Positions 1 through 47,571 of a stretch of DNA of 47,571 nucleotides are shown one piece after another. Location: assembly GCA_013538855.1 (NCBI GenBank), contig JABXJS010000057.1, positions 1 through 47,571 on the forward strand, read 5' to 3'. The stretch's first letter is position 1. Every line of letters begins with the position of its first letter. Below the pieces are notes generated by a model, which was not told the DNA's origin, made no database searches, and worked only from the letters and a program-made list of their open reading frames with translations. The translations under genes and the position numbers were made by a program. The stretch comes from Herpetosiphonaceae bacterium. Lineage in GTDB: Bacteria > Chloroflexota > Chloroflexia > Chloroflexales > Herpetosiphonaceae.

Positions 1-477
1 GATCAGCGGCTGATCGCAGGTTGAGCCGCGCGCGCGCCGTGATGCATCCACCGCCTGTGGTGGGCAGCAGATTGACGTAACACTTGAGGAAAGTGTCGTT
101 GTTCAGCCCAGAAAGCCCGCGCTGCGTAGCCGAGGCGCACGGTGATCAGCGGCTGATCGCAGGCTGAGCCGCGCGCGCGCCGTGATGCATCCACCGCCTG
201 TGGTGGGCAGCAGATTGACGTAACGCTTGAGAAAGTGTCATTGTTCAGCAAACAAGGCCCGCGCTGCTTAGTCGAGGCATGTGTTGATCAACGGCTGATC
301 GCAGGCTAAGCCGCGCGCGCGCCGTGATGCATCCACCGACCGTGGTGGGCAGCAGATTGACGTAATGTTGAAAAAAGCGTCGTTGTTCAGCCCAGAAAGC
401 CCGTGCTGCGTAGCCGCGGCGAACGGTGATCAGCGGCTGATCGCAGGCTGAGCCGCGCCAGCATCGTGATGATCATA
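1..477. repeat. Tandem array of ~142-bp non-coding repeats
   Basis: Three nearly complete units start at 1, 144 and 286, and a partial fourth starts at 428 and loses similarity near 477. The periods are 143, 142 and 142 bp, so the unit length is not a multiple of three and the array is unlikely to encode a peptide repeat. Each unit opens with the perfect palindrome GATCAGCGGCTGATC (slightly altered in unit 3), followed by an alternating GC run, GTGATGCATCCACC, and a second inverted repeat of the form CCACC-N6-GGTGG. Units 1 and 2 differ at roughly a tenth of positions by eye. The array starts at base 1, so it probably continues to the left. There are no unique spacers, which argues against CRISPR. 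Function is unknown. Confidence 0.9.
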
Positions 478-548
478 CCAGCGCTTGTACTGATAGATGG
501 CGTGCGCTGCTGCTGGCCAATGGTGCAGTTACACGTGTTAAACGAGTT

Positions 549-581
549 CGCCCGAGCGCATCGCAAAAGGGCGCTCGGGCG
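549..581 (-). terminator. Hairpin downstream of the secreted Ig-like protein gene
   Basis: A perfect 11-bp inverted repeat (CGCCCGAGCGC at 549-559, its complement at 571-581) encloses an 11-nt loop. It lies 27 nt beyond the stop codon of the minus-strand gene ending at 609. There is no T tract after the stem, so intrinsic termination is plausible but not proven. Confidence 0.55.
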
Positions 582-608
582 GCTACTCTCTTCTTGTGTG
601 TTGCAACG

Positions 609-1724
609 CTACTCGGCGCTGGGCAGCTGCTTCTGCTCGTGGAAGACCGCGCCGCTGTCTTGGCCACTGGCGGGGCTGAGGTAGATCGGCGCGACGGCGA
701 CGCGCGCGCTGCTATTGCCGCGGGCGCTGATGTGATACGCGCCGACGGGGAACTGCTCGTTGAGGATGAAGCCGATGCCGATTGCGCCCTGGCTGTCCGT
801 CTGGCGATCACCAAGCGCAAGCACCTTGCCGCTGGGGTAGGTCAGCCAGAAGCTGACGCTCTCATCGACAGCGTAGCCTGTGCCATTGACGAGAAACACG
901 CTGCGCTGCAGATTGCGGCTGTACTGCACCAGCAGCTGCGCTGGTCCCTGCGGCTGCACGTCCTGCCCTGGCAGCAGCTCGATGCTGGCGCTGGCGAGCC
1001 GACCGCTGCTGAGTCCCTGCGCGCTCACGCTGTGCCGACCTGTCGGCAGCCAGCTGGGCAGCAGCAGCTCCACGCTTGTTGCAGCGCCGCCAGCGTTGGC
1101 GAGCTGGCCGAGATCAAGCACGCTGCCGTCGGGCTGCGTGAGCCACAGCGCCAGCGTCTCGCCATCGTCGAAGCCTTGGGCGCTGAGCGTTACGCGCTCA
1201 TTCTGGCGCAGCCTGGCGGGCGTGGCGCTCACGGTGGCGCTGCTGTTCGTCGGCGGATCGCCGGGCACAATCGCAAAGGCGCGCACAATCGTCGCGTCAT
1301 CGCTGAAGCTGTGCACAGTCAGGCGCTGGCAGCCGAGCGGCAGCTGCGGGCTAAGCGCATAGCTCAGCGCGCCGCTGCCCTCAACGCGGTAGCGCGTCTG
1401 CTGATCGACGACGAGATCATACACGCCGTCGAGCGTCTGCGCTGACTCTAGATCGTAGGCGCGCCCATCGGGCAGCGTGAGCCACAGCGCCACCTCAGCG
1501 GGGTTGGCGAAGCCGTCGAGCTGAATGGTGATGCTCTCGGTCTGGCTGGCAGCGGGCACCGCTAGGCCGTCGAACGGGCTGCCGGGCAGCTGGCAGAGCG
1601 CGCTGCGTGGCCCGCCAATGCTCACGCGCCCGACGGCCGCCCGCACAGGCTGCGCCGCCGCGCCTAGCCCCCACACGCCCAGCGCGATCAGCCCTAGCCC
1701 CAGCACATGGTGGCGTTTATTCAT
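609..1724 (-). CDS. Secreted protein with three Ig-like repeats
   Basis: This is a 371-residue protein with a typical Sec signal peptide: MNKRHH, then a hydrophobic run, then AAAQPVRA at about residues 20-30. The mature part contains three related segments of about 100 residues, each carrying a WLTxPxG core (ALWLTLPDGRAYDL, ALWLTQPDGSVLDL, FWLTYPSGKVLAL) and a later G-x-Y/H-x-(V/I)-S-A-x-G strand. This suggests beta-sandwich domains. No catalytic motif or cell-wall anchor is visible, and the C-terminus is hydrophilic. The start ATG follows CAGGAG at good spacing and overlaps the end of the upstream esterase gene by 8 nt, so the two are probably co-transcribed. I do not recognise a named family; a surface or matrix role is inference. 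Confidence 0.75.
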   Translation of the reverse strand: MNKRHHVLGLGLIALGVWGLGAAAQPVRAAVGRVSIGGPRSALCQLPGSPFDGLAVPAASQTESITIQLDGFANPAEVALWLTLPDGRAYDLESAQTLDGVYDLVVDQQTRYRVEGSGALSYALSPQLPLGCQRLTVHSFSDDATIVRAFAIVPGDPPTNSSATVSATPARLRQNERVTLSAQGFDDGETLALWLTQPDGSVLDLGQLANAGGAATSVELLLPSWLPTGRHSVSAQGLSSGRLASASIELLPGQDVQPQGPAQLLVQYSRNLQRSVFLVNGTGYAVDESVSFWLTYPSGKVLALGDRQTDSQGAIGIGFILNEQFPVGAYHISARGNSSARVAVAPIYLSPASGQDSGAVFHEQKQLPSAE

Positions 1725-2397
1725 CGGCTTGCTCCTGTGTTTTTTGATCTAGCTCGCGTGTGAGCCAACTGGTGGTCGTGCGCAGGCTGTCGAGCGACAC
1801 CTCATGGCCCATTGGGTACTCGTGGTAGCTCAGCGCGACCGGCAGCGTTTGCAAGTAGTCGCGGATCGCACGGCCGTACTGCACCGGGATCACCTGATCG
1901 TACTCGCCGTGGGTGACGAGGATTGGCTTCTGGTGCAGCTCACTGACCACGGCCTCCGGTCCGATCTCGGGCATCCAGCGCCCGCTCATCACCACCAGGC
2001 CGGCAATCTTGCGCGGCTGGGTGAGCGTCGCGCCAAGGCTGATAATCGCGCCCTGCGAGAAGCCGGCCAGGTACACGCGCTCTGGATCGACGCCGTAGGT
2101 CTCCAGCGCCTGGTCGATGAACGTCTGCACTGTCTGCCAGCTCTGGTGCGCCTGATCGGTGTTGATGCTGAAGCCGTGCGCATTCCAGTTGATGTCGAAC
2201 CACGAGTAGCCGCCCCACTGGTACGAGCGTGGCGCGCGCAGGCTGATCACCATCAGGCGCTCGTCCACGTAGGGCGTGAAGCCAAATAAATCCTGCTCGT
2301 TGGCCCCAACGCCGTGCAGCAGCAGCAGCAGCGGTGGTTTGCCCGCGCTGGCGCGGCGCGGCTGCGCGACAAGATGTTGCAGTGCCAGATCGGCCAT
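1717..2397 (-). CDS. Alpha/beta hydrolase, phospholipase/carboxylesterase family
   Basis: This is a 226-residue single-domain hydrolase of the small carboxylesterase type, a cytoplasmic serine esterase likely acting on short acyl or lysophospholipid esters. The oxyanion-region motif LLLLHGVGANEQD is near residues 23-36. The nucleophile elbow GFSQGA places Ser114 as catalytic, followed by Asp167 in GEYDQVIP and His198 in PMGHEVS, a complete triad. Length matches the family. The start is supported by GAAGGAG upstream of the ATG. Its end overlaps the following secreted-protein gene by 8 nt. The exact substrate cannot be read from sequence. Confidence 0.88.
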   Translation of the reverse strand: MADLALQHLVAQPRRASAGKPPLLLLLHGVGANEQDLFGFTPYVDERLMVISLRAPRSYQWGGYSWFDINWNAHGFSINTDQAHQSWQTVQTFIDQALETYGVDPERVYLAGFSQGAIISLGATLTQPRKIAGLVVMSGRWMPEIGPEAVVSELHQKPILVTHGEYDQVIPVQYGRAIRDYLQTLPVALSYHEYPMGHEVSLDSLRTTTSWLTRELDQKTQEQADE

Positions 2398-2485
2398 AGC
2401 GTTCTCCTTCTAGCCCAAACACTGCCTAGCTGCAGTGCTGATTAAACTGATCGATGCGGCGGTGCCGTTGCAGCCCGTGTCCGTG

Positions 2486-2786
2486 CTAAATCTGGCGCTG
2501 GCCGCCGTCTATAGCGCTGATTGCGCCAGATTCTAGCGTGATCTATGCCCGCGCCAGCGTGCGGGCTGATGCAGGTGCGCTGCTGGTGTGTGCGAGTGCG
2601 CGCTCATACAGCGGTGGCCACCATCGACGGTGCTGACCGCGTTGGTGCAGTCAGCATAGCTAGCCAGCTGTGCCAACGCATGGCGCTGCGCGGTGCATGT
2701 GCGTGATCTCATTCTAGCCCTAGTGCTACCCCCTATCAACGGCGCTGATCGCGTCGTAATGGAAGGCGGATCGACCAAAAAGCGCG
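2486..2786 (-). pseudogene. Three decayed SDR 3'-end remnants
   Basis: The 400-bp gap between the esterase and the SDR gene holds three fragments that resemble the C-terminus of a short-chain dehydrogenase, all on the same strand as the intact SDR. Remnant C (about 2726-2786) reads RFLVDPPSITTRSAPLIGG and aligns without gaps to RFLVESPYITGETIAVDGG of the intact gene. It also shares the run TCGACCAAAAAGCGC at DNA level. Remnant B (about 2611-2660) reads TNAVSTVDGGHR. Remnant A (2486-2551) reads ITLESGAISAIDGGQRQI and then a stop. None has an SDR N-terminus, Rossmann motif or catalytic residues. They look like successive duplicated tails that have decayed at different rates. Confidence 0.6.
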
Positions 2787-2796
2787 TGATTCCGTG

Positions 2797-3513
2797 CTAG
2801 GCCCAGCGGCGGCCACCATCGACGGCGATGGTCTCGCCGGTGATGTAGGGCGACTCGACCAAAAAGCGCACGGTGCGGGCGATATCGGCGGCCTCGCCGA
2901 CGCGGCGCAGCGGCACGCGCTGTGTTGGTGGATGTTGCTCGCTCGCCCAGTTCTCCGGCAGCAGCACTACGCCAGGCGCGACGCCGACAACGCGGATGCG
3001 CGGCGCGAGCGCGACCGCCAGCCCCTTGACCAGCATCAGCACGCCGGCCTTCGACACGCTGTAGGGCAGATAGCTAGGCCAGGGAATATCGCCGCCGATG
3101 TCCGCCAGATTGACGATGACACCCTGCTCGGGCATCAGGCGCGCCGCGTGCTGGGCGCAGAAGAACGGCGCGCGTAGGTTCAGCGCCATCAGGGCATCCC
3201 ACTGCTCAACGGTGACGCTGTCCACCGGCGTGCGCGGGAAATCAGCGGCGTTGTTGATCAGCACGCTCAGCGCCCCGCAGCGCTCGCGCACGTGCTCGAA
3301 CAGCCGCTCGATCGCGTCGGTCGTGCGCAGATCTGCGCTGATCGACCAAGCGCTGCGGCCTAGCGCGCTGATCTCGGCCACGGTTGCGCTGGCGGCGTCT
3401 GCCGAGCGATGATAGTGTACGATAATATCATAGCCCGCCTGGGCCAGCTCCAGCGCGATCGAGCGGCCCAGCCGCTGTGCGCCGCCGGTGACGAGCGCCC
3501 ATCCGTTGCTCAT
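2797..3513 (-). CDS. Pteridine-reductase-like short-chain dehydrogenase (FolM/PTR1 type)
   Basis: This is a 238-residue NADPH-type SDR. The cofactor motif is TGGAQRLG (residues 9-16), the TGxxxRxG variant found in pteridine reductases rather than the common TGxxxGIG. It is followed by HYHRSADA at 33-40, the NADP-phosphate-binding signature known from PTR1. NNAA is at 87-90. The catalytic set is Asp138-Tyr151-Lys155, where Asp replaces the usual SDR serine. The 13- and 4-residue spacings equal those of PTR1 (Asp181, Tyr194, Lys198). Reduction of dihydrofolate, dihydropterin or dihydromonapterin is therefore likely. The start codon overlaps the upstream methyltransferase stop by 4 nt. A gene for another pterin-related enzyme, moaC, lies further up the same run. 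The substrate remains inference. Confidence 0.8.
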   Translation of the reverse strand: MSNGWALVTGGAQRLGRSIALELAQAGYDIIVHYHRSADAASATVAEISALGRSAWSISADLRTTDAIERLFEHVRERCGALSVLINNAADFPRTPVDSVTVEQWDALMALNLRAPFFCAQHAARLMPEQGVIVNLADIGGDIPWPSYLPYSVSKAGVLMLVKGLAVALAPRIRVVGVAPGVVLLPENWASEQHPPTQRVPLRRVGEAADIARTVRFLVESPYITGETIAVDGGRRWA

Positions 3514-4436
3514 ACATCCTCCGCTTGCTTCTGAAATACCAAAATGAACTGATGGACCTGGTTGGCGACAAAGGCATAGGGATAGCCAAACGGGTACAGC
3601 AGCGCGCTTTGATCATACCAGATTCGATAGCCGCGGTAGCGCAGGTTAGGCAGCTGCATCAGGCTATTGACCACGTCGGCGTGGAGCATGTTGTGGTGCT
3701 CCGGCGTTGGCTGAAGATCCTTCACAAAGACGACGAGGTGCCCGCCGACGCGCAGCGGCTGAATAGCTAGCGCGAGGATGGCCCGCAGCGCGTCTAAGAA
3801 GTCGCCCAGCTCCAGGTTGCCGAGATCAGCTGGGTTATTGGTGAAGGGGGTGGCTGCGCCATTGCCGCGCTTGCGGCGCTCGCCGGTGCGCTCACGGCTC
3901 AGCATCGAGGCGTAGGGCGGGTCGGTGATCACTGCGTCAAATGTGCGGCTGGTGATCTCTGGATGCTGGAGGCAGGTGCGGGCATCGCCGTGCAGCAGCG
4001 GCAGCGTGGGCAGCTCCAGCTCGGCGGCGGCCTGCTGATAGATGTCGATGTAGTCCGCCGACAGCTCGATGCCGATGCCATTGCGCTCGGTCAGGGCGCA
4101 GCCCAGCAGGGTGCCGCCGACGCCGGCGAATGGATCGAGCACCCAGCCGTGTGGCTGGCTGAAGAACTGGATCACCTCGGCCATCAGCTGCGGCGGCTTC
4201 GGCGAGGGATGGGCGCGCCGGATCGCGTGGGCGGCGCTGGCGGGGCCGCGGGTGGGAAAGCTGGTTGTCAGCACTGGCGCGGCCCAGGCGCTCCACTCCT
4301 CTGGCGAGAGGTCGTTGAGTGGCTCGGCAGGCGTGCCCGATAAAATAACCGAACGAGTGGCATAGAGCCATTCCCGTCCGGTTAGCTGATTGAGTTGATT
4401 GCGCGGGTGGGGTTTCGATTTATCGAATTTGGTCAT
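3510..4436 (-). CDS. Solitary DNA methyltransferase (N4-cytosine/N6-adenine type)
   Basis: This 308-residue SAM-dependent amino-methyltransferase has motif X-like HPSPKPPQLM at 76-85, motif I DPFAGVGGT at 101-109, an acidic SAM-ribose strand (GIELSADY) and catalytic motif IV TDPPY at 171-175. The order X-I-IV with the variable region after DPPY fits the gamma-like arrangement. Residues 180-205, rich in Arg/Asn/Gly, may be the target-recognition loop. No restriction endonuclease, specificity subunit or Vsr gene lies on either side, so this looks like an orphan methyltransferase with a possible regulatory or protective role. It starts 6 nt after the patatin gene ends and overlaps the SDR start by 4 nt, so it sits inside an operon of unrelated metabolic genes. 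Target sequence unknown. Confidence 0.85.
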   Translation of the reverse strand: MTKFDKSKPHPRNQLNQLTGREWLYATRSVILSGTPAEPLNDLSPEEWSAWAAPVLTTSFPTRGPASAAHAIRRAHPSPKPPQLMAEVIQFFSQPHGWVLDPFAGVGGTLLGCALTERNGIGIELSADYIDIYQQAAAELELPTLPLLHGDARTCLQHPEITSRTFDAVITDPPYASMLSRERTGERRKRGNGAATPFTNNPADLGNLELGDFLDALRAILALAIQPLRVGGHLVVFVKDLQPTPEHHNMLHADVVNSLMQLPNLRYRGYRIWYDQSALLYPFGYPYAFVANQVHQFILVFQKQAEDV

Positions 4437-4442
4437 GCAGCC

Positions 4443-5465
4443 TCACGAATGCTGTTGTGCCGATGGTCCGATGTCGATCTCAACCGGCACGGTCTGTGAT
4501 GAGCGGCGCTGCCACAGCGTGCGCAGCGCCTCGGCGCGCGCCTGCAGCACGTGGCGCTGGCGCTGGGCGGCATCTTGGATGCGCCCGTGGATGTGGATGC
4601 GGCGTGGTGTTGGTTGCGGCAGCGCAACCGTTGGCAGCTGGCGGCGCTCGTTGAGATACAGCTGAGCGCTCTCGTAGCCAAGGTCGATCAGCGCCTCGCT
4701 ATGGCGGAAGTCGCGCAGATCCATGCCGCTGTAGTGTAGCATCTGAATATGGTGAATAGTGACAGTGTGCTGCTGGAGCGAGCGCACAAGCTCCACCTCC
4801 TGCAGCATCTGGAGGCGCATCAGCGTCTCAACCGAGCGGGCCAGTGTGGAGCGGAGGCCCGCGCTTGGTATAGCGGCCAGCGCGTCGACGCCGATCTCCA
4901 GCGCCCAGATTTCGGTTGCGCCCTGCTCGATAGCTACGCTAATTGGCAGGTTCGACACAAAGCCGCCGTCCAGGTAGAGATTGCCGCGGTAGCGGTAGGG
5001 TGGCAGGTAGGGCGGCACGGCGCTGCTGGCCATCAGCGCATCGACAATGCGCTCGCGTGGATCGGTGCCGAACAGATGCAGCTCGCCGTTGTCGAAGCGG
5101 GTTGCCGTCACATAGAGCGGCAGCAGAAGATCCTCAAACCGCCGACGTGTTGGTGTGAGCAGCTGCAGAATAAAGCGCCGCAGTGCGTGGTTCGTGTGCA
5201 GCGAGCCGTGTCCGCGCAGCAGCCGCCACGCTGCCGCCAGGGGATTGCCAGGGAAAATATCTTCGCGACGAATGGAGCGCCAGTGCTGGCTAACGTGGCG
5301 TACGCCCTCCAGGGTGGGGTAGCAGGCAACCGCAGCGGCGTTGATGGAGCCAACAGATGAGCCAACAACCATATCGGGGAAAATACCAGCTTCCATCAGG
5401 GCCAGGGTTGCACCGGCTTGGAGTGCGCCGCGGTTGGCTCCTCCACTAAATACAAATGCGCGCAT
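4443..5465 (-). CDS. Patatin-like phospholipase
   Basis: This 340-residue lipid acyl hydrolase has a Ser-Asp dyad. The oxyanion loop GGANRGALQAG begins at residue 8, the nucleophile elbow GSSVG places Ser37, and the partner Asp lies in LDGGF near residue 166. The patatin core covers about residues 1-220. The remaining ~120 residues are Arg/Gln-rich and probably helical, with no motif I can name. No signal peptide is present, so it likely acts at the inner face of the membrane or in the cytoplasm, hydrolysing phospholipid or other acyl esters. It is the gene before the DNA methyltransferase (6-nt gap). An 88-nt gap separates it from moaC upstream. Confidence 0.88.
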   Translation of the reverse strand: MRAFVFSGGANRGALQAGATLALMEAGIFPDMVVGSSVGSINAAAVACYPTLEGVRHVSQHWRSIRREDIFPGNPLAAAWRLLRGHGSLHTNHALRRFILQLLTPTRRRFEDLLLPLYVTATRFDNGELHLFGTDPRERIVDALMASSAVPPYLPPYRYRGNLYLDGGFVSNLPISVAIEQGATEIWALEIGVDALAAIPSAGLRSTLARSVETLMRLQMLQEVELVRSLQQHTVTIHHIQMLHYSGMDLRDFRHSEALIDLGYESAQLYLNERRQLPTVALPQPTPRRIHIHGRIQDAAQRQRHVLQARAEALRTLWQRRSSQTVPVEIDIGPSAQQHS

Positions 5466-5553
5466 AGAAGTGCCTCTTTCCGTTGCTCAGCCCGCTGTTG
5501 CGTTGCAGTGCCGGGCCGGAGCCGTGGGATCGTCCTGATATGCTGCGCCGTTT

Positions 5554-6045
5554 TTAGGAGGGCTCTGCTAGTGGGTGGGTAAAAGTGCCTTTTTTGCCAC
5601 CGGTTTTTTCCAGCAAGAAAACATCGCTGATCAGCATAGCTGGATCGATCGCCTTTGCCATGTCGTAGATTGTTAGTGCGGTAACGGCTGCCGCGGTAAG
5701 CGCTTCCATTTCGACGCCTGTCTGCCCCTGACAGCGCACAGTGCTGATAATACGCAGCCCATCGCCATCGGGATGGGGCGCAATATCAATCTGCACGCTG
5801 GTCAGTGGGAGTTGATGACACAACGGGATGAGATCGCTCGTGCGTTTAGCGGCCATAATGCCAGCGATTCGCGCCGTTGCCAGTACGTCACCTTTCGGCA
5901 ATTTCTGGGCCAGTAGCTGCTCTAAAGTGGTCTCCTGCATGTGGATGCGCGCCTGTGCGCGTGCTTCGCGCTGTGTGGACGCCTTGCCGCCCACATCAAC
6001 CATGCGCGCCTGGCCCTGCTCGTCAATATGGGTTAGCTCGCTCAT
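5554..6045 (-). CDS. moaC: Cyclic pyranopterin monophosphate synthase MoaC
   Basis: MoaC converts the 3',8-cyclo-GTP made by MoaA into cyclic pyranopterin monophosphate, the first stable precursor of molybdenum cofactor. The 163-residue protein shows the family core: MVDVGGK near the N-terminus, AAKRTSDLIPLCHQLPL around 69-85, GVEMEALTAA, and YDMAKAID with the conserved lysine. The C-terminal KTGGKKG segment is also typical. Length is normal for MoaC. No other moa/moe gene is in the window. It overlaps the upstream STAS gene by 4 nt, so the two are translationally linked, an unusual pairing. Confidence 0.95.
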   Translation of the reverse strand: MSELTHIDEQGQARMVDVGGKASTQREARAQARIHMQETTLEQLLAQKLPKGDVLATARIAGIMAAKRTSDLIPLCHQLPLTSVQIDIAPHPDGDGLRIISTVRCQGQTGVEMEALTAAAVTALTIYDMAKAIDPAMLISDVFLLEKTGGKKGTFTHPLAEPS

Positions 6046-6935
6046 ACGTCAAGCTCACCGAGCGGCCGGATGCCTAGCCCAAGCTGCTCTAGCGCATACT
6101 CAATGCCATCTTGGAGGTTTGCGCGTACCGTCAGCTGCCGCAGATCGAGATTCAAGCCCACAATTGTCTGTGCCACCTCCGCGCTGATACCGACCAGAAT
6201 GACGTGTGCACCAAGCAGATTGACGGCGCTCGTGGTTTGCAGCAGGTAGTTGGCGATGTTGGTATCGACAATCGGCACGCCGGTGATGTCAATGATGACT
6301 AAATCCGACTGCCGCCGCACGATCTCCTCGAGCAAGTCCTCGGTGATCGTCTGCGCCCGGTTTGTGTCGATGGTGCCCACCAGCGGCAGCACCAGCACAT
6401 TGTCGTGAATCGGGGCGATTGGAGCCGAAAGCTCGCGCACTGCCTCGCTCATCTGCTCGTAGTCGGCGCGCATCGCCTGAATCTCGGCTTCGCGCTTGTC
6501 GAGTTGCTCTTGGCGCACCTCCATGTAGGCCTCGTAGCCCGCCTGATTTGAACGAAATGTTAGCTCGGCCAGGGCGGTTTTGGCTAACAGTTGTTCCTCT
6601 GGGCTATCAGGAAATATGTCGGGAATGCTCTTGCTGATGGTTTGATACAAGAGGCTGCCGATACTGCCGACGACTTTAGCCGCCATAGCTGTATCTTGCT
6701 GCGCACGCCGCCTGATCGCCTCCCGTGAGTAGTTGAGAAATACATCGTCTTGCCCGCGCAGCGAGGCTGCAACTTTGAGAAATGGCTCCCGCAGGCCAAC
6801 ACGCAGCTCCTCTGGTGTGATGTTTACGTAGGGCGCATCAGGGATGGAGCGGAACAGTTCAGTCAATTGCTCGGCTAAAGCATCTGCGTTCTGCTCAAGA
6901 TATGTTGCAAAGCGGGTCTCAACACTCATGGGCAT
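6042..6935 (-). CDS. RsbR-type STAS domain protein (stressosome-like)
   Basis: This is a 297-residue cytoplasmic regulator. The first ~150 residues form an all-helical N-terminal domain of the RsbR-like kind, followed by a linker rich in Glu/Gln (about 150-180, QEQLDKREAEIQ) that may form a coiled coil. A C-terminal STAS domain spans about 185-290. Both threonines phosphorylated in Bacillus RsbR paralogues have counterparts here: the DITGVP motif and the AQTIVGL motif. In known systems such proteins assemble with RsbS and the kinase RsbT and pass signals to sigma factor or cyclase partners. No rsbS or rsbT is adjacent. It is the first gene of a minus-strand run, divergent from agmatinase. Two nearby ATGs (6935 and 6929) both fit the AGGAG ribosome binding site. 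Confidence 0.85.
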   Translation of the reverse strand: MPMSVETRFATYLEQNADALAEQLTELFRSIPDAPYVNITPEELRVGLREPFLKVAASLRGQDDVFLNYSREAIRRRAQQDTAMAAKVVGSIGSLLYQTISKSIPDIFPDSPEEQLLAKTALAELTFRSNQAGYEAYMEVRQEQLDKREAEIQAMRADYEQMSEAVRELSAPIAPIHDNVLVLPLVGTIDTNRAQTITEDLLEEIVRRQSDLVIIDITGVPIVDTNIANYLLQTTSAVNLLGAHVILVGISAEVAQTIVGLNLDLRQLTVRANLQDGIEYALEQLGLGIRPLGELDV

Positions 6936-6966
6936 TGTTCTCCTGTAGGTTTGAAACGGTTCCTTT

Positions 6967-6995
6967 ATTATACTCGCTTGCGTTGTGAGCTACAA
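6967..6995 (-). promoter_or_regulatory. Predicted promoter for the STAS-moaC run
   Basis: On the minus strand TTGTAG (6995-6990) is followed after 17 nt by a perfect TATAAT (6972-6967), 32 nt from the STAS start codon. The same stretch contains TACAAT on the plus strand at 6991-6996, upstream of agmatinase, so divergent promoters may overlap. Confidence 0.5.
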
Positions 6996-7043
6996 TGGGA
7001 GACACGGGGGAGAAATGCTCCGCCATGTGGTGTTGAGGTACCT

Positions 7044-7940
7044 ATGTCTTACGAAATTCCGCATAACTTTCTTGGTTTGGACTCAATTCATAGCGCCTTT
7101 GATGACAGCGCTGTGCTGGTTTTGCCCATCCCCTACGAGGCGACGGTCAGCTATGGCGGTGGCACCGCCAACGGCCCGGCGGCCATCATCACCGCCTCGC
7201 AGCAGGTTGAGCTATACGACCGTGAGTTCGACGATGAGCCTGCCATGAACTGGGGCGTGCACACCTTGCCAAGCATGGACATCAACGATCTAGAGCCAGA
7301 CGCGGCCATGGATGCTATCGCCGCCGAGGTTGCGGCGCAGGCGCGCCACGGCAAGCTGCTGTGTGTCCTCGGCGGCGAGCACTCTGTGTCTGGCGCTGTT
7401 GCCCAAGGCCTCTTCGCTGTCCATGGGCCGTTTGTCACCGTGCAGATCGACGCCCACGCCGACCTGCGCGATGAGTACGAGGGCACGCCGCACTCGCACG
7501 CCTGCGCCATGCGCCGTGTGCTCGATGCTGGCGCTGGGCCGGTGCTGCAGCTTGGCATTCGCTCGCTCTCGATCGATGAGGCCGAGGTGATGCGCACCGA
7601 CGAGCGCGTGATCACCTTCTGGGCCGAGGATGTGCACGCCGGCAAGCACCGCGAGGCGCTAGCCGAGTTTGTGCGCGGTCAGCCGGTCTATCTTACAATT
7701 GACATTGATGGTCTCGATGTGAGCCTTGTGCCAACAACTGGCACCCCTGAGCCAGATGGCTTGACCTGGAATGAAGTTCTCGACATTGTGCGGGCGGTTG
7801 CCCGCGATGCGGCGCAGGTGCTGGCCTTTGATGTGATGGAGCTAGCTCCGCTTGAGGGTTTTCACGCGCCAGACTATATTACTGCCAAGCTCACCTACAA
7901 GACTATGAGTATCATTCTTGCCGCTCAGGCTGCGAAATAA
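7044..7940 (+). CDS. speB: Agmatinase / ureohydrolase family protein
   Basis: Agmatinase hydrolyses agmatine to putrescine and urea with two Mn ions. The metal ligands are all present: GGEHS, DAHADLRDE and DIDGLD, followed by the DVMELAP motif. The protein is 298 residues, normal for the family. I place the start at 7044 (MSYEIPHNF), preceded by TTGAGGT. An in-frame open stretch back to 6951 gives a poor N-terminus, overlaps the promoter region and lacks a ribosome binding site. Guanidinobutyrase or another ureohydrolase activity cannot be excluded from sequence alone. It lies 23 nt upstream of the BadF-like ATPase gene and is probably co-transcribed with it. Confidence 0.92.
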   Translation: MSYEIPHNFLGLDSIHSAFDDSAVLVLPIPYEATVSYGGGTANGPAAIITASQQVELYDREFDDEPAMNWGVHTLPSMDINDLEPDAAMDAIAAEVAAQARHGKLLCVLGGEHSVSGAVAQGLFAVHGPFVTVQIDAHADLRDEYEGTPHSHACAMRRVLDAGAGPVLQLGIRSLSIDEAEVMRTDERVITFWAEDVHAGKHREALAEFVRGQPVYLTIDIDGLDVSLVPTTGTPEPDGLTWNEVLDIVRAVARDAAQVLAFDVMELAPLEGFHAPDYITAKLTYKTMSIILAAQAAK

Positions 7941-7963
7941 AACAATGATGTAGGAGGGTTCCG

Positions 7964-8920
7964 ATGCGCTACGTTGTTGGTGTTGAAAGTGGTGCCAGCC
8001 GCACCGATGCGCTGGTTGTCGATGAGACCGGGCTGCGGCTTGGCCATGGCCATAGCGGCCCCATGTACGCTGGCTCTGGGCTTGATCACGCCAATGCCCG
8101 TGTTCACCTGCTTGATGCAGTGGGCGAGGCGCTGGCCAATAGCGGCCTCTCTGGCGCGGCGATCGACTGTCTGTTTGTTAGCTGCTCAAATTGGCGCGCT
8201 GTGCGCGCCGCCGATGTGATCACGTGGATTGAGCCGCTGGATGTGCGCCCCGCTGTGGTGACGGTCGCCGATGAGGGCGATCTCACCGCCGCCTGGGCCG
8301 CCGCTGGCTGGCCCGATCCAGCGCTGATCGTTACCCTCGGCACCTTCTGGGCCGCCGAGGGCGTCTGTGACGGCAGCGTTATCCCGCACCTCACCGACGG
8401 CCTCGATGTCGATCAGGCCACCGCCGACCTCGCCGAGGGCCGCACAATTGGCTCGCTGGCCCTGCGCGCTGCGCTGGCAGCGCCATACGGCGGCGAGCGC
8501 ACGCAGCTGTTCGAGGCTATCTGTAAGGCCGTCGATGTCGAGGGCGTGGCCGCCTTGCGCCAATGGGCACGCCAGAATCGCACGCCCGAGGAGCGCGCAC
8601 GCCTGTGCTTGGTTGCGGCCGAGGTCGCTAGCGCTGGCGATCCTGTTGCACAGCAGATCTTTAAGCAGGCTGGCGTGGGCCTCGCTCAGTCGCTGATTCC
8701 GATGGCTCACGCCATGGGCTGCGCTACCGAAAAGCTGGATATTGTCTTGTCGGGCAACGTGTGGCGCGCCGGCGCACTGATCCTCGATCCATTCGTCGCC
8801 ACGCTGCAAGCCGCCCTGCCGCAGGCCACCGTTCGCCATAGCCCACTTCAGCCCTATGAGGGCGCGGCCTTGCTGGCCCTGCGCCAGCTAGGCTGTAGCA
8901 CGACGCAGCTGCACGGCTAG
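7964..8920 (+). CDS. BadF/BadG family ATPase, N-acetylglucosamine kinase-like
   Basis: This 318-residue member of the ASKHA (actin/sugar kinase/Hsp70) fold carries the N-terminal phosphate-1 segment GVESGASRTDALVVD (about residues 5-19) and a GHGHSGPMYA loop. The second phosphate loop region reads LIVTLGTFWAAEG near 122-134, where GTGS is more usual. The adenosine motif is probably SGNVWRAG near 264-271. Relatives include bacterial N-acetylglucosamine kinases and the ATPase component of 2-hydroxyacyl-CoA dehydratase activators. The absence of cysteines for an Fe-S cluster favours the sugar kinase type. The changed phosphate-2 loop leaves substrate and activity open. GGAGGG precedes the start, 23 nt after agmatinase. 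Confidence 0.75.
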   Translation: MRYVVGVESGASRTDALVVDETGLRLGHGHSGPMYAGSGLDHANARVHLLDAVGEALANSGLSGAAIDCLFVSCSNWRAVRAADVITWIEPLDVRPAVVTVADEGDLTAAWAAAGWPDPALIVTLGTFWAAEGVCDGSVIPHLTDGLDVDQATADLAEGRTIGSLALRAALAAPYGGERTQLFEAICKAVDVEGVAALRQWARQNRTPEERARLCLVAAEVASAGDPVAQQIFKQAGVGLAQSLIPMAHAMGCATEKLDIVLSGNVWRAGALILDPFVATLQAALPQATVRHSPLQPYEGAALLALRQLGCSTTQLHG

Positions 8921-8991
8921 GATGGCCACGCCGCTGATTTTGTGCTATCATACTTGGAAGTTTCCCCGCACGGGGCCAGATCAGCGATTTA

Positions 8992-9019
8992 AGCACAAGC
9001 GATTGCCGCTTGTGCTTTT
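8992..9019 (+). terminator. Intrinsic terminator between the kinase-like gene and the deaminase-CYTH gene
   Basis: A perfect 10-bp stem (AGCACAAGCG at 8992-9001, complement at 9007-9016) with a 5-nt loop is followed by a short T run and GTT. It lies 72 nt after the kinase-like gene stop and only about 20 nt before the next start codon, so it may act as a leaky terminator or attenuator for the downstream gene. Confidence 0.65.
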
Positions 9020-9040
9020 GTTCAACCTTTAGGAGGTGCA

Positions 9041-11032
9041 ATGAAACCGGAACAAGTTGATACGTTGCTCCTTGGCGGGACAGTGGTGACAATGGATGCG
9101 GCTGGCACGATCATCGATAACGGTGGTGTTGCCATCCGCGATGGCGCGATTGTGGCAGTTGGTCCTGCACCAGAGCTGCAAGCGCAGTTCAAGGCCGAGC
9201 AGGTGATCGATTGCACCGATCAGGCGATTGTGCCCGGCTTGATCAATGGTCACGCCCATGTGCCCATGAGCCTGCTGCGCGGGATTGTCGCCGATCAGCA
9301 GCTCGATGTGTGGCTGTTTGGCTATATGTTTCCGGTCGAGAGCCGCTTCGTCGATCCTGAGTTTGTCTACCACGGCACGCGCCTCTCTTGCGCCGAGATG
9401 ATCAAGGGCGGCATCACCACGTTTGTGGATATGTACTTCTATGAGGAAGAGGTCGCTCGTGCCGCCGATGAGGCCGGCATTCGTGCCATCTGCGGCCAGA
9501 CCGTGATGAAGCTGCCTACGCCCGATGCACCATCCTACGATGCAGGCCTGGAGCGCTCGCGGCGCTTTATCGAGCAGTGGCATACCCACAAGCGGGTTAT
9601 TCCAGCCATCGCGCCGCACGCCCCCTACACCTGCAACAGCGAGATCTATCGCTCGGCTGCAGCGCTGGCCCGCGAGTACGATGTGCCGCTGGTTACCCAC
9701 CTGAGCGAGACGGCCCGCGAGGTCACCGAGGCCCGCGAGCTGGTCGAGAATACGCCCATTGGCTATGTGGCCGCTCTCGATGGCTTCTCTGATCGTGGCA
9801 TTGCCGCCCACTGTGTGCATATCGACGCCAACGACATGCGCTTGCTCAAGAAGCATAATGTTGGCGCTGTGCCGTGCCCGACCAGCAATCTGAAACTGGC
9901 CAGCGGCGTGGCCAAGTACGGCGAGATGCTCAAGGCCGGCATCAATGTTGGCCTTGGCACCGATGGCCCCGCCTCCAACGACGATCAGGACCTTTGGATG
10001 GAGGTGCATCTGGCCGCGATCTTGCCCAAGGGCGTCACTGGCGATCCCACCGTGGTGAACGCACGCCAGGCCTTTACGATGGCCACCTCGATGGGCGCGA
10101 AGGCCGTGCATCTTGATCACCTCGTCGGCAGCCTTGAGGTCGGCAAGCGCGCCGATGTCGTTGTTGTCGATCTGCGCGGTCTGCACGTCTCGCCCGCCCG
10201 CGAGTACACCTACAATCCCGATGCGATCTACAACCACCTCGTCTATGCGGCCCACTCCAGCGATGTGCGTCATGTGCTTGTCGATGGACGCTTGCTGCTG
10301 CATGACCGCGGGCTGCAAACGCTCGATGAGGATGCGGTGCGCACTAATGCGCGCGCTATCGCGAGCCGCATCAATCAGTTCCTCAGCGAGCGCGAGACCA
10401 ATGTGCTCGATAAAATTTTGGCCATCGGTGGCGTCAAGCAGGACGAGATCTTTGAGGTGCAGGTCAAAGCCCACGTGAGCGATATCGCTGCTGTTGAGCA
10501 GATGCTGGCTGGCCCCGAGATTACCATCACCAAGTCCAGCGAGCGCACACAGTATGACACCTACTTTATGTTCGACAATCCGCAGCGCGGTCGCATTCGC
10601 TATCGCGAGGATATTCGTCACGATCCCGGCTCGCGCCTGGAGCCAAAGTATACGCTGACGCTGACTCTCGAGCCTGAGCGCGGCGAGTATCCCAATGCGA
10701 TCCTGCTCTCGCGCTCGCGCTACACCGCCCGCGCCGATCGCTCGCGCCGCTTCTACCGCGAGTACTTCTCGCCCGATCACGTGATCGAAACCCGTAAGGA
10801 GCGCCGCCGCTGGCGCATTCTGTACAGCGGCGAGGACTTTGCGGTCAATATCGACACCATCGCCGAAGGTCCGGCCGCAGGCACGTACTTGGAGATCAAA
10901 AGCCGCACGTGGTCCCAGCGCGATGCCAATAAAAAGGTTCAGTTGATCAGCGAGCTGCTCCGCCTCAGCGGTGTCAACTCCGATCAGCTGGTCAAGGAAG
11001 AGTACATCGATCTTTCACGCTCGGCAGGTTAA
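9041..11032 (+). CDS. MtaD-type amidohydrolase/deaminase fused to a CYTH domain
   Basis: This is a 663-residue two-domain protein. Residues 1 to about 455 form a metal-dependent amidohydrolase of the 5'-methylthioadenosine/S-adenosylhomocysteine deaminase type. It has NGHAHVP (His71, His73), VTHLSET, HCVHID and GLGTDGPASND, which supply the metal ligands and catalytic residues. Residues from about 467 resemble the CYTH/triphosphate tunnel fold. An E-x-Q-x-K strand (Glu472, Gln474, Lys476) stands where the ExExK signature is expected. It is followed by alternating basic strands (RIRYRED, RSRYTAR, RKERRRW), FAVNID and YLEIKSR. The second Glu of ExExK is Gln, so catalysis by the CYTH part is uncertain. 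The deaminase part alone is full length for the family. An AGGAGG ribosome binding site lies upstream. I know of no described function for this combination. Confidence 0.85.
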   Translation: MKPEQVDTLLLGGTVVTMDAAGTIIDNGGVAIRDGAIVAVGPAPELQAQFKAEQVIDCTDQAIVPGLINGHAHVPMSLLRGIVADQQLDVWLFGYMFPVESRFVDPEFVYHGTRLSCAEMIKGGITTFVDMYFYEEEVARAADEAGIRAICGQTVMKLPTPDAPSYDAGLERSRRFIEQWHTHKRVIPAIAPHAPYTCNSEIYRSAAALAREYDVPLVTHLSETAREVTEARELVENTPIGYVAALDGFSDRGIAAHCVHIDANDMRLLKKHNVGAVPCPTSNLKLASGVAKYGEMLKAGINVGLGTDGPASNDDQDLWMEVHLAAILPKGVTGDPTVVNARQAFTMATSMGAKAVHLDHLVGSLEVGKRADVVVVDLRGLHVSPAREYTYNPDAIYNHLVYAAHSSDVRHVLVDGRLLLHDRGLQTLDEDAVRTNARAIASRINQFLSERETNVLDKILAIGGVKQDEIFEVQVKAHVSDIAAVEQMLAGPEITITKSSERTQYDTYFMFDNPQRGRIRYREDIRHDPGSRLEPKYTLTLTLEPERGEYPNAILLSRSRYTARADRSRRFYREYFSPDHVIETRKERRRWRILYSGEDFAVNIDTIAEGPAAGTYLEIKSRTWSQRDANKKVQLISELLRLSGVNSDQLVKEEYIDLSRSAG

Positions 11033-11045
11033 CCGCTAAAGAACC

Positions 11046-11074
11046 GATGGCCCAGCAATGTTCGCTGGGCCATC
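11046..11074. terminator. GC-rich hairpin between convergent genes
   Basis: A perfect 11-bp inverted repeat (GATGGCCCAGC at 11046-11056, complement at 11064-11074) with a 7-nt loop lies 13 nt past the deaminase-CYTH stop. It is 18 nt from the stop of the convergent glutaredoxin-like gene. There is no T tract on either strand. It probably serves as a bidirectional terminator. Confidence 0.6.
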
Positions 11075-11092
11075 GCTGTCTATGTTCCTAGC

Positions 11093-11425
11093 TTAGCTCA
11101 GCAGCCCGTGGCGCTTGAGGAAGGTGGCTAAGGCATCGTTGCTTGGCTCTGTGATCAGCGTACCGCGATCAAACGAGCGGGCGTGCTGTCCTGCTGGCAG
11201 CGGTGCCGGGTCTTCGACGGGCACGACTGTGTCGCTGCTGGCAACCACAACCGTCGGCACGCTGCGATGACCAACCCACTGCTCGACGCGTGCGCCTGCT
11301 GCTGCATCTTGATCAATGTTGATCTGCGTATAGGGAACGCTGTTCTCGTCTAAAAAGCGCTGTGTGCGCGCTAGATCAGGGCAAAATGATGTCCGTCCGT
11401 ACACAATCAAGCGTTTATCAGCCAC
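11093..11425 (-). CDS. Glutaredoxin-like protein with a single active-site cysteine
   Basis: This 110-residue small cytoplasmic thioredoxin-fold protein starts with a beta strand (RLIVYGRT), then SFCPD, where glutaredoxins carry CPYC. Only Cys15 is present; the second position is replaced by Asp17-Leu18. A SVPTVVVAS segment near residue 60 corresponds to the cis-proline loop of the family. A monothiol exchange or mycoredoxin-like role is possible. The 30-residue C-terminal extension is not part of the minimal glutaredoxin fold. I take GTG at 11425 as the start because AAAGGAGG lies just upstream. It is transcribed towards the deaminase-CYTH gene and appears monocistronic. Confidence 0.75.
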   Translation of the reverse strand: MADKRLIVYGRTSFCPDLARTQRFLDENSVPYTQINIDQDAAAGARVEQWVGHRSVPTVVVASSDTVVPVEDPAPLPAGQHARSFDRGTLITEPSNDALATFLKRHGLLS

Positions 11426-11571
11426 GAAATGTCCTCCTTTTGGTGATGCTATGAGTCTGCTACGTGCATTCGCTGTGCCAGTGACCAGCGCGTGTGCTTG
11501 TCAGCTGCGGCCGACGGCGCACGGCGCACCAAGGCAGCGCTGCACAGAGTAGAGTACCTGGGTTTTATGGC

Positions 11572-11600
11572 TTGTCAAACAGCACCCAAAGGCATACAAT
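11572..11600 (+). promoter_or_regulatory. Predicted sigma-70-type promoter of the receiver-cyclase gene
   Basis: TTGTCA (11572-11577), a 17-nt spacer and TACAAT (11595-11600) lie 35 nt upstream of the start codon. Both hexamers are close to consensus and the spacing is optimal. Confidence 0.7.
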
Positions 11601-11635
11601 GAGTCGGTAGCCTGCCGGATCTGGAGAAATACATC

Positions 11636-14600
11636 ATGCCCCACGAATCGAACGGCCATGTCTTGATCGTTGATGACGATGCAAGCATTAAGCGTATGTT
11701 TCAGCTGTTGCTGAAAGACGCAGGGTATCGGGTCTCAACCGCAGGCTCTAGTGTCGAGGCGTTGCAGTTCCTCAAAATCCTAACTCCAGATGTCATTTTG
11801 CTCGATATCTCTATGCCCGGCATCACCGGCGTTGAGCTGACACGGCGCATTAAAAGTGATCCACAGTATCCCTTCATCCCCATTATTCTGATCACCGCCC
11901 TTGGCGACATGAAGACCAAAATCGCTGGCCTCGACGCTGGGGCCGATGATTATCTCGTCAAGCCCGTCGAGTTCGCCGAGCTGCTAGCGCGCCTGCGGGT
12001 GATGATTCGGCTTCAGCAGAGCCGCCGCTCGCTCTATGAGAGCAATCGCCAAGTCGAGACGCTGCTCAAGGTGACGCAGGTGCTGACCTCCTCGCTCGAT
12101 GTCGATACGCTGCTGCAGCGCATGGCGCAGGAGCTGGCCGACTCGCTTGGGGCCGTGCGTGGCTCGATCATCTTGGCCAATGGCGATCAGCCGTTTTATG
12201 CCTCGGCCGCCCAGCATGTGCCCTCGGCCGCCGCGATCTCCAGCACGCTGCGCGACGGTGTGGCTGGCTGGGTGATGCGCTCGCGTCGCTCACTGCTCCT
12301 GGCGGATGCCCGCCGCGATAGCCGCTGGAACACGCTCGGCCGCGAGCAAGATACAACGCGCTCTGTGCTCGCTGTGCCGATCCTCAATGAGCACGATGTG
12401 CTCGGCGTGATTACGCTTGTGCACTCGTCGGTTGGCTACTTCCAAGATTATCACCGTGAGTTGGTCGAGTCCGTGGCCGCGCAAAGCGCGCTGGCGCTGC
12501 GTCACGCCCGCCTGTTTGTGCTTACAACGCAGCAAAAGGAGCAGCTTGAGCTGCGCTCGCATCTGCTGGAAGAGATCCTCAATGTCAGCGAGCGGCTGCG
12601 CTTGAATCTTCCGCTGCCAGCGATGCTCGATGAGATCGCCGAGGCGATTCATCGCTCGCTCGGCTTCGATGCGGTCGTGATTCATATCTATCGCCATAGC
12701 GGCACGGAGGCTGCGCAAGGCTATGCCGGTGTTGCAGCGGCTCCTCTGGCCGATTTTTTTACGCGCAGCTCGCTGGAGAACGATCTCCTGCCGCTGTTCC
12801 GCACGCGCTTTCGCCTGAGTCGCTCGTATTTTATTCCGCATACCTACGATTCTGCGCAGCTCGACGCGCCAGATGTTGATCTTGACTTTGATCTGGTTTC
12901 CACACGCGAGTGGCAGTCCAACGATCGCTTGATTGTGCCGATCGGCCCTGCAACGCATCCGCTCGGTGTGATTGCGGTCAGCGATCCGCTCGATCAGCGC
13001 GTGCCGGATCAGGCCACGGCCCAGGCGCTGGAGATCTTCGCCGATCAAGTGTCGAACGCCGTCAAAAATAAGCAGATCTTCGGTGCCGAGCGTGAGCGGG
13101 CCAATCAGCTCCAGCTGCTGGTTGAGGTTGGGCGTAATTTGACTGAGCTAATGACGCCCGATCAACTGCTGCGCTTGGTGACATCGCTCATTCAGCACAC
13201 GTTTGCTTTTTGGTCGGTGGCGGTCTTGCTCTATGATGAGCGTAAGCTAACGCTGCGCGCCGCTGCACATACCGGACTGGCGCTGCCGCCGCTGGGAATG
13301 CAGCTGTCTGTGCAAGGTGCGCTGGCCCGTATCGTCGAGCATCAGCAGTCCATCTACCACACAAACAGCGCCGACTTATGCCTCAACTATACGTGGATCG
13401 ACGAGCCGGTGCGCTCAGAGCTAGCGGTGCCGATCTTGGCGCGCAATCAGGTGCTGGGGGTGTTGATTGTAGGCAGCAACCACGATCAGGCCTTCGATGC
13501 CGTGACTGAGTCGCTGTTGAGCACGCTGGCGGCCCAGCTTGCGGTGGCCATGGAGAACGCGCGCTTGTTTGGTCAGGAGCAAAAGCAGGTTCAGCAGCTT
13601 ATTCAGGTCAATGCGCTCTCGATGAAGCTGACTGCGCTGTCGATCAACGAGCGCCTGCAGGGCGTGATCAGCGATGTAGCCCAGATTTTTGCTGTGTCCC
13701 AGGCCGTGCTGCTGCTGCTTGATCTGCAAGAACACCATGCATGGCTCGTTGACTCAGCGGACTCACATATCAGCGTCGATGATCTGCCGTCGTTTGCTGC
13801 GCTGGCCGACTATGTGGCGCAGATCGAGCTGCAGTTCGTGCAGGCGGCTGCTGATGGCTCTGTGCTGACCACTATTCTTGCGCGCGCGCAGCTTGAGCGG
13901 GCGCTGCTGGTGCCGCTGTCAACCAGCGAGCGCGTGACAGGTGTGCTCCTGCTCGCGGATGTTGGCCGTGACCAGCGCTGGACGAGCAGCGAGCGTAATC
14001 TCGCCCAGACTGTGGCCAACCTGCTAACGCAGACGATTGAAAATAGCCTGCTGTACACAACGGTCGCTGCCGAGCAGCGCACCTTGTCGGCGGTGTTGGC
14101 GAGCGCCGCCGATCCGATCATCGTCGTCGGATCGCAGTCGGAGCTGCTGCTGTTTAACCGCGCTGCCCGTGAGAGCTTGAATCTTGATGCGCACGACATC
14201 AGGCAGCCGGTGCGCCATCCGCTCTTGCTGTCGATGATCGCAGCCGACGCCGCCGCGCTCCACGAGTACACGCTTGATGATGGGCGGATCGTCCAGCCAA
14301 GCATTGCGCGCCTTGTTGATAGCGAGAATAGCGCTGATGCCGGTAAGGTGCTGCTGCTTCAGGACATCACGGCGATCAAACTGCTTGAGCAGCAGCGGAT
14401 GCAGCGCCTGCACGATGATATGTCGCGCTATATGGCTCCACAGCTTGTGGAGCAGCTGCTGAACGAGGGCAGCTTTGGCGCGATTACCGAGCGCGATGTG
14501 GTGGTGCTGTTTGCCGATCTCCGTGGCTTTACGGCCCTCAGCGAGGGCCTTAGCCCGCGCATTGTCGTTGAGCAGGTGCTCAACCGCTTTTTCACCGAGA

Positions 14601-15070
14601 TGACCAACGTGCTTTATGAGTACGAGGCGACCATTGACAAGTTCCTTGGTGATGGCATTATGGCCGTGTTTGGCTCGGTGCGCCAGCGCTCCGATGATGT
14701 TGATCGCGCGATTGCCACAGCCGTGGCGATGCAGCGTGCATTTCGTGTGCTGCACGACGAATGGCAGGCTCAGCTCGGCCGCTCGATCGGCCTAGGGATT
14801 GGCATGAGCTTTGGGCGCGCCGTGGTTGGCAATCTCGGGTCGCCGCAGCGGCTAGACTACACACTGATTGGCGATGTTGTGAACACGGCTAGTCGGCTGG
14901 TTGATCTCGCTGAGAGTGGCCAGATCATTGTCTCGCAGACGCTGGTGGATCAGCTTGTGGCGATTGATCGCACGAGCTTGACCCCGCTTGCCCCTGTGGC
15001 GCTGAAGGGCAAAGTTCAACCACTAGCGATCTATAGCGTCGAGTACACCACTGCTTCTGCAGAGGCTTAA
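11636..15070 (+). CDS. Receiver-GAF(x4)-PAS-class III adenylate cyclase
   Basis: This is an 1144-residue signalling protein. An N-terminal receiver domain (about 8-125) has acidic DDD at 13-15, phospho-acceptor Asp57 and a later Lys in YLVKP. Three to four GAF-like modules follow (about 150-295, 315-480, 495-640, 655-810) and a PAS-like segment about 820-910. A class III nucleotide cyclase domain occupies about 945-1135. It shows the metal-binding aspartates in FADLRGFT and KFLGDGIM, and the VNTASR motif. The purine-selecting pair appears to be Lys (KFLGD) and Thr (LDYTLIGD), which fits an adenylate rather than guanylate cyclase. No transmembrane segment is visible, so it is cytosolic. A partner histidine kinase is not encoded nearby. 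GGAG precedes the ATG. Confidence 0.88.
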   Translation: MPHESNGHVLIVDDDASIKRMFQLLLKDAGYRVSTAGSSVEALQFLKILTPDVILLDISMPGITGVELTRRIKSDPQYPFIPIILITALGDMKTKIAGLDAGADDYLVKPVEFAELLARLRVMIRLQQSRRSLYESNRQVETLLKVTQVLTSSLDVDTLLQRMAQELADSLGAVRGSIILANGDQPFYASAAQHVPSAAAISSTLRDGVAGWVMRSRRSLLLADARRDSRWNTLGREQDTTRSVLAVPILNEHDVLGVITLVHSSVGYFQDYHRELVESVAAQSALALRHARLFVLTTQQKEQLELRSHLLEEILNVSERLRLNLPLPAMLDEIAEAIHRSLGFDAVVIHIYRHSGTEAAQGYAGVAAAPLADFFTRSSLENDLLPLFRTRFRLSRSYFIPHTYDSAQLDAPDVDLDFDLVSTREWQSNDRLIVPIGPATHPLGVIAVSDPLDQRVPDQATAQALEIFADQVSNAVKNKQIFGAERERANQLQLLVEVGRNLTELMTPDQLLRLVTSLIQHTFAFWSVAVLLYDERKLTLRAAAHTGLALPPLGMQLSVQGALARIVEHQQSIYHTNSADLCLNYTWIDEPVRSELAVPILARNQVLGVLIVGSNHDQAFDAVTESLLSTLAAQLAVAMENARLFGQEQKQVQQLIQVNALSMKLTALSINERLQGVISDVAQIFAVSQAVLLLLDLQEHHAWLVDSADSHISVDDLPSFAALADYVAQIELQFVQAAADGSVLTTILARAQLERALLVPLSTSERVTGVLLLADVGRDQRWTSSERNLAQTVANLLTQTIENSLLYTTVAAEQRTLSAVLASAADPIIVVGSQSELLLFNRAARESLNLDAHDIRQPVRHPLLLSMIAADAAALHEYTLDDGRIVQPSIARLVDSENSADAGKVLLLQDITAIKLLEQQRMQRLHDDMSRYMAPQLVEQLLNEGSFGAITERDVVVLFADLRGFTALSEGLSPRIVVEQVLNRFFTEMTNVLYEYEATIDKFLGDGIMAVFGSVRQRSDDVDRAIATAVAMQRAFRVLHDEWQAQLGRSIGLGIGMSFGRAVVGNLGSPQRLDYTLIGDVVNTASRLVDLAESGQIIVSQTLVDQLVAIDRTSLTPLAPVALKGKVQPLAIYSVEYTTASAEA

Positions 15071-15076
15071 CCGAGT

Positions 15077-15111
15077 TGGCGCGCTGAGCAGACAGAGTGC
15101 CCAGCGCGCCA
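15077..15111. terminator. Hairpin between the convergent cyclase and yebC genes
   Basis: A perfect 10-bp inverted repeat (TGGCGCGCTG at 15077-15086, complement at 15102-15111) with a 15-nt loop sits in the 64-nt gap between convergent stops. There is no T tract. It is a plausible bidirectional terminator. Confidence 0.55.
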
Positions 15112-15134
15112 GCATAGAGTTTGATGCGTTGCAG

Positions 15135-15896
15135 CTATGCCGACTGCTCGGCAAACTGCTCGGCAAGCTCGTCGGAGACATCCAGATTGCTATAGACCTT
15201 CTGGACATCATCAAGCTCGTCGAGCTTCTCCATGAGCTTAAGCGCCTGCAGCGCCTCTTTATCCTCAACGCTGACTGTCGCCTTGGGCAGCATCACCTTC
15301 TCGACACCTGACATCTCGATGCCGTTCTCGGCGAGGACATCGCGCACAGCCGCTAAGTCGGTGAACTCCGTGTAGATGATCAGCGTATCCTCGTTGACGA
15401 TGACATCGTCGGCGTTGGCGTCGATGGCCATGAGCATAATTTCCTCGGCATCCATGCCTGGAGTGCGATCAATCGTGATCATGCCCTTGGTCTCGAACAT
15501 CCAGGCCACCGAGCCGGACTCACCGAGCGTGCCGCCGCTTTTATTGAAGGCGGCGCGCACCTCAGCCACAGTGCGATTGCGATTATCGGTGGCGGCCTCC
15601 ACTAACACCGCGATACCGCCAGAAGCATAGCCCTCATAGGTGATCTCTTCGAGATCGGCCTCGCCAGTGTTGCCCAGTCCGCGATCAATTGCCCGCTGGA
15701 TATTATCAGCTGGCATATTATCTTGTTTGGCTTTGTCGATAGCAATGCGCAGGCGAAAGTTCATGTTCGCATCGCCGCCGCCCTCGCGGGCTGCTACGGT
15801 GATATCGCGGGCGAGCTTGGTCCATCGCTGTCCACGGCGCTGATCGAGAACGCCCTTTTTACGTCGAATTTCATGCCATTTAGTATGCCCAGACAT
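15135..15896 (-). CDS. yebC: YebC/PmpR family protein
   Basis: This 253-residue protein belongs to the universally distributed TACO1/YebC family, linked to transcription control in some bacteria and to relief of ribosome stalling in others. The N-terminus [15 protein letters not shown] is the hallmark. It is followed by [14 protein letters not shown], the [15 protein letters not shown] segment, [14 protein letters not shown], and the acidic C-terminal domain with [14 protein letters not shown]. Length and domain order are normal. It lies downstream of ftsH but has its own promoter, so it is probably an independent unit. Confidence 0.95.
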
Positions 15897-15962
15897 ACAA
15901 TCTCCTGTGGCTGTCGTATTTCAACATAGTTTTGTTGGAACTTCCTGGTGTACTGTCCCAAA

Positions 15963-15991
15963 ATTATAGCATAGGCCTCTTGCTCTTTAAA
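15963..15991 (-). promoter_or_regulatory. Predicted promoter of yebC
   Basis: On the minus strand TTTAAA (15991-15986), a 17-nt spacer and perfect TATAAT (15968-15963) lie 67 nt upstream of the yebC start. The -35 box directly abuts the ftsH hairpin and forms its AT-rich tail. Confidence 0.65.
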
Positions 15992-16031
15992 CACGACAGC
16001 GGCACAGATGAACATCTGTACCGCTGTCGTG
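15992..16031 (-). terminator. Long hairpin terminator after ftsH
   Basis: Arms 15992-16010 and 16013-16031 pair over 19 bp with one mismatch and a 2-nt loop, 15 nt beyond the ftsH stop. On the minus strand the stem is followed by TTTAAA, a weak T tract. The stem is unusually long for a simple terminator. Confidence 0.7.
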
Positions 16032-16046
16032 CTGTGGATCGCAATC

Positions 16047-17996
16047 CTACGCAGTTTTTGGTGGCATTTGCGCGTGATACGCGCCATTGTTTGAAACGTA
16101 TGACTGCACCTGATCGAGCAAGCCCTTGAGTGGCTGGCCGTCGAGCGTCTCGTGCTCGATGAGTGCCTCAGCCATCAGGTTGAGCACGTCGCGATTGCGC
16201 TCGAGGATGGCGTGGGCGCGCTCGTAGCCTTCATCGACCAAGCGACGCACCTCGGTGTCGATCTTGCGCGCGGTCTCATCGGAGTAGTTGCGCTGCTCGC
16301 TGATCTCGCGGCCCAAGAAGATAAGCTCTTCTTTTTCACCGAAGGCGATTGGCCCAAGCTCCTGGCTCATACCGTAGCGGGTGACCATAGCGCGTGCCAT
16401 GCGTGTGACCTGCTGGATATCGCCAGAGGCACCGGTGGTGAAGTCGCCCAGGGTAATTTCTTCGGCGACGCGGCCGCCGAGGGCGACGGTGATATCGGCC
16501 TCGAACTGCGAAACACTCTTGTAGTTCTGATCTTCCTCGGGGATCATCAGCGTGTAGCCGCCGGCAATACCACGTGGGATGATCGTGACCTTGTGCACAG
16601 GATTCGCGCTAGGCATGGCCTTGGCGACGATCGCGTGGCCCGCCTCGTGATAGGCCGTCAGCTCTTTTTCCTTCGGCGTCATCATGCGCGAGCGGCGCTC
16701 TGGCCCACCAAGCATAATGCGCTCGGTGGCATCCTGCATCTCCTGCATGCCGATGCGCTTCTTGGAGCGGCGTGCGGCCAAGATGGCGGCCTCGTTAACG
16801 ATATTGGCCAAGTCGGCACCGGATGAGCCAGGGGTGAGCTTGGCGATCGCCTCAAGGTTTACATCCTCAGAGAGCGGCTTGCCCTTGGTATGCACCTTGA
16901 GCACCTCGATACGCCCGCGCAGGTCGGGCGCATCGAGCACCACCTGGCGGTCGAAGCGGCCTGGGCGGACCAGCGCCGGATCGAGCACGTCGGGGCGGTT
17001 GGTAGCGGCGATCACAATCACGTTGGTGTTGGTGTCGAAGCCATCCATCTCGACGAGGATCTGGTTCAGCGTCTGCTCGCGCTCATCGTGGGAGCCGCCG
17101 AGGCCAGCGCCACGCTGACGACCAACAGCATCGACCTCGTCGATGAACACAATACACGGGGCGTTGCGCTTGGCCTGATCGAACAGATCGCGTACGCGGC
17201 TGGCACCCACGCCAACGAACATCTCGACAAACTCGGAGCCGCTGATCGAGAAGAATGGCACTCCAGCCTCGCCGGCGACGGCGCGGCTAAGCAGTGTCTT
17301 ACCAGTACCGGGAGGGCCAACCATCAGCACGCCACGCGGGATGCGCGCGCCGAGCTGGGCAAACTTCTCGGGAAACTTCAAGAACTCGACAACCTCAGTA
17401 AGATCTTGCTTCGCCTCCTCCTGGCCTGCGACATCGGCGAATGTTACCGTTGGCTTGTCGCCAGTGAACATGCGCGCCTTGCTCTTGCCAAAGGACATCG
17501 CCTGATTGTTGGAGCCTTGCGCTTGGCGCATGAAGAAGATAAAGAACCCGATCATAATCAGCGCCGGCACCAGGAACGTCAGCATAGTGGCGAGAATGCC
17601 GCCAAGAGCTGGCGCTGGCTTGTTATCGACCTTGACGCTCTGCGCATTTTCGAGCGCAGTACGGGCAGCCGACGGATCGTTGGGATTCTGAAGTTGTAGG
17701 ATCTGACTACGAGTTTCAGCTGCGCGATTCAGATCCTCTTGGAAACTATCGCTGGAGCTGTTTTTGCGCACGGTGAGCGTCTTGCCATCTTTGGTGGTTA
17801 CTTGGATCTCGGTGTCGCCAGTGGTTTGGACCACTTTGGTGACCTGGCCGTCCAGGGCCATGCTGATGACATCGCTGTACGTCTTCTCGCCACTGCTCCC
17901 ATTTCCATTGCTGAAATAGTTGTAAAACAGGGTGAGGGCGGCGACGAGGATGATCAAATAGACAAAGCTGTTTCGCAGCAAACGATTTTCGCCCAT
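16047..17996 (-). CDS. ftsH: ATP-dependent zinc metalloprotease FtsH
   Basis: This 649-residue membrane-anchored AAA+ protease performs quality control of membrane and cytosolic proteins. The N-terminus has one transmembrane helix (about 9-26), a periplasmic-side domain, and a second helix near 135-156. The AAA module carries GPPGTGKT (Walker A), VFIDEVDAV (Walker B), the pore motif region [13 protein letters not shown] and the second region of homology with RPGRFDRQ. The protease zinc site is HEAGH, with a later acidic ligand in the [10 protein letters not shown] region. Length matches bacterial FtsH. A ribosome binding site TTAGGAG is upstream. The order tilS-hpt-ftsH is a common bacterial arrangement and supports all three calls. 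Confidence 0.98.
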
Positions 17997-18063
17997 CGCA
18001 GGTGTCTCCTAAGATGTTGCCGCCTGCACAAGAGCGTGCATGGCGGCTGTATTGGCTGTTAGC

Positions 18064-18092
18064 ATTATACCCCAGTGACCATGGGCGGGCAA
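18064..18092 (-). promoter_or_regulatory. Predicted promoter of ftsH
   Basis: In the 118-nt gap between hpt and ftsH, minus-strand TTGCCC (18092-18087), a 17-nt spacer and perfect TATAAT (18069-18064) lie 67 nt before the ftsH start. ftsH can therefore be transcribed independently of tilS-hpt. Confidence 0.6.
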
Positions 18093-18114
18093 GGAAACCC
18101 GTGTTAGTGATCTG

Positions 18115-18657
18115 TTAACCCGCGTAGACGCTTGATCTGAGCACGCCGATGTAGGGGAGGTTTCGATACCGTTCAGCATAGTCTAATCCGTAGCCAACAA
18201 CAAACTCATTCGGAATGTTGAAGCCGATATAGTTAATTGTAACATTAGTTTCGCGGCGTTCAGGTTTGTTGAGCAGGGCACATACATGCAGTGAGACTGG
18301 ATTGCGTCGTCGTAGTAAATCTAACACATATTGGAGCGTCAGACCACTATCGATAATGTCCTCGACCAAGATAACATGACGGCCTTCGATGTTGCTGTCA
18401 AGGTCCTTGATCAGGCGTACAATGCCGCTGCTGCTGGCCTCTGCGCCATACGATGAGACGGCGATGAAGTCGAACATCACCATATGGTCGATGGCGCGGG
18501 CAAGATCGGCCAGAAACATCACTGAGCCTTTGAGTATGCCAACCAATAAGATCGGCTGCTCGCTGGTTATGTCGGCGGTGATAGCGCTGCCAAGCTCGTG
18601 TACGCGCTGACTGAGGGCGTCGCTCGGGATCAAAATCCGCTCGATGTCAGGATGCAT
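18115..18657 (-). CDS. hpt: Hypoxanthine phosphoribosyltransferase
   Basis: This 180-residue purine salvage enzyme makes IMP or GMP from hypoxanthine or guanine and PRPP. The PRPP-binding loop VILVEDIIDSGLTL is intact, as are the GILKGSVMFLADL segment, the flexible loop FIAVSSYGAEASSSG and the C-terminal FVVGYGLDYAERYRNLPYIGVL motif. Its start overlaps the end of tilS by 11 nt, so the two genes are likely translationally coupled. Confidence 0.96.
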   Translation of the reverse strand: MHPDIERILIPSDALSQRVHELGSAITADITSEQPILLVGILKGSVMFLADLARAIDHMVMFDFIAVSSYGAEASSSGIVRLIKDLDSNIEGRHVILVEDIIDSGLTLQYVLDLLRRRNPVSLHVCALLNKPERRETNVTINYIGFNIPNEFVVGYGLDYAERYRNLPYIGVLRSSVYAG

Positions 18658-20104
18658 CGGTGGGTATCTCCTCCAAGGTTACAAGTAGGTAGTCGATGGT
18701 ATCGTTGTTAGGATGGACTCGCTCTGCAACAACAAGGCCAGGAATCCAGATCAGACCCTCCGCGTCGCTGAGCAGCGGCCACTGTGCCCGTAGCTCACGT
18801 GGCAGCCGCAGATCAACCATGATGTCCTGCACGCGCCGCGAGCCAGGCGCTCCCGCTGGGCGAATCCGATCACCTGGCTGCCGCTGGCGCAGATAGAGGC
18901 CGCCTTTGATTGCTGCGCCGTCGAGCAGTATTTGCCAGCGCGTCAGGTTGTCGCTCGGCCAGCCAGTGAGATGCTGGAATTGAATCTGCCAGCCGCCGCC
19001 TGGAAACGCGGTGGGCTGTTCGAGATCAACGAGCAGGTAGTCGATGTGCAGCTGTGGCTCGTTGGCGGTGGCCTGCGTTGTGGTAGCAATCGTGAAGGTC
19101 CATCCTTGGGGATGGCGGTTGAGAATAAGGTTATGCGGCAGCTGGTGCACGATTTGGCTGCTTGCCATCACGGTGAGGGTTCGATCAAGCTGCAGCGCAG
19201 AGAGCGGCTCGCGCTCTGGCCGCAGCAGGCTGACGGCGCGGCGCACAGCCAGGCGCTGCAGTGCTTCATGCAGCTCTGACCAAACAGCCTGCTCAAAGTG
19301 AATTGACCCCGACTCGAGCAGCGCTAAGCGTGGCCAGACCGCATCGAGCGCCTGCTGCATAAAGTCGGACTCTTGCGCGGCGATGCGCGCGGTCCGGCCA
19401 AGCGCCGCCACGATCTGCGGATTGAATGTTGTCAGCTGTGGCAAAAGCTGATGGCGAATTCGGCCGCGGCGATACTCAATGGAGTCGTTGGTTGGATCGC
19501 GGCGCGGGGCCAGCGCGTGGGTGGCACAGTACTCTTCGACCTCGGCGCGGGTGATGCGCAGCAGTGGGCGCACCAGCGCAGGCCCGGCAGCCTCGCTATG
19601 CCCGGCAGTGTGCTTCCACGCATCCCACGCGGTTCGTGGCAGCATGCCATTTAATCCACTTGGCCCTGCTCCACGTAGGAGGTGCAGCAGCACTGTTTCG
19701 GCTTGATCGTCGGCCTGGTGGCCCACCACAACCGCATCGGCGTGTTGGGCTAGCGCCACATCAGCGAGAAAGGCATAGCGGGCGGCACGGGCGGCAGCGG
19801 GCAGCCCAACGTTGTAGATGCGCGCCAGCTGGCCAACATCGCGTAGCTCGATGGTGGCCGATAACCCCCACGCTGCGGCTGTGACTGCGACAAAGCGCGC
19901 CTCGTTGGCTGACTCAGCGCCACGCAGCCCATGGTCGAGGTGGGCTACATGCAGCCGCCAGCCGTACTCTGGCTGAAGTGCATGGAGCCGGTGCAGCAGC
20001 GCAAGAGAGTCCGGGCCGCCGGAGACGGCGATAATGAGGCAGCGGGCAGTAGCGATGGCGCAGTCGTTTGTAATCGCCTCGTGGAGGTTCAGGAGTTCTG
20101 GCAT
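18647..20104 (-). CDS. tilS: tRNA(Ile)-lysidine synthase TilS
   Basis: TilS attaches lysine to C34 of the CAU-anticodon tRNA-Ile so that it reads AUA. The PP-loop ATP pyrophosphatase motif ISGGPDSLALLH lies near residues 25-36, followed by HLDHGLRG and VGHQADDQAET, both diagnostic. The N-terminal catalytic domain covers about 1-230, with linker and C-terminal tRNA-binding domains after it, ending in the RQRQPGDRIRPAG and VAERV motifs of the TilS C-domain. I place the start at the ATG at 20104 (MPELLNLHEA), which has GAGAAGG 7 nt upstream, giving 485 residues. A TTG 15 nt further up is less likely. It is the first gene of tilS-hpt. Confidence 0.95.
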   Translation of the reverse strand: MPELLNLHEAITNDCAIATARCLIIAVSGGPDSLALLHRLHALQPEYGWRLHVAHLDHGLRGAESANEARFVAVTAAAWGLSATIELRDVGQLARIYNVGLPAAARAARYAFLADVALAQHADAVVVGHQADDQAETVLLHLLRGAGPSGLNGMLPRTAWDAWKHTAGHSEAAGPALVRPLLRITRAEVEEYCATHALAPRRDPTNDSIEYRRGRIRHQLLPQLTTFNPQIVAALGRTARIAAQESDFMQQALDAVWPRLALLESGSIHFEQAVWSELHEALQRLAVRRAVSLLRPEREPLSALQLDRTLTVMASSQIVHQLPHNLILNRHPQGWTFTIATTTQATANEPQLHIDYLLVDLEQPTAFPGGGWQIQFQHLTGWPSDNLTRWQILLDGAAIKGGLYLRQRQPGDRIRPAGAPGSRRVQDIMVDLRLPRELRAQWPLLSDAEGLIWIPGLVVAERVHPNNDTIDYLLVTLEEIPTDAS

Positions 20105-20204
20105 GATGGGCCTTCTCAATATCTGTGGACGATCATGGCTTGTGCATCATAACATATCTCATTAACGGCTGATAGTGGTGAATCTGTCCTGTGGGAGCTG
20201 AGGA

Positions 20205-21233
20205 ATGCAGAAACTTGCAATTATTGGTGCCGGTGTGGCGGGCCTGATGGCGGCGCGCTTAATTGCCCAACAACGACCAGATGTCGCAATCACGGTGTTT
20301 GAGAAGAGCCGCGGGCTTGGCGGTCGGGCTGCAACACGGCGACATGATCGGTGGCGCTATGATCATGGTGCGCAGTATCTGCGTATGCCAGACCCCTGGC
20401 TCCAGACAACCTTGGCGAGCAGCGATTTGGTCGCGCTCCAGCCGTCGGTGTGGCTGGTCGATGGCGCTGGGCACTGCCATCCAAGCTCGCGCCCGACTCA
20501 GCCAGCCTGGGTCTACCAGCAGGGAATTGCGCAGATCGGCCGCCAGCTTATCGCTGCGCTGACGCTTGACCTGCGCTTGCAGGTGCGCGTTGCTGCGCTC
20601 CACGCCGAGGGTGCTGGTTGGCGCTTAATGGCGGAGACGGCTGCTGATCTGGGCTGGTTTGATGCGGTACTGCTGACGCCCCCAGCGCCGCAGCTGCGCG
20701 AGCTGCTGGCAGCCTCGGAGCTATCGGCGGCCGCCAAATCTGCCCTTGATGCCGCCTTGGCCCCAGCCACGTATGCGCCCTGCTTAGCTCTCATCGTTGG
20801 GTATGCGACAGATTTTACGCCGCCCTGGTATGCCCTGCTGAGCGAAGATCAGCAGCTGCCAGTGCGCTGGCTCGGCTGTGAGCATCTGAAGCCGCAGCGC
20901 GCGCCTGATCACAGCTCCCTGCTCGTGCTGCACTTCACCCCAGCGTGGAGTAAGGAACACTGGCAGTGGTCATCTGAGCGTGTGTATCAAGCTGTGCAGC
21001 CCTGGCTGGCGCAGGTTGCGGGCCGTGATTGGCCGACCCCGGTTTTGCTTGATCGCCAGGGCTGGCGCTATGCACTGCCCACTGGCTGTGCAGACGCAGA
21101 CGCGCTGCATAGCGCAGCCGCTGGTCTCTTTTGGGCTGGTGACTATCTGGCAGGTAAAGGTCGCGTGCATCTTGCCGCTGAGCAGGGGCGGCAGACTGCT
21201 GAGCGGATTATCGCCTGGCTGGCGCAACAGTAG
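20205..21233 (+). CDS. FAD-dependent oxidoreductase, renalase-like
   Basis: This 342-residue flavoprotein has the N-terminal Rossmann motif GAGVAGL at residues 8-14, then the second FAD motif EKSRGLGGRAATRR (about 34-47). HGAQYL near 56-61 is characteristic of the bacterial renalase group, whose studied members oxidise isomeric dihydronicotinamides. The C-terminal FAD motif GLFWAGDYLAGKGRVHLA contains the GD. No signal peptide is visible, so it is cytoplasmic. It is divergent from tilS (100-nt gap) and has GAGG before the ATG. It stands alone as a transcription unit. A phytoene-desaturase-like activity is less likely given the size. Confidence 0.8.
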   Translation: MQKLAIIGAGVAGLMAARLIAQQRPDVAITVFEKSRGLGGRAATRRHDRWRYDHGAQYLRMPDPWLQTTLASSDLVALQPSVWLVDGAGHCHPSSRPTQPAWVYQQGIAQIGRQLIAALTLDLRLQVRVAALHAEGAGWRLMAETAADLGWFDAVLLTPPAPQLRELLAASELSAAAKSALDAALAPATYAPCLALIVGYATDFTPPWYALLSEDQQLPVRWLGCEHLKPQRAPDHSSLLVLHFTPAWSKEHWQWSSERVYQAVQPWLAQVAGRDWPTPVLLDRQGWRYALPTGCADADALHSAAAGLFWAGDYLAGKGRVHLAAEQGRQTAERIIAWLAQQ

Positions 21234-21392
21234 CTAGGCTCGCATGAGCGAGTGGGCACAGGGTAGATGTTAATGCCACGCATGCTGGTTGCGATTAGGT
21301 TCTGGCGGGTGCTGCGGGCGTGGCTCGCTATGGACTTAAATGTCAGTAGTTTTAGGGCACTCATGCGCCTTTGGGAGGCTGATTCGGCGCAA

Positions 21393-21421
21393 TTGACAGG
21401 ATTTAAGTTGTTTGCTATACT
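21393..21421 (+). promoter_or_regulatory. Strong promoter of the tRNA-Ser pair
   Basis: Perfect TTGACA (21393-21398), a 17-nt spacer and TATACT (21416-21421) lie 15 nt before the first tRNA base. This is one of the strongest sigma-70-type promoters in the window. Confidence 0.85.
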
Positions 21422-21436
21422 TTCGACCACTGCGAC

Positions 21437-21526
21437 GGAGCAGTGGCCGAGTGGTTGAAGGCGATTGTCTTGAAAACAATTAGGGTGTAACAGCTCTCGT
21501 GGGTTCGAATCCCACCTGCTCCTCCA
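21437..21526 (+). tRNA. tRNA-Ser(TGA)
   Basis: The acceptor stem GGAGCAG (21437-21443) pairs with CTGCTCC (21516-21522). The anticodon loop CTTGAAA gives anticodon TGA. A long variable arm typical of serine tRNA follows, then the T arm GTGGGTTCGAATCCCAC. CCA is encoded (21524-21526). The discriminator position reads T. Confidence 0.96.
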
Positions 21527-21547
21527 CTTCTCCAACTTATGTGTCCT

Positions 21548-21637
21548 GGGTGGGTGCCTGAGAGGCCGAAAGGGACGGTTTGCTAAACCGTTGTAGGTTC
21601 ACCCCTACCGTGGGTTCGAATCCCACCCCACCCGCCA
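21548..21637 (+). tRNA. tRNA-Ser(GCT)
   Basis: The acceptor stem GGGTGGG (21548-21554) pairs with CCCACCC (21627-21633). The anticodon loop TTGCTAA gives anticodon GCT. A long variable arm (GTAGGTTCACCCCTAC), T arm GTGGGTTCGAATCCCAC and encoded CCA (21635-21637) complete the gene. It lies 21 nt after tRNA-Ser(TGA), with which it shares an identical T arm. Confidence 0.96.
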
Positions 21638-21642
21638 CACAA

Positions 21643-21677
21643 AGACCAGCGCACAGCAATGTGCACTGGTCTTTTTT
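21643..21677 (+). terminator. Rho-independent terminator of the tRNA-Ser pair
   Basis: AGACCAGCGCAC (21643-21654) and GTGCACTGGTCT (21661-21672) pair over 12 bp with one mismatch and a 6-nt loop. A run of six T follows. It begins 5 nt after the second tRNA. Confidence 0.9.
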
Positions 21678-21721
21678 GTTTGCTGCACCCGTAACGTTGC
21701 TGCCCAACACAACAAAGCGCG

Positions 21722-22084
21722 CTAGCTGTTTGCTGGCGGCGCTGTAGGCATGGTGCGGCGGCGCTTGCGCAGCAGGCTGTAGAGTGGCGCAACCACGGCG
21801 ACGATCAGCGTCACGACGAGCAGTGGCTTGAGCAGCTCGGCGAAGGCGAACCCATCTGGCCGATCACGGAAGCTACGCTCACGCTCCCCCGCTGGCAATG
21901 CGCGTGTGCCTGCTGCGTCCGGCTGCGCCGCTTGCGCTCCGTCAAGCGGCTGGAAGGCAGCGCGATCACGATCTGGGCCATGATCAAAGCCGGAGATCCA
22001 GCCAGCGTTGACTGCTGCAAATGTCAGCCCGCCGATAAGCAGCGCGGCGAGCAGAATAACGCTGGTACGGCCTAGGATCTTCAT
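21722..22084 (-). CDS. Small two-helix membrane protein of unknown function
   Basis: This 120-residue protein has an N-terminal hydrophobic helix (about 8-28, VILLAALLIGGLTFAAVNAG) that may be a signal anchor. A hydrophilic stretch rich in Asp, Arg and Pro follows, then a second hydrophobic helix (about 83-103, LLKPLLVVTLIVAVVAPLYS) and a very basic tail (LLRKRRRT). I recognise no family. Its start overlaps the DUF4405-like gene stop by 4 nt, so the two products probably act together at the membrane, perhaps as an accessory of a small cytochrome-like unit. Confidence 0.7.
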   Translation of the reverse strand: MKILGRTSVILLAALLIGGLTFAAVNAGWISGFDHGPDRDRAAFQPLDGAQAAQPDAAGTRALPAGERERSFRDRPDGFAFAELLKPLLVVTLIVAVVAPLYSLLRKRRRTMPTAPPANS

Positions 22085-22593
22085 TCGACACCTTCCTCAA
22101 CATCTGCCGCAGCTTGTAGTGCTGCTGGGCTACGGTGTCGCTTATGCCCCAGCCGCCCAACAGTGCGCACGATCCAGTGCCAGTGCAGCGCTATGTGCAG
22201 ACCGATCAACAGCATAAAGGCATTGGCCGAGAGATCGTGTAGCCCACGCCACGCACCGCCACGCTCAACCTGTATACCCAGCGCTGGCAGCGCTGCCTCA
22301 GAGATCAGCAGGCCGCTGAGAATGACGACCGTTAAGTCAATAAATAACAGGACATTTAGCAGGTGGTTGATGCGCGCCGAGACTGCCACATGGCCAAACA
22401 GTCGCCGTGTCACCTGCACAATCCACTGCCAGTGCAGCAGTAGATGGGCGATAATAGCTGCGCCAAAGGCAATGCTAAGCCACTCGTGGATGGCGATGCC
22501 GCTTGTGCGCGGAGCCATGGCGATGAGAAATGCGATAAAGATGCTAAGGTCGATGGCTAAGTTAATCCGGCTCGGTGTCCAAAATGTACGCAT
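22081..22593 (-). CDS. DUF4405-like four-helix membrane protein, cytochrome b-like
   Basis: This 170-residue integral membrane protein has four predicted helices (about 11-28, 38-58, 78-100, 123-145). Histidines are placed as in haem-binding four-helix proteins: IHEWLS and HLLLHWQW at helix 2, LHDLSAN before helix 4, and LHIALHWHWI within helix 4. This pattern matches DUF4405/flavinylation-associated cytochromes, which probably shuttle electrons across the membrane. No flavin transferase or FMN-binding partner is adjacent. The only companion is the overlapping small membrane protein downstream. Haem binding is inference from histidine placement. Confidence 0.75.
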   Translation of the reverse strand: MRTFWTPSRINLAIDLSIFIAFLIAMAPRTSGIAIHEWLSIAFGAAIIAHLLLHWQWIVQVTRRLFGHVAVSARINHLLNVLLFIDLTVVILSGLLISEAALPALGIQVERGGAWRGLHDLSANAFMLLIGLHIALHWHWIVRTVGRLGHKRHRSPAALQAAADVEEGVE

Positions 22594-22740
22594 ATGCCTA
22601 CCTCGTGGATCAAAATCCCTGTGAGATTGCAGCGGGCTGCTTTGTTTGCAGCATAGCAGTGAGATATGGAGAAGTGATGAAGATAGCGTATGCTGTCAGG
22701 GTATGTGACAGGGATTCCATGGGGGTATGCGCGCTGAAAA

Positions 22741-22769
22741 TTGACGTTGCTGAGGGGCTATGCTAGTAT
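22741..22769 (+). promoter_or_regulatory. Predicted promoter of the ArsR-PPK2 unit
   Basis: TTGACG (22741-22746), a 17-nt spacer and TAGTAT (22764-22769) lie 63 nt before the ArsR-type regulator start. The following 60-nt leader is A-rich and could hold the operator of the autoregulated gene, though I see no clear inverted repeat. Confidence 0.7.
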
Positions 22770-22832
22770 CCACAAACAAGCATAAAGCAAACCAGAAGAA
22801 AACAGAAGCCCCCCGCCAGCTAAGGAGCAATT

Positions 22833-23915
22833 ATGGCCGATTTGGTACGTGCACAACCCGCCTACAAAGTTGAGTTTTTGCCATCTCTAGGGCTTGATGT
22901 CCTATCAACGATGGGCCTGATCTGTGTTGTCCATGACTTTGAAGGATTAAACGAGTGGGTTGTTGAGGCTGCGGCTAGCCTGCCAATGCGTCTGCGCCAC
23001 GATATGTGTCTGTGTATGCGGGCGGGTTTGTACCCCTATATCGCTGTTGAAGCCTTGGCGAGCCGCCTAGCAGTGCGGCCTGACAGCGCCTTTCATGAAA
23101 GCATCGACGGCTTGCTGGAGGCGCTACAAAGTCTCTCCGCCGCAGACTGTCAGGCGATCCTCGAAACAATGCTGGAGCGGGCTGTCGAGCGCAGTGAGAT
23201 TGAGTTGACGAGCTCGGTCGCGGCTGTTATCGGCGATCAAGAGCGGCTGGAAGAGCTGCTGGAGCAGCTCGACATTCCGGTCAACACGGCCGAGCTGATG
23301 AATCTGCTGCAGGAGCCGCTTGAGTGGCGCAATCTGCTGGTATCAACTGTGCAGCGCTTCTGGGAGCGCGTGTACTCTGCTGAGTATGCGGCGCAGCAGT
23401 CGCTCCGCGAGCGCAATGTGATGTACCATCGTAGCCATGGCTATAGCGCGCATTTCCCTGATCTTTTTGCTGGCGTGACTGGGCGGCTGGTCCCCGACTT
23501 TTTGTATGATCGCTTGGCCGATATTACCCAAGTGCGCTTTGTGCCCTCGCAGTACATCGGCCCCTACCTCGCGTTTCTGATCAATGGCGCGCTGCTCACG
23601 GTGTTCTACAACAGCCGCGTCACACCGATGGAGGGCGATAAGCAGTCCGAGCGCGTGCAGAGCCTCTACCAGCCGCTAGCAGCGCTGGCCGATAAGACGC
23701 GACTACAGATTATGGCGCTGCTGCATGGACGTGAGCTGTATGCCCAAGAAATAGTCAACTTGCTTGATATTCACCAGTCGGCGGTCTCGCGTCATCTTAA
23801 GCTGATGGAGACAGCCCGTGTGCTAACTGTGCGCCGCGATAAAGGCTCGAAGTACTACTCAATCAATCGCCAGCAGATCGAGGAGATAAGCGCACGCCTG
23901 CGGGAACTTATCTAA
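22833..23915 (+). CDS. ArsR-family regulator with a large N-terminal domain (DUF5937-like)
   Basis: This 360-residue protein has a C-terminal ~85 residues that form a winged helix-turn-helix of the ArsR type: LAALADKTRLQIMALLHG, then the recognition helix in HQSAVSRHLKLMETARVLTVRRDKGSKYYS. The CxC metal site of classical ArsR sensors is absent. The first ~270 residues are helical and of unknown function, resembling the DUF5937 arrangement seen in ArsR proteins of Chloroflexota and Firmicutes. They probably sense a ligand other than a metal. The gene lies 28 nt upstream of ppk2 in the same direction, so it may control polyphosphate-dependent nucleotide metabolism. AAGGAG precedes the ATG. Confidence 0.82.
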   Translation: MADLVRAQPAYKVEFLPSLGLDVLSTMGLICVVHDFEGLNEWVVEAAASLPMRLRHDMCLCMRAGLYPYIAVEALASRLAVRPDSAFHESIDGLLEALQSLSAADCQAILETMLERAVERSEIELTSSVAAVIGDQERLEELLEQLDIPVNTAELMNLLQEPLEWRNLLVSTVQRFWERVYSAEYAAQQSLRERNVMYHRSHGYSAHFPDLFAGVTGRLVPDFLYDRLADITQVRFVPSQYIGPYLAFLINGALLTVFYNSRVTPMEGDKQSERVQSLYQPLAALADKTRLQIMALLHGRELYAQEIVNLLDIHQSAVSRHLKLMETARVLTVRRDKGSKYYSINRQQIEEISARLRELI

Positions 23916-23943
23916 GCTGATCAGCGTGGGTTAGGAGCATGCC

Positions 23944-24801
23944 ATGGCCATTCTCGATACCATCGATCTCGATCTCAGCCTGAGCAAAAGCTCATATCAC
24001 GAGCAGTTGAAGGATCTCCAGTTTCGTGTGCTGCGCCTTCAGCGCGCAGTGTTTCAGCTGGGCCATCGTGTCATCTGTGTGTTTGAGGGCTGGGATGCTA
24101 GCGGCAAGGGTGGGGCGATCAAGCGCCTGACCGAGGCGCTCGATCCCCGTGGTTTTATTGTGCACGCCGTCGGCGCGCCATCGGAGGAAGAGCGCGAGCA
24201 CAACTATCTGTGGCGCTTCTGGACGAACATGCCGCGCAATGGGCAGATGGTCATCTTCGACCGCTCCTGGTACGGACGTGTGCTGGTCGAGCGTGTCGAG
24301 GGCTTCGCCACCGATCAGGAGTGGCAGCAGGCCTATGAGGAGATCAACGCCTTTGAGCGTATTCTCAATAATGATCGCACGACGCTGCTGAAGTTTTTTG
24401 TCCATATCTCTAAGGATGAGCAGCTTGAGCGCTTCAAGGACCGCGAGAATGATCCCTATAAAACGTGGAAGCTCACCCCCGATGACTGGCGCAACCGCGA
24501 AAAGTGGGACGCCTACTATGCCGCTACCAATGATATGCTGGAGCGCACCTCGACGCCAAACGCGCCATGGCATGTGATCGCTGGCAACAATAAGCGCTGG
24601 GCGCGGGTGGCAGTTCTGCGCACAGTGGTCGAGGCGCTGGAGAACGATCTGCCCTTTACGATCGATAAGTACGGCCTGCTCAAGCTCGATGAGGATCGTG
24701 CAACAGCACGTGTCACCGCTGGACAGCTCGATCAAGCGGCTGTGAACGCTGTGCTCGACGAGCAAAAGAAAGTGCGCAAACTGCTGATGAAGCAGGGCTA
24801 A
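23944..24801 (+). CDS. ppk2: Polyphosphate kinase 2 family phosphotransferase
   Basis: PPK2 enzymes move phosphate between polyphosphate and nucleotides (AMP to ADP, or NDP to NTP). The 285-residue, single-domain protein has Walker A GWDASGKGG near residues 48-56 and the PPK2 second motif DRSWYGRVLVERVEG. A lid region FKDRENDPYKTWKL and the WHVIAGNNKRWAR strand near the C-terminus also fit. Length fits the one-domain class I/III group. Which nucleotide is used cannot be decided by eye. It is the second gene of the ArsR-PPK2 unit and has TAGGAG before the ATG. Confidence 0.94.
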   Translation: MAILDTIDLDLSLSKSSYHEQLKDLQFRVLRLQRAVFQLGHRVICVFEGWDASGKGGAIKRLTEALDPRGFIVHAVGAPSEEEREHNYLWRFWTNMPRNGQMVIFDRSWYGRVLVERVEGFATDQEWQQAYEEINAFERILNNDRTTLLKFFVHISKDEQLERFKDRENDPYKTWKLTPDDWRNREKWDAYYAATNDMLERTSTPNAPWHVIAGNNKRWARVAVLRTVVEALENDLPFTIDKYGLLKLDEDRATARVTAGQLDQAAVNAVLDEQKKVRKLLMKQG

Positions 24802-24950
24802 TTTTCTGCCTGGTGCTGTCGCAGGTACGTGCAGACACATGTGAGCCGATGCGCGCACGCTCGTAGATGGCTAATTTGACCTACTGCTTGTGCAGCCTGA
24901 CGCATAGCGTTGGGCTGCCGTTATTATGGGTTTTATCCAAGGAGGATATA

Positions 24951-25343
24951 ATGCGACATGGCGTTTTTTTGCTGACTGTGCTGCTGCTGCTGGCTGGCTG
25001 CGGCGGCCCGAGCGCTCCCGCGGGCCTGACCGAGACCGTCGATGGTGTGCAGATCACCTTGACACAACAGCAGAGCGCGACGGTCAATCAGCAGCAGACC
25101 TGGATCATCACGCTTGCTGATGCTGCATCAGGCCAGCCGATCACCGATGCCGATGTGTATCTGGACTTGGACATGCCAGCAATGGCGATGGGCCAAAATA
25201 AGCCGCTGGCTACCAGCAATGGCGATGGCTCGTACACTGCCACTGGCACATACACGATGTCCGGCGATTGGCATGTGACTGTCCACGCCGAGGCTGCTGG
25301 CCAAGACCACGCGGCGCTCTTTACAATTCCGGTGGCTGAGTAG
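24951..25343 (+). CDS. Lipoprotein with a YtkA-like domain
   Basis: This 130-residue secreted lipoprotein has MRHGVF, a hydrophobic run and the lipobox LLAGC, with lipidated Cys17. A single beta-sandwich follows: ITLTQQ, WIITLADAASGQPITDADVYLDLDMPAMAM, then DGSYTATGTYTMSGDWHVTVH. This resembles YtkA/FixH-like domains, and the MPAMAM methionines are reminiscent of copper-binding segments. I place the start at 24951, where AAGGAGG lies upstream. An in-frame open stretch back to 24867 would bury the signal peptide. Its role is unknown. It is followed 57 nt later by a large membrane protein. Confidence 0.8.
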   Translation: MRHGVFLLTVLLLLAGCGGPSAPAGLTETVDGVQITLTQQQSATVNQQQTWIITLADAASGQPITDADVYLDLDMPAMAMGQNKPLATSNGDGSYTATGTYTMSGDWHVTVHAEAAGQDHAALFTIPVAE

Positions 25344-25400
25344 CGCGCTTGGTTGGCCTATCCGCTTAGGTCAACTGCACTTTGAGGTAGGAACGTATTG

Positions 25401-26789
25401 ATGAAACAGAAATCGTGGTGGCTGGGCTATGCGCTGTTGTTGACAGCGATTGTGGCGCTGATCTATCGCCGTGCTGTGGGGCTGACGCTTGCTCAAGACG
25501 ATTGGGTTTTTCTGCAGCGGGTGAGCGCAGTGCACTCGTTTGGCGATGCGATGCACCTGTTTTTTCAAAACGACCATTTTTATCGGCCGGTGCCGCGTGT
25601 GCTGGTGCTGGGGCTAGAGTATAAGCTGTTTGGGCTGCGCGGCAGCTGGTTCCATGCTTTCAATATTGTGCTCCATGCACTCAATGCGAATTTGATCGCC
25701 TTGTTAGTTGGGCGCACGACACGGCAGGCGCTTAGTGGGGCTGTGGCTGGTGTGCTATACGCGATCTACCCAATTCACTATCTGGCGGTGGTGTGGGTGG
25801 CTGGGCTGCAAGATCTGCTGCTGGTGTTTGGCGCTGTAAGCTGTTTGCTGCTCTATCAGCGCTTTGTGCGTGCTGGCGGATGGTGGCGCTACGCTTTGGC
25901 TATGCTCGGTGCGCTGTTTGCGCTTTTTTCTAAAGATATGGCGGTTGTGCTCCCTCTGTGGGTGGTGAGCCTGGGCTGGCTCGAAGGTCGCTCGTGGCGC
26001 GCGCTGGCTGGTGATGGGGCGTTCTTGCTGGCGCTGGTTGTTTTTTATTTGGCTGTGCGCAGTGCCAAGGCTGACATTGACCCGCTCAACGGCCCCTACA
26101 AGATTAAGCTTGATCCCAATGTATGGCTGTTTAATCTCAACTCCTACGCCACAGACTTGCTCGGCGTGCTGAACCGCAAGGCCGTGTTGCGCCTACAGCC
26201 GCTCTTTTTGGGCGTAATGCTGCTCGTTCTCAGCGGACTTCTGTTCTGGCTGCCGCGCGATCGGGCTGTGATGGGCGTGGGGCTGCTATGGTTTGGTGCG
26301 GCGCTCGCCTGCGTGCTGCCGCTCGATGCCCAGCACTACACGTACTATTTGATGTTTCCGCTGGTTGGGCTGATGCTGGTTGGGCCGCTGGCGCTCCAGC
26401 GCATTGCTGAGGCTGCGGCCCGGCGCTGGGCGCTGGCAAGCCTGCGCTGGGCGCTGCCGTCGCTGACCGTTGCCCTGCTGAGTGTGTACTTTCTACGCCA
26501 GCTCAATTTGAGCTGGCGCGCAGATATGGGCGGTATTCGCTGGAAGTCGCTATGGAGCAGCACGGCCCTAGCTCAGTTTGCCGAGGCGTATCCCGACGTG
26601 CCCGCCGGAAGCACGATCTACGTGCGCAGCGCTACTACGCTTGAGTATGCCGCCTGGGGCCGCAGCGCTATGTTTAAGACGGCCTATCCACAGATCAACG
26701 GCGTTGTTTTTGAGGGGCTGGAGCCTGCACCTCCGCCAGATGCCGCACTGCTCGACTTTGCGTTTAACCATCCGGCACGGCCGCAGTAA
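25401..26789 (+). CDS. Polytopic membrane protein, glycosyltransferase-39-like (GT-C) candidate
   Basis: This 462-residue protein has about ten predicted transmembrane helices covering residues 8-385 and a ~75-residue soluble C-terminus. An early acidic loop (TLAQDDWVFLQRV, about residues 31-43) follows the first helix, as in GT-C glycosyltransferases that use lipid-linked sugar donors; DD is the expected catalytic/metal position. FYRPVPRVLVL and the helix-rich layout resemble PMT/TMTC-type enzymes. No close family signature is obvious, so glycan transfer to proteins or lipids is only a working call. The ATG at 25401 follows GAGGTAGG. Confidence 0.65.
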   Translation: MKQKSWWLGYALLLTAIVALIYRRAVGLTLAQDDWVFLQRVSAVHSFGDAMHLFFQNDHFYRPVPRVLVLGLEYKLFGLRGSWFHAFNIVLHALNANLIALLVGRTTRQALSGAVAGVLYAIYPIHYLAVVWVAGLQDLLLVFGAVSCLLLYQRFVRAGGWWRYALAMLGALFALFSKDMAVVLPLWVVSLGWLEGRSWRALAGDGAFLLALVVFYLAVRSAKADIDPLNGPYKIKLDPNVWLFNLNSYATDLLGVLNRKAVLRLQPLFLGVMLLVLSGLLFWLPRDRAVMGVGLLWFGAALACVLPLDAQHYTYYLMFPLVGLMLVGPLALQRIAEAAARRWALASLRWALPSLTVALLSVYFLRQLNLSWRADMGGIRWKSLWSSTALAQFAEAYPDVPAGSTIYVRSATTLEYAAWGRSAMFKTAYPQINGVVFEGLEPAPPPDAALLDFAFNHPARPQ

Positions 26790-27344
26790 CGTTGATAGCC
26801 ACCATGGGGTAGGGGTTCGTGGTTGATCCTTGGCATACAGCCCGTTTGTGGCAGACGCACTGCACCTCGTGCGGCGTGTTTGCCTTGCTACACAAGCGTA
26901 GCGGCTACCATGAGCAGCTTTTGGTTGGGAAAGGCAGCGCCGTAGTTGAACCCGCGCTGTGCCACTTTCATCCGAGGCACTGCCTAGCCCGCCCGCTCGT
27001 TTCCACTGGGTTTGGTGGTGCAGCCCAACACTGCCGTGCGATGGGGTGCGCTTTGGGCCGATAAGCGATGGGCTAGGCTGCCTGCTGTATGCCATCGAAC
27101 ACGGCAACGGCAAGATCGCCCGTGTTCAAGCCTGCTGCGCTGCTGGCTTTGGCTTTGCAGCCACAGTGTATTTACCTTCCAAAACAAGCCTGAGGCAATC
27201 GCACGCTCACGAGCGGGGTGACGCAGCACCCCGCAGGGTGCCCAGGCTACGGCGCACGCGGCTGGCCGAACCACGGCGCAGCGGATCAACCAAGCGCCTG
27301 CCTGTGGGGCCGCCACTGCAGCGGATAGGGCAGTGGGAGAGTAT
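26790..27344. other. 555-nt gap without a recognisable gene
   Basis: No frame on either strand has a convincing start, ribosome binding site or familiar motif. Open frames here are compositionally odd (Cys, His and Trp rich) and look like chance. A small inverted repeat (GGGGTG/CACCCC near 27216-27231) is present. It separates the plus-strand membrane protein from the end of the minus-strand D-Ala cluster and may hold decayed coding sequence. Confidence 0.5.
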
Positions 27345-28046
27345 CTAGGGCAGGTTAGCTGGGCCGTAGCGGGCCGACTGGCCGCTGATGCGGCCCCAAA
27401 ACTGATTACCATAGTCGAAGTGCCACCACTCATCGGGGTAGTTGGTGAAGCCGACAGCGGCGAGGGCATGAAAGAGGATGCGCCGGTGGCGGCACGCTGC
27501 GCTGGCGTGATCGTGCTGCTCCAGAAAGCCGGTGGCGGCAGCGGGCGTGAACGCATCGAAGTCGGTGCCAAGCGGCAGCGGCTGACCGTCAAGCGTCATC
27601 AGCGTCAAGTCAACCGCGCCGCCGGTGTAGTGCGGGGATGGGTGGCGCTGGTTGCTTGACGGCAGCGACACAAACACCTGCGTCTCGCTGGCCAGCCGTG
27701 CGGCGTCCCACTCTGGGTGGGCCTGCTGGAGCTGGCTGGCGAACTCATCGTAGAGCGACTGCTGAACACTGAGCGGCCGCCATGCATCCCACACCAGCAG
27801 GCCAAGATTGGCGCTGGCGAGGCTGGCGGCGGCCTGCGTGAGGCGTAGAGCGACGGCTTGGCGCACCCAGAGTGCTGGCAGTGCGCCAGGCCGTTGCTGC
27901 TGCCAATACTGTGGATCGCAGCGCAGGCCCTCGCTGGCAGCGAGCTGGACGAGCGGCTCGCTGCTGGCGATGATCGGCACGCGGCGCCAGTCGTCGACGC
28001 CGCGTAAGGCAGGGATGGGCTGATCGGCCCACGTAGCGACGCTCAT
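27345..28046 (-). CDS. D-alanyl-D-alanine dipeptidase, VanX/DdpX family
   Basis: This 233-residue zinc dipeptidase of the M15 family is predicted to split D-Ala-D-Ala into two D-alanines. The zinc ligands are His139 and Asp146 in SPHYTGGAVD (SxHxxGxAxD) and His209 in EWWHFDYG. Glu206 is the catalytic base, and the transition-state arginine is in WDAWRP (Arg90). No signal peptide is present, so it acts in the cytoplasm, as VanX does. It is the last gene of the cluster and overlaps the D-amino-acid oxidase gene by 4 nt. No vanH or vanRS genes are nearby and the neighbouring Ddl is not of VanA type, so recycling or regulation of the dipeptide pool is more likely than glycopeptide resistance. Confidence 0.9.
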   Translation of the reverse strand: MSVATWADQPIPALRGVDDWRRVPIIASSEPLVQLAASEGLRCDPQYWQQQRPGALPALWVRQAVALRLTQAAASLASANLGLLVWDAWRPLSVQQSLYDEFASQLQQAHPEWDAARLASETQVFVSLPSSNQRHPSPHYTGGAVDLTLMTLDGQPLPLGTDFDAFTPAAATGFLEQHDHASAACRHRRILFHALAAVGFTNYPDEWWHFDYGNQFWGRISGQSARYGPANLP

Positions 28047-28999
28047 GCGTGAGCCTGCACCAGTGTGAGCACAGCGCTGGCGCAGCCCCAGGAGAGCGTT
28101 ACGCCTGCGCCGCCGTGGCCGTAGTTGTGGATGACAAGGGCACCGTTGGGCTGGCGCTCAGCCTCTAGCCGGATGCTGGAGCGACCTGGCCGCAGGCCGA
28201 CAAGGTGCTGCAGCACCGGCGCTGCTGCGGTGGCTGGGGCTAGCTCGGCGCAGCGGAAGCGAATATCGGCGGCGATGCTCGGCTCAGGGCTAAGATTCCA
28301 GTCGCCCTCATTGGCCGTGCCGCCGAGGATGCAGTCGTGGGCGCGCGGCACAATGTACGTCGGCCACTCAAGATCGCCCTCGGTGAAGATAATGGTATCG
28401 ACAGGCGGGCCGGCAACGCGGATGATCTGGCCGCGGATCGGCGTCAGCTCATGGTCGCTGAGCAGGCTGTAGGAGCCGAGGCCGGTGCAGTTAATTACCA
28501 GGGAGGCGGTGCTAGTGGCCTCGTCGATGTGCGTGACTGTGCGCTCGATGATCCTGCCGCCATTGGCGTGGAACTGCTGCTCCAGGTAGGGCAGATAGCG
28601 CGGCATCTCGATCATCGAGGTGGTGAAGGTATAGGCGGCGCGATAGCCGCTGGGCGTCTCAGCGGCAGGTAGCTGACGAAAGTTATGCACGGTGGCGTGC
28701 CATGGTGGTAGCTCGGCGGGGTGCTCGAAGAGCATCAGCGCCGGGCGCATGAGCACACCGCTGGCCGGGTCGTCGGCGTGCGCAAGGAGCGTCTGAAAGG
28801 TTGCATCGCCCCAGGCGGTCACGGCTGCCGCTGGCTCGGCGCGGTAGGGGAACCAGAAGGCAGCGGCGACACTTGAGGTGGTGTTGAGCGCGCGCTCGCG
28901 GGTCCAGATCGTCACCGCATAGCCGGCACGCTGCAGCGTGATGGCACTAGTAAGACCGATGATGCCGCTTCCGAGCACGAGAGCTGTGGGCTTGGACAT
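28043..28999 (-). CDS. D-amino-acid oxidase (FAD-dependent)
   Basis: This 318-residue flavoprotein of the DAO family oxidises D-amino acids to keto acids with release of ammonia and H2O2. The FAD motif is GSGIIGL near residues 10-16. The family-typical segments INCTGLGSYSLL, PIRGQIIRV, GLRPGRSSIRLE and the C-terminal HNYGHGGAGVTLSWGCA are all visible. The last of these is the DAAO signature that holds the flavin. Size is slightly below eukaryotic DAAO, as expected for bacterial forms. It sits between ddl and the VanX-type gene (28-nt gap and 4-nt overlap), which makes D-alanine its likely substrate. GGAGG precedes the ATG. Confidence 0.9.
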   Translation of the reverse strand: MSKPTALVLGSGIIGLTSAITLQRAGYAVTIWTRERALNTTSSVAAAFWFPYRAEPAAAVTAWGDATFQTLLAHADDPASGVLMRPALMLFEHPAELPPWHATVHNFRQLPAAETPSGYRAAYTFTTSMIEMPRYLPYLEQQFHANGGRIIERTVTHIDEATSTASLVINCTGLGSYSLLSDHELTPIRGQIIRVAGPPVDTIIFTEGDLEWPTYIVPRAHDCILGGTANEGDWNLSPEPSIAADIRFRCAELAPATAAAPVLQHLVGLRPGRSSIRLEAERQPNGALVIHNYGHGGAGVTLSWGCASAVLTLVQAHA

Positions 29000-29027
29000 A
29001 GTTCCTCCGTCGCCGCTGCTGGCTGCG

Positions 29028-30224
29028 CTAGCGTGCGGCCACTTTGCTGCCGGTTTTGCTTCCTTGCAGTGGATTGTTGCTCAACAGATTCGAAGTCATG
29101 CCGAACGTTGAGGCGCGCTTCTCGGCGTGGCGGGCCTGCGCCTGCTCAATCAGCGTCTCCAAGAGCTGCGGGAAGGGCACATCGCTGGCCTCCCATAGAT
29201 AGAAGGCGAGCGAGCCAGGCAGGGTGTTGATCTCGTTCAGCACGATGCGCTGCTGCTCGGGGTTGACCATAAAGTCGATGCGCACGACACCGGCGGCCCC
29301 GATGGCGGCGAACGCCTTGAGCGCGATCTGTTGAATCTCGGCGGTTAGCTCCGGGCTAAGGGGCGCGGGGATGATGCGCTGTGCGCCCTCCATGCCCTGC
29401 TGCTTGCCGCCGCGCATGTACTTATCCTCGTAGGAGAGCATCCCCTGGCTGACGGGTTGCTCGCAGACCGAGGCTTTGGCAGCGCTGCCGCGACCGAGCA
29501 CAGCGCAGTTGATCTCCATGATACCCTGCTGATACGGCTCGATCAACAGCAGCGTATCGTAGGTGGCGGCCACATCGAGGGCGAAGGTCAGCTCTTGGGC
29601 ATTGTTGACCTTGGCCACACCGATGCTGGAGCCGAGTCGGGCTGGCTTCACGAACAGCGGATAGCCAAAGCGCTCCTCGGCGGCGGCGATGATGCCAGCG
29701 CTATCTTTGCGCCACTGGATACGCTCGACGACGAGGTCATCGAGCACGGGCACGCCAACGCCGCGCAGCAGCATCTTGGTGAGCACCTTGTTGATGGCGA
29801 CACCGGAGGCGGACACATCGCAGCCGGTGTAGGCGATATCGGCTAGCTCAAGCGCGCCCTGCAAGGTGCCATCCTCGCCGTGGGAGCCGTGGATGAGCGG
29901 CATGGCCACGTCGATGCTGATTGTGCGCGGCTCGTCTTTGCCGCCGAACAGGCCGCGCTTTTTGGGCGCAGACTTGACGGTGAGCACGGGGCTTGGCGTA
30001 TTGAGGCTCAGCTCGACCGGCTCTAGCTGCGCCTCCAGTGCCTGGAGATCGCGAAAGTTATCGAGATTGCGCAGGGCATCGCCAGTGTACCACTGGCCGC
30101 TTTTCGCAATGTAGACAGGCACAATCGTGTACTTGGCGGGCAGCGCCGCCATCGCCTGGTGCGCCGTGAGCACCGACACCTCGTGCTCGACGGAGCGACC
30201 GCCAAAAATCACTGCAATATTCAT
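29028..30224 (-). CDS. ddl: D-alanine--D-alanine ligase
   Basis: This 398-residue ATP-grasp ligase joins two D-alanines for the peptidoglycan stem peptide. Visible motifs are IFGGRSVEHEVSV at the N-terminus, the LIHGSHGEDG loop, KPARLGSSIGV in the ATP-grasp domain and RIDFMVNPEQQRIVLNEINTLPGS at the C-terminal metal site. The omega-loop sequence YEDKY retains the tyrosine found in D-Ala-D-Ala ligases, where VanA-type D-Ala-D-Lac ligases carry histidine. An ~18-residue basic tail extends beyond the core. AAGGAG precedes the ATG. It lies 24 nt downstream of the murF-like gene, the usual functional partner. Confidence 0.96.
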   Translation of the reverse strand: MNIAVIFGGRSVEHEVSVLTAHQAMAALPAKYTIVPVYIAKSGQWYTGDALRNLDNFRDLQALEAQLEPVELSLNTPSPVLTVKSAPKKRGLFGGKDEPRTISIDVAMPLIHGSHGEDGTLQGALELADIAYTGCDVSASGVAINKVLTKMLLRGVGVPVLDDLVVERIQWRKDSAGIIAAAEERFGYPLFVKPARLGSSIGVAKVNNAQELTFALDVAATYDTLLLIEPYQQGIMEINCAVLGRGSAAKASVCEQPVSQGMLSYEDKYMRGGKQQGMEGAQRIIPAPLSPELTAEIQQIALKAFAAIGAAGVVRIDFMVNPEQQRIVLNEINTLPGSLAFYLWEASDVPFPQLLETLIEQAQARHAEKRASTFGMTSNLLSNNPLQGSKTGSKVAAR

Positions 30225-30248
30225 GTTGGCTCCTTGGACTAGTGGCCT

Positions 30249-31898
30249 TTAGGCATCAAGATAGGTATCGGGCAAATCGTTGGCAAACAGCACCACGTCG
30301 CCGGGGCCGCTGATCTGGCCCAGCAGCGCTGTTACCTCGGCCAGCGTCTCCACAACGTGCACCGCACTAGCGGGGAACTGCTTGGCCTGGAGACCGGCGT
30401 AGATTGGCTGGGTTTGGCGCTTGCCGACGAGGATGACGTGCTGGCAGACAGCGGCGGCGTGCTCGCCAAAACGCTGATTCTCGACATCTTGAACGCTGCC
30501 CAGCTCGACCATGCCCGGCGTGACAAGGATCTTCTGGCGGCCTTCGATCTGCTGCAGCACCTCCAGGCCATTGTGCACGCCGACAGGATTGGCGTTGTAC
30601 GAGTCGTCGATGACCAGCACACCACCGGCGCTCGGCAGGCGCTGTAGGCGGTGCGGCACTGGCTCCAGCTGGGCGGCGGCGGCGATGGCGCGGTCGAGGT
30701 CGAAGCCAAGCAGCACGGTAACGGCGAGGCCAGCGGCGGTGTTGAGGATGTTGTGCTTGCCGAGCAGCGGAATGCTCACGCGGCGCTCCAGGCCCCGCGC
30801 AGGCCAGGCCCAGGTGAAGTGGGTGGCGCTGCTGTCGATCTGTACGGCGCTGGCGGTGACGTCGAAGGGCGCGCCTGGCTCGTCGGCGAAGCCGTAGCGC
30901 ACGACGGTGCGGCCATCGCGCGCGGCCTGATCGGCGAGCTGCGCCGACTCGGCCTCACCAGCGTAGACGACCACCGGCCCATTGGCGGGCAGGGCGGCGA
31001 CCAGCTCATACATCGCAGCGCGGATGTTGGCGATGGTGCCAAAGCGCTCCAGGTGCTGCGGGCCAATCGAGGTGATCACCGCCAGCTCCGGCTCGACAAG
31101 CGCGGCCATGTCTGCGATCTCGCCAGGGCCATAGGCGTCCATTTCAACCACAAACAGCTTGTGCGCAGGCTCCAGGTATTCGTTGATGGTGCGCGTGATG
31201 CCCATGAGCGTGTTGAAGCTCTTGGGGGTGGGGAAGGTGTTAATCTGCGGTGCGAGCAGCTGTGCTGTAATGTGCTTGGTGCTGGTCTTGCCGTAGCTGC
31301 CGGCCACGCTGATCACGCGCGGGCCATACTGACGAATGCGCGCCTGCGCTTGGCGCACGAACTTCTGGCGAATCGAAGCCTCCACCGGCGTCATCAGCAG
31401 GTTGCCGCCAACAACGAGCACCATTGTGAGCTCGGCGCTCAGCAGCAGCGCGAGGCTCGCGACCGCTAGGCCGATGATTGGCGCAGCGAGCCAAATCGCC
31501 ACGCCCAGCAGCACGGCGACGAGCAAGCCCAACCCTGCCGCTGCGCTGAGGATGCGGCGCATGCGCGGGGTGTAGACAAGCTCCTTCTTGGGCGGAATCC
31601 AGCGCCAGAGCGCATTGAGCACAACGGCTCCGCCAAGCAGGCCCGCGCCTGGCGCGAGCTGGTCCTGTGCGGTCGTGGCGATGACGATAGCGCCAATACT
31701 GGCCGCTAGCAGCGTGCCGACCAGCACTGTCCGGTGGAAGAGCCAGCGTGGCTGGTGGCCCCAGGCAAACAAGCGCGGAGCCTCGTACTCTTCGATTTGA
31801 TACATGCGGGCCACAACCAAGCCGGCCCGGCCGAGCCACACCGCCCAGGCGCTGGCTGCGGCGACAAGCAAGAGATAGTTCACGAAGTCCTCTTTCAA
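30249..31898 (-). CDS. murF: MurF-like ligase with an N-terminal membrane domain
   Basis: This 549-residue protein has an N-terminal ~170 residues that are strongly hydrophobic, with four or five helices (about 8-28, 54-74, 80-98, 115-138, 142-168). The rest is a Mur ligase: P-loop GSYGKTSTK, SFNTLMGITRTINE, EMDAYGPGEIADM, GKHNILNTAAGLAV and the MurF signature DDSYNANP. MurF adds D-Ala-D-Ala to UDP-MurNAc-tripeptide and is normally soluble and lacks such a domain. The membrane anchor could place it next to lipid-I synthesis, or it may act on a membrane substrate. It overlaps the upstream hydrolase gene by 4 nt and precedes ddl. CysC-like or folate ligase alternatives are excluded by DDSYNANP. 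Confidence 0.88.
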   Translation of the reverse strand: MKEDFVNYLLLVAAASAWAVWLGRAGLVVARMYQIEEYEAPRLFAWGHQPRWLFHRTVLVGTLLAASIGAIVIATTAQDQLAPGAGLLGGAVVLNALWRWIPPKKELVYTPRMRRILSAAAGLGLLVAVLLGVAIWLAAPIIGLAVASLALLLSAELTMVLVVGGNLLMTPVEASIRQKFVRQAQARIRQYGPRVISVAGSYGKTSTKHITAQLLAPQINTFPTPKSFNTLMGITRTINEYLEPAHKLFVVEMDAYGPGEIADMAALVEPELAVITSIGPQHLERFGTIANIRAAMYELVAALPANGPVVVYAGEAESAQLADQAARDGRTVVRYGFADEPGAPFDVTASAVQIDSSATHFTWAWPARGLERRVSIPLLGKHNILNTAAGLAVTVLLGFDLDRAIAAAAQLEPVPHRLQRLPSAGGVLVIDDSYNANPVGVHNGLEVLQQIEGRQKILVTPGMVELGSVQDVENQRFGEHAAAVCQHVILVGKRQTQPIYAGLQAKQFPASAVHVVETLAEVTALLGQISGPGDVVLFANDLPDTYLDA

Positions 31899-32683
31899 GG
31901 CGTGTCAAAGAATGTTGCGATGATGGTGCAGAAGCGCGCCGCCTGCTCCAGATAGGCGTAGTGACCTGCGCCCTCAAAGACGACCAGTCCAGCGTCCGGC
32001 AGCAGCTGCTCCATCAGCTTGGCGTCGCTGAGCGGCGTGTCCTCGTCATGGTCGCCCCAGACCAGCAGTGTGGGCGCGGCGATGCTTGGCAGCAGATGGC
32101 GCAGGTCCTCGTTGACCACGCGGACGAGCGAGGCGCGCACCGTGCCCGCCGCCTGCTGATAGTCGCTGGAGCCACGGCGCTCGACGGCGCGCTGGCCCCA
32201 GGTGCGCAGTGGCCCTGGCAGCCAGCGCTGCTGCGCAACCCAGCGCAGCGCCTTGTACGAGCGCACCTGGACGTGGTAGCGCCAGGTGCGCTTAGGCACG
32301 ATGCCGGCGCTGTCGGTGAGCACGATTTTGCGCACAAGCTCCGGCGACTGGCTGGCGAGCACAATGCTGACCCGGCCGCCGAATGAGTGCCCAACAATGT
32401 AGGCGTTGTCGATCTCTAGCCCGGCCAAAACATCGCGCAGCCAGCGCGTGTAGTCATGAACCGACCAGGCGGCTGGTGGCGGCGGTGTTGCGCCAAAGCC
32501 CGGGAAGTCGGGCACAATCAGCTTAAACTTGTCCTTCAGGCGCTCGGCGATTGGCTCGAACAGCTCGCTGCTGGCCCCCCAGCCGTGCAGCAGCACCACC
32601 GGCGCGCCTTGGCCATAGATGCGCACGTTGGCCGGTGGGCTGCCCAGCTGCTGGCTGGGATGCGCTGGTGCAGATATCGTCAT
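31895..32683 (-). CDS. Alpha/beta hydrolase, first of two in the D-Ala cluster
   Basis: This 262-residue cytoplasmic hydrolase has the oxyanion motif LLHGWGASSE near residue 29, nucleophile elbow GHSFGG (serine near residue 98), acid in WGDHDEDTP and His in EGAGHYAYLE. Cap-domain residues 120-185 are rich in Arg and Trp. Small hydrolases of this type are often found next to MurF-like genes, but the substrate is not known. It overlaps the murF-like gene by 4 nt and follows a second hydrolase by 13 nt. Confidence 0.85.
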   Translation of the reverse strand: MTISAPAHPSQQLGSPPANVRIYGQGAPVVLLHGWGASSELFEPIAERLKDKFKLIVPDFPGFGATPPPPAAWSVHDYTRWLRDVLAGLEIDNAYIVGHSFGGRVSIVLASQSPELVRKIVLTDSAGIVPKRTWRYHVQVRSYKALRWVAQQRWLPGPLRTWGQRAVERRGSSDYQQAAGTVRASLVRVVNEDLRHLLPSIAAPTLLVWGDHDEDTPLSDAKLMEQLLPDAGLVVFEGAGHYAYLEQAARFCTIIATFFDTP

Positions 32684-32696
32684 GGATAAACCTCGT

Positions 32697-33422
32697 CTAC
32701 TGTGAAAGCATGCGCTGAATCAGCGTCAGCAGCTGGGCAGGGCGCTCGGCGAGCAGATCGTGGCCTGCGCCGCTTAGCACCAGCAGCGTGGCGGTGGGCA
32801 GGCGCTGCGCAAGCTGCTGGACATTGATCAGCGGATTAAATGGATCGCGGTCGCCGCTAATCAGCAGCACCGGGCAGGCGATATTTTGGATGGATGCTGC
32901 GCCGATGATGCTGCCGCCCTGTGCTGCCAGCGCCTGCATCGCAGCGGCCCACGCGCTCAGGATGGCGGGACCAGCGCTGCCGTGAAGCGCCAGAAGCTCA
33001 GCGCGGAATGCAGGCCAGTTAGGGATTGAGCGGGCCGGATCGGCATAGATGCTGACCACTGCTGGCGGCGGCACCTGGCCGCTGATGCCCCAGGCCGTGA
33101 CCGAGCGGGCGCGCACCCCAAGCGCTGCCGCGAGCAGCAGCGCAATCTCAGCGCCATCGCTGTAGCCGACGATATCGACCTGCTCCAGCCGCAGTGCATC
33201 AACGAGCTGCAGCAGATCGGCGACATGGACGCTGAACCAGCTGGCGTCGCGCGGCAGCGGCAGGGCGGCCGAGCGACCGTGGCCGCGCAGGTCGGGCACA
33301 ATCACACGCCGCTGATCACGTAGGGCCGCGATCAACGGCGCAAAGTGGCTCTGTCCAGTTCCGGCCAGCCCATGGATGAGCAGCAGCGGCTGGCCTGCGC
33401 CGCTCTCGTCGTAGTTCAACAC
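32697..33422 (-). CDS. Alpha/beta hydrolase, second of two in the D-Ala cluster
   Basis: This 241-residue hydrolase has the LLLIHGLAGTGQSHF oxyanion region (about 11-25) and a nucleophile elbow GYSDGAEIAL. In the elbow an Asp follows the catalytic Ser, as in 3-oxoadipate enol-lactonase-like and MhpC-like enzymes. The acid lies in LISGDRDPFNPL and His in LSGAGHDLLAE. It is the first gene of the six-gene minus-strand run ending with the VanX-type dipeptidase. It is not close in sequence to the next hydrolase, so the pair is not a recent duplication. Substrate unknown. Confidence 0.85.
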   Translation of the reverse strand: MLNYDESGAGQPLLLIHGLAGTGQSHFAPLIAALRDQRRVIVPDLRGHGRSAALPLPRDASWFSVHVADLLQLVDALRLEQVDIVGYSDGAEIALLLAAALGVRARSVTAWGISGQVPPPAVVSIYADPARSIPNWPAFRAELLALHGSAGPAILSAWAAAMQALAAQGGSIIGAASIQNIACPVLLISGDRDPFNPLINVQQLAQRLPTATLLVLSGAGHDLLAERPAQLLTLIQRMLSQ

Positions 33423-33540
33423 ACCACTATTCCACTAAACCCTGTTCGCATGATGCTAGCGCGCATTATACAAGGAATCAGCGTGGTGGCAGAAGCGCAT
33501 GGCTGAGCACAAGCTGAGGTATGCCTGAAAGATGCGGCAG

Positions 33541-33574
33541 TGGGCCGCCGCTGCAAGGGGGCGTCGGCGGCCCA
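33541..33574 (-). terminator. Hairpin after the FAH-family gene
   Basis: A perfect 10-bp inverted repeat (TGGGCCGCCG at 33541-33550, complement at 33565-33574) with a 14-nt loop begins 5 nt after the stop at 33580. It separates this unit from the D-Ala cluster. There is no T tract. Confidence 0.55.
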
Positions 33575-33579
33575 GATGG

Positions 33580-34602
33580 CTACTCGATGATGGTGTTACG
33601 CAGCTTGCCGAGCCGCTCGACCTCGAGCTCAACCACATCGCCAGGCTGGAGCCACGGCCCCTGGCCGGAGGTGGTCTCAAGCAGGCAGCCGGTGCCGACG
33701 GTGCCGGAACCGATGACCTCGCCAGGATAGAGCGTCACATCGCGCGAGGCTTGGGCGATCAGCTCAGCGAAGGGGTAGTAGATATCGGCGAACGAGCCGC
33801 GCCCGCGCTCTGCGCCATTGATGCGCACGGACATCGCCAAGTCGTAGCGGCCATCGCCAGTCGAGCGATCCTCTAGCTCATCGAGGGTGACGAGCATGGG
33901 GCCGAGCGAGGTGGCGAAATCCTTGCCCTTGGCCGGGCCGAGGCCCACGCTCATCTCACGGGCCTGGAGATCGCGGGCCGACCAGTCGTTCATTATCATG
34001 AACCCGGCGATGTAGTAGTCGGCGTCACGTGGATCGACGTTGCGGCAGGGGCGGCCGATGACGGCGGCGATCTCCAGCTCATAGTCGAGCTGCTTGGTCT
34101 GCGGCATGGGGATCTCGTCGTCGGGGCCGTAGATGGTGGTGGGGTTGCCGAAGTAAAAGACAGGCTGCTCGTACCAGGCAGGCGGCACTGGGCGCTGGCG
34201 CAGCGCGTAGGCGTTGGCGACGTGCTGCTCGAAGGCGTAGAAGTCGCGCAGCGACGGCGGGCGTGGGATGGGCGACAGCAGGCGCACGCTCGTGGGGGAG
34301 AAGAGTAGCGAGTCGCCGCCTAGCATCAGCGCGCCGTCGAGGGCGTCGGGGTCGTCCCACTCCAGTGGGTCAGCGCCGCCGGTGAGCTGGTCGATGACCG
34401 CAGCGGCGATCTCAGCGGCGACGTCGATGCCCATGCCGGTGCTCTCGCCATTGAGCAGGCCCAGCAGCGACCAGTCGCGGGCCTCGCTCTCCTCGTAGAC
34501 CAGCGGGGCGGCGGCCTGAATATCGACAATGCCGAGTGGCAGCAGCACGCCTGCGCGCGCCTCTGAGCCAGCGCCGTAGCGCCGAAACGATACAAATTTC
34601 AT
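33580..34602 (-). CDS. Fumarylacetoacetate hydrolase family protein
   Basis: This 340-residue FAH-fold enzyme has the C-terminal catalytic domain starting near PSLRDFYAFEQHV (about residue 115). The metal ligands are expected in YELEIAAVIG and in the NDWSARDLQ motif, with KGKDFATSLGP and IGSGTVGTGC completing the pocket. Next to 4-hydroxyphenylpyruvate dioxygenase, it could be the last enzyme of tyrosine breakdown, giving fumarate and acetoacetate. Other members of the family decarboxylate or hydrate related diketo acids. No homogentisate 1,2-dioxygenase or maleylacetoacetate isomerase gene is in the window, so the pathway assignment is incomplete. An AGGAG ribosome binding site is present. 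A strong terminator lies between it and the upstream hpd gene. Confidence 0.85.
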   Translation of the reverse strand: MKFVSFRRYGAGSEARAGVLLPLGIVDIQAAAPLVYEESEARDWSLLGLLNGESTGMGIDVAAEIAAAVIDQLTGGADPLEWDDPDALDGALMLGGDSLLFSPTSVRLLSPIPRPPSLRDFYAFEQHVANAYALRQRPVPPAWYEQPVFYFGNPTTIYGPDDEIPMPQTKQLDYELEIAAVIGRPCRNVDPRDADYYIAGFMIMNDWSARDLQAREMSVGLGPAKGKDFATSLGPMLVTLDELEDRSTGDGRYDLAMSVRINGAERGRGSFADIYYPFAELIAQASRDVTLYPGEVIGSGTVGTGCLLETTSGQGPWLQPGDVVELEVERLGKLRNTIIE

Positions 34603-34612
34603 TGCGCGCTCC

Positions 34613-34659
34613 TTCTAAAAAAGAAAAACCGCCGTGAGACCATAGCAGCCTCACGGCGG
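34613..34659 (-). terminator. Strong intrinsic terminator between hpd and the FAH-family gene
   Basis: CCGCCGTGAG (34629-34638) pairs perfectly with 34650-34659 across an 11-nt loop. On the minus strand it is followed by TTTTTC and a further T6 run (34628-34613). It starts 9 nt after the hpd stop and ends 10 nt before the FAH-gene start, so FAH expression may depend on read-through. Confidence 0.88.
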
Positions 34660-34668
34660 AGCAAAAAC

Positions 34669-35796
34669 CTACAGATTGCCGCGGCGGGCCTGCTCGCGCT
34701 CGATGGCCTCGAACAGCGCCTTGAAGTTGCCGTTGCCGAAGCCACGGCTGCCCTTGCGCTGGATGATCTCGATGAACACGGTCGGGCGATCCTGCAGCGG
34801 CTTGGTGAAGATCTGCAGCAGATAGCCCTCGTCGTCGCGATCAACGAGCACGCCTAGCTCCTTCAGCGTCTCGATATCCTCCTCGATCGGGCCGACGCGA
34901 TCGGTCAGCTCGGCGTAGTAGGTGTCGGGCGTGCGCAGGAACTCGACGCCGTTGTCGCGCAGCAGGCGCACCGTCGCCACGATGTCCGGCGTGGTGAGCG
35001 CAAGGTGCTGCGCGCCTGGTGAGCGATAGTAGTCGAGGTACTCTTCGATCTGGGACTTGCGGCGGCCCTCGGCTGGCTCATTGATCGGGAACTTGATGCG
35101 GCCGGTGCCGTTCTGCACCACCTTCGACATCAGCGCGCTGTATTCGGTGGAGATATCGTCGTCGGTGAACTGCTGGAGCTGGCTGAAGCCCAAAATGCGT
35201 GCATAGAAGCCGACCCACTCGTCCATCTTGCCTAGCTCGACATTGCCGACGATGTGATCGATGGAGGCGAGGCCGGTGGGCTGCACGGCTGGCGGATTTT
35301 TGACCTTATGGAAGTTGGGCATAAAGGTGCCGCTGTAGCCATCGCGCTGAATAAACGAGTGGATGGTCTCACCGTAGGCCTGGATTGCGGCCTTGATGAT
35401 CGTGCCCTTTTTGCCCTCGATCACGGTTGGCTCGAGCACTGGCGTGGCACCGCGCTCGACGGCGGCGGCAAAGGCGGCGCGCGCATCCTCAACCTCGAAG
35501 GCGATATCTTTGACGCCATCGCCGTGCTGCTTGACGTGCTCGGCGATCTCGGACTCGGGGCCGAGCGCGCCGGTGAGCACGAGGCGGATATTGCGCTGCT
35601 GCAGCACGAACGACACGCGGTCGCGCACGCCGGTCTCCAGGCCGGAGTAGGCTACCGGCGTGAAGCCGAAGGCGGTGCGGTAGTAGTGGGCGGCTTGGCG
35701 CGCGTTGCCGACATAGAACTCGACATAGTCGATCCCGCGCAGGGCCAGCGGATCGCGCTCTTCCGTTTTTGTGGCGTCAACTTGTGGCATCGTCAT
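34669..35796 (-). CDS. hppD: 4-hydroxyphenylpyruvate dioxygenase
   Basis: This Fe(II) dioxygenase converts 4-hydroxyphenylpyruvate to homogentisate in tyrosine catabolism. It has two vicinal-oxygen-chelate domains. The iron ligands fall in SIDHIVGNV (His181), GAQHLAL (His264) and FIEIIQRKG (Glu343), numbered from the start at 35796. The family C-terminus RKGSRGFGNGNFKALFEAIE is complete. I choose 35796 (MTMPQVDATK) because AAAAGGAG lies 10 nt upstream. The in-frame extension to 35829 contains that ribosome binding site. The product is 375 residues. It follows the TrmB-like regulator by 33 nt and is followed by a strong terminator, then the FAH gene. Confidence 0.95.
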   Translation of the reverse strand: MTMPQVDATKTEERDPLALRGIDYVEFYVGNARQAAHYYRTAFGFTPVAYSGLETGVRDRVSFVLQQRNIRLVLTGALGPESEIAEHVKQHGDGVKDIAFEVEDARAAFAAAVERGATPVLEPTVIEGKKGTIIKAAIQAYGETIHSFIQRDGYSGTFMPNFHKVKNPPAVQPTGLASIDHIVGNVELGKMDEWVGFYARILGFSQLQQFTDDDISTEYSALMSKVVQNGTGRIKFPINEPAEGRRKSQIEEYLDYYRSPGAQHLALTTPDIVATVRLLRDNGVEFLRTPDTYYAELTDRVGPIEEDIETLKELGVLVDRDDEGYLLQIFTKPLQDRPTVFIEIIQRKGSRGFGNGNFKALFEAIEREQARRGNL

Positions 35797-35829
35797 TGAT
35801 GTGGCTCCTTTTGGTTCCAGCAAGTACAA

Positions 35830-36660
35830 TTAATCGATAAGGTTGATCGGCTGTCCTTCGCCCCAGTAGGCCTCGAAGGCTTTGGTGAGCACCTGGGTGA
35901 GCGACGGATGCGTCAGACATAGCGCTGTAATTGACGGGCGGCCGGTGACTGGGTTTTGCAGCGACATCAGTGCGGCGTGGCCGTCATAAATATTCATTTT
36001 GATTGGGAGTGTGGCGACAAAGCGCTGCTGCTGGCCGAGCTGCTGAAACTCCTGCAGCAGCGGGCGCAGCTCGGCGTCTTCAAGCAGCGACTGCTCGTAG
36101 AGGGCGCGATAGCGCACATTGCGCTGCAAAGGCTGGCGCACCTCGTCGAGATTTTCTTCCAGGGTTGAGACCAGCGGCCGTTTGAAGCAGACCAGAATCT
36201 CGTGCTCGGCCGCGTGAGCAAGTGCGCTGGCGCGTGCGCCGATCTGGCGTGGGTCGGCCAGCACGTCGATAAAGTGCAGCGGGTTGTCTTCGTCGCTGCC
36301 GGCGTCATAGAGCGGCTGAAGCTGGTGGATGAGGGTGTTGGTAAGCTCTTGGGCCTCGCTTAGCTCGCGCTCGACGGCGGTGCGCCGCGCCTCCTGCAGT
36401 GTGGCCAGCGCCTGCTGTGGCGGCGAGGCGAGGAAGGTGCGCCGTGGCCCCATGCGCTCATGGGCTAGGCCCTTGGCGGCCAGTGACTCAAGCACATCGT
36501 AGATGCGCTGGCGCGGCACGCCGGTGTGGGTCGCTAGCTCTGCCGCCGAGAATGAGTAGCGTCCGAGCAGACCAACGTAGGCCGCAGCTTCATAGCGGCT
36601 CAGTCCAAGCGCTGTGAGCTGATCAAGCAGCGCAGAGTCGTTCTGTGATTCTTCGTGCAT
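35830..36660 (-). CDS. TrmB-family transcriptional regulator
   Basis: This ~276-residue protein has an N-terminal winged helix of the TrmB type, with LGLSRYEAAAYVGLLG followed by the recognition segment GVPRQRIYDVLESLAAKGLAHE (about residues 15-70). A helical linker, possibly a coiled coil (about 88-120), follows, and then a C-terminal domain of about 150 residues likely to bind an effector. TrmB proteins typically control sugar or other carbon-source genes. It is the first gene of a unit with hppD and is divergent from the GH1 beta-glucosidase, sharing a compact intergenic region, so it may control both sides. I prefer the ATG at 36660 (MHEESQN) preceded by GGGGGTGGTG; GTG codons at 36672 and 36669 are in frame. 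Confidence 0.85.
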   Translation of the reverse strand: MHEESQNDSALLDQLTALGLSRYEAAAYVGLLGRYSFSAAELATHTGVPRQRIYDVLESLAAKGLAHERMGPRRTFLASPPQQALATLQEARRTAVERELSEAQELTNTLIHQLQPLYDAGSDEDNPLHFIDVLADPRQIGARASALAHAAEHEILVCFKRPLVSTLEENLDEVRQPLQRNVRYRALYEQSLLEDAELRPLLQEFQQLGQQQRFVATLPIKMNIYDGHAALMSLQNPVTGRPSITALCLTHPSLTQVLTKAFEAYWGEGQPINLID

Positions 36661-36687
36661 GTATGTCACCACCCCCGAGTGGTGTTT

Positions 36688-36752
36688 ATTGTACCGTTTG
36701 CTGAAGTGACTGTCAATGTATCTTTGACAGCTATCGAGCGCTCCGGTATGCT
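36688..36752. promoter_or_regulatory. Back-to-back divergent promoters with an embedded inverted repeat
   Basis: Plus strand: TTGACA (36724-36729), a 17-nt spacer and TATGCT (36747-36752), reading into the beta-glucosidase gene. Minus strand: TTGACA (36716-36711), a 17-nt spacer and TACAAT (36693-36688), reading into the TrmB-like gene. The two -35 boxes form the inverted repeat CTGTCAA-N7-TTGACAG (36710-36730), which is also a plausible operator for the TrmB-family protein. Confidence 0.8.
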
Positions 36753-36790
36753 TGCGCGCATCGAGCGATGTTATGGCGCAAGGAGATGCT

Positions 36791-38134
36791 ATGGCCGATC
36801 AATTTCCAGCTGGTTTTGTGTGGGGTGTTTCAACGGCATCGTACCAGATCGAAGGTGCCTGGGACGCCGACGGCAAGGGTGAGAATATCTGGGATCGTTT
36901 TTCGCACACGCCGGGCAAGATCGCCAACGGTGACACTGGCGATGTAGCCTGCGATCACTATCATCGCTATCAAGAGGATGTGCAGCTGATGCAGCGCCTT
37001 GGCGTTCAGGCCTATCGCTTCTCGACAAGCTGGGCGCGCATTCAGCCGAGCGGGCGCGGCAAGCCCAATCCTGGCGGCATCGACTTCTACAATCGGCTGA
37101 TCGACAGCCTGCTGGCGCATAATATTGAGCCGTGGCTGTGCCTGTACCACTGGGATCTGCCGCAGGCGCTGCAGGATGCTGGCAGCGGCTGGGCCAACCG
37201 CGACACGGCGCTGCGCTTTGGCGAGTACGCCGAGTTGCTCGGCCGCCAGTTTGGCGATCGCGTCAAGCGTTGGGTGCTGCTCAACGAGCCGAATGTGTTT
37301 ACGGTGTTTGGCTACCTGTATGGGCGCATGGCTCCTGGCGTTACCGACTTCAGCGAGTTTATGCGCGCCTCCCACCATACCAACCTGGCCCAGGGTCTCG
37401 GGGCGCAGGCGCTGCGCGCTACGGTCAGCGACCCGCTAATCGGCAATGCGCTGAATCTCTCGCCTGTGCACCCGCGCAGCGACTCGCAGGCCGATCTCGA
37501 GGCGGCCGAGCGCTTCGATCAGTTTTGGAATGGCTGGTACCTGGAGCCGCTGTTCAACGGGCGCTATCCTGAGCTGGCTGATCCAGTGCTCGAGACGATG
37601 GCGGTGCAGCCAGGCGACCTTGATCTGATCAAAGGCTGCATTGATTGGCTCGGCGTGAACTTCTACTCGCGCACCGTGATCTCCTACGATCCCGATGTGC
37701 CGCTGCTGCAGGGCAGCAACAATCCGCCGCCAGATACGCCGAAGATGGCGCTGGGACTGGAGATCTATCCGCAGGGTCTAGAGGAGATTTTGGTGCAGGT
37801 CAAGGAGCGCTACAACAACCCGCCGATCTACATCACAGAGAATGGCATGGGCCGCCACGAGCAGGCTGTGCCGGGCCAGGTGATCGAGGATAGCGCGCGC
37901 ATCAAGTTCCTGCACGCCAACCTGCACCATCTGCACAACGCCCTTGAGCGCGGCGTCGATATGCGCGGCTACTTTGTCTGGAGCTTGCTTGATAACTTCG
38001 AGTGGGACTCAGGCTACAAAGAGCGTTTTGGACTGGTCTCGGTGGACTATGCGACCGGCGCGCGCACGCCGAAGCGCTCGTTCGAGTGGTATCAGTCTGT
38101 CATCGAGCACAATGCACTCGAGACATCGGCCTAG
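36791..38134 (+). CDS. Glycoside hydrolase family 1 beta-glucosidase
   Basis: This 447-residue retaining beta-glycosidase has a (beta/alpha)8 barrel. The substrate-binding N-terminus FVWGVSTASYQIEGAW is typical of GH1. The acid/base glutamate lies in LLNEPNVF (about Glu166) and the nucleophile in YITENGMG (about Glu351). The C-terminal YFVWSLLDNFEW segment lines the glucose site. There is no signal peptide, so it probably acts on imported cellobiose or other beta-glucosides. The start at 36791 is preceded by CAAGGAG. An in-frame extension to 36752 overlaps the -10 box and is rejected. It has its own promoter, divergent from the TrmB-like regulator, and is followed 22 nt later by the cyclase-family gene. 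Confidence 0.95.
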   Translation: MADQFPAGFVWGVSTASYQIEGAWDADGKGENIWDRFSHTPGKIANGDTGDVACDHYHRYQEDVQLMQRLGVQAYRFSTSWARIQPSGRGKPNPGGIDFYNRLIDSLLAHNIEPWLCLYHWDLPQALQDAGSGWANRDTALRFGEYAELLGRQFGDRVKRWVLLNEPNVFTVFGYLYGRMAPGVTDFSEFMRASHHTNLAQGLGAQALRATVSDPLIGNALNLSPVHPRSDSQADLEAAERFDQFWNGWYLEPLFNGRYPELADPVLETMAVQPGDLDLIKGCIDWLGVNFYSRTVISYDPDVPLLQGSNNPPPDTPKMALGLEIYPQGLEEILVQVKERYNNPPIYITENGMGRHEQAVPGQVIEDSARIKFLHANLHHLHNALERGVDMRGYFVWSLLDNFEWDSGYKERFGLVSVDYATGARTPKRSFEWYQSVIEHNALETSA

Positions 38135-38156
38135 GTTGCAAAGGAAGGAGTTGACT

Positions 38157-38840
38157 ATGGCGTCTGAGATGCGCACCGATCTGATCGATCTCAGTCATAT
38201 CGTGAGCGATGGCCTGATCACCTACCGCGGCCTGCCTGCGCCAGTGATCTGCGATTTTTTGAGCCGTGAGCAGTCGCGCAAGCTCTACAGCCCAGGCACG
38301 GAGTTTCAGATCGGCAAGATCGAGATGGTGTCCAATACTGGCACCTACATCGACAGCCCATTCCATCGCTTTGCCGATGGTATCGATCTCGCCGAGCTAG
38401 ATCTGGCCCAGCTGGCTGACCTGGATGGCGTGCTGGTCGATGCGCTGAGCGTGCAGGGCCGCGCCATTGGTCCCGAGCTGTTCGCCGACCTTGATGTTGG
38501 CGGCAAGGCGGTGCTGGTGCGCACAGGCTGGTCGCGCCATTGGAACAGTGAGACCTATTTCGAAGGCCATCCCTTCTTGACTGCGGCGACAGCCGAGTGG
38601 CTGGTGCGCTCGGGGGCAGCGCTCGTGGGCATCGACTCGTATAACATCGACGACACCGCCGATGGCGCGCGCCCTGTGCATACCGCGCTGCTCGGTGCTA
38701 ACATCCCAATTGTGGAGCATATGTGCGGCCTGGAGCATTTGCCGACGAGTGGATTTCGCTTTTTTGCTGTTCCGGTCAAAGTGCGTGGAATGGGCACATT
38801 TCCAGTGCGCGCATTCGCCCGTCTCACCTTGGTCTCATAA
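38157..38840 (+). CDS. Cyclase/kynurenine-formamidase family protein with altered metal motif
   Basis: This 227-residue protein of the metal-dependent cyclase superfamily includes arylformamidases and isatin hydrolases among its relatives. The core starts at DLIDLSHIVSDGLITYRGLP. The family metal motif HxGTHxDxPxH is changed here: residues near 63-73 read NTGTYIDSPFH, so the first two His are Asn and Tyr, while Asp and the last His remain. VLVRTGWSRHWNSE and VGIDSYNIDD are also family-typical. The altered site may mark a subgroup with a different metal or reaction. The start at 38157 follows AAGGAAGGAG, 22 nt after the beta-glucosidase, so the two are co-transcribed. Substrate unknown. Confidence 0.8.
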   Translation: MASEMRTDLIDLSHIVSDGLITYRGLPAPVICDFLSREQSRKLYSPGTEFQIGKIEMVSNTGTYIDSPFHRFADGIDLAELDLAQLADLDGVLVDALSVQGRAIGPELFADLDVGGKAVLVRTGWSRHWNSETYFEGHPFLTAATAEWLVRSGAALVGIDSYNIDDTADGARPVHTALLGANIPIVEHMCGLEHLPTSGFRFFAVPVKVRGMGTFPVRAFARLTLVS

Positions 38841-38868
38841 TTAAGCGGCTGTAAAGTGCTGTGTGGTA

Positions 38869-38877
38869 TGCTACAAT
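38869..38877 (+). promoter_or_regulatory. Extended -10 promoter candidate upstream of the M23 gene
   Basis: TGC-TACAAT (38869-38877) is an extended -10 element without a good -35 box. It lies 116 nt before the start of the secreted M23/LamG protein. The leader that follows is pyrimidine-rich. Confidence 0.4.
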
Positions 38878-38993
38878 AGCGGTGCTGTCTCTGCTAGCTG
38901 ATGCAGATGCCGCACCGCTTTTTTTTAGCTTTACGGTCTCCTTTATTGGCTATGCTGGCATAGCCGCGCTATTTTTATTTGGTGAGAAGCCCC

Positions 38994-41420
38994 ATGACTT
39001 CACGCTTCCGTCGCTTTGCGCTGATTACGCTTGGTCTGGTTCTGCTGCTGACTCCTCCGCTGCATAGTTTTGCCGCCGCTCGCATTGCGGCCCGCAGCCC
39101 GCGCGCTGTCCCGACGATCTCTTCGCTCAACGGCGGCGTGCAAGGCTTCCTAGAGCGGCGTGGCAGCGGTTTGGCGCAGGTTGAGGTTGACTCTGAGCAC
39201 GCTGGGACGCTGATCGAGCACATCACCTGGTACTACAACATTGAGGCGCGCATCATTTTGGCGCTGCTGGAGACAACCAGCGGTCTCGTTAGCAAGGCCA
39301 GTGTCAACGCCGTCGAGCTTGATCAGCCCTTCGGCAGCGGCCCCCATGGCTTCAGCGCCCAGATCGACTGGGCCGCTCGTGAGGTGCGCGCCGCCTTCGG
39401 CCCCTACGACAGCGACCCTGTGCTGACATTCAGCGACGGCAGCACGCTCACGCTGAGCCGCAGCGAGGATGCGCACGCCCTGGCGATCAAGCGCTTCCTG
39501 GCGCAGGGCCGCACCCAGGACGAGTGGGCTGCGCTGGTCGCCCGCTATCCCGAGGTGTATGCGGCGCTCTTTCAGGATGAGCCGCCAGCCGCTGCGCCCT
39601 CGCCACCAGCCGCCACCGGCTTTTTGAGCACCCCTTGGCTGCCTGGCACGCGCGTCATCCACTCATCGTACTTTGATCACGTCTACCCTATGGTCGACGA
39701 CGGCGGCGACGGCAACGAGATCATGGTTGGCTACACTGGCGAGACCGGCCGCTCCTACAATGGCCACGATGGCCACGACTACTACTTTCCCGATCAGCCC
39801 TATGGCACGCCGATTATCGCCGCCGCGCCTGGCTGGGCCTACGCCCGCACCACCCGCGGCCTTGGCGTGGTTATTCAGCATGCCGACGCTGCCAGCGGCT
39901 ATGAGTCGGTCTACTGGCACCTGGAGGCATTCGCGCCCGCCTTTGATGAGCTGATCGACTCGAGCACGCCGCGCTGGGTCGAGCGCGGTGAGTTGCTGGG
40001 CTGGAGCGGCGCAACGGGCTTTACGGACGGCGCACCACACCTGCACTTTGAGATTCGCCACAACGGCAAGCAGGTTGACCCCTATGGCTGGTACGGCGCA
40101 GGCGATGATCCGTGTACGGCATTCGTGCGCTGTGAGGCCAGCACCTGGCTGTGGGACACAAGCGTGCCTTGGCAGCGCCCAGATGCGCCGACACTGCCCG
40201 ACACCACGCCGCCGACGGCGCTGCTTACGCTCAACCCACCGGCCAACATACGCTGGCTGGCGCAGTTCGAGGCTGGCGCGCTCTCAACCGTCGGCCCGCT
40301 GGCTGCTAGCACGCAGCTTGCCTTTGGCCCCGGTCGCTGGGGCCAGGCCGTGCGCGTCAACGCCGCAGCAAACCTGATCCTGCCGCTTAGCCCAACCCTT
40401 GATCTTGCTGCAGGCACGCTGGCTCTGTGGGTCAAGGTGCCGGAGCACTGGTCCGAGTCCGTGACCGGCCGCCACTACCTGCTGGCGAGCAGCGCCAACC
40501 CTGCCGATCCGGCGCACATCTACTCCAACACCTTGGCGCTGCGCCACGAGCTGGAGGGGCCGGACGGCAAGCCAGCCTGGAGCTTCTGGACGGTTGATGG
40601 CGCTGGCATGGCCCAGAATCTCACGGCTCCTGACACGCTGGAGCCTGGCTGGCACCATCTGGCGATTAGTTGGGATCAGGCACGCGGCAGCAAAGCGCTG
40701 TTCATCGATGGCTCCGAGCAGGCTGTGGTGCACTCGGCCGCGCTGCCGCAGACGCTCGGTGATCGCCTCCAAATTGGGCGCTGGAACCTCGATGCTGGCG
40801 AGAGCTTGGTCTGGCTCGATGAGATCGTCAGCTACAGCGGCCAGCTTAGCCCCGCCGCGCTCAAACAGCTGGCCCTGGCCGAGGAGCCAATCAGCGCCTC
40901 GGCTGCCAGCACCAGCGCGTCTAGCCTGCTGATCGAGGTGCCTGCCGCTGATGATAGCGGCGGCGTGGTGCAGGTGCAGCTGGGCATCGACGGCGTGTAC
41001 GCCATGCCGCTGCCCTACAGCCGCGCCTACCGCTGGACGCTGCCGCTCCAAGAGGGCGACTACGCGATCTCGGTGCGCTTGATGGATCGCCTTGGCAATA
41101 CAACGACAGTCTCGCAGACGATCAGTGTCGATCAGCCGCCGCAAGCGAGCATCAGCCTTGTCGATAGCACTCCGTTTACGGCCACACTGGCGCTGACCGC
41201 CACTGACCACAATCTGCCGGTCGAGGTTGCGCTCAGCGCGCAGCCCAACCCGCCCTACAAGGTCTGGGAGGCGCTGATGCTTGAGCGAATCTGGCACTGG
41301 CTGCCGATGCAGCCGCGCCGCGTCTATGCATGGTTCCGCGATGCCAGCGGCAACCAGAGCGGCCCGTATGTCGTTGGCCCCGATCTGTGGCGCGCCTACT
41401 TGCCGCAGGTCATCCGCTAG
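38994..41420 (+). CDS. Secreted M23 peptidase-like protein with LamG and Ig-like domains
   Basis: This 808-residue exported protein has an N-terminal signal peptide (basic MTSRFRR, hydrophobic ALITLGLVLLLTPPL, then SFAAAR). An M23 (LytM) domain covers about residues 235-370, with the H-x-x-x-D-like GHDGHDYYFPD near 253-263, WHLE, and HLHFEIRHNGK near 348. This places the zinc ligands for peptidoglycan endopeptidase activity. A LamG-like jelly-roll follows (about 405-615: GTLALWVKVPEHW, WHHLAISWDQ, SKALFIDGSEQ), then two Ig-like segments to the C-terminus. No sorting signal is seen. It probably acts on or binds the cell wall or surface glycans. I use the ATG at 38994 rather than the TTG 15 nt upstream. 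A strong terminator follows. Confidence 0.85.
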   Translation: MTSRFRRFALITLGLVLLLTPPLHSFAAARIAARSPRAVPTISSLNGGVQGFLERRGSGLAQVEVDSEHAGTLIEHITWYYNIEARIILALLETTSGLVSKASVNAVELDQPFGSGPHGFSAQIDWAAREVRAAFGPYDSDPVLTFSDGSTLTLSRSEDAHALAIKRFLAQGRTQDEWAALVARYPEVYAALFQDEPPAAAPSPPAATGFLSTPWLPGTRVIHSSYFDHVYPMVDDGGDGNEIMVGYTGETGRSYNGHDGHDYYFPDQPYGTPIIAAAPGWAYARTTRGLGVVIQHADAASGYESVYWHLEAFAPAFDELIDSSTPRWVERGELLGWSGATGFTDGAPHLHFEIRHNGKQVDPYGWYGAGDDPCTAFVRCEASTWLWDTSVPWQRPDAPTLPDTTPPTALLTLNPPANIRWLAQFEAGALSTVGPLAASTQLAFGPGRWGQAVRVNAAANLILPLSPTLDLAAGTLALWVKVPEHWSESVTGRHYLLASSANPADPAHIYSNTLALRHELEGPDGKPAWSFWTVDGAGMAQNLTAPDTLEPGWHHLAISWDQARGSKALFIDGSEQAVVHSAALPQTLGDRLQIGRWNLDAGESLVWLDEIVSYSGQLSPAALKQLALAEEPISASAASTSASSLLIEVPAADDSGGVVQVQLGIDGVYAMPLPYSRAYRWTLPLQEGDYAISVRLMDRLGNTTTVSQTISVDQPPQASISLVDSTPFTATLALTATDHNLPVEVALSAQPNPPYKVWEALMLERIWHWLPMQPRRVYAWFRDASGNQSGPYVVGPDLWRAYLPQVIR

Positions 41421-41437
41421 CGCGGTGCTCGAAGTTC

Positions 41438-41472
41438 GGCGGCCAGTCTGCTCTCAGACTGGCCGCCTTTTT
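41438..41472 (+). terminator. Strong intrinsic terminator after the M23 gene
   Basis: GGCGGCCAGTCTG (41438-41450) pairs perfectly over 13 bp with 41455-41467 across a CTCT loop, followed by five T. It ends only 10 nt before the kinase start codon, so the kinase message would have to begin inside or past the hairpin, or depend on read-through. Confidence 0.92.
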
Positions 41473-41482
41473 GTGAGGCTCT

Positions 41483-43300
41483 ATGCTCTGTTTTGCCTGT
41501 GCGCAGCCACTGGCGCCAAGCGCCGAGCACTGCCCTGCATGTGGCCAGCCTGCGCTGCTCCGCAGCCGCTACCGCATCAGTGGCGTGCTGGGCCGTGGCG
41601 GCTTCGGCACGGTCTATGCAGCGCAGACGCTTGACGGCACGCCGGTGGCCGTTAAAATCATCGCGATCCCTGATCCGGCGGATCAGGCGCAGTTCGAGCA
41701 GGAGGCGCTGATTCTGGCACAGCAGGGGCGCGGCCTGCACTTCATGCCCGATATCTATGATCAGTGGCACACCCCGCAGCAGTCGATCCTTGTGCTCGAA
41801 TATATCGAGGGCGCGACGCTCGACCAGCTCGTCGAGCAGCACGGCCCGTGGAGCGAGGCGGCGGTGCTGCGCTTTCTGCGCCTGCTGCTTGCGGCGCTCG
41901 CGCAGCTCCACAGCACCGGCGTGCTGCACCGCGATGTGAAGCCCGACAATATTAAGCGCACCCCCGCCGAGCAGTTTGTGCTGCTCGACTTTGGCCTGGC
42001 CCGTCAAACCCAGCAGTCCACCGCTGCAATTGCCAAAGCCTTCTCGCGCGACTACGCCGCCCCAGAGCAGATTCAGGGCCGCCCCACCGACGCCCGCGCC
42101 GATCTCTATGGCCTTGGCGCGACCGCCTGGTTTTTGCTGACTGGTGCCGCGCCGCCGTCTGGCGTGCTGCGCCTCGCGCTGGGCGAGCCGCTGCCGCCGC
42201 TCCCGCACATCGATGCCGCCCTCACGACGTTGCTCCAGCGCCTGCTGGAGCCTGAGCCAGCTGATCGGCCGCCATCGGCCCACAGTGCGCTCGCTTGGCT
42301 CGATCAGCATATGCCAGCGACGCCGAGCACACAGCAGCATCCCGCTACGCTGTCTACGGTGCCCGTCGCCGTCGGCATGGCGACGCAGCCGGTTGCCGCG
42401 CTGCCCGCCCAGCCCTGGTGGAGCGACCTTGCCCTGGAGCGCTCGCAGGAGCTGGCCCATCAGGTGCTCGCCGACTTGGCCTGGAGCAGCGATGGGCGCT
42501 ACCTCGCTGGATGTGTCTACTCACGTATTGTCATTTGGACAGCGGATGGGCAGGCGGTGGCGCAGATCAACACGCCTGCCTGGCTCCACGCGCTGCGCTG
42601 GCACCCGCGCCTCAATCAGCTCGCCTGCAGTGGCAACGATGGCCTCGTACGCCTCTACGATGTGCGCGGACAGCTGCTGTCTGAGCTGAAACTGCACCAG
42701 GAGTGGGTGCGCGCCCTGGCCTGGCATCCCGATGGTGCCAGTCTCGCCTGTGGCTGTCGCGATGGCACCATCGTGCGCTGGCTGCCCCACTCCAGCCGTC
42801 AGACCGCGTGGCGCTGGCACGCCGATGAGGTGCGCACGCTGGCCTGGAACCCAGCCGGAACCACGCTCGTCTCCGGCGGCTTTGATCGTATGATCGTCTT
42901 TTGGGATGCCGCCGGACAGGTGCGCGCCTCAATCACTGGCCGCGCCCTGGCTTTGTGGAATGTGGCCGCCTGGAGTCCCGATGGGCAGAGCGTGGCGCTG
43001 GCCGCCAGCAACGACAGCGTGACGCTCTTCAGCGCCGATGGCCTGCAGAAAAAGGCGCTGATGGGCCACGCCGGCTACATCAACGCCTTGGTCTGGTGCG
43101 ATGAGATTTTGGCCTCCGCGAGCAACGATCACTCCATTCGTCTGTGGAGCGCGGCTGGCACCTTGCTCAAGACGCTGCACGCGCACCACGATAGTGTGAC
43201 GGCGCTGGCCTGGAACCCCACCACGCGCACGCTCGTCTCAGCCGCTCACGATGGCCGCATGCTCTTCTGGCGCGCGCAGCTGCACAGCCAGCCGGTGTAG
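41483..43300 (+). CDS. Ser/Thr protein kinase with N-terminal zinc ribbon and C-terminal WD40 propeller
   Basis: This 605-residue protein starts with a zinc ribbon (Cys3, Cys6, Cys17, Cys20). A Hanks-type kinase domain follows (about 29-280) with glycine loop LGRGGFGTVY, VAVKII lysine, catalytic HRDVKPDNI, metal-binding DFGLA and AAPEQ in place of APE. A short Pro/Thr linker leads to seven WD40-like blades (about 315-605), each with an ALAW or similar strand and a terminal W/F-D/S-x-x-G turn. There is no transmembrane helix, so it is cytoplasmic. The propeller probably recruits substrates. The start is close to a strong terminator and is preceded by GTGAGG. Confidence 0.9.
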   Translation: MLCFACAQPLAPSAEHCPACGQPALLRSRYRISGVLGRGGFGTVYAAQTLDGTPVAVKIIAIPDPADQAQFEQEALILAQQGRGLHFMPDIYDQWHTPQQSILVLEYIEGATLDQLVEQHGPWSEAAVLRFLRLLLAALAQLHSTGVLHRDVKPDNIKRTPAEQFVLLDFGLARQTQQSTAAIAKAFSRDYAAPEQIQGRPTDARADLYGLGATAWFLLTGAAPPSGVLRLALGEPLPPLPHIDAALTTLLQRLLEPEPADRPPSAHSALAWLDQHMPATPSTQQHPATLSTVPVAVGMATQPVAALPAQPWWSDLALERSQELAHQVLADLAWSSDGRYLAGCVYSRIVIWTADGQAVAQINTPAWLHALRWHPRLNQLACSGNDGLVRLYDVRGQLLSELKLHQEWVRALAWHPDGASLACGCRDGTIVRWLPHSSRQTAWRWHADEVRTLAWNPAGTTLVSGGFDRMIVFWDAAGQVRASITGRALALWNVAAWSPDGQSVALAASNDSVTLFSADGLQKKALMGHAGYINALVWCDEILASASNDHSIRLWSAAGTLLKTLHAHHDSVTALAWNPTTRTLVSAAHDGRMLFWRAQLHSQPV

Positions 43301-43467
43301 CACCAGCCCCGGGTCGGCAGTGGTGCTGTCGGACCAAGCGAGATCAGACAGCGCGCATCACACGGGTCTGTGTCGATCCTAGCTGCACAGCCAGCTGGTG
43401 GAGCGCCGAGCGCAGCAAGCGTCGAGACCAGCACGACGACTGTGGAGTGCGGCGTGCTGCTGCTGAT

Positions 43468-44331
43468 TTAGCTCAGGGGCAGGGCATAGTAGTCGTAGGC
43501 GCTGGTGATCACAAAGCCGCTGGAGGTGTACAGCTCCAGCGCGCGCTCGTTGGTCGCCTCGACCTCGAGCTGAATGGGCCGGATGCCTTCACGGGCTAGC
43601 TCGCGCACCGTGTGCTGCAGCGCCGCACGCCCGATGCCCTGGCCGCGCCGCGCTGGCGACACGACAAAGCCATAGATATACGCGCCCTCATCCTGCGTGT
43701 CCACACCAATCACCCCCACCGGCTCCTCATGGTCGCTGATCAGGCGATGGCCGCGCTTGGGGTTGCTCAGCTCAAGGGTGAGACTCTGCTCAGCCCGCTC
43801 GCGCGGCATCTCGAAGCCATCGGCTAAAAGCTGGGCGACCACAGGCACATCCGCAGCGCTGATCTGGCGAATCGCTAGCCCTTCTGGCAGCTCGCGGGCT
43901 GGCGGAATCTGGCGCAGCACCATTAGATGCTCGGAAAATGTGTAGCGCGCCTCGGTCTGCTCGACCCAGGCGTGGCCCGCGGCCGAGCTGGCGGGGCAGA
44001 TCAGCAGCATTCGCTCGATGCCGCGCTCGGCGCTCTTGACCCGCGCCCGGGCAAAGAGCGCCGAGAAGATGCCTTGACGCCGAAACTCGGGGTGCACCAT
44101 GCCGCTGACCTCAATCTCGTCGCGGCCAAAGCCGTACAGCCCAAGGTAGCCGACGATGGTTTCATCGACCACAGCCAGAAAATCATCGGTGACGTTGCCT
44201 GGCCGCTGCGCCAGCATCTCGGGATTAATCTTCAGATCGAGGTTATCGGCGGCGTTGCAGACACTGACGAGCGCCTGCACGGCGTTGAGTTGATCCGGCG
44301 TGAGCTGAGTAACTGGTTGGATGCTTATCAT
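43468..44331 (-). CDS. Tandem GNAT acetyltransferase
   Basis: This 287-residue protein has two GNAT folds. The N-terminal one has VSGMVHPEFRRQGIFSALF (acetyl-CoA loop RxxGxxxxL, about residues 78-95). The C-terminal one has the better canonical loop FVVSPARRGQGIGRAAL (about 214-230) followed by LEVEATNERALELYTSSGF. In such tandem enzymes often only one half is active, and here the C-terminal half looks the more complete. The substrate is unknown. The start at 44331 (MISIQPVTQL) follows TAGGAG. The in-frame extension to 44529 has no ribosome binding site or domain and is rejected. Confidence 0.85.
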   Translation of the reverse strand: MISIQPVTQLTPDQLNAVQALVSVCNAADNLDLKINPEMLAQRPGNVTDDFLAVVDETIVGYLGLYGFGRDEIEVSGMVHPEFRRQGIFSALFARARVKSAERGIERMLLICPASSAAGHAWVEQTEARYTFSEHLMVLRQIPPARELPEGLAIRQISAADVPVVAQLLADGFEMPRERAEQSLTLELSNPKRGHRLISDHEEPVGVIGVDTQDEGAYIYGFVVSPARRGQGIGRAALQHTVRELAREGIRPIQLEVEATNERALELYTSSGFVITSAYDYYALPLS

Positions 44332-44710
44332 TGGTTCTCCTAAAATCGTGGTATACGGCCATTGTGGCGCAACAAGCAGCGCCGCGCCAGCGACCTTAGA
44401 GGGATATCCTAAGCAAGGCCAGGGCCAAAGGCAGCCCGGCGCACTGGTGCCGAGGTGCTGTATGGGCGCTGTGGGCCTAGCGTAGCGGAGGGCTGTTTTT
44501 TTGATCACAAGCGCTGTGCTCGAGCGCAACGTGGTTCAGGGTGGGAGTCGGCGCTGGTCACTCAAGGGGTTGCCGGTGCGCACGTTCAGCGGTGCTCTCC
44601 CGTCGCTGCGGGTGGTTCGGCACAGGGTGGGTTGGCAGCTCTACTCTTTTGGGTGTCAGGTCGGCAAGGTGTTGCTGTTGCTTGCCCACTGTTGGTGGTT
44701 GTAGGCGACC
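44332..44710. other. 379-nt gap with no recognised gene
   Basis: Between two minus-strand acetyltransferase genes I find no supported gene. The plus strand is unusually G/T-rich (about 44530-44700), with repeated GGGTGGG, GGTTG and GTTGC words. The only open frames are short and lack a ribosome binding site. A degraded gene or a structured RNA is possible but unsupported. Confidence 0.4.
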
Positions 44711-45271
44711 TCACCAGGGGCTGTTTTCGCCAAAGTAGAGATCACCGTGCTCAATGTGCGGCTGCCAGCGCTGGCCTTTGATTGACATAAATCGCATCAT
44801 CACCACGTCCTCACAGCACAGCGGGCGTTCCGCTGGCCCATACCATACACGGGTATTTGGCAGCGGCTCCCATCCGGCGCGCTCGTAGAAGGTCGCTAGC
44901 ATGGGGTCACACGTCAAGAGCGCAATATCAGCCGCCTGGGCGTCGATGAACGCGGTAGCATGGCGAACTAAGCGCAGGCCGTGGCCCTGCCCCCGCACCG
45001 CGGGGTAGGTGAATACACCTGTCAATCCATAGGCCCTAAAAACGGTATGGTGGTATTCGAGCAGCTTCCAAACCACATTGACATGCGCAAGTAGCAGTGT
45101 CTGCTCCACGATCAGGAACGACTGTGGATGGTCGGCTCGGTCGGTTATCCAGGTCCGCTGCTCCAAGGGGCCGCTGAAGCCTTCGGGCCAGGTCGTGCGG
45201 AGAAATGACAGCACCTGCCAGTACCACATTGGCGGGAGTTGATCGGTAGGATAGGTCAAGAGCATCGGCAT
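44711..45271 (-). CDS. GNAT acetyltransferase
   Basis: This 186-residue GNAT-fold enzyme has the acetyl-CoA-binding loop in GVFTYPAVRGQGHGLRLVR (R/Q-x-x-G-x-G pattern, about residues 84-102), then TCDPMLATFYERAGW, the usual beta-strand 6/7 region. The general outline, with an early tryptophan-rich helix and acidic loops, recalls aminoglycoside 2'-N-acetyltransferases, but no diagnostic residue lets me claim that. GGAGGAG precedes the ATG. It lies downstream of a 458-nt region containing no gene. Confidence 0.78.
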   Translation of the reverse strand: MPMLLTYPTDQLPPMWYWQVLSFLRTTWPEGFSGPLEQRTWITDRADHPQSFLIVEQTLLLAHVNVVWKLLEYHHTVFRAYGLTGVFTYPAVRGQGHGLRLVRHATAFIDAQAADIALLTCDPMLATFYERAGWEPLPNTRVWYGPAERPLCCEDVVMMRFMSIKGQRWQPHIEHGDLYFGENSPW

Positions 45272-45730
45272 CGGTACTCCTCCTGTGCACCGCGCTGGTG
45301 AGCGGGATGCGCCTGTGTCTTGTTTGTGCCCCGGCTAGGCGCGGGGGCTGCCGCTGGTGGCTGGCTCGCGTGCGGCGCTGGGCAATCGCGAGGGCCGGGA
45401 TGGGTCAGCAACGCAGCAGGCCCTCCCGGGCTGAGCTATATGACATAACCACAGACGATTCTTTTCATTAAACCATGAGCGCAGGCGTGCACACAAACCC
45501 TATTGCGCACCACGATGCTGCACCGTGCCGCACGTGCGCGCTGCTGTGTGCTGGTGTTGACTGCGTAAGTTGGCGTAGAAATGAGGTGGTGCTGGCTTGG
45601 GGTTGTGTGCTGCTGCTACTTGGAGTATAGCATAACCGGCAAGTCCCTAACATCGGCTAAGCGCCAGATGTGTTCTCCAGGGCCGCGCTATATCCTGTGT
45701 GCATTGCTCGTTTTGGTAAGGAGGACACCT
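45272..45730. other. 459-nt divergent intergenic region
   Basis: The region between a minus-strand acetyltransferase and a plus-strand glycosyltransferase has no supported gene. It contains an A+T-richer island near 45439-45480 that might hold a promoter, and a TATAGCATAA stretch near 45626. The ribosome binding site TAAGGAGG of the glycosyltransferase lies at its right end. Confidence 0.4.
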
Positions 45731-46954
45731 ATGCGGGTTTTGCTCTCATCGATTGGATCGCGGGGCGATGTGCAGCCGCTGCTGGCGCTGGCGCTTGAGC
45801 TGCGGACGCTCGGCCACACGCCGGTGCTCTGCGCGGCCCCAAACTTCCAAGCGTGGATCGCGAGCTTTGAGATTGAATTTATGCCGATTGGGCCGGACCT
45901 CGAAGCCTGGACGCGCGCCGCACCAACGCAGCCGAGCGCCGCCAAGCCGACGCTGGAACAGATGCAGCAGCTGGCGCGCCACACCGTGATCGAGCAGTTC
46001 CAGGTGCTGCCAAAGGCCGCTAGCGGCTGCGACCTAATGTTGGTCGGCGGCATGCTGCAAACCGCCGGGCGCTCGATTGCGGAGCAGATGGGCATTCCGT
46101 ATGTCTATGCCGCGTACTGCCCGGCCACGCTACCGTCGCCGGAGCATCCGCCGGCCACGGTGGGCGCACGCCACCCGCACACGCTCTCCGCAGCGGAGAA
46201 CCGTCAGCTGTGGCTGGCGAATGCGCAGTCATTCGACACCATGTTTGGCGCGGCGCTTAATGAGCAGCGCGCCGCGCTGGGGCTGGCGGCGGTCGAGCAC
46301 GTGGCGCGCCACATCACCACCGATCACCCGTGGCTGGCCGCCGATCCGGTCTTGGCACCGGCAGGCACGCCGCTGGAGCTGACCGTGTGGCAGTCGGGAG
46401 CCTGGCTGCTGCCCGACGCAGACCCGCTGCCAGAGGAGCTAGAGCGCTTCTTGGCCGCTGGCGATCCGCCGCTGTACTTTGGCTTTGGCTCCATGCGCGC
46501 GGCACCAGCGACGGGCCAGCTGCTTGTCGCGGCGGCGCGGGCGCTGGGCCGCCGGGCGATTCTCCTGCGCGGCTGGGGCAACCTCGCCGCCGACGCAGGC
46601 GCTGATGTGCTGGTGATCGGCGACATCAACCATGCGCGCCTGCTGCCACGTGTGGCGGCGATTGTTCACCATGGCGGTGCGGGCACAACGACGGCGGCGG
46701 CGCGCGCCGGGCGTCCGCAGGTGCTGCTGCCGCAGAGCTACGACCAGTTTTATTGGACGCAGCGCATGGTAGATCTCGGCGTTGGCGTGGAAGGGCCAGG
46801 CATGGCCGAGCTGAGCGTCGATGGGCTGGCTGAGGCGCTGCGCACTGCGCTTGAGCCGACTGTGGTAGCACGCGCGGAAGACCTGGCAGGCCGCATCGAG
46901 CTGCACGGCGCACGCAGCGCCGCCGAGCGCCTGATCAGCCTGCTGGAGCGCTAG
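45731..46954 (+). CDS. GT1-family glycosyltransferase (UGT/MGT type)
   Basis: This 407-residue GT-B glycosyltransferase resembles sterol and macrolide/glycopeptide glucosyltransferases. The N-terminal acceptor domain begins with VLLSSIGSRGDVQPLLALA, the conserved SxGxxGDxxP motif. The C-terminal donor domain contains YFGFGSM and VHHGGAGTTTAAARAG, the nucleotide-sugar binding signature, then LLPQSYDQFYWTQRM. There is no membrane segment. The acceptor may be a sterol-like lipid, carotenoid or secondary metabolite. I choose 45731 because TAAGGAGG lies 6 nt upstream. The open frame extends to 45581 without a start context. Confidence 0.92.
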   Translation: MRVLLSSIGSRGDVQPLLALALELRTLGHTPVLCAAPNFQAWIASFEIEFMPIGPDLEAWTRAAPTQPSAAKPTLEQMQQLARHTVIEQFQVLPKAASGCDLMLVGGMLQTAGRSIAEQMGIPYVYAAYCPATLPSPEHPPATVGARHPHTLSAAENRQLWLANAQSFDTMFGAALNEQRAALGLAAVEHVARHITTDHPWLAADPVLAPAGTPLELTVWQSGAWLLPDADPLPEELERFLAAGDPPLYFGFGSMRAAPATGQLLVAAARALGRRAILLRGWGNLAADAGADVLVIGDINHARLLPRVAAIVHHGGAGTTTAAARAGRPQVLLPQSYDQFYWTQRMVDLGVGVEGPGMAELSVDGLAEALRTALEPTVVARAEDLAGRIELHGARSAAERLISLLER

Positions 46955-47035
46955 GCGTAGCATGTGGCGGCGGACGGCCAGTGTGTGGAAAGCCGTAGCC
47001 ATCCGCTGCCGTAGCCAGGGATTGGCGGACCTACC

Positions 47036-47072
47036 CTGCTCTGGCCATGCTTGATCACCATGTCCAGAGCAG
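47036..47072. terminator. Hairpin between the glycosyltransferase and the broken surface-protein gene
   Basis: Arms 47036-47049 and 47059-47072 pair over 14 bp with one mismatch and a 9-nt loop. It lies between convergent ends and has no T tract. It is probably a bidirectional terminator. Confidence 0.5.
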
Positions 47073-47122
47073 CGCGAGCACCACAGCGTGGTCAGATTGG
47101 CGCTGCTGCGGAGCTATGGCCG

Positions 47123-47560
47123 CTACTTCTGCGCGAGCGGGAAGAAGATGCGATAGCCAGGCGTGAAGGCGCTGCCAGCATACTCGAAGGCCCCGATATC
47201 GCAGGCTGCGGCGCGGGTGAAGCGGCGCTGGTCGAACAGTGTGCAGGCGCTGGCGGCGTCGATGGCCGGGCTGCTTGCGCCGAGCGCGTGGGTGTAGCTG
47301 GAGCCGCCGTTGTCAGCCAGCGGCCCGAGCAGCGGGTCGGCCTCGATGATGTTGGCGGTGCAGCGGGCGTTGTTGAAGGTGTCGCTGATGGCCGGGAACT
47401 GGAGATTATGGCCGCCGTCGCTAAAGTAGGGTGCGGGGTCGGCCTGGAAGCCGCCAGCGGCGCAGTTTTGCTTAATCAGTAGATCACAGGATTGGCTCGG
47501 GTGGCGTGTAGGGTCGGTACGGTGCGAGCGGGATAGCCCGAACCATGCCGTAGATGGCCG
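47123..47560 (-). pseudogene. 5'-truncated choice-of-anchor-Q-type surface protein
   Basis: The minus strand reads, from about 47467 down to the stop at 47123-47125, an NCAAGG start, then ADPLLGPLADNGGSSYTHAL, GASSPAIDAAS, DQRRFTRAAACDIGAFEY and a final IFFPLAQK. This is the C-terminal repeat characteristic of choice-of-anchor Q/polymorphic outer surface proteins, exported beta-helix proteins. Above residue NCAAGG the frame continues for about 31 codons of unrelated sequence (RPSTAWFGLSRSH...) to an in-frame TAA at 47561-47563, with no ATG, GTG or TTG. The gene is therefore cut off inside the window, most likely by a deletion, insertion or frameshift near 47468-47560. A sequencing frameshift at this edge is possible. 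Confidence 0.7.
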
Positions 47561-47571
47561 TTACGGCATCA

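Follow-up and report, generated by a model that had tools for sequence, protein, structure and literature searches.

The window, a stretch of 47,571 nucleotides from a Herpetosiphonaceae bacterium, encodes a protein in which an amidohydrolase is followed by a CYTH (triphosphate tunnel) domain. This fusion of a deaminase and a CYTH tunnel, both known kinds of protein in a new form, is real and conserved. We consider it slightly more probable than otherwise that the protein deaminates 5'-substituted adenosines and carries a strongly basic C-terminal tunnel whose ligand resembles a triphosphate (an NTP, PPPi or polyphosphate) and is bound rather than hydrolysed. A literature search, partial in coverage, returned no description of an amidohydrolase-CYTH fusion. 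The gene and its parts are as follows.

9031..9036, + strand: Shine-Dalgarno sequence AGGAGG
9041..11032, + strand: amidohydrolase-CYTH fusion gene, 663 amino acids, from ATG at 9041 to TAA ending at 11032
9041..10378, + strand: amidohydrolase domain, residues 1-446
10379..10435, + strand: helical linker, residues 447-465, in which R451, E452, K458 and A461 are conserved
10436..11020, + strand: CYTH / triphosphate tunnel domain, residues 466-660, with eight strands and a plug helix

Inspection of the open reading frame and its translation shows one unbroken polypeptide with no internal interruption. A frameshift or an assembly join as the origin of the fusion was ruled out: homologous proteins are fused too, and the few short frames among them are contig ends. 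The initial annotation had placed a deaminase and a CYTH domain in one frame, and this is borne out by the single open reading frame, Pfam matches, AlphaFold2 models and fused homologs. It had also allotted about 455 residues to the amidohydrolase, which is indeed present; we place the end of this domain at residue 446.

Deaminase domain and predicted fold of the tunnel

The Pfam domain Amidohydro_1 matches residues 63-418 with an E-value of 3e-70. Conservation of individual residues was counted over 73 distinct homologs. The metal-binding and catalytic set (H71, H73, H193, H220, E223, H257 and D308) is invariant, each residue being present in 73/73 sequences, and so are W91 and E100, which we take to be candidates for the ribose/adenine pocket, given the roles of their counterparts in TM0936. 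The N-terminal domain is 36-38% identical to MTA/adenosine deaminases of COG0402, represented by model NF006549 and by Chromobacterium violaceum 4f0r and Pseudomonas aeruginosa 4gbd, which are among the nearest solved deaminase structures; the latter has methylthio-coformycin bound. The fold match covers the full N-terminal domain, and all metal and catalytic residues as well as W91 and E100 are shared, but the solved members do not have the C-terminal CYTH domain. The best 50 matches in a fold search with the full-length protein are all amidohydrolases. In a scan with NCBIfam-type equivalog models the protein reaches no curated cut-off, scoring 443.8 bits against NF006549 (cut-off 540) and 254.9 bits against the MTA/SAH model NF012037 (cut-off 779). 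Judged by its complete set of active-site residues, the N-terminal domain is a predicted MTA/adenosine-type deaminase, and the earlier proposal that it deaminates adenine nucleosides is supported in this form by the residue set and by the likeness to 4f0r and 4gbd.

MTA, 5'-deoxyadenosine and adenosine remain the candidate substrates. The fusion is the sole gene of its deaminase type in its genome, which also encodes MTA phosphorylase, purine nucleoside phosphorylase, a classical adenosine deaminase and two MtnA homologs. The classical adenosine deaminase is present in 18/21 genomes, which rules out the fusion as the only adenosine deaminase. SAH is unlikely to be the main substrate because AhcY of the same genome carries the SAH-preference motif HxTxE; with this enzyme present, and AhcY likewise found in most fusion-bearing genomes, the fusion is also unlikely to be the sole route for SAH.

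For the C-terminal part, the Pfam domain CYTH (PF01928) matches residues 472-646 with an E-value of 1.9e-4 in a scan of the whole protein. The domain scanned alone gives an E-value of 1.3e-4 and 22.3 bits, just below the 23.2-bit Pfam cut-off, which many relatives exceed; 15/20 homologous C-terminal domains match CYTH, the best with an E-value of 2e-8. A profile search of the PDB using the CYTH alignment gave noise only, and therefore a comparison of folds was needed. AlphaFold2, supplied with 40 homologs, modeled the whole protein with a mean pLDDT of 89.1 and a pTM of 0.81; the CYTH part alone reached 89.3 and 0.84. The predicted model has eight tunnel strands, one of them split in two, together with inserted helices and a plug helix at the C-terminus. 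Alignment with VIA-align gave Z 17.2 and rmsd 2.7 over 170 residues for 2een, and Z 16.6 and rmsd 2.4 over 167 residues for SaTTM (7ns9); the CYTH part scored about 15.7 against CyaB, 14.1 against YgiF, 13-14 against ThTPase and about 9-10 against VTC. As modeled, the C-terminal domain is a genuine eight-stranded TTM/CYTH tunnel. The initial annotation had suggested this structural check and named a model lacking the tunnel as the outcome that would speak against it; the tunnel is there.

Inheritance and genomic neighborhood of the fusion

The same architecture was found in 58/60 relatives and in 97/400 sampled Chloroflexota genomes, and not as two separate adjacent genes, the alternative that had been raised earlier. 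Among the titled records, the fusion spans Chloroflexales and Anaerolineae. Save for a few contig ends, all matches to this CYTH subfamily lie in frames of at least about 650 amino acids, and it was never found unfused otherwise. Deaminase homologs scoring above 430 bits to the protein of the window are fused, with one more cut by a contig end, while the next deaminases (33-40% identity) are unfused and mostly about 440-510 amino acids long. Distances in the deaminase and CYTH trees correlate with r 0.90, and 27/28 strong deaminase splits are recovered with zero strong conflicts. Because the two domain trees agree, the fusion appears to be single and old, as expected from one ancestral event after which both domains were inherited together. 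A pattern-based scan detected no occurrence outside Chloroflexota other than in what look like misnamed bins titled as other phyla: L029 ("Singulisphaera") shares 95% identity with proteins of Roseiflexaceae, L049 ("cyanobacterium") is placed within the Anaerolineae clade, and L044 ("Gracilibacteria") is partial. A search of plasmids found no copy of the fusion.

The genes neighboring the fusion in the window include those for an agmatinase, a BadF-type ATPase and a glutaredoxin; these were ruled out as functional partners since the neighborhood is not conserved. The next gene on the + strand (11636-15070) encodes 1144 amino acids; from its translation it reads as a receiver followed by GAF/PAS-like parts and, at the C-terminus, a nucleotide cyclase of class III, and it has no evident link to the fusion. 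A dephospho-CoA kinase gene (coaE) lies directly downstream of the fusion on the same strand in L004, L005, L008, L010 and 36 other Chloroflexales loci, often overlapping the fusion gene or within about 130 bases of it; at that downstream place no coaE was seen in Herpetosiphonaceae or Anaerolineae loci. In three Anaerolineae loci (L050 6296-7363, L166 119-1177 and L167 3718-4731) a membrane-like protein is encoded just downstream of the fusion, and an NCBIfam scan of two of these three proteins gave no match.

Six Herpetosiphon genomes (G002, G004-G008) have a second MtnA-like isomerase, scoring below the TIGR00512 cut-off, whose gene is divergently oriented and lies some 2 kb upstream of that for the fusion (for example L002 3113-4207, -). 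The same kind of MtnA paralog adjoins a pair of short MTAP-like frames in genome G001. Such adjoining frames, of 227 and 248 amino acids, are found at L163 151-831 and 810-1553 (-), and similar pairs occur in Herpetosiphon and G001. The arrangement of the MtnA paralog hints at what could be a separate salvage route for 5'-deoxy-pentoses.

The fusion gene is preceded in Herpetosiphonaceae by a leader with the following elements.

8946..8951, + strand: extended -10 promoter-like hexamer TATCAT, a consensus match only, its position conserved in the Herpetosiphonaceae alignment
8964..8975, + strand: hairpin P1 (CCCC-GCAC-GGGG), the outer C-G pair of which is U-A in Herpetosiphon
8993..9021, + strand: hairpin P2 (GCACAAGC/GCUUGUGC) and then UUUUGU

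The order of extended -10, P1, P2 with its U-run, and ribosome-binding site is conserved in Herpetosiphonaceae. The change of C-G to U-A is the one compensatory pair in P1, and the genome has no second copy of the P2 pattern. A covariance model of the leader has a strong match solely at the fusion gene, once per genome in eight genomes, and an Rfam scan of the leader matched no family. P2 with the U-run may be an attenuator, although the support for it from structure is slender.

Charged residues of the tunnel

CYTH triphosphatases bind two metals. In AtTTM3 an acidic patch of four glutamates (Glu-2, -4, -90 and -171) binds the catalytic second metal, which in YgiF is held by Glu-4, -6 and -162; the first metal is bound by an invariant glutamate (Glu-169 in AtTTM3, Glu-160 in YgiF) (PMC4641920). 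The matching residues of SaTTM are E5, E7, E135 and E137, and the motifs DxY and xRxR and the signatures HF and W/YxRxR are described for the family as well (PMC8233210). The corresponding features of the fusion protein, each found in 73/73 homologs, are listed below.

10454..10468, + strand: ExQxK (E472, Q474, K476), with the second Glu of ExExK, the CYTH motif, changed to Gln
10718..10720, + strand: R560, where AtTTM3 has Glu-90
10892..10900, + strand: E618-I-K620, with the site-1 metal Glu retained and Lys replacing the site-2 metal Glu
11003..11005, + strand: Y655 of the plug helix, at the position of SaTTM Y168, which is Lys in Vtc4

In AtTTM3 numbering, Q474 stands for Glu-4, R560 for Glu-90 and K620 for Glu-171, while E472 (Glu-2) and E618 (Glu-169) are retained; these equivalences are sequence-based rather than coordinate-based, being drawn from the ExExK/FxExE patterns, hhalign and YgiF alignments and plug-helix Tyr655, and the hhalign probability is only 43%, with the mapping of R560 the least certain. 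The triphosphatase motif ExExK is therefore missing, as is the strand-8 ExE that binds metals 1 and 2, and both are intact in 9/9 CYTH proteins of the ordinary kind from the same order; the genome of the window has such an ordinary protein on contig C54. The strand-4 tunnel lysine (SaTTM K69) is T, M or I in 67/73 homologs. The substrate motifs are present, xRxR as R520/R522 (73/73) and DxY as D506 (73/73) and Y508 (70/73), and the invariant tunnel residues are E472, K476, D506, R520, R522, K586, R588, D605 and E618. With the inward side assigned by strand alternation, 20/27 near-invariant strand positions face inward, which is above expectation (hypergeometric p 0.013); by the same assignment the difference in entropy between inward and outward positions over all strands is weak (p 0.06).

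Several known activities of the family can be set aside. The signature of class IV adenylyl cyclases (CyaB) is HF four residues before ExExK, a small residue at the first Arg and Ala at the second Glu of ExE; the fusion protein has K466-Q467, keeps R520 and has K620, and on these motifs the activity was rejected. Thiamine triphosphatase was rejected as well, with the aromatic residue of W/YxRxR replaced by R518 in 71/73 homologs. The catalytic plug-helix lysine of VTC polymerase (Vtc4 K458; AtTTM3 K200) is absent, Y655 occupying its place as mapped by sequence, and because of this no polymerase activity is predicted. The motifs listed by the initial annotation (E472-x-Q474-x-K476, RxRxR at 518-522, NID at 603-605 and LEIK at 617-620) are all present, while two possibilities it had mentioned, ThTP as a ligand and production of cAMP, are disfavored by these same residues. 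It read the Gln as the mark of a sensor rather than an enzyme and overlooked R560 and K620 as further acidic-patch substitutions. The part of this reading that stands is that the domain is not an ordinary triphosphatase; the sensor itself, still a hypothesis, gains in plausibility from the two additional substitutions.

The closest known domains are the SaTTM-like and CyaB-like CYTH proteins (PF01928; clusters 3 and 10 of PMC8233210), which share the eight-stranded tunnel (Z about 16-17), DxY, xRxR, KxR, the plug-helix Tyr and an aromatic residue at 616. In contrast to them, the fusion protein has ExQxK for ExExK, ExK for ExE, Arg for the third patch Glu and Thr/Met/Ile for the strand-4 Lys, at about 13-18% identity. 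The tunnel of the polyphosphate polymerase Vtc4 likewise retains the site-1 Glu, has lost the acidic patch and is basic; its basic patch residues guide the polyphosphate chain away, and the replaced positions of the fusion are similarly neutral or basic. However, its Z is only about 9-10, and the fusion keeps the first patch Glu (E472), has Tyr at the catalytic plug-helix Lys and lacks an SPX or membrane part. Across the ten major CYTH clusters, the fusion partners reported are CHAD and a domain of the phosphoribulokinase type (PMC8233210). YgiF and other CYTH-CHAD triphosphatases are two-domain CYTH proteins too, but with a CHAD partner and intact metal sites. Plant TTM1/2 (7z67) resemble the fusion in joining CYTH to a nucleotide-metabolism domain, here a kinase, and in having degraded ExExK and ExE, but their partner is of the phosphoribulokinase type, the aromatic W/YxRxR is kept, and they occur in plants and amoebae only.

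Possible roles of the tunnel

In the mechanism that we propose, the zinc-type deaminase would act on 5'-substituted adenosines (MTA, 5'-deoxyadenosine and possibly adenosine), and the tunnel's basic half would hold a phosphate chain together with the metal at site 1. The catalytic site-2 metal would not be bound, because its ligands are replaced by K620, R560 and Q474, and with no such metal the ligand would be sensed or used as a tether without being cleaved. Occupancy of the tunnel could then alter the activity or the location of the deaminase, so that salvage of purine nucleosides would be coupled to the phosphate or energy state of the cell. The synthesis and use of SAM yield PPPi, MTA and 5'-deoxyadenosine, which is one possible link to the tunnel ligand. 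We favor, with about even confidence, a putative mechanism in which the ligand is bound and two-metal hydrolysis does not take place, since a pure scaffold would not need invariant Arg and Lys residues in the tunnel. A more specific proposal is tentative: that the tunnel, catalytically dead and with its charge reversed, is a lineage-specific allosteric receptor for ATP, PPPi or polyphosphate with direct control over the attached deaminase.

It is unlikely, if not negligibly so, that the tunnel is still enzymatic and the protein bifunctional, with altered chemistry as a pyrophosphatase or a one-metal phosphohydrolase or phosphotransferase. AtTTM1/2 lack ExExK and ExE, yet they are reported to be pyrophosphatases (PMC8233210), therefore loss of the motifs is no proof against catalysis. 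One-metal chemistry could be supported by the retained E472 and E618, the catalytic-type R520 as well as K586, R588 and D605 are likewise invariant, and Vtc4 functions using site 1 only (PMC4641920). However, mutations of the corresponding glutamates impair catalysis in AtTTM3 and YgiF (PMC4641920), and the fusion lacks not only the Vtc4 plug-helix Lys and the SaTTM K69 equivalent but also the W/YxRxR and HF signatures.

Rather less probable is a structural or protein-interaction module with no small-molecule ligand, as Med18/20, which have the same fold, appear to be. Chains of Med18 and Med20 were found in the fold search with Z 10-12, and three residues of the acidic patch are gone, but the inward charged residues, including the triphosphate-contacting Arg/Lys and DxY, are invariant down to about 45% identity. 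Least probable of all is a tunnel that positions the substrate by holding the 5' tri- or polyphosphate end of the adenosine being deaminated (ATP/dATP or an RNA 5' end): SaTTM binds ATP in its tunnel (7nsd), the fusion is invariant and its helical linker conserved, but the active site resembles those of MTA/adenosine deaminases. Deaminases of this group do accept 5'-substituted adenosines, which counts in its favor; to our knowledge, no deaminase holds the 5' phosphates of its substrate by a CYTH tunnel.

CYTH domains are mostly treated as enzymes, and here, throughout much of a phylum, a subfamily exists only joined to a deaminase. A catalytic metal site that was turned into Q/R/K and then fixed would be a strong example in nature of a non-hydrolytic receptor of triphosphate or polyphosphate, and it raises the question of whether purine deamination is switched when the tunnel holds a nucleotide or polyphosphate. 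If the tunnel does sense such a ligand and control the deaminase, this would represent a new coupling of phosphate status to the salvage of SAM by-products, and the annotation of such proteins as adenylate cyclases or triphosphatases would call for caution.
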